A DNA stretch of 15,285 nucleotides from NCBI GenBank assembly GCA_026645575.1, contig JAPKMW010000169.1:1-15285 (forward strand), in the 5' to 3' direction. The notes beneath the pieces are model-generated. The model was not told where the DNA came from and made no database searches. It saw only the letters and a program-made list of their open reading frames with translations. This stretch comes from Caldilineaceae bacterium. GTDB taxonomy: Bacteria; Chloroflexota; Anaerolineae; Caldilineales; Caldilineaceae. The position numbers and the translations under genes were made by a program. Shown here piece after piece: positions 1 to 15,285 of the stretch. Each line of letters begins with the position of its first letter. Position 1 is the first letter of the stretch.

Positions 1-47
1 ACACCGTCCCAAGCACGAATCGAGAGTTTACCACTCGCTCCACATCC

Positions 48-94
48 TGTCAAATCCAGAAACCGCAATTTTACATTTGGTTTCGGTTCTGACA
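48..94. repeat. Imperfect inverted repeat
   Basis: The left arm at 48-64 begins TGTCA and ends GAAACC. The right arm at 79-94 begins GGTTTC and ends TGACA. The arms pair over most of their length around a short A/T-rich loop. There is no T-run after it, so it is not an obvious terminator. Function unknown. Confidence 0.5.
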
Positions 95-178
95 AGCTGT
101 CTGCTTTTCCCAACGCCACCCCTCTTTCAGGACTGGTTTGTCAGCAGGATTTACGAGTATACCACAATGAACACCGTT

Positions 179-223
179 GTCAAGTAAGCACCATTACGTT
201 TTACAATCGCTTGCTTACTTGAC
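179..223. repeat. 12-bp perfect inverted repeat GTCAAGTAAGCA
   Basis: GTCAAGTAAGCA at 179-190 is followed by its exact reverse complement TGCTTACTTGAC at 212-223, with a 21-nt spacer. A third copy of the arm, GTCAAGTAAGC, lies at 352-362 in the same orientation as the first. Both forward copies are preceded by similar sequence (TATAC-type and CACA/ACAAC-type words over about 30 bp), so a larger direct repeat of about 172-bp period is present. It could be a repressor operator or a degenerate interspersed repeat. Confidence 0.55.
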
Positions 224-351
224 CTCTCACCCAATGCAACACCATAACTCACATACGCTTCACTACGCACTCACCTTTGTTGGGTCAATGTGTGCTTGTT
301 TATCAGTGTTTTTTGGGCAAGGTTCGTTATTATACTCACACCACAACGATT

Positions 352-362
352 GTCAAGTAAGC
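352..362 (+). repeat. Third copy of GTCAAGTAAGC
   Basis: Direct copy of the left arm of the 179-223 inverted repeat, with related upstream flanking sequence. It lies about 320 bp upstream of the first surface-protein gene. Confidence 0.45.
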
Positions 363-540
363 TTTACTTCATTTTTCAAATGCTAATGCATTTCAATGCA
401 AATCGGCTAGTCAACTACCCGTAGCGCTTCATTCTGTTCAATCCGTTGCCCTGACACCACCGACCCCCACTTACTTTCAAAGTGCATAGCAAACGGACTT
501 CCTTTTCCCTCTTGATTCTCTTACGTATGTCTTAAGCTAT

Positions 541-569
541 TTGCTGTACTCGTCCCCCCTTGTTATACT
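541..569 (+). promoter_or_regulatory. Possible sigma70 promoter for the surface-protein operon
   Basis: TTGCTG (541-546) and TATACT (564-569) are separated by 17 nt, which fits a sigma70 -35/-10 pair with a weak -35. A second TATACT at 576-581 belongs to a 12-bp-period direct repeat of TTATACTTA but has no matching -35. The predicted transcript would start near 576, leaving a leader of about 97 nt before the ATG at 673. Prediction from consensus only. Confidence 0.35.
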
Positions 570-672
570 TATTATTATACTTAAGAGTAAAGTACTGCAC
601 TCGCAGTTTTCTCATCGCTCTTCCCGACGCGCTCATTGCAGCCAAAGCGTTTTACCTATTGAAGGCGACACT

Positions 673-3576
673 ATGCGCTCTTACAGAATCGGCCTCCTTC
701 TGCTTATGCTTGGGTTGGCAACCGGTTGGTGGGTAAGCACGCCGACACGCGTCACCAGTCAAGACACAACAACGACAATTGATTTTGAGTCGCCCACGTT
801 GGGTGCATTGGCGCGTACGATTGTCGATCCCTACCAACCGAATGCCCTGGTGACCTTTACCAGCGCCATGCCGGCCAATGGCGTCACTGTGGTGGGGCTG
901 GTCAAAAACAACGCGACTAGCGTCTGTGTCGAACCAGCGGATATGAATCAAAAGTTTGGCTCCGGGCGCGCCAACTTTAGCGACGGCGCCATCGGTTACG
1001 GCACCGCCGCCATCCGCGCCGACTTTACCCAACCCCTGGCCCCGCCCCAAGTGATAGCTGTCGATTTTCAGACCGGCGCCGGGTTACCGGTGCGACTGCG
1101 TCTCTTTGATGCGGCTGGTACTGAAATTGGGGCTGTCACCGAAAGCGCAACCGACACCGGCGGCACCTGTGGTCTCCCAGGGCAACTGCGCGCACGTAAG
1201 CGGTTGACGCTGCGTGCCGAGCAACCGGTGGTCGCAGCGATCATGGATATGAGCGCCGACACGGGTCGCTTTGTCTTTACCATCGATAACTTCACCTTTG
1301 GCCCCGCCCCAGCCGATGATCCGTCCACGGGTCACAGACAGAGCGATCTAAAGCTTGCCGTTGTCGACGCGCCGACGGCTGTGCGCGCCGGTGAACCTTT
1401 CACTTACACTCTACACCTGACCAATCTGGGGCCAAAACCGGCTGACACTGTCGTGCTGACTACGACGTTGGACAGCGGTTTTACGCTGCTAGGCACCAGT
1501 GGAGACCAAGCACCCTGTCGTCCTACTGCCGCAACTCTGGTTTGCCCTATACTACCGCTGACGGTGAATGGCAGCGCGTCGGTAGCACTGACCCTGGCGG
1601 CCCATGCGGAACGTAGTGACCAAATGATAGCAGTCGCGGCGACTGTTCAGGATCAACACAACCATGACCCGGCGCCCGACAATAACCACATCACCACCGT
1701 TTTGCCGGTGTCGAGTGGGCGCGTTAGCAACGGGTTACAGGCTTTCTACACCTTTCACCAAGCCGAACCAGGGGTAATTTACGATTTATCCGGTGTGGGT
1801 ACGCCGCTCAATTTGACGGTACAAACGCCAACCCAGGTGCAGAACAGACCTGGCGGTTTAAAAATTATTACGCCAACGTTGATTAGCGCTACCGCGACCC
1901 AGAAATTACGGCAGGCCATTGTCACCAGCGGCGAGGTCAGCGTTGAGGCATGGCTTGTGCCGGCGCCCCAGCGGACTGCCCAACCGGCCCACCTGCTTAC
2001 CTTGGCGGGCAACGATGCCACCACGCTGTTGTCGCTCTTACAGGAACCCTATGGCACTCAAGCCGCCGGCCTCTATACGGCGCACCTGCTGACCAACCAA
2101 GCGCCCACCGGCAACCGCCTTTCGGCCACACCCGCCACCAACCCAACGGGGCAACGACTTCATCTGGTCTATACGCGCAATGCCGCCGGATTGGCCCGCC
2201 TCTATCTCAACGGCACAGCGCAGGCGACCAAAGCCATGAGCGGCGATCTGGCCGGTTGGCCTGCGCAACCCACGCTCCGTCTGGCCGCTAGCCCGACGGG
2301 GGAACAACCCTGGCTGGGTGAATATCAATTGTTGGCCTTCTATAGCCGCGCGCTTAACGCAACCGAGGTACAACAAAATTACCGTAATGGTCCGCATGGG
2401 GACGGCCCCACCGATGAGGAAGATAGCGATGATGACCTCTTTGGCTATGATTATGAAGTGTGGGTCGATCCGGTCACGCCCTTTGCTGGCGCCGCCGTGA
2501 AGCTGGGTGCGGTGGTGCATCGTCTGGCTGGCAAGCAGGTTGTGAGTGATGTCGGTGTACGCTTTTATCTTGGCGATCCGGCACATGGCGGGCAACGCAT
2601 TGGCGATGCGCTGGTGGAACGGCTCTCGCCCCGTAGCTCGGCGCTTTCAACGGACGTGACCTGGACGCCGCCGGCGGCCGGGACGTACGCGCTCTATGTC
2701 CAGATCGATCCGCAAAATCGGATTAGTGAGACCGACGAGGGGAACAATCTTCTGGTGCGCACGGTTATGGTGCGTTCGCCCGCCACCCCGCCGACCGGTG
2801 ATCTGGTGGCGCCCCATGTCGATGCGTTTACCATTGGCGACAATCAGAGCAGCAGTAGTCAGCGCAACGTGCAACTGTCCGTAACGGTTTCTGATCCTGC
2901 CCCGACTTCCGGCATTGAGGGTGTGGCCTTTGTCGAATATGCCTATGCCCCTGAGGCCGGCGCCTGGCGTATTGTCCAATCGTCGGCGTGGCTGCCCTAT
3001 CAAGCAGCGCCGGCGCGTTATGAGTGGCAACTGCAAGCGGCGCCGGGGTTAAAATATCTCCAGGCATGGGCCAAAGACAAGGCCGGCAATATTTCCCTCT
3101 TTCCCTATACACGCTACATTAATTACGCCCCGCCCATTCTTCAGGTCAACCGGGAGAGTATCCAGATTCTGCGCTTTGGCGTCCAGGCCGGCGACCGGCT
3201 CACGATCCGGCTGCTGGCTTTGCAAGGCGACCCCGACCTCTATCTCTGGCCGCCCGACCATCAAGAGGGGCGACCGCCGTGGGTGAGCAACTTGCGCGGT
3301 AGCATTGACGCCGTCAGCCTGATCGCACCGGTGACGGGCAACTATCAGATTGAGATTTACGGCTTTACCTTTGCCGAATACCAGTTACAGATCATTCAGG
3401 AGCCGGCCCCCGCAACCGCCGCCGGCGATGCAGGGGCTGATGAAGGCGGGATCGATCCCAGCAAGGCGCGCTTTACCCAACCGTGGGTCAAGCTGACCAG
3501 CGTTCCCGCCACCAGCCAAGCGTTTCTGTTACTGACGGGGCAAGGCTATAAAACATTTCTTCCGCTGATTCGGTGA
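673..3576 (+). CDS. Large secreted multidomain surface protein (DUF11, LamG, CARDB, PPC-like)
   Basis: Predicted exported 967-aa adhesin- or matrix-type protein; no catalytic site is visible. The ATG at 673 is preferred over a longer open frame from TTG 541 because AAGG lies 7 nt upstream and a clean signal peptide follows ([20 protein letters not shown]). Domains by appearance: an N-terminal beta-rich domain (about 36-212), a DUF11-type repeat (about 223-347, DLKLAVV...[12 protein letters not shown]), a LamG/concanavalin-like domain (about 353-574, GLQAFYTF...SVEAWL...LYLNG), a short acidic linker, a CARDB-like domain (about 592-700, ending [11 protein letters not shown]), an Ig-like domain (about 714-817, WAKDKAGN) and a PPC-like beta sandwich (about 818-911, GDPDLYLW). 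The protein ends in TFLPLIR, a tail it shares with three other exported proteins here. It sits 11 bp before the next gene, so co-transcription is likely. Domain names are from pattern recognition; ligand unknown. Confidence 0.85.
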
Positions 3577-3587
3577 GTAGAAGAGCT

Positions 3588-5267
3588 ATGCAAAAATCAA
3601 TGGTAGGTTTCATCCTTCTGCTGGTGCTGTTTACCGCCTGGCCCCTGTCGCTTTATGCCCAATTTGGCCCGGAGATTTGCGACGATGGGATTGACAACGA
3701 CAGCGACTTTCTGGTTGATTACCAAGATCCTGACTGTGACACCAGTGACGATGACCGCGACGGCATCACCGATCTAGCCGAAGGGGATCAGGCAATCGAC
3801 AGCGACGCCGATACCAGCCCCGACTCGCGTGATCTGGACAGCGACAACGACGGCGCCCCTGATGCTACGGAAGGCCATGATGCCAATGGGGATGGACGGC
3901 CCGATCGCTTGCCCACCGGCAGCGACACCGATGGTGACGGGCTGGATGACGCCTATGATCCAGACCAGGGTGGAATAGTAGCGCCGCTGTCGGACCGTGA
4001 TGGCGACGGCACGCCCGATTGGCGCGATGCCGATGACGATGGCGACCATGTGGCGACCGCCGCCGAAGATGTTGACGGCAACGGCGCGCCGATCAACGAC
4101 GATACCGACGGTGACGGTCTGCCCGACTATCTTGACACTGACGATGACAATGATGGTCTACTAACCCAGCAAGAAGATCGCAATGGTGACGGCAACCCGG
4201 CCAACGACGACGGCAACAACGACGGCATCCCCGATTTCCGCCAGCCCAACGACCGGGTGAGCGGCATTGTCTGGCGCGACCAAAATGGCGACGGCATCCG
4301 CGCGCTGACCGATCCCTTTCTGCCCAACTTTGTCGTGACGCTGCTCGATGGCCCAACCTTGACACCGATCATGACAACGACGACAACCATCACCGGCTGG
4401 TATGGGCTGGTGGCGCCAACCGGCGGCGAGTTCCTGGTCGAGTTTAAGCCCGTGGCCCGTCTCCTGCCCACCCGTCGCGACCAGGGCAATGATGAAGCGA
4501 CCGACAGTGATATTCTTCAGGTGGGAAGCGAGATGAAAGGGCGCTCCCCGCGCTTGACCTTTGGTTATGCCGGTGCAACGACCAACATCGACGCCGGTTT
4601 TCTGCGTCCGGCCAACCTTAGTGTCTATGCGTTTGACGATCGCAACCGCGATGGCACACGCCAGGTCGGTGAAGCCTTGGTCGCCGGCGCCACTGTGATC
4701 CTCCTCGACAGCGCCAGCAATGAAGTGCGGCGCAGTATGCCCGGCAATACGGGCGAAATCCTCTTCCCCGATCTGCTGCCCGATGCTTATCAACTAGACG
4801 TTACACCGCCGACTACCTATCTGGTCGACCGACAGAAACTCCTGCCGTTGACGCCGTTGGCCCCGGCAGACGACTTACTATACGAAGTTCCACTCTATCT
4901 AAATCCCAAGGCGGTGACTTTTGTCGCCTTTACTGCCCGTTATCAGGAACAGAGCATCCGGGTCAGTTGGACAACAGCAGCAGAGGTGCAGACCCAGGGG
5001 TATCATCTCTACCAAAGCATGGATGATATTTTCAGCCACGCCCACCGTCTCACCACTGACTTGATCCCCAGCCAGGGCAGCACGGGTGGCGACTATCAGG
5101 TGACGTTCCCTTACAATCCAGCCTATCAACCACCACTGGTGCGCTTCCATTTCTGGCTGGTCGAGCATGAAAGTACCGGCGAGCAACTACGCTACGGCCC
5201 CATCCGTGTGGTCAATCCGGGGTCATTGCTGTTACTACCGATTGTAAGGGGAGCAGACGCGGATTGA
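3588..5267 (+). CDS. Secreted Asp-rich calcium-binding repeat / SdrD-like protein
   Basis: Predicted exported 559-aa surface protein. The ATG at 3588 gives a good signal peptide ([20 protein letters not shown], cleavage after LYA) with AGAAGAG just upstream. A GTG at 3573, overlapping the previous stop by 4 bp, would add five residues and is the alternative. After cleavage comes a MopE-like Cys motif ([17 protein letters not shown], about 28-50), then a run of thrombospondin-type-3-like repeats (about 51-221) with many DxDxDG loops typical of Ca2+ binding. Two SdrD-B-like modules follow (about 224-340, [13 protein letters not shown]; about 342-440, [11 protein letters not shown]), then a fibronectin-like region (about 443-543, [21 protein letters not shown]). 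The end reads LLLLPIVR followed by [13 protein letters not shown] matches the shared tail, and GADAD is encoded inside a dispersed repeat, so the original C-terminus was probably at or near the Arg. Likely a calcium-stiffened matrix or adhesion protein acting with its upstream neighbour. Confidence 0.85.
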
Positions 5268-5430
5268 CAGACGCGAATATACGGAGCGATACATCGCTTA
5301 AGATTGCTAAGGCCGCTCCCAGCCGGTCCGTGACTGGAGACTGGATAGTAAGCAGCCACCATCGTATCCGCTCAATCCGCCTTCGTATATCCGCGCATTC
5401 TAAATCTGCGTCTGTTCATCCGCATCTGTC
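5253..5430. repeat. ATCCGC-type interspersed inverted repeat filling a convergent gene gap
   Basis: The left arm (about 5254-5286, CAGACGCGGAT...ACAGACGCG...TATACG) is matched in inverse orientation by the right arm (about 5382-5430, CGTATATCCGCG...GCGTCTGTTCATCCGCATCTGT). The left arm lacks roughly 17 bp present in the right. Further GTATCCGC and AATCCGC words lie at 5364-5380. The loop holds GCCGGTCCGTGACTGG (5322-5337), a degenerate copy of the palindrome core seen elsewhere in the window. The element supplies the last codons and stop of the upstream gene, and its other edge touches the stop of the methyltransferase gene. Such ATCCGCG-word repeats are widely seen in bacterial intergenic regions. 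It may act as a two-way terminator hairpin. Confidence 0.65.
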
Positions 5431-6229
5431 ACCGCACCAAGCGAAAGACCAATTCCGTGGCAAAGGGGAAGGGGGTCACCTGCCAGGAGCTATGTTGCAA
5501 CAGCGTTTGAAGGTGAGCAGGATAGGTGGTGGTCATCCCTTTATGGCGGCCGCCCAGGCTTTGCCCGGGGAAGGAGACGATAAGGACGGGCGCATCAATG
5601 GTAGTGAGTAGGCGTGCGCCGATAGTTGGGTCCACCTGTTCTAGGCAAGGCAAGGTTTTGAGCAGCAGCACCACATCGGCTTTGGTGGTTGGGATTGCTT
5701 CCACCAAGTTGCAAACGGTTGCGCTGCCCTGCATCCCCAGCAACGGCAAGGTGCGCTGGAGGAACGCAGCTTGATCGTGGGCAATGTCGCAGGCGTGATA
5801 AACCACATCCTCGGCCAGCGGCATCCAGGGAATCGTTAAAGGGTTAAGACCACAGGCCAGATCCAGCACCGTGTGGATCGGCGGCAGACCGGCAAAGATT
5901 GTGGTATAAAAAACGGGTAGGAGCGGCAGCCGTTCGCGTGTTGACGCGTGGTGACGCAGAATCGTTTGACAGACTGTGCGCAGTTGTGCCGGATCAGCCG
6001 CAGCCGCTGTCAACAAGGTCAACCACTCGTCATACGCCGGCTCGCCTTGCCAATAGGCCCCGACGGTCTGGTGCAGCTTATTTTTTGTGGCCTTAACCGC
6101 TTCCTTTTGATTGCGCCGCTTGCGTAACTCCTGCGCGCCGATGGTGCGAATCAACGCCGGCGCCACTGCGCGGTATTTGGCGCTGCTAAGGACTGTTTCA
6201 ACGAGTGCGTCTAATGCTACGTCTGCCAC
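5429..6229 (-). CDS. 16S rRNA (guanine1405-N7)-methyltransferase, Arm/Rmt (FmrO) family
   Basis: Predicted SAM-dependent enzyme that methylates N7 of G1405 in the 30S A-site, a change known to block 4,6-linked deoxystreptamine aminoglycosides. The 266-aa length fits ArmA/Rmt proteins. Family hallmarks in order: KLHQTVGAYW (about 51-60), HASTRERLPLLPVFY (about 94-108), SAM motif I VLDLACGLNPL (about 121-131), YHACDI (144-149), LLLKTLPCLEQ (188-198), SFPGQSLGGRHKGM (219-232) and the C-terminal ELVFRLV. These line up with ArmA as I remember it (KLHQIWGSYY, HSSTNERV, ILDFGCGFNPL, YHAYDID, LLKMLPVLKQ, SFPIKSLSGKEKGM). The GTG at 6229 is chosen because GAGGAG (6242-6237) lies 7 nt upstream; GTG 6259 is longer but lacks such a site. 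The gene stands alone, with no aminoglycoside biosynthesis genes or mobile elements beside it. Family assignment is strong; activity and resistance are inferred. Confidence 0.9.
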   Translation of the reverse strand: MADVALDALVETVLSSAKYRAVAPALIRTIGAQELRKRRNQKEAVKATKNKLHQTVGAYWQGEPAYDEWLTLLTAAAADPAQLRTVCQTILRHHASTRERLPLLPVFYTTIFAGLPPIHTVLDLACGLNPLTIPWMPLAEDVVYHACDIAHDQAAFLQRTLPLLGMQGSATVCNLVEAIPTTKADVVLLLKTLPCLEQVDPTIGARLLTTIDAPVLIVSFPGQSLGGRHKGMTTTYPAHLQTLLQHSSWQVTPFPFATELVFRLVR

Positions 6230-6236
6230 AAATTTA

Positions 6237-6262
6237 CTCCTCAAAAGCACTTTAAGCACTTT
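6237..6262 (-). promoter_or_regulatory. Ribosome binding site and 9-bp tandem repeat before the methyltransferase
   Basis: On the minus strand GAGGAG (6242-6237) sits 7 nt before GTG 6229 and decides the start. Immediately upstream, plus-strand AAGCACTTT occurs twice in tandem (6245-6253 and 6254-6262). The tandem pair lies in the 5' leader or promoter and could be a small operator; no regulator is encoded nearby. Confidence 0.5.
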
Positions 6263-6269
6263 TCGCTGC

Positions 6270-6298
6270 TTGACATTCTACTTGCTTCGTGCTAGGTT
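6270..6298 (+). promoter_or_regulatory. Sigma70-like promoter for the DUF4058 gene
   Basis: TTGACA (6270-6275) is a perfect -35. After a 17-nt spacer, TAGGTT (6293-6298) is an acceptable -10 (4 of 6). Transcription would start near 6305, giving a leader of about 70 nt to the ATG at 6378. The only downstream plus-strand gene is the DUF4058 gene. Confidence 0.55.
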
Positions 6299-6377
6299 AT
6301 GGAAATAAGAAGCAAGGTGGATAGATGAATCGTCGGCAATCGCTTTACATGCAACTGGTTATCATGGAGGTTTTGCC

Positions 6378-7175
6378 ATGACAAAGTCGCCCTTTCCAGG
6401 CATGGATCCCTTTTTAGAACGGCCAGCCAAATGGAGCAGCGTGCATACACGGCTGATCAACGCCATTAGCGATCAACTGGCCGAGCGGCTGGCCCCCAAT
6501 TTCTATGTGGAAATTGAAGAACGGGTCACGTTAACGCTGGCGGCTGATCCCAAAGTGCGACCACAGATCGAGCCGGATGTCTATGTCGTGCGTGCGCCTG
6601 CCCTTAGCCCAGTGGCAACCACAGTCATACCAATCACGGCGCCTCAAATCACAACGCCTACGGTGGTAGAAGCGCTCTACAGCGAGGAGATCCGCCAACG
6701 CTATCTGGAAATCCGTGATAGTGCGCAGCGAGAGGTAGTGACAACCATTGAGTTATTGTCCCCTTTCAACAAAATGAGCGGCGAGCGCGGACGGGTTGAT
6801 TTTCTTAAGAAGCGCGAGCGGGTCATGGCTTCCGACGTACATTGGATTGAGATCGATCTTTTGCGCGCCGGCACACGAACGCCGGAAGTGGCCGATAAAA
6901 GCGCCTATTACGCTTTACTAAAACGGGGCGGTACACTGGGGCTGTTTGAAGTCTGGTACATTGGTCTGCGTGATCGCTTACCTACCATCGCCGTGCCATT
7001 GCGTCCACCCTTTGACGATGCCCCGTTGGACTTGCAAGCCGCCTTTGACGACATGTACCAACGCGCCCATTACGCCCAAAGCATCGATTACACCGCAGAC
7101 CTACCTGCGCCAGTGTTAAACCTGCCCGATCAGCAGTGGGTGAAGCAATCTATCACTCAGTGGCGTGCAGGGTAA
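6378..7175 (+). CDS. DUF4058 family protein
   Basis: Predicted cytoplasmic 265-aa protein of a family common in cyanobacteria and Chloroflexota and of unknown function. The N-terminal signature SPFPGMDPFLE (4-14) and the following QLAERLAPNFYVEIEERV are typical. The central part carries IEPDVYVV (about 68-75), then YLEIRD and VVTTIELLSPFNK (about 112-135), and WIEIDLLRAG (about 156-165). The order of an Asp after Pro, then Glu and Lys on a strand, is reminiscent of PD-(D/E)XK nuclease-like folds, but I cannot confirm that from sequence alone. Start: ATG 6378 with GGAGG (6366-6370) 7 nt upstream. There is no signal peptide or membrane segment. Transcribed divergently from the methyltransferase; the stop is 39 bp from the convergent transporter gene. 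Family call is confident, role unknown. Confidence 0.9.
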   Translation: MTKSPFPGMDPFLERPAKWSSVHTRLINAISDQLAERLAPNFYVEIEERVTLTLAADPKVRPQIEPDVYVVRAPALSPVATTVIPITAPQITTPTVVEALYSEEIRQRYLEIRDSAQREVVTTIELLSPFNKMSGERGRVDFLKKRERVMASDVHWIEIDLLRAGTRTPEVADKSAYYALLKRGGTLGLFEVWYIGLRDRLPTIAVPLRPPFDDAPLDLQAAFDDMYQRAHYAQSIDYTADLPAPVLNLPDQQWVKQSITQWRAG

Positions 7176-7182
7176 TGCGATT

Positions 7183-7206
7183 GTTGTTACCTTATCAGGC
7201 AGCAAC
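7183..7206. terminator. Hairpin between convergent genes
   Basis: GTTGTTACCT (7183-7192) pairs with AGGCAGCAAC (7197-7206) around a TATC loop, with one wobble and one mismatch. It lies in the 39-bp gap between the convergent DUF4058 and substrate-binding genes. No T-run follows on either strand, so intrinsic termination is plausible but not certain. Confidence 0.35.
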
Positions 7207-7214
7207 CTAACCAC

Positions 7215-8918
7215 CTACTGTTTTAATTTCCACTGCTGCGCATCCCACGTTAAGCTACCCCACATGTTAACCTGATAGCCACTTAGGCGGTTGGAAACGC
7301 CATATCCTTCGGTAAAGCGATAGAGATGAATGCGCGGCACGGCGGCGGCGATCAATTGCGCCAGATCGCAATAGGCGCGCTGGCGTTCGGTCACATCAAC
7401 CGTGGCGCCGGCCTTGGCAATGGCAGCATCGGCGGCGGCGTTTACCCAGCGCGAATAGTTGGCGCCGGCGGGGTTCTCCGGTGATGGAATCTCGGTTGAA
7501 TGAAACGCGTTGACAACTGCTGTCTGCGGCTCAATCGGCAGGCTGGCATCGTAGAGGAGCAGATCAAAGTTACCCAGTTTGCGCGGCGCCCCTTCCTGGT
7601 ACGAGCCAAAGATCAACCCAATGTCATCATTCTGTACAATCACTTCAACACCCACCGCCTTAAACATCTCTACCAGCGCTTCTTCTAAGCGCACAAGGGG
7701 TTCAAAGTTGGTATAGCCGTTAAGATGGAGCGTCAAACGGCTTCCCTCCTCCGTGTGGCGTGCGCCATACGCCACACGGATCCCATCGTCGCCGCGTAGC
7801 CAACCGGCAGCGGCCAACAAGGCGCGCGCTTTGTTCGGATCGTAGGGGTAGGGCTGCTCCAGTACACATTGATACCAGCCGTAGGCAAAGGGTGTGGTCG
7901 CGGGCGCCACATCGGGGTTGATCTCCCGGACAATCCGTTCATAATCAATAGCATGAGCCAACGCCTGGCGCACACGCAAATCGCCCAAAATGGGGTGGGG
8001 CGGCACTGAACCCGGATCATCGTCAAAGGGCTTGCTCAGATTAAGGTAGAGCGCCATATTCCACTGGCCGGGGATTTCAGCCAAGGTTGCTTGTCCGGCC
8101 ATCTGTTGATCATAAAGCGCTTTGCTTTCGCCGGGCCACAGATGAAGATGCGCCTGTTCTTGCGCCATGGCGGCAAGTTGGGCGTCGGTTTCCGGCAGAA
8201 TCGTGAAGATCAAACGGTCGAGGTAGGGCTGCCCGGCTAGGTAGTAGTAGGGATTGCGCGTCATGACAATGCGCTCACCCGGCGTCCATTCGCTCACGAC
8301 AAAAGGGCCGGCGCCTACGGGTTGCCGATTCCACGCCCAGTTACTCATTTCTGCCGGCTCTCCGGTGGCATGACGGGGCAGAAGGCCGACCATAAATTGT
8401 TGGAGATAGGCCAGATTCATGGCCTTATAATGGACGATGGCGGTCAAATCATCGGGCGTTTCAATACGGTCGATTAGGTCAAAGTCAGAGGAAAAAACCG
8501 TACCGCTCTCTGGGTGCGCAACCGCTTCCCAAGTAAATTTAATATCATCTGCCGTCAGCGGGGCGCCATCCGACCAGCGCAACCCCGGACGCAAACGCCA
8601 GGTCACGGTGCGAAAATCGGAGGAAACGCCACCATTGTCCAAGGTGGGCAATTCAACCGCAAGGATCGGTTGAAAATTACCGGATGCATCAATCGTGGTC
8701 AAGCCGGCGGTTGTGGCATCAGCCACCTGGCGCACAATCGGCGCCGCAGCTAAATACTGATTGAGCGTGATCGGCTCTTCTGGAATGAGCAGCACAACCT
8801 GACCACCGCCGGCAGTTGCCAATACTTCTGGACCAGCAATATTGCGCTGCGGCGCTGTACAAAGGGCGAAAAAGAGCGCAAGGATCAACAGCGCCATCAA
8901 ATATTTTGGATTTGGCAT
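7215..8918 (-). CDS. ABC transporter substrate-binding protein, family 5 (peptide/oligopeptide type)
   Basis: Predicted exported solute-binding component of a dipeptide/oligopeptide-type ABC importer; ligand not predictable. The 567-aa length and motifs fit the family: WRLRPGLRWSDGAPLTADDI (about 107-126), PVGAGPFVVSEWTPGERI with MTRNPYYY (about 200-225), and DLRVRQALAHAIDYERIV. The N-terminus is a hydrophobic export signal (LMALLILALFFALCTAP). The Cys after ALFFAL is in lipobox position, but Leu at -1 is not canonical, so lipid anchoring is doubtful. Start: ATG 8918. The nearest purine-rich site (GATGAG) is too far away to be convincing, so initiation may be weak. No permease or ATPase genes lie within the window, so this is an orphan binding protein. 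Only the 62-aa gene lies just upstream on the same strand, 65 bp away. Confidence 0.9.
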   Translation of the reverse strand: MPNPKYLMALLILALFFALCTAPQRNIAGPEVLATAGGGQVVLLIPEEPITLNQYLAAAPIVRQVADATTAGLTTIDASGNFQPILAVELPTLDNGGVSSDFRTVTWRLRPGLRWSDGAPLTADDIKFTWEAVAHPESGTVFSSDFDLIDRIETPDDLTAIVHYKAMNLAYLQQFMVGLLPRHATGEPAEMSNWAWNRQPVGAGPFVVSEWTPGERIVMTRNPYYYLAGQPYLDRLIFTILPETDAQLAAMAQEQAHLHLWPGESKALYDQQMAGQATLAEIPGQWNMALYLNLSKPFDDDPGSVPPHPILGDLRVRQALAHAIDYERIVREINPDVAPATTPFAYGWYQCVLEQPYPYDPNKARALLAAAGWLRGDDGIRVAYGARHTEEGSRLTLHLNGYTNFEPLVRLEEALVEMFKAVGVEVIVQNDDIGLIFGSYQEGAPRKLGNFDLLLYDASLPIEPQTAVVNAFHSTEIPSPENPAGANYSRWVNAAADAAIAKAGATVDVTERQRAYCDLAQLIAAAVPRIHLYRFTEGYGVSNRLSGYQVNMWGSLTWDAQQWKLKQ

Positions 8919-8928
8919 GATGATACTT

Positions 8929-8956
8929 GCTCATCACTGTACTCGCTCATCACTGT
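8929..8956. repeat. 12-bp direct repeat GCTCATCACTGT x2
   Basis: GCTCATCACTGT occurs at 8929-8940 and 8945-8956, a 16-bp period, about 10 bp upstream of the substrate-binding protein start. The position suits an operator or a leader RNA element; it may also be chance slippage duplication. Confidence 0.5.
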
Positions 8957-8983
8957 GCTGCTAAAACTGCCCAGTAGAGCTAA

Positions 8984-9172
8984 TCAATCAGCAGCCGCAT
9001 ATAGCGGTGTACTTTCATTCAACTCAGTCTCAAGGTGATTATTTTCCCGTTCATCTTCTTCTTGGGGTTGTTCACCTGTTTTGTCATGATACTCCTGCAA
9101 GCAGGAAATCAGATCGAGCAATTGTTGCGGTGTCAAACGGATAATGGCGGCTTCAATTTCATGGATGCTCAT
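8984..9172 (-). CDS. Small hypothetical protein, 62 aa
   Basis: I do not recognise a named family. The N-terminal half (MSIHEIEAAIIRLTPQQLLDLISCLQEYHDK) looks like a helical pair with the pattern IExAIxxLxPxxLxxLxxxLxEY. That pattern is shared by many small proteins beside RelE/ParE-type toxins, where it forms the antitoxin or its relic. The C-terminal half is very acidic and Asn/Gln-rich (EQPQEEDERENNHLETE), probably disordered. A strong Shine-Dalgarno (AAGGGGG) lies about 8 nt before the ATG at 9172, which is the main reason to believe the gene. No toxin-like partner lies next to it. The substrate-binding gene follows 65 bp downstream on the same strand and might be co-transcribed. Antitoxin-like origin is only a guess. 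Confidence 0.6.
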   Translation of the reverse strand: MSIHEIEAAIIRLTPQQLLDLISCLQEYHDKTGEQPQEEDERENNHLETELNESTPLYAAAD

Positions 9173-9275
9173 AGTTTATCCCCCTTGGCGCGGTCGCACC
9201 ATTGCAACGGTTACAGGAACGAAAGGTCGGGGGCATGGCTCCTGATCATCATTTTAATCGGGCGCGTCGAGACAC

Positions 9276-9281
9276 ATTATA
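9276..9281 (-). promoter_or_regulatory. Possible -10 box for the 62-aa gene
   Basis: Read on the minus strand, 9281-9276 is TATAAT, a perfect -10. The -35 at a normal distance is poor (TTACTT with 18-nt spacing). Transcription would start near 9268, about 95 nt before the ATG at 9172. Confidence 0.3.
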
Positions 9282-9434
9282 CTTACAAGCAGCACAGTAA
9301 AGTAACCGATTATCCCTGTATAAAGTGTTACTTTCTGGCGCTCGTTGGTAAACAAAACAGATGGCACTAACCCAATATTATCACGATTATTCGGGCGATG
9401 TCAATAGGATCTTTCGTTTTTTGGGGGTGCGTTT

Positions 9435-9493
9435 GTAACTACTCAGCCCACACTAAGGGTCCGTGACCGGCGAAGCGAGCGCTTAGTAGTTAC
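9435..9493. repeat. Palindromic element with GTAACTACT termini and CCGTGACCGGC core
   Basis: GTAACTACT (9435-9443) is matched by AGTAGTTAC (9485-9493). With the next bases the ends read GTAACTACTCAG and CTTAGTAGTTAC, pairing at 11 of 12 positions. Inside is GGTCCGTGACCGGC (9458-9471), the core shared with elements at 5322, 14724 and 15103. This terminal-repeat-plus-core layout resembles a REP or very short MITE; no target-site duplication is obvious. Confidence 0.6.
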
Positions 9494-9704
9494 GTGCGTT
9501 TCAAGATTTTACAGGCGCAATGCTTGATAGCTGACCTTTCTGTGATGTAAGAGTCAAAGGGACTTTTGTCCGATTTGGGTTCAGCACGCTTCCACAACTG
9601 ACGAACAAAGACGGAGCAAACCGACGATTTATCTTGCTATAGTTCCATGTACTATGTGAATCGCACCATTGGCTGACGTGCGTCTAGGGTTGAAGGAAGA
9701 TATT

Positions 9705-11111
9705 ATGCCTGTTCTCGCTAAGAAAATCAATTTGTTCCTATTAGTTCTCATTCAGATGTTTGCACTTAGTGGTTGGCATCTTCGGTATAGCCCTGTGGCG
9801 GCGGCGGCGCCGGCTGAGATGAGCGCCTTGGTTGAGCAAATGGTGTTGGTTCACTTTGAACCCACCGCCACCGATAGCGACCGGGCGGCAACCATTGCCG
9901 CCATGCAAGGGGAACTGATTGAGTGGCTGCCACAGATCCAGGTGGCGAAAGTTCGTCTGATCGCCAATAATGAAACTGAACAAACTCTGCTGAAAGGGAA
10001 TGCAGCGGATGTCGCCCAGCGTCGTTTACAAACAACCGAGCGCGCTATGACGGCAGCAGCTTATGTGGAGAATGATGTTATCGTTGCAGGCGCCTATTTG
10101 CCCAGCGATCCCGATGTCGCCAACCCTTCACGCACCTACCCATTAACCGTAACCCATGCGATCGCCGGCTGGGATTACACCCGTGGCGATAGTTCTATCA
10201 TCATTGCCGTCCTCGATTCCGGCATCAACCTGACCCACCCTGAGTTTAGTGGGCGTCTCCTGCCAGGCTATGACTTCATCAACAACGATGCCGATCCTAC
10301 CGATGATCATGGACATGGTTCGCATACTGGGGGCATCATCGGCGCCGGTATCGACAATGGCATGGGGATGGTCGGTGTTTGCCCGCAATGTACGCTGCTC
10401 CCCGTGAAGGTGCTCAATTACAACAATGCCGGCACTTGGTCGAGTGTGGCGCAGGGCATCCTCTTTGCCACCGATCAGGGGGCGCGTGTCATCAACTTAA
10501 GTCTGGGCGCTAGTGTTTCGTCCAAGACGTTGGAAGCGGCAGTCAGCTATGCGGTTGAGCGCAATGTGCTGATTGTCGCCGCTGCCGGCAACATGGGAAC
10601 GGATCGCAAATTTTACCCGGCGGCGCTGGATAATGTGCTGGCCGTCAGCGCGACCGACGAGAATGATCAGCGTTGGGTATTGAGCAACATGGGCGATTAT
10701 GTCGATCTGGCAGCCCCTGGTCATGCCGTTTATAGCACCTATAATGATCTGCAAAATTATTATAACGGCTACAACTATATGAGCGGCACCAGCATGGCCG
10801 CCCCCCACGTTGCGGGCTTGGCTGGTTTACTGTTAAGCCAAAAACCAACTCGCACGCCCACCGATCTCTATAACATTATGACCAATACGGCCGACCGGTT
10901 GACTACCGCCACGCGCGACGCCTACTTCGGTTATGGCCGGATCAATGTGGTGCGGGCGTTGGCTTTTGATGCCCCAACGTCGCCACCGGCTGTAGCCGGT
11001 GGCGAACAAACCCCGCCCGCCGAGCAACCAAGCAGCGACGATGACACGCCCAGCACCGGCAATGAGCAACAAACCCGCTCACTGTACATTCCCCTGCTCT
11101 TCCGTTCATAA
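9705..11111 (+). CDS. Secreted S8 family subtilisin-like serine protease
   Basis: Predicted exported 468-aa endopeptidase. ATG 9705 is chosen over an upstream TTG at 9669 because AAGGA (9693-9697) lies 7 nt before it and the signal peptide begins there (KKINLFLLVLIQMFALSGWH, then AAAAPA). Residues about 40-130 look like an inhibitor-type propeptide (LVEQMVLVHFEP). All catalytic elements are present: Asp171 in AVLDSGINLTHPEF, His204 in DDHGHGSHTGG, oxyanion Asn296 in AAAGNMG, and Ser363 in GTSMAAPHVAGLAG. A Cys pair, CPQC (226-229), lies before TLLPVKVL. The C-terminus is a Pro/Asp/Gln-rich linker ending SLYIPLLFRS, the shared tail of exported proteins in this window. The gene is monocistronic, followed by a repeat element and a strong terminator. 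Likely role: extracellular protein degradation or processing of neighbouring surface proteins (the latter is inference). Confidence 0.93.
   Translation: MPVLAKKINLFLLVLIQMFALSGWHLRYSPVAAAAPAEMSALVEQMVLVHFEPTATDSDRAATIAAMQGELIEWLPQIQVAKVRLIANNETEQTLLKGNAADVAQRRLQTTERAMTAAAYVENDVIVAGAYLPSDPDVANPSRTYPLTVTHAIAGWDYTRGDSSIIIAVLDSGINLTHPEFSGRLLPGYDFINNDADPTDDHGHGSHTGGIIGAGIDNGMGMVGVCPQCTLLPVKVLNYNNAGTWSSVAQGILFATDQGARVINLSLGASVSSKTLEAAVSYAVERNVLIVAAAGNMGTDRKFYPAALDNVLAVSATDENDQRWVLSNMGDYVDLAAPGHAVYSTYNDLQNYYNGYNYMSGTSMAAPHVAGLAGLLLSQKPTRTPTDLYNIMTNTADRLTTATRDAYFGYGRINVVRALAFDAPTSPPAVAGGEQTPPAEQPSSDDDTPSTGNEQQTRSLYIPLLFRS
10980..11005. repeat. Perfect 11-bp hairpin inside the protease linker
   Basis: TCGCCACCGGC (10980-10990) and GCCGGTGGCGA (10995-11005) pair perfectly around TGTA. 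The hairpin encodes part of the low-complexity linker (SPPAVAGGE) just before the C-terminal tail. It could be an inserted REP-like sequence tolerated in a linker, or simply a consequence of Pro/Ala/Gly codons. Confidence 0.5.
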
Positions 11112-11135
11112 TCGAACTGGCGCAACGATTACGTC

Positions 11136-11157
11136 AATCCAATGCAAATCCAATGCA
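11136..11157. repeat. 11-bp tandem repeat AATCCAATGCA x2
   Basis: Two exact tandem copies (11136-11146 and 11147-11157) lie between the protease stop and the structured element that starts at 11157. No function is evident. Confidence 0.45.
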
Positions 11158-11302
11158 ATTAACCTGAGTTCGGCGTTAGCCAAAGACCTCCGGGAGGTGG
11201 GTACACGAAGCTGCGGCTAACGCGGATTCTCTACCCACGGGTGCCCATCGGGCGCGGAGGTCTTTGGCGGGTATACCCACGAAACGTCGAATTCACGTAA
11301 TT
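11157..11302. repeat. Large nested inverted-repeat element
   Basis: Three nested pairings are visible: outer AATTAACCTGAGTTCG (11157-11172) with CGAATTCACGTAATT (11288-11302, imperfect); GCCAAAGACCTCCG (11179-11192) with CGGAGGTCTTTGGC (11255-11268, perfect 14 bp); and GTGGGTA (11197-11203) with TACCCAC (11232-11238). An alternative pairing is GCGTTAGCC (11173-11181) with GGCTAACGC (11215-11223). The element ends one base before the terminator stem. It looks like an inserted non-coding repeat or a structured 3' UTR. Confidence 0.6.
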
Positions 11303-11335
11303 AAAAAGTCCGCAGCCTTTTGCTGCGGACTTTTT
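11303..11335. terminator. Strong bidirectional intrinsic terminator
   Basis: A perfect 14-bp stem (11303-11316 with 11322-11335) has GTCCGCAGC/GCTGCGGAC at its centre, a 5-nt loop, an A-run on the left and a T-run on the right. It therefore works on both strands. It serves the protease gene (plus) and the convergent DUF1800-DUF1501 operon (minus), 67 bp past the DUF1501 stop. A further minus-strand hairpin (CCCCTTCT at 11348-11355 with AGAAGGGG at 11382-11389) precedes it in the operon transcript. Confidence 0.9.
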
Positions 11336-11402
11336 TGTCTTCTGTCTCCCCTTCTGCCAAGCCATCCACAGATCGCCGGGTAGAAGGGGGACTTACGCTC
11401 TC

Positions 11403-12791
11403 TTATTGTTTTTGAATCACCGGTAAGTAGACCCGTGAGCTACTACCGGTTGGAATGGTTGATCCTGGCGGCGGTGTTGGCGTAGGGGTAGCGGCCGGCG
11501 CCTCATAAATGGGCGCTAGATCGGCGCCCTGGACAACACCTGTCGGTTGATAGTTGGTGTAACCGGGGAAGATATAGCCGAGATTGGGGTTTTGTAAACG
11601 CCGAATCAAAATTTCGCTGAGAACGGTGCGGTAGTCGGTGGTGATTGCCAGATCGCGCCGATCATAGAGTTGTTCGGTGCTAAGACCCGGCCAGTTGCCA
11701 TAGACCGTGCCGCCATTCACCTGACCGCCCAACACAAACATGACATTCCCGTGACCATGATCAGTGCCGCGGCTGGCATTCTGCTTAAAGGTGCGCCCAA
11801 ACTCGCTCATGACAACGACGGTGATCCGTTGCGTGTAATTCACCCCATTGGAGTTGCTCAGGTCGGTCATAAAGGCCGCCAGCCCATTGGCCAGGTTGCC
11901 GAATTGATTGGAAAAATAACCAGCGCCATTGTCACCTTGGGATTCATGCGTGTCCCATCCACCCAAATCGATGGTGGCGACACGCATGCCCAGTTGCAAT
12001 TTGACCATTTGCGCAATGGTTTTGAGATTTTGCCCAAAACTACCATTGGGGTAGACGGCGCCATTCTCTGGCGTATAGTTGCCGGGGTTGCCATATTCCA
12101 CCACATCAATGGCGTCCATCGTTTGCTGACCGGCTTGATGGAGCCAAGTTTCACCGCTATAGGCTTTGCGTAGCGCGGACCGTTGGGCATTCCCATAATT
12201 CCAAGGGCCGCCGAAGGAGAAGCTGTTGGGATTGGTCATGCCGATAGCGTCGGTGCTGCCGGCCAGCGATGTCGGGGCCAGATTGCCCACAGTCAACGCC
12301 GGCATAATGATCTCGCCCGGCAAATTTTGCGATGTCTGGAGATGCCGAGTGAGCCAACCGCTGGTGGCGCTCTTGCTGCCGGGCGTCCCCAATTCCATAT
12401 ATTTCATTGCGTCAAAGTGGCTACGCGTGTCGCTGGTCAAGCCGGCGGCATGGATAATCGCCAGCTTTTTATCCTGATAGAAGCCAAGCAGCGGCGCGCC
12501 GGCCGGGTGGAGACCAAAGAAGTCGGTTAGGGGCAACGCCGCATTCGTGCCGCTGACCGGTATGGCGATATTTTCGCGACTGGCCTGATAATGACCGCGG
12601 TCAGCGCCGGCCAGCGGCATGACGGCGCTTAGGCCATCCATACCGCCGCGCAAAAAGACGACGACCAGAATTTCTTGGTTTGGTTCTTGCTCTGGGCTGC
12701 CAAAGGCAATATAGCCCAAACGACCACCGGCCATTGCGGCAATGGCCGTCGAGCAACCCACCATAAAACCGCGCCGTGTTACTTCAAACAT
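11403..12791 (-). CDS. DUF1501 family Tat-exported protein
   Basis: 462-aa exported protein of a family often annotated as sulfatase-like, with no proven reaction. The Tat signal starts at once (MFEVTRRGFMVGCSTAIAAM, twin Arg at 6-7). Family marks are LRGGMDGLSAVMPL (about 47-60), GGWDTHES (about 279) and EFGRTFKQNASRGTDHGHGN (about 330-350), whose Asp/His residues could bind metal. ATG 12791 is preferred because AGGGGG lies 5 nt upstream; a GTG at 12818 touching the previous stop would add nine residues. The C-terminus has a Thr-Pro linker (TPTPTPPPG) and the tail RVYLPVIQKQ, similar to the other tailed proteins here. It is the second gene of an operon, 27 bp after DUF1800. These two families recur as a pair in many bacteria, which suggests a shared extracytoplasmic function still unknown. 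Confidence 0.9.
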   Translation of the reverse strand: MFEVTRRGFMVGCSTAIAAMAGGRLGYIAFGSPEQEPNQEILVVVFLRGGMDGLSAVMPLAGADRGHYQASRENIAIPVSGTNAALPLTDFFGLHPAGAPLLGFYQDKKLAIIHAAGLTSDTRSHFDAMKYMELGTPGSKSATSGWLTRHLQTSQNLPGEIIMPALTVGNLAPTSLAGSTDAIGMTNPNSFSFGGPWNYGNAQRSALRKAYSGETWLHQAGQQTMDAIDVVEYGNPGNYTPENGAVYPNGSFGQNLKTIAQMVKLQLGMRVATIDLGGWDTHESQGDNGAGYFSNQFGNLANGLAAFMTDLSNSNGVNYTQRITVVVMSEFGRTFKQNASRGTDHGHGNVMFVLGGQVNGGTVYGNWPGLSTEQLYDRRDLAITTDYRTVLSEILIRRLQNPNLGYIFPGYTNYQPTGVVQGADLAPIYEAPAATPTPTPPPGSTIPTGSSSRVYLPVIQKQ

Positions 12792-12818
12792 CTTTACCCC
12801 CTTTTTATCCGTACTCAC

Positions 12819-14672
12819 TTAACGCCACTGAAACGACGGCGCCATAAAGATGAGCGCGATCATATAGCGGAGCCGATCGGTTAGCTCTTTGTCTGGCAGA
12901 TCAAAATTCGGGTTGCGCCCATTGGCCATAAAATCGACAATGGGCTGCCGTTCACTGTCGGGCAGGGGTTGATTTAAGAGGCGATTGGCCCAGTAATCAA
13001 CCAGGGCATAGGGCGTTTTGATGCCGGCTGGGGTCACAAAATTTAAACGGTAGCTGTCTTTGTTTGGTCCTTCACCGCCATACTTCCAGTCGATCATCGT
13101 ATTGCAGACCCGCCAGCGTTGCAACATGGGCATGGTGCTGCTCCAAGTCGCCTTGTCATCGGGGAAACCATTGGGGGGCGACCAGGCAAAGAGTGGCTGC
13201 CCCATCGCTTCATAGCTCCAGAAGAAGCCATTGTCAGGGGTGAAGTCGGCTTCGGCGGCGCGCAAGAGGCTGACCACATACTCAAAGGGGCGTTTGATCT
13301 TTTCCCCCCAGGTCGTGCGAAATTCCGGTGAGAGCAAAATGGTGCGCGTCACCTGGCGCAGTTGGTCGGGGGCATCCAGATTGGCCATAAAGACATCAGC
13401 AGCGGCTTGCACGATCCGTTCCGGCGGTTCATCCTGGATGAGCCGCCGACAGAGCCGCCGACAAATATAGCGAGCGGACATTGGGTGGCGCGCCAGGATA
13501 TCCAGCACATCACGACCATCTTTGATCCCTTGCGCCGGCGGAATCGACCGCCCCAGCACCAGCTTATGGTAAGGATAGTGGGCATTGGCGTCAAACTCAA
13601 AGAGACCGGTGTCGTTATTGACCCGCCAGCCGGTAAAGCAGGTGGTGGCGCCGTAGACATCATCATCAACATAGAGCAGCGGTCTGCCATTACTATCTTT
13701 GGGCGCCGGGTGTTCATAGTTGTTGTCCTTAATGGTTGACACCACGCCCAGATAGTTTTCGGCGCCCATACCATGTAATTCAAAGAGTTCACGGGCATAA
13801 TTTTCGTTGGGGTTGCCGCCCGAATTGGATTGATTGTCCAGGTAGTAGAGCATGGCCGGACTAGTGGCGACCGCTTCGAGCATGGTGCGGAAGTTGCCCA
13901 ACAGGTTGGCGCGGATGACATCGCGATCATAGTGAACAAACATGGGCGCCGTCCAACTGTCCCAGCCAAAGATGCTAAAGTGGTTGTGCCAATGGTCGGC
14001 CAGGACTTCGTTCAACTGGCGCCGACTATGCAACGCACGCAAAAAAGCCACCTTGCGCGTCTCCTCCACTGGTTGAATCCGTTCGCCGTAGGGCAGGTTC
14101 GGCTTCTTCACATGTTCGGCCCACAGTTGCGCCTGCGATTTGCCCAACGTGGTAAAGCCGTAGGTGCTGATAATGGCGTCACAGGTGCTGTCATCAATTG
14201 CCTCCGGGTAGAGTTGTTGCTCAATGTAGGCCGTTAGACAAGCTTCGGGGGTGGCGCCGAGGGCATTGAAGGCGGCCAGATCGCCCGGTCGCGGGCCAAA
14301 GCCCATGCGATTGAGGGCAATCACGCCCAGTGGCGGCAATGTTGGCATGGCGCCGGCGGCCACCGACCGTGCCGTTGTTGACCGCATACGCGGCGTGTTG
14401 TCGGTGGCGCTTTGCGCATTGGCGGTTTCGGCGCTTTCGCTATTCAACGTATGGGCAAAGGCGGCGACGCTGGCCAGTCCGCTGCCGAGGAGCAAGCTGC
14501 GCCTGGTGAACAGTGGCTGGGGGTGATGGGATCGTACCGTTACTTTCGGTTGATCGGTTGTTAGATCCGTTGCTGTTGAATCCATATCCATTAGGGCTGG
14601 GCTGGTAGAATGGGGTTCGATGAGAGGTGCAGTGGAAGGGCTTGCCATTCGATCCGGTTGGATTTCTGGCAT
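12819..14672 (-). CDS. DUF1800 family Tat-exported protein
   Basis: 617-aa exported protein of unknown biochemical function. ATG 14672 has a strong Shine-Dalgarno (GAGGAGG, 7 nt spacing). The Tat signal is set unusually deep: about 54 Ser/Thr/Pro-rich residues precede TRRSLLLGSGLASVAAFAHT (twin Arg at 57-58). Family hallmarks follow: VIALNRMGFGPRPGD (about 118-132), DHWHNHFSIFGW (about 227-238), NYARELFELHGMGAENY (about 289-305), TTCFTGWRVNN (about 345), HPMSARYICRRLCRRL (about 396) and the terminal MAPSFQWR. Its C-terminus stops at the family end and has no YLPLI-type tail, unlike its operon partner DUF1501. First gene of the operon, with a consensus promoter about 150 bp upstream and a structured leader. 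A shorter N-terminus starting at an internal Met cannot be excluded, but no comparable ribosome site supports one. Confidence 0.9.
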   Translation of the reverse strand: MPEIQPDRMASPSTAPLIEPHSTSPALMDMDSTATDLTTDQPKVTVRSHHPQPLFTRRSLLLGSGLASVAAFAHTLNSESAETANAQSATDNTPRMRSTTARSVAAGAMPTLPPLGVIALNRMGFGPRPGDLAAFNALGATPEACLTAYIEQQLYPEAIDDSTCDAIISTYGFTTLGKSQAQLWAEHVKKPNLPYGERIQPVEETRKVAFLRALHSRRQLNEVLADHWHNHFSIFGWDSWTAPMFVHYDRDVIRANLLGNFRTMLEAVATSPAMLYYLDNQSNSGGNPNENYARELFELHGMGAENYLGVVSTIKDNNYEHPAPKDSNGRPLLYVDDDVYGATTCFTGWRVNNDTGLFEFDANAHYPYHKLVLGRSIPPAQGIKDGRDVLDILARHPMSARYICRRLCRRLIQDEPPERIVQAAADVFMANLDAPDQLRQVTRTILLSPEFRTTWGEKIKRPFEYVVSLLRAAEADFTPDNGFFWSYEAMGQPLFAWSPPNGFPDDKATWSSTMPMLQRWRVCNTMIDWKYGGEGPNKDSYRLNFVTPAGIKTPYALVDYWANRLLNQPLPDSERQPIVDFMANGRNPNFDLPDKELTDRLRYMIALIFMAPSFQWR

Positions 14673-14701
14673 TAAAAAACCTCCTCTTTTAGTAACGATT
14701 G

Positions 14702-14754
14702 GTAATGATTCCGCTGATAAGCGCTCCGTGACCGGCTACGAGCAGAATCATTAC
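14702..14754. repeat. Palindromic element in the DUF1800 leader
   Basis: GTAATGATTC (14702-14711) and GAATCATTAC (14745-14754) form a perfect 10-bp terminal inverted repeat. The interior carries CTCCGTGACCGGCTACGAGC (14724-14743), part of the core found in the 15075-15167 element. It lies 30 bp upstream of the DUF1800 start, inside the predicted 5' leader, where it would fold into a hairpin just before the ribosome binding site. Confidence 0.6.
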
Positions 14755-14759
14755 AATGG

Positions 14760-14809
14760 TTGAGCTGTTTACAAGCTCAAATAAACCTGGGTTTTACACA
14801 TTTCCCAGG
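14760..14809 (-). promoter_or_regulatory. Two hairpins in the operon leader
   Basis: CCTGGG (14786-14791) pairs with CCCAGG (14804-14809), and TTGAGCT (14760-14766) pairs with AGCTCAA (14774-14780). With the 14702-14754 palindrome, three hairpins lie in a row between the predicted transcription start and the DUF1800 ATG. None has a T-run on the minus strand, so attenuation is not obvious. RNA stability or translational control is possible. Confidence 0.4.
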
Positions 14810-14822
14810 ATAAGCATCAGTC

Positions 14823-14851
14823 AGTATAGGGATGGCTAGGAATGCTGTCAA
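14823..14851 (-). promoter_or_regulatory. Sigma70 promoter of the DUF1800-DUF1501 operon
   Basis: Read on the minus strand, TTGACA (14851-14846) and TATACT (14828-14823) are separated by exactly 17 nt, a near-perfect sigma70 promoter. The start would be near 14816, leaving a leader of about 145 nt. Confidence 0.65.
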
Positions 14852-15038
14852 TTGTACAAAAGGCTTAACTTGTACGGCAGGATTACTTACCATACGCTGA
14901 TTCTACTTAAAGCCAACTGGCGCCTACATACTTATTGACGCTTTCCTTAGTTTTCATTGTCCATGGCTGGTTGTTTGCCCTACTTCTCATCAGTGACTAC
15001 TCAGGCTTACGTCAATCTGATACAGGGAAGGGAACTAT

Positions 15039-15065
15039 CAGCATAAGCGGCTCACAGCATAAGCG
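15039..15065. repeat. 11-bp direct repeat CAGCATAAGCG x2
   Basis: Copies at 15039-15049 and 15055-15065, a 16-bp period. No neighbouring gene explains them. Confidence 0.45.
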
Positions 15066-15074
15066 TTTCATTGT

Positions 15075-15167
15075 GTAATTACCAAGCCTCTGCCCGCTCG
15101 TAGCCGGTCCGTGACCGGCGTTTGGGGCGCCGGTCACGGACCGGCTACGAGCGGGCTTAGCAGCTAC
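15075..15167. repeat. Long palindromic element with a perfect 29-bp inverted repeat
   Basis: The arms 15092-15120 and 15128-15156 are exact reverse complements (29 bp) around a 7-nt TTTGGGG loop. Each arm contains the sub-palindrome GCCGGTCCGTGACCGGC. The outer ends GTAATTACCAAG (15075-15086) and CTTAGCAGCTAC (15156-15167) are partly complementary and resemble the ends of the 9435-9493 element. No open frame lies inside. It fits a REP/BIME-like or MITE-like non-coding repeat; there is no T-run, so it is not a typical terminator. Confidence 0.75.
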
Positions 15168-15285
15168 CTCATTGTTTTTACAACAGAAGTTATAGCATAA
15201 TTTTGCAGGTAACTATTCAGGCATAGAACGACAACCTAATTGAAACAAAGAAACAACAAAAAACAAGTAAAAAACAAACAAAAAG

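Follow-up and report, generated by a model that had tools for sequence, protein, structure and literature searches.

A short C-terminal tail of the YLP-box type on unrelated exported proteins of Chloroflexota

The catalogued YLP-box and the four tails of the window

The known C-terminal signal of type IX secretion is a folded domain of approximately 80 residues. A C-terminal motif of 10–11 positions is catalogued in NCBIfam 20.0, where two models, NF053834 (ultrashort_CTERM) and NF050076 (sort_motif_YLP), share the name "YLP-box putative sorting motif." The tail considered here is a member of this catalogued YLP-box, and the motif itself is not new. In the literature, a search covering titles and the openings of abstracts found no study of the YLP tail. 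By score, one of the four tails described below belongs to the NCBIfam family: the DUF1501 tail is over the cut-off of NF053834 (15.4 bits; cut-off 10) and under that of NF050076 (13.1 bits; cut-off 15). For the adhesin, calcium-repeat, and subtilase tails, hmmscan reports no hit to either model; HMMER filters may drop such tails.

The stretch of DNA that was analyzed (the window) is contig JAPKMW010000169.1 of a Caldilineaceae bacterium, 15,285 nt in length (Table 1). The translation bears out the earlier observation that four unrelated proteins end alike, at each of the positions claimed, and that the DUF1800 and solute-binding proteins lack the tail. All four tail proteins also have export signals, as had been stated: the twin-arginine signal of the DUF1501 protein is recognized by TIGR01409 (17.4 bits; cut-off 16.7), and the other three signals are of the Sec type by eye. 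The true start of the adhesin-like protein is probably at about 673, where start and signal were both judged by eye, and the subtilase probably starts at 9705 (MPVLAKKINLFLLVLIQ...), as suggested by the matching start in the homolog P0121. The N-terminus of the solute-binding protein appears lipobox-like by eye.

Table 1. Genes and C-terminal tails in the window
Feature	Coordinates	Strand	Basis and remarks
Adhesin-like protein	541..3576	+	Pfam DUF11, Laminin_G_3, CARDB, weak PPC
Adhesin tail TFLPLIR	3553..3573	+	Translation; slightly off consensus
SdrD_B / calcium-repeat protein	3573..5267	+	Pfam; Sec-type signal by eye
Calcium-repeat tail LLLLPIVR, then GADAD	5226..5249	+	Translation
Family 5 solute-binding protein, without tail, ends QWKLKQ	7215..8918	-	Translation, Pfam
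Subtilase (Peptidase_S8)	9669..11111	+	Pfam; Sec-type signal
Subtilase tail SLYIPLLFRS, after low-complexity linker	11079..11108	+	Translation, homologs
DUF1501 protein, twin-arginine signal	11403..12818	-	Pfam; TIGR01409
DUF1501 tail RVYLPVIQKQ, after P/T-rich linker; canonical YLP-box	11406..11435	-	NF053834
DUF1800 protein adjoining DUF1501, without tail, ends APSFQWR	12819..14672	-	Translation, Pfam

The consensus of the tail is [VIL]-[YF]-[LI]-P-x-[VIT]-x-[RK], usually followed by zero to two further residues. Relative to it, the arginine of the adhesin tail comes one residue early, and in the calcium-repeat tail LL replaces [YF][LI] and five additional residues follow LLLLPIVR. The latter tail is read as a putative drifted copy of the YLP tail, since relatives of this protein end in TIFLPVIRAVR, TIFLPIIMGVR, and TLFLPLIVQ, and its closest relatives share the LLLLPI form.

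Conservation, export enrichment, and distribution of the tail

Homologs retain the tail at the extreme C-terminus in three of the four families (DUF1501, subtilase, and calcium-repeat). Among the 120 DUF1501 homologs listed, the core lies within the last 20 residues in 110, and the other 10 have T at one core position. The core is present in 103 of the 120 subtilase homologs listed, including the window's own; on reading the listing, 9 of the 17 coreless ones are T or S variants. In both families the tail is conserved and the preceding linker is variable. The chain stops two or three residues past the five-residue core in 101/110 DUF1501 and 93/103 S8 homologs, and thus the tail indeed lacks the hydrophobic helix of PEP-CTERM and LPXTG signals. 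The same spacing is seen in 45 of 50 other tails, most of which had been selected with a pattern that requires a stop codon at its end.

The homolog logos (DUF1501, S8) were built from full-length homologs aligned on the core, so that the core letters are partly imposed. The pattern used for the genome search fixes Y and P and restricts other positions; hence, the logo of pattern-found tails is informative only at -1, at +3, and for R/K among the allowed codons. Four of the 54 motif-matching genes, including L095, were regarded as false and left out of the linker and logo count, and alignment A4 comprises 46 of the 50 retained tail proteins.

Two tails were modeled with AlphaFold2. In the subtilase, pLDDT is below 50 at residues 426–460 and averages 49 in the last block (461–468), with no strand; in the DUF1501 protein, it is below 50 at residues 443–471. 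Linker and tail are predicted to be unstructured in both models, and the absence of a fold argues against the tail being simply the last strand of an ordinary domain.

All but 5 of the 41 exact pattern matches lie at the end of a called gene. Thirty of these 36 genes are exported, compared with 106/584 for random genes and 82/485 for the other genes of the same stretches. Hence, the pattern is not equally frequent in cytoplasmic proteins, and the proposed shared C-terminal tag is borne out as strongly enriched among exported proteins, with Sec as well as Tat signals. Six match-ending genes were scored as non-exported. In four of them (L088, L089, L096, and L120), inspection by eye suggests a missed or truncated signal or an artifact of the rule, and the matches in L095 and L105 may be due to chance; L095, as an exact pattern match, was kept in the export count though dropped from the logo count. 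For genome G121, the random stretches have the strict core at 7 of 292 gene ends vs. 0.30 expected from the within-protein density, one of the seven, in a membrane protein, probably being a chance occurrence. The respective values for genome G145 are 1/292 and 0.32, and the difference is not significant.

The folds of the host proteins are varied: 82 Pfam families were matched over 46 tail proteins, none of them in more than three. Tail genes are longer than other exported genes (median 714 residues, n = 54, vs. 291.5 residues, n = 182), and lipoboxes, as detected by a crude rule, are scarcer among them (4/54 vs. 53/182). Since four tail genes also score as having a lipobox, the tail cannot be viewed just as a substitute for lipid anchoring.

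DUF1501 proteins with the tail come from Caldilineaceae, Ardenticatenia, and Herpetosiphonaceae/Chloroflexus-type loci, and those without it from many Anaerolineales-type loci. The genome-wide match counts differ in line with the DUF1501 tail status (p = 2e-4 with the borderline loci L008 and L037 omitted; p = 9e-5 to 6e-4 with both placed on either side or with L061 out), the Fisher and Mann–Whitney tests assuming independent genes or genomes, which relatives are not. The tail follows the genome rather than the fold, DUF1501 bearing it mostly in genomes that also use it on other proteins; an exception is G225 (locus L020), which is tail-positive by pattern and has a DUF1501 protein without the tail. 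The use of the tail is patchy in Chloroflexota and, in some lineages, characterizes the genome as a whole. The earlier statement that such endings are common in Chloroflexota secreted proteins is therefore right as regards several lineages and too broad otherwise, as the tail is not found in all Chloroflexota and most exported proteins lack it (the strict core occurs in just 6 of 106 exported genes from random stretches of two tail-positive genomes).

Tail-positive genomes contain 14–49 matches to NF053834 each. As a genome-wide counting tool, this model performs poorly: of 14 named control genomes, 11 also give matches at E <= 10 and 9 at E <= 2, and several matches are internal or due to chance; hence, low counts cannot be used as an argument in either direction. 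The pattern far outnumbers its reversed version in tail-positive genomes, for example in G001 (15 vs. 2) and G009 (15 vs. 0), while this control is noisy in places (no matches and 15 reversed ones in G034). Matches in small Chloroflexota genomes were judged, from their sequences, to be probable chance occurrences. Some Acidobacteriota DUF1501 proteins have a different C-terminal tail, DGFESGDxxxW.

Possible roles and candidate readers

We consider it probable that the tail is a linear tag recognized in trans once the protein has been exported by Sec or Tat, thereby placing large, mostly unanchored exoproteins at the surface. Export by either route would expose the C-terminal peptide, a conserved envelope component would recognize it in trans, and this recognition would hold such otherwise mostly unanchored proteins at the cell surface or sheath; processing of the tail might accompany it. 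Direct docking of the chain end fits better than a membrane-embedded transpeptidase signal, because the core is strand-like, the end is basic, and almost nothing follows. A broader reading is offered more tentatively: the YLP-box may be a helix-free, lineage-wide sorting tag of 7–8 residues with at least a dozen unrelated Sec/Tat substrates per genome and a reader that is neither sortase, exosortase, nor C25, and may represent one of several lineage-specific tags swappable on the same exported fold (cf. the Acidobacteriota DUF1501 tail).

A covalent sorting signal seems unlikely, albeit the strongest of the alternatives. Here, a transpeptidase or C-terminal peptidase would cleave within the YLPxV core or immediately upstream of it, attaching the protein to the cell wall or to a polymer at the surface, similarly to sortase, exosortase, or the C25-family PorU. 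The NCBIfam name of the motif points in this direction, and the LPx[V/I/T] core recalls LPxTG, although no hydrophobic helix follows it. Sortase PF04203 occurs irrespective of tail status, with matches in 24/25 tail-positive and 17/20 tail-negative genomes (41/45 in all). Besides, it was not found in tail-positive G179, where four genes end in the tail and where a gap in the assembly or divergence of the sortase sequence may be the cause; on both grounds sortase was rejected as the reader. Exosortase PF09721 was rejected as well, as it occurs in 2 of 17 genomes, both among the 10 tail-positive ones, and is missing from the other eight, including G179. The C25 peptidase tracks the tail in the first set of 18 genomes (10/10 tail-positive, 1/8 tail-negative) and in 201 genomes (21/24 of those with at least five NF053834 matches vs. 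12/177 others, the picture being the same at thresholds of 4, 6, 8, and 10). However, the control peptidase C11 follows the tail nearly as well in the same 201 genomes (16/24 vs. 7/177), and no C25 match was found in G217, G052, and G161, all of which nevertheless have genes ending in the tail; a C25/PorU-type reader was rejected for these two reasons. C25 proteins bear the tail themselves (three of six clearly, two as variants), which also speaks against the covalent model. Among the neighbors of tail genes, 23 families recur in at least three genomes, none resembling dedicated machinery. Thus, the anticipated gene family tracking the tail did not emerge: none does so exclusively among sortases, exosortases, C25 peptidases, and neighbor families.

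Less likely still is that the tail serves the folding or stability of exported proteins or their protection from degradation, for instance as a C-terminal cap or a chaperone site, and has no role in sorting. Carboxypeptidases and tail-specific proteases act at the chain end, and the tail is found on soluble proteins and on a few lipobox-bearing ones alike, as this model would have it. Against it, many DUF1501 relatives in other Chloroflexota genomes are entirely without the tail, and the strict core is rare among exported genes of the random stretches, as given above. Finally, coincidence or composition bias of C-termini, to which the G145 stretches taken alone, the chance-like matches in some small genomes, and the internal or chance NF053834 matches might point, is highly improbable: the export enrichment and the conservation of the tail in two unrelated families (DUF1501 and S8) refute it, and the rarity of the reversed pattern in tail-positive genomes is a further argument against it.

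If the tag does sort proteins, it would serve, in several Chloroflexota lineages, as an address label for large surface proteins (adhesins, proteases, glycosidases), and whatever reads it would represent a novel type of surface machinery. The search for this reader is narrowed, as a universal reader must occur both in G179 (without PF04203 and PF09721) and in G217, G052, and G161 (without C25). DUF1501 orthologs with and without the tail provide ready sets for clean experiments.

Comparison with known sorting systems

The YLP tail resembles PEP-CTERM of the exosortase system in that numerous unrelated exported proteins of a lineage share one C-terminal tag. In contrast to PEP-CTERM, it has no transmembrane helix, the motif being followed neither by a hydrophobic helix nor by a cluster of basic residues, and 8 of 10 tail-positive genomes are devoid of PF09721. 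With the LPXTG signal of sortases the tail has in common a short core, LPx[VIT], close to the C-terminus and a basic end, as well as, in DUF1501, the position after a P/T-rich linker. Unlike LPXTG, it has neither glycine nor helix, the motif is the very end of the chain, and G179 uses the tail without a PF04203 match. From type IX secretion with its PorU (peptidase C25), the YLP tail differs in being unstructured in two models instead of forming a folded domain, and in its presence in G217, G052, and G161, where C25 is absent. At the same time, diverse exported proteins are sorted by their C-terminus in type IX secretion, which is a likeness to the proposed role of the YLP tail, and C25 accompanies the tail in 21 of the 24 genomes with at least five NF053834 matches.

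The tail in the window and among its homologues

Four genes of the window, as judged by translation and Pfam, end in the C-terminal tail: those of an adhesin-like protein (DUF11, LamG, CARDB), an SdrD_B/calcium-repeat protein, a subtilase, and a DUF1501 protein. Translation reproduced, at the same coordinates, the endings described for them in the first-pass annotation (TFLPLIR; LLLLPIVR followed by GADAD; SLYIPLLFRS; RVYLPVIQKQ). The export signals it had proposed were also borne out, N-terminal signals being seen by eye on all four proteins and DUF1501 additionally exceeding the cut-off of the TIGR01409 Tat model (17.4 vs. 16.7 bits). Further genes of the window encode DUF1800, a solute-binding protein, DUF4058, and an FmrO-type methyltransferase; the latter, whose family is named for aminoglycoside resistance methylases, sits among unrelated genes.

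The tail is a real feature. Among the best 120 of 7999 DUF1501 homologues, 110 have the core within 20 residues of the C-terminus, and in the other 10 one core position is T; for the subtilase, the core was found in 103 of the best 120 of 5000 homologues, one of which is the window's own protein. In both listed sets, where the nearest named relatives of the window are Caldilineaceae, the linker is variable and the chain end is conserved, [VIL][YF][LI]Px[VIT]x[RK]; the rows were aligned on the core letters, and the preceding hydrophobic residue and the following R/K played no part in the alignment. The calcium-repeat protein and its four closest relatives have an aberrant-looking tail, while more distant relatives end in recognizable FLP tails.

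The ordinary explanation raised in the first-pass annotation, that the tail is the last strand of a domain, does not hold for DUF1501 and the subtilase, the two proteins modeled with AlphaFold2, since the confidence is low and no strand is drawn in either tail. Residues 443–471 of DUF1501 have pLDDT < 50, in a model of no more than moderate overall quality (mean pLDDT 68.5), as do residues 426–460 of the subtilase, with the last block at 49.

The tail is already catalogued, as the NCBIfam YLP-box putative sorting motif. Two models of NCBIfam 20.0 so described, NF050076 (sort_motif_YLP) and NF053834 (ultrashort_CTERM), match at least one of 46 tail proteins, the matches being tabulated by member for the 25 commonest families only. 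The DUF1501 tail of the window passes NF053834 (15.4 bits; cut-off 10) and falls below NF050076 (13.1; cut-off 15); neither model was reported for the other three tails in the NCBIfam scan. A literature search, with preprints and most subscription journals outside its scope, found no paper on the YLP tail.

Exported carriers and tail-using genomes

The tail marks exported proteins. Stretches around tail matches were taken from six tail-positive genomes, evenly spaced stretches from two of these six, and further stretches from two tail-negative genomes; genes were called with a simple coding model, and export was scored with a crude home-made signal-peptide rule. Of 41 exact pattern matches, 36 lie at the end of a called gene; the gene is exported in 30 of those cases, compared with 106/584 genes in evenly spaced stretches and 82/485 other genes in tail-match stretches. 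The concentration on exported genes that the first-pass annotation proposed to look for is thus observed. Within evenly spaced stretches of genome G121, the strict core ends 5/53 exported and 2/239 other genes; of these two, one encodes a membrane protein and the other is clearly a paralogue of three tail proteins that are exported. The corresponding counts in genome G145 (1/53 and 0/239) are not significant, and none of 194 genes from the two tail-negative genomes ends in the strict core.

Tail genes are long, with a median of 714 residues against 291.5 in other exported genes, and few of them score a lipobox (4/54 vs. 53/182 other exported genes). The 46 tail proteins span 82 Pfam families, each of which occurs in three of them at most. 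A low-complexity linker, previously thought usual, characterizes DUF1501 and the subtilase but is not a general feature of tail proteins, as P/T/S/G residues before the tail are weakly enriched in the broad set (0.38 vs. 0.32, p = 0.04).

Tail use is a trait of genomes. With the reversed pattern as background, genome-wide counts are 15 vs. 2 in G001, 15 vs. 0 in G009, and 10 vs. 0 in G005; many other genomes have about equal counts, and G034 shows the inverse (0 vs. 15). Among 33 Chloroflexota genomes, the 15 with a tailed DUF1501 have 92 tail matches (11 reversed), whereas the 18 without it have 38 (29 reversed); the Mann-Whitney test, ignoring kinship, gives p = 2e-4, and p = 9e-5 to 6e-4 when doubtful loci are moved or removed. 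One pattern-based tail-positive genome (G225, locus L020) is an exception, its DUF1501 being untailed. NF053834 (E up to 10) gives 14–49 matches in six tail-positive genomes, against 0–5 in five other Chloroflexota genomes and one Acidobacteria genome; 11 of the 14 named controls also have matches. The notion that such endings are common in Chloroflexota secreted proteins is true of several lineages, tailed DUF1501 occurring in Caldilineaceae, Litorilinea, Ardenticatenia, Herpetosiphonaceae, Roseilinea, and Chloroflexus-type loci, but not of many Anaerolineales-type loci, where, as in Acidobacteria and others, DUF1501 ends are untailed. Three Chloroflexi/Chloroflexus DUF1501 tails (L026, L027, L028) finish in or near cysteine: YLPLMTQC, YLPMTGKC, and FVPVIQQCR.

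Candidate readers

The tail is associated with peptidase C25, the family of gingipains and PorU. It was found in 10/10 tail-positive vs. 1/8 tail-negative genomes of a first set, and, among 201 genomes, in 21/24 with at least five NF053834 matches vs. 12/177 others. We read this association as reflecting lineage and exoproteome size rather than a reader, for three reasons. Firstly, the control peptidase C11 also tracks the tail in the same 201 genomes (16/24 vs. 7/177). Secondly, C25 genes are themselves tailed (3/6 clear tails, 2/6 variants). Thirdly, three exported genes in G052, two in G161, and three genes on the single contig of G217 (2/3 with a candidate signal, 0/3 exported by the signal rule) end in the tail, with no C25 match in any of these genomes. 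Sortase (PF04203), present in 41/45 genomes, was rejected, being common in tail-negative genomes (17/20, vs. 24/25 tail-positive) and without a match in tail-positive G179, and exosortase was found in only 2/17 genomes. No neighbor gene family stood out beside tail genes. A tailed C25 gene directly precedes a sortase gene in G121 and in the Herpetosiphonaceae genome G009.

Loci of two tailed C25 peptidases and of the methyltransferase gene in the window
Feature	Location	Strand	Remarks
Tailed C25 peptidase, L222	G121:C1:5931505-5933870		Sortase gene next, same strand
Tailed C25 peptidase, L226	G009:C241:19403-21790		Sortase gene next, same strand
FmrO-type rRNA methyltransferase	5429-6259	-	PF07091, E 5e-58

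A second ending and known sorting signals

Five Acidobacteriota/Thermoanaerobaculia DUF1501 proteins (L009, L010, L011, L012, L014) end in F.DGFE[ST]G....W instead of YLP; other listed Acidobacteria DUF1501, including L023, do not. The DGFE.G DNA pattern outnumbers its reverse in G015 (36 vs. 1), G016 (91 vs. 0), and G242 (65 vs. 0), with 3 vs. 1 in G241. In six of the 12 loci returned, the motif lies at most 20 residues from the stop, after a frame of at least 360 codons; four others continue for 124–505 residues past it, and two are very short frames. No NCBIfam tail model was found for the five endings scanned, nor DGFESG in the literature search. This ending may be a second, uncatalogued tail.

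For the YLP tail, we favor a linear tag that would be read in trans once the protein is exported, because it is exposed, strand-like, and basic-ended, with almost nothing beyond the core, and its carriers are large and mostly lipobox-free exoproteins, which may thereby be retained at the surface. The analogy to PEP-CTERM and LPXTG drawn in the first-pass annotation survives in part: judging by the features of these signals, and of GlyGly-CTERM and T9SS signals, the window-type tail has too little length and too few elements to belong to any of them, but it may function similarly.
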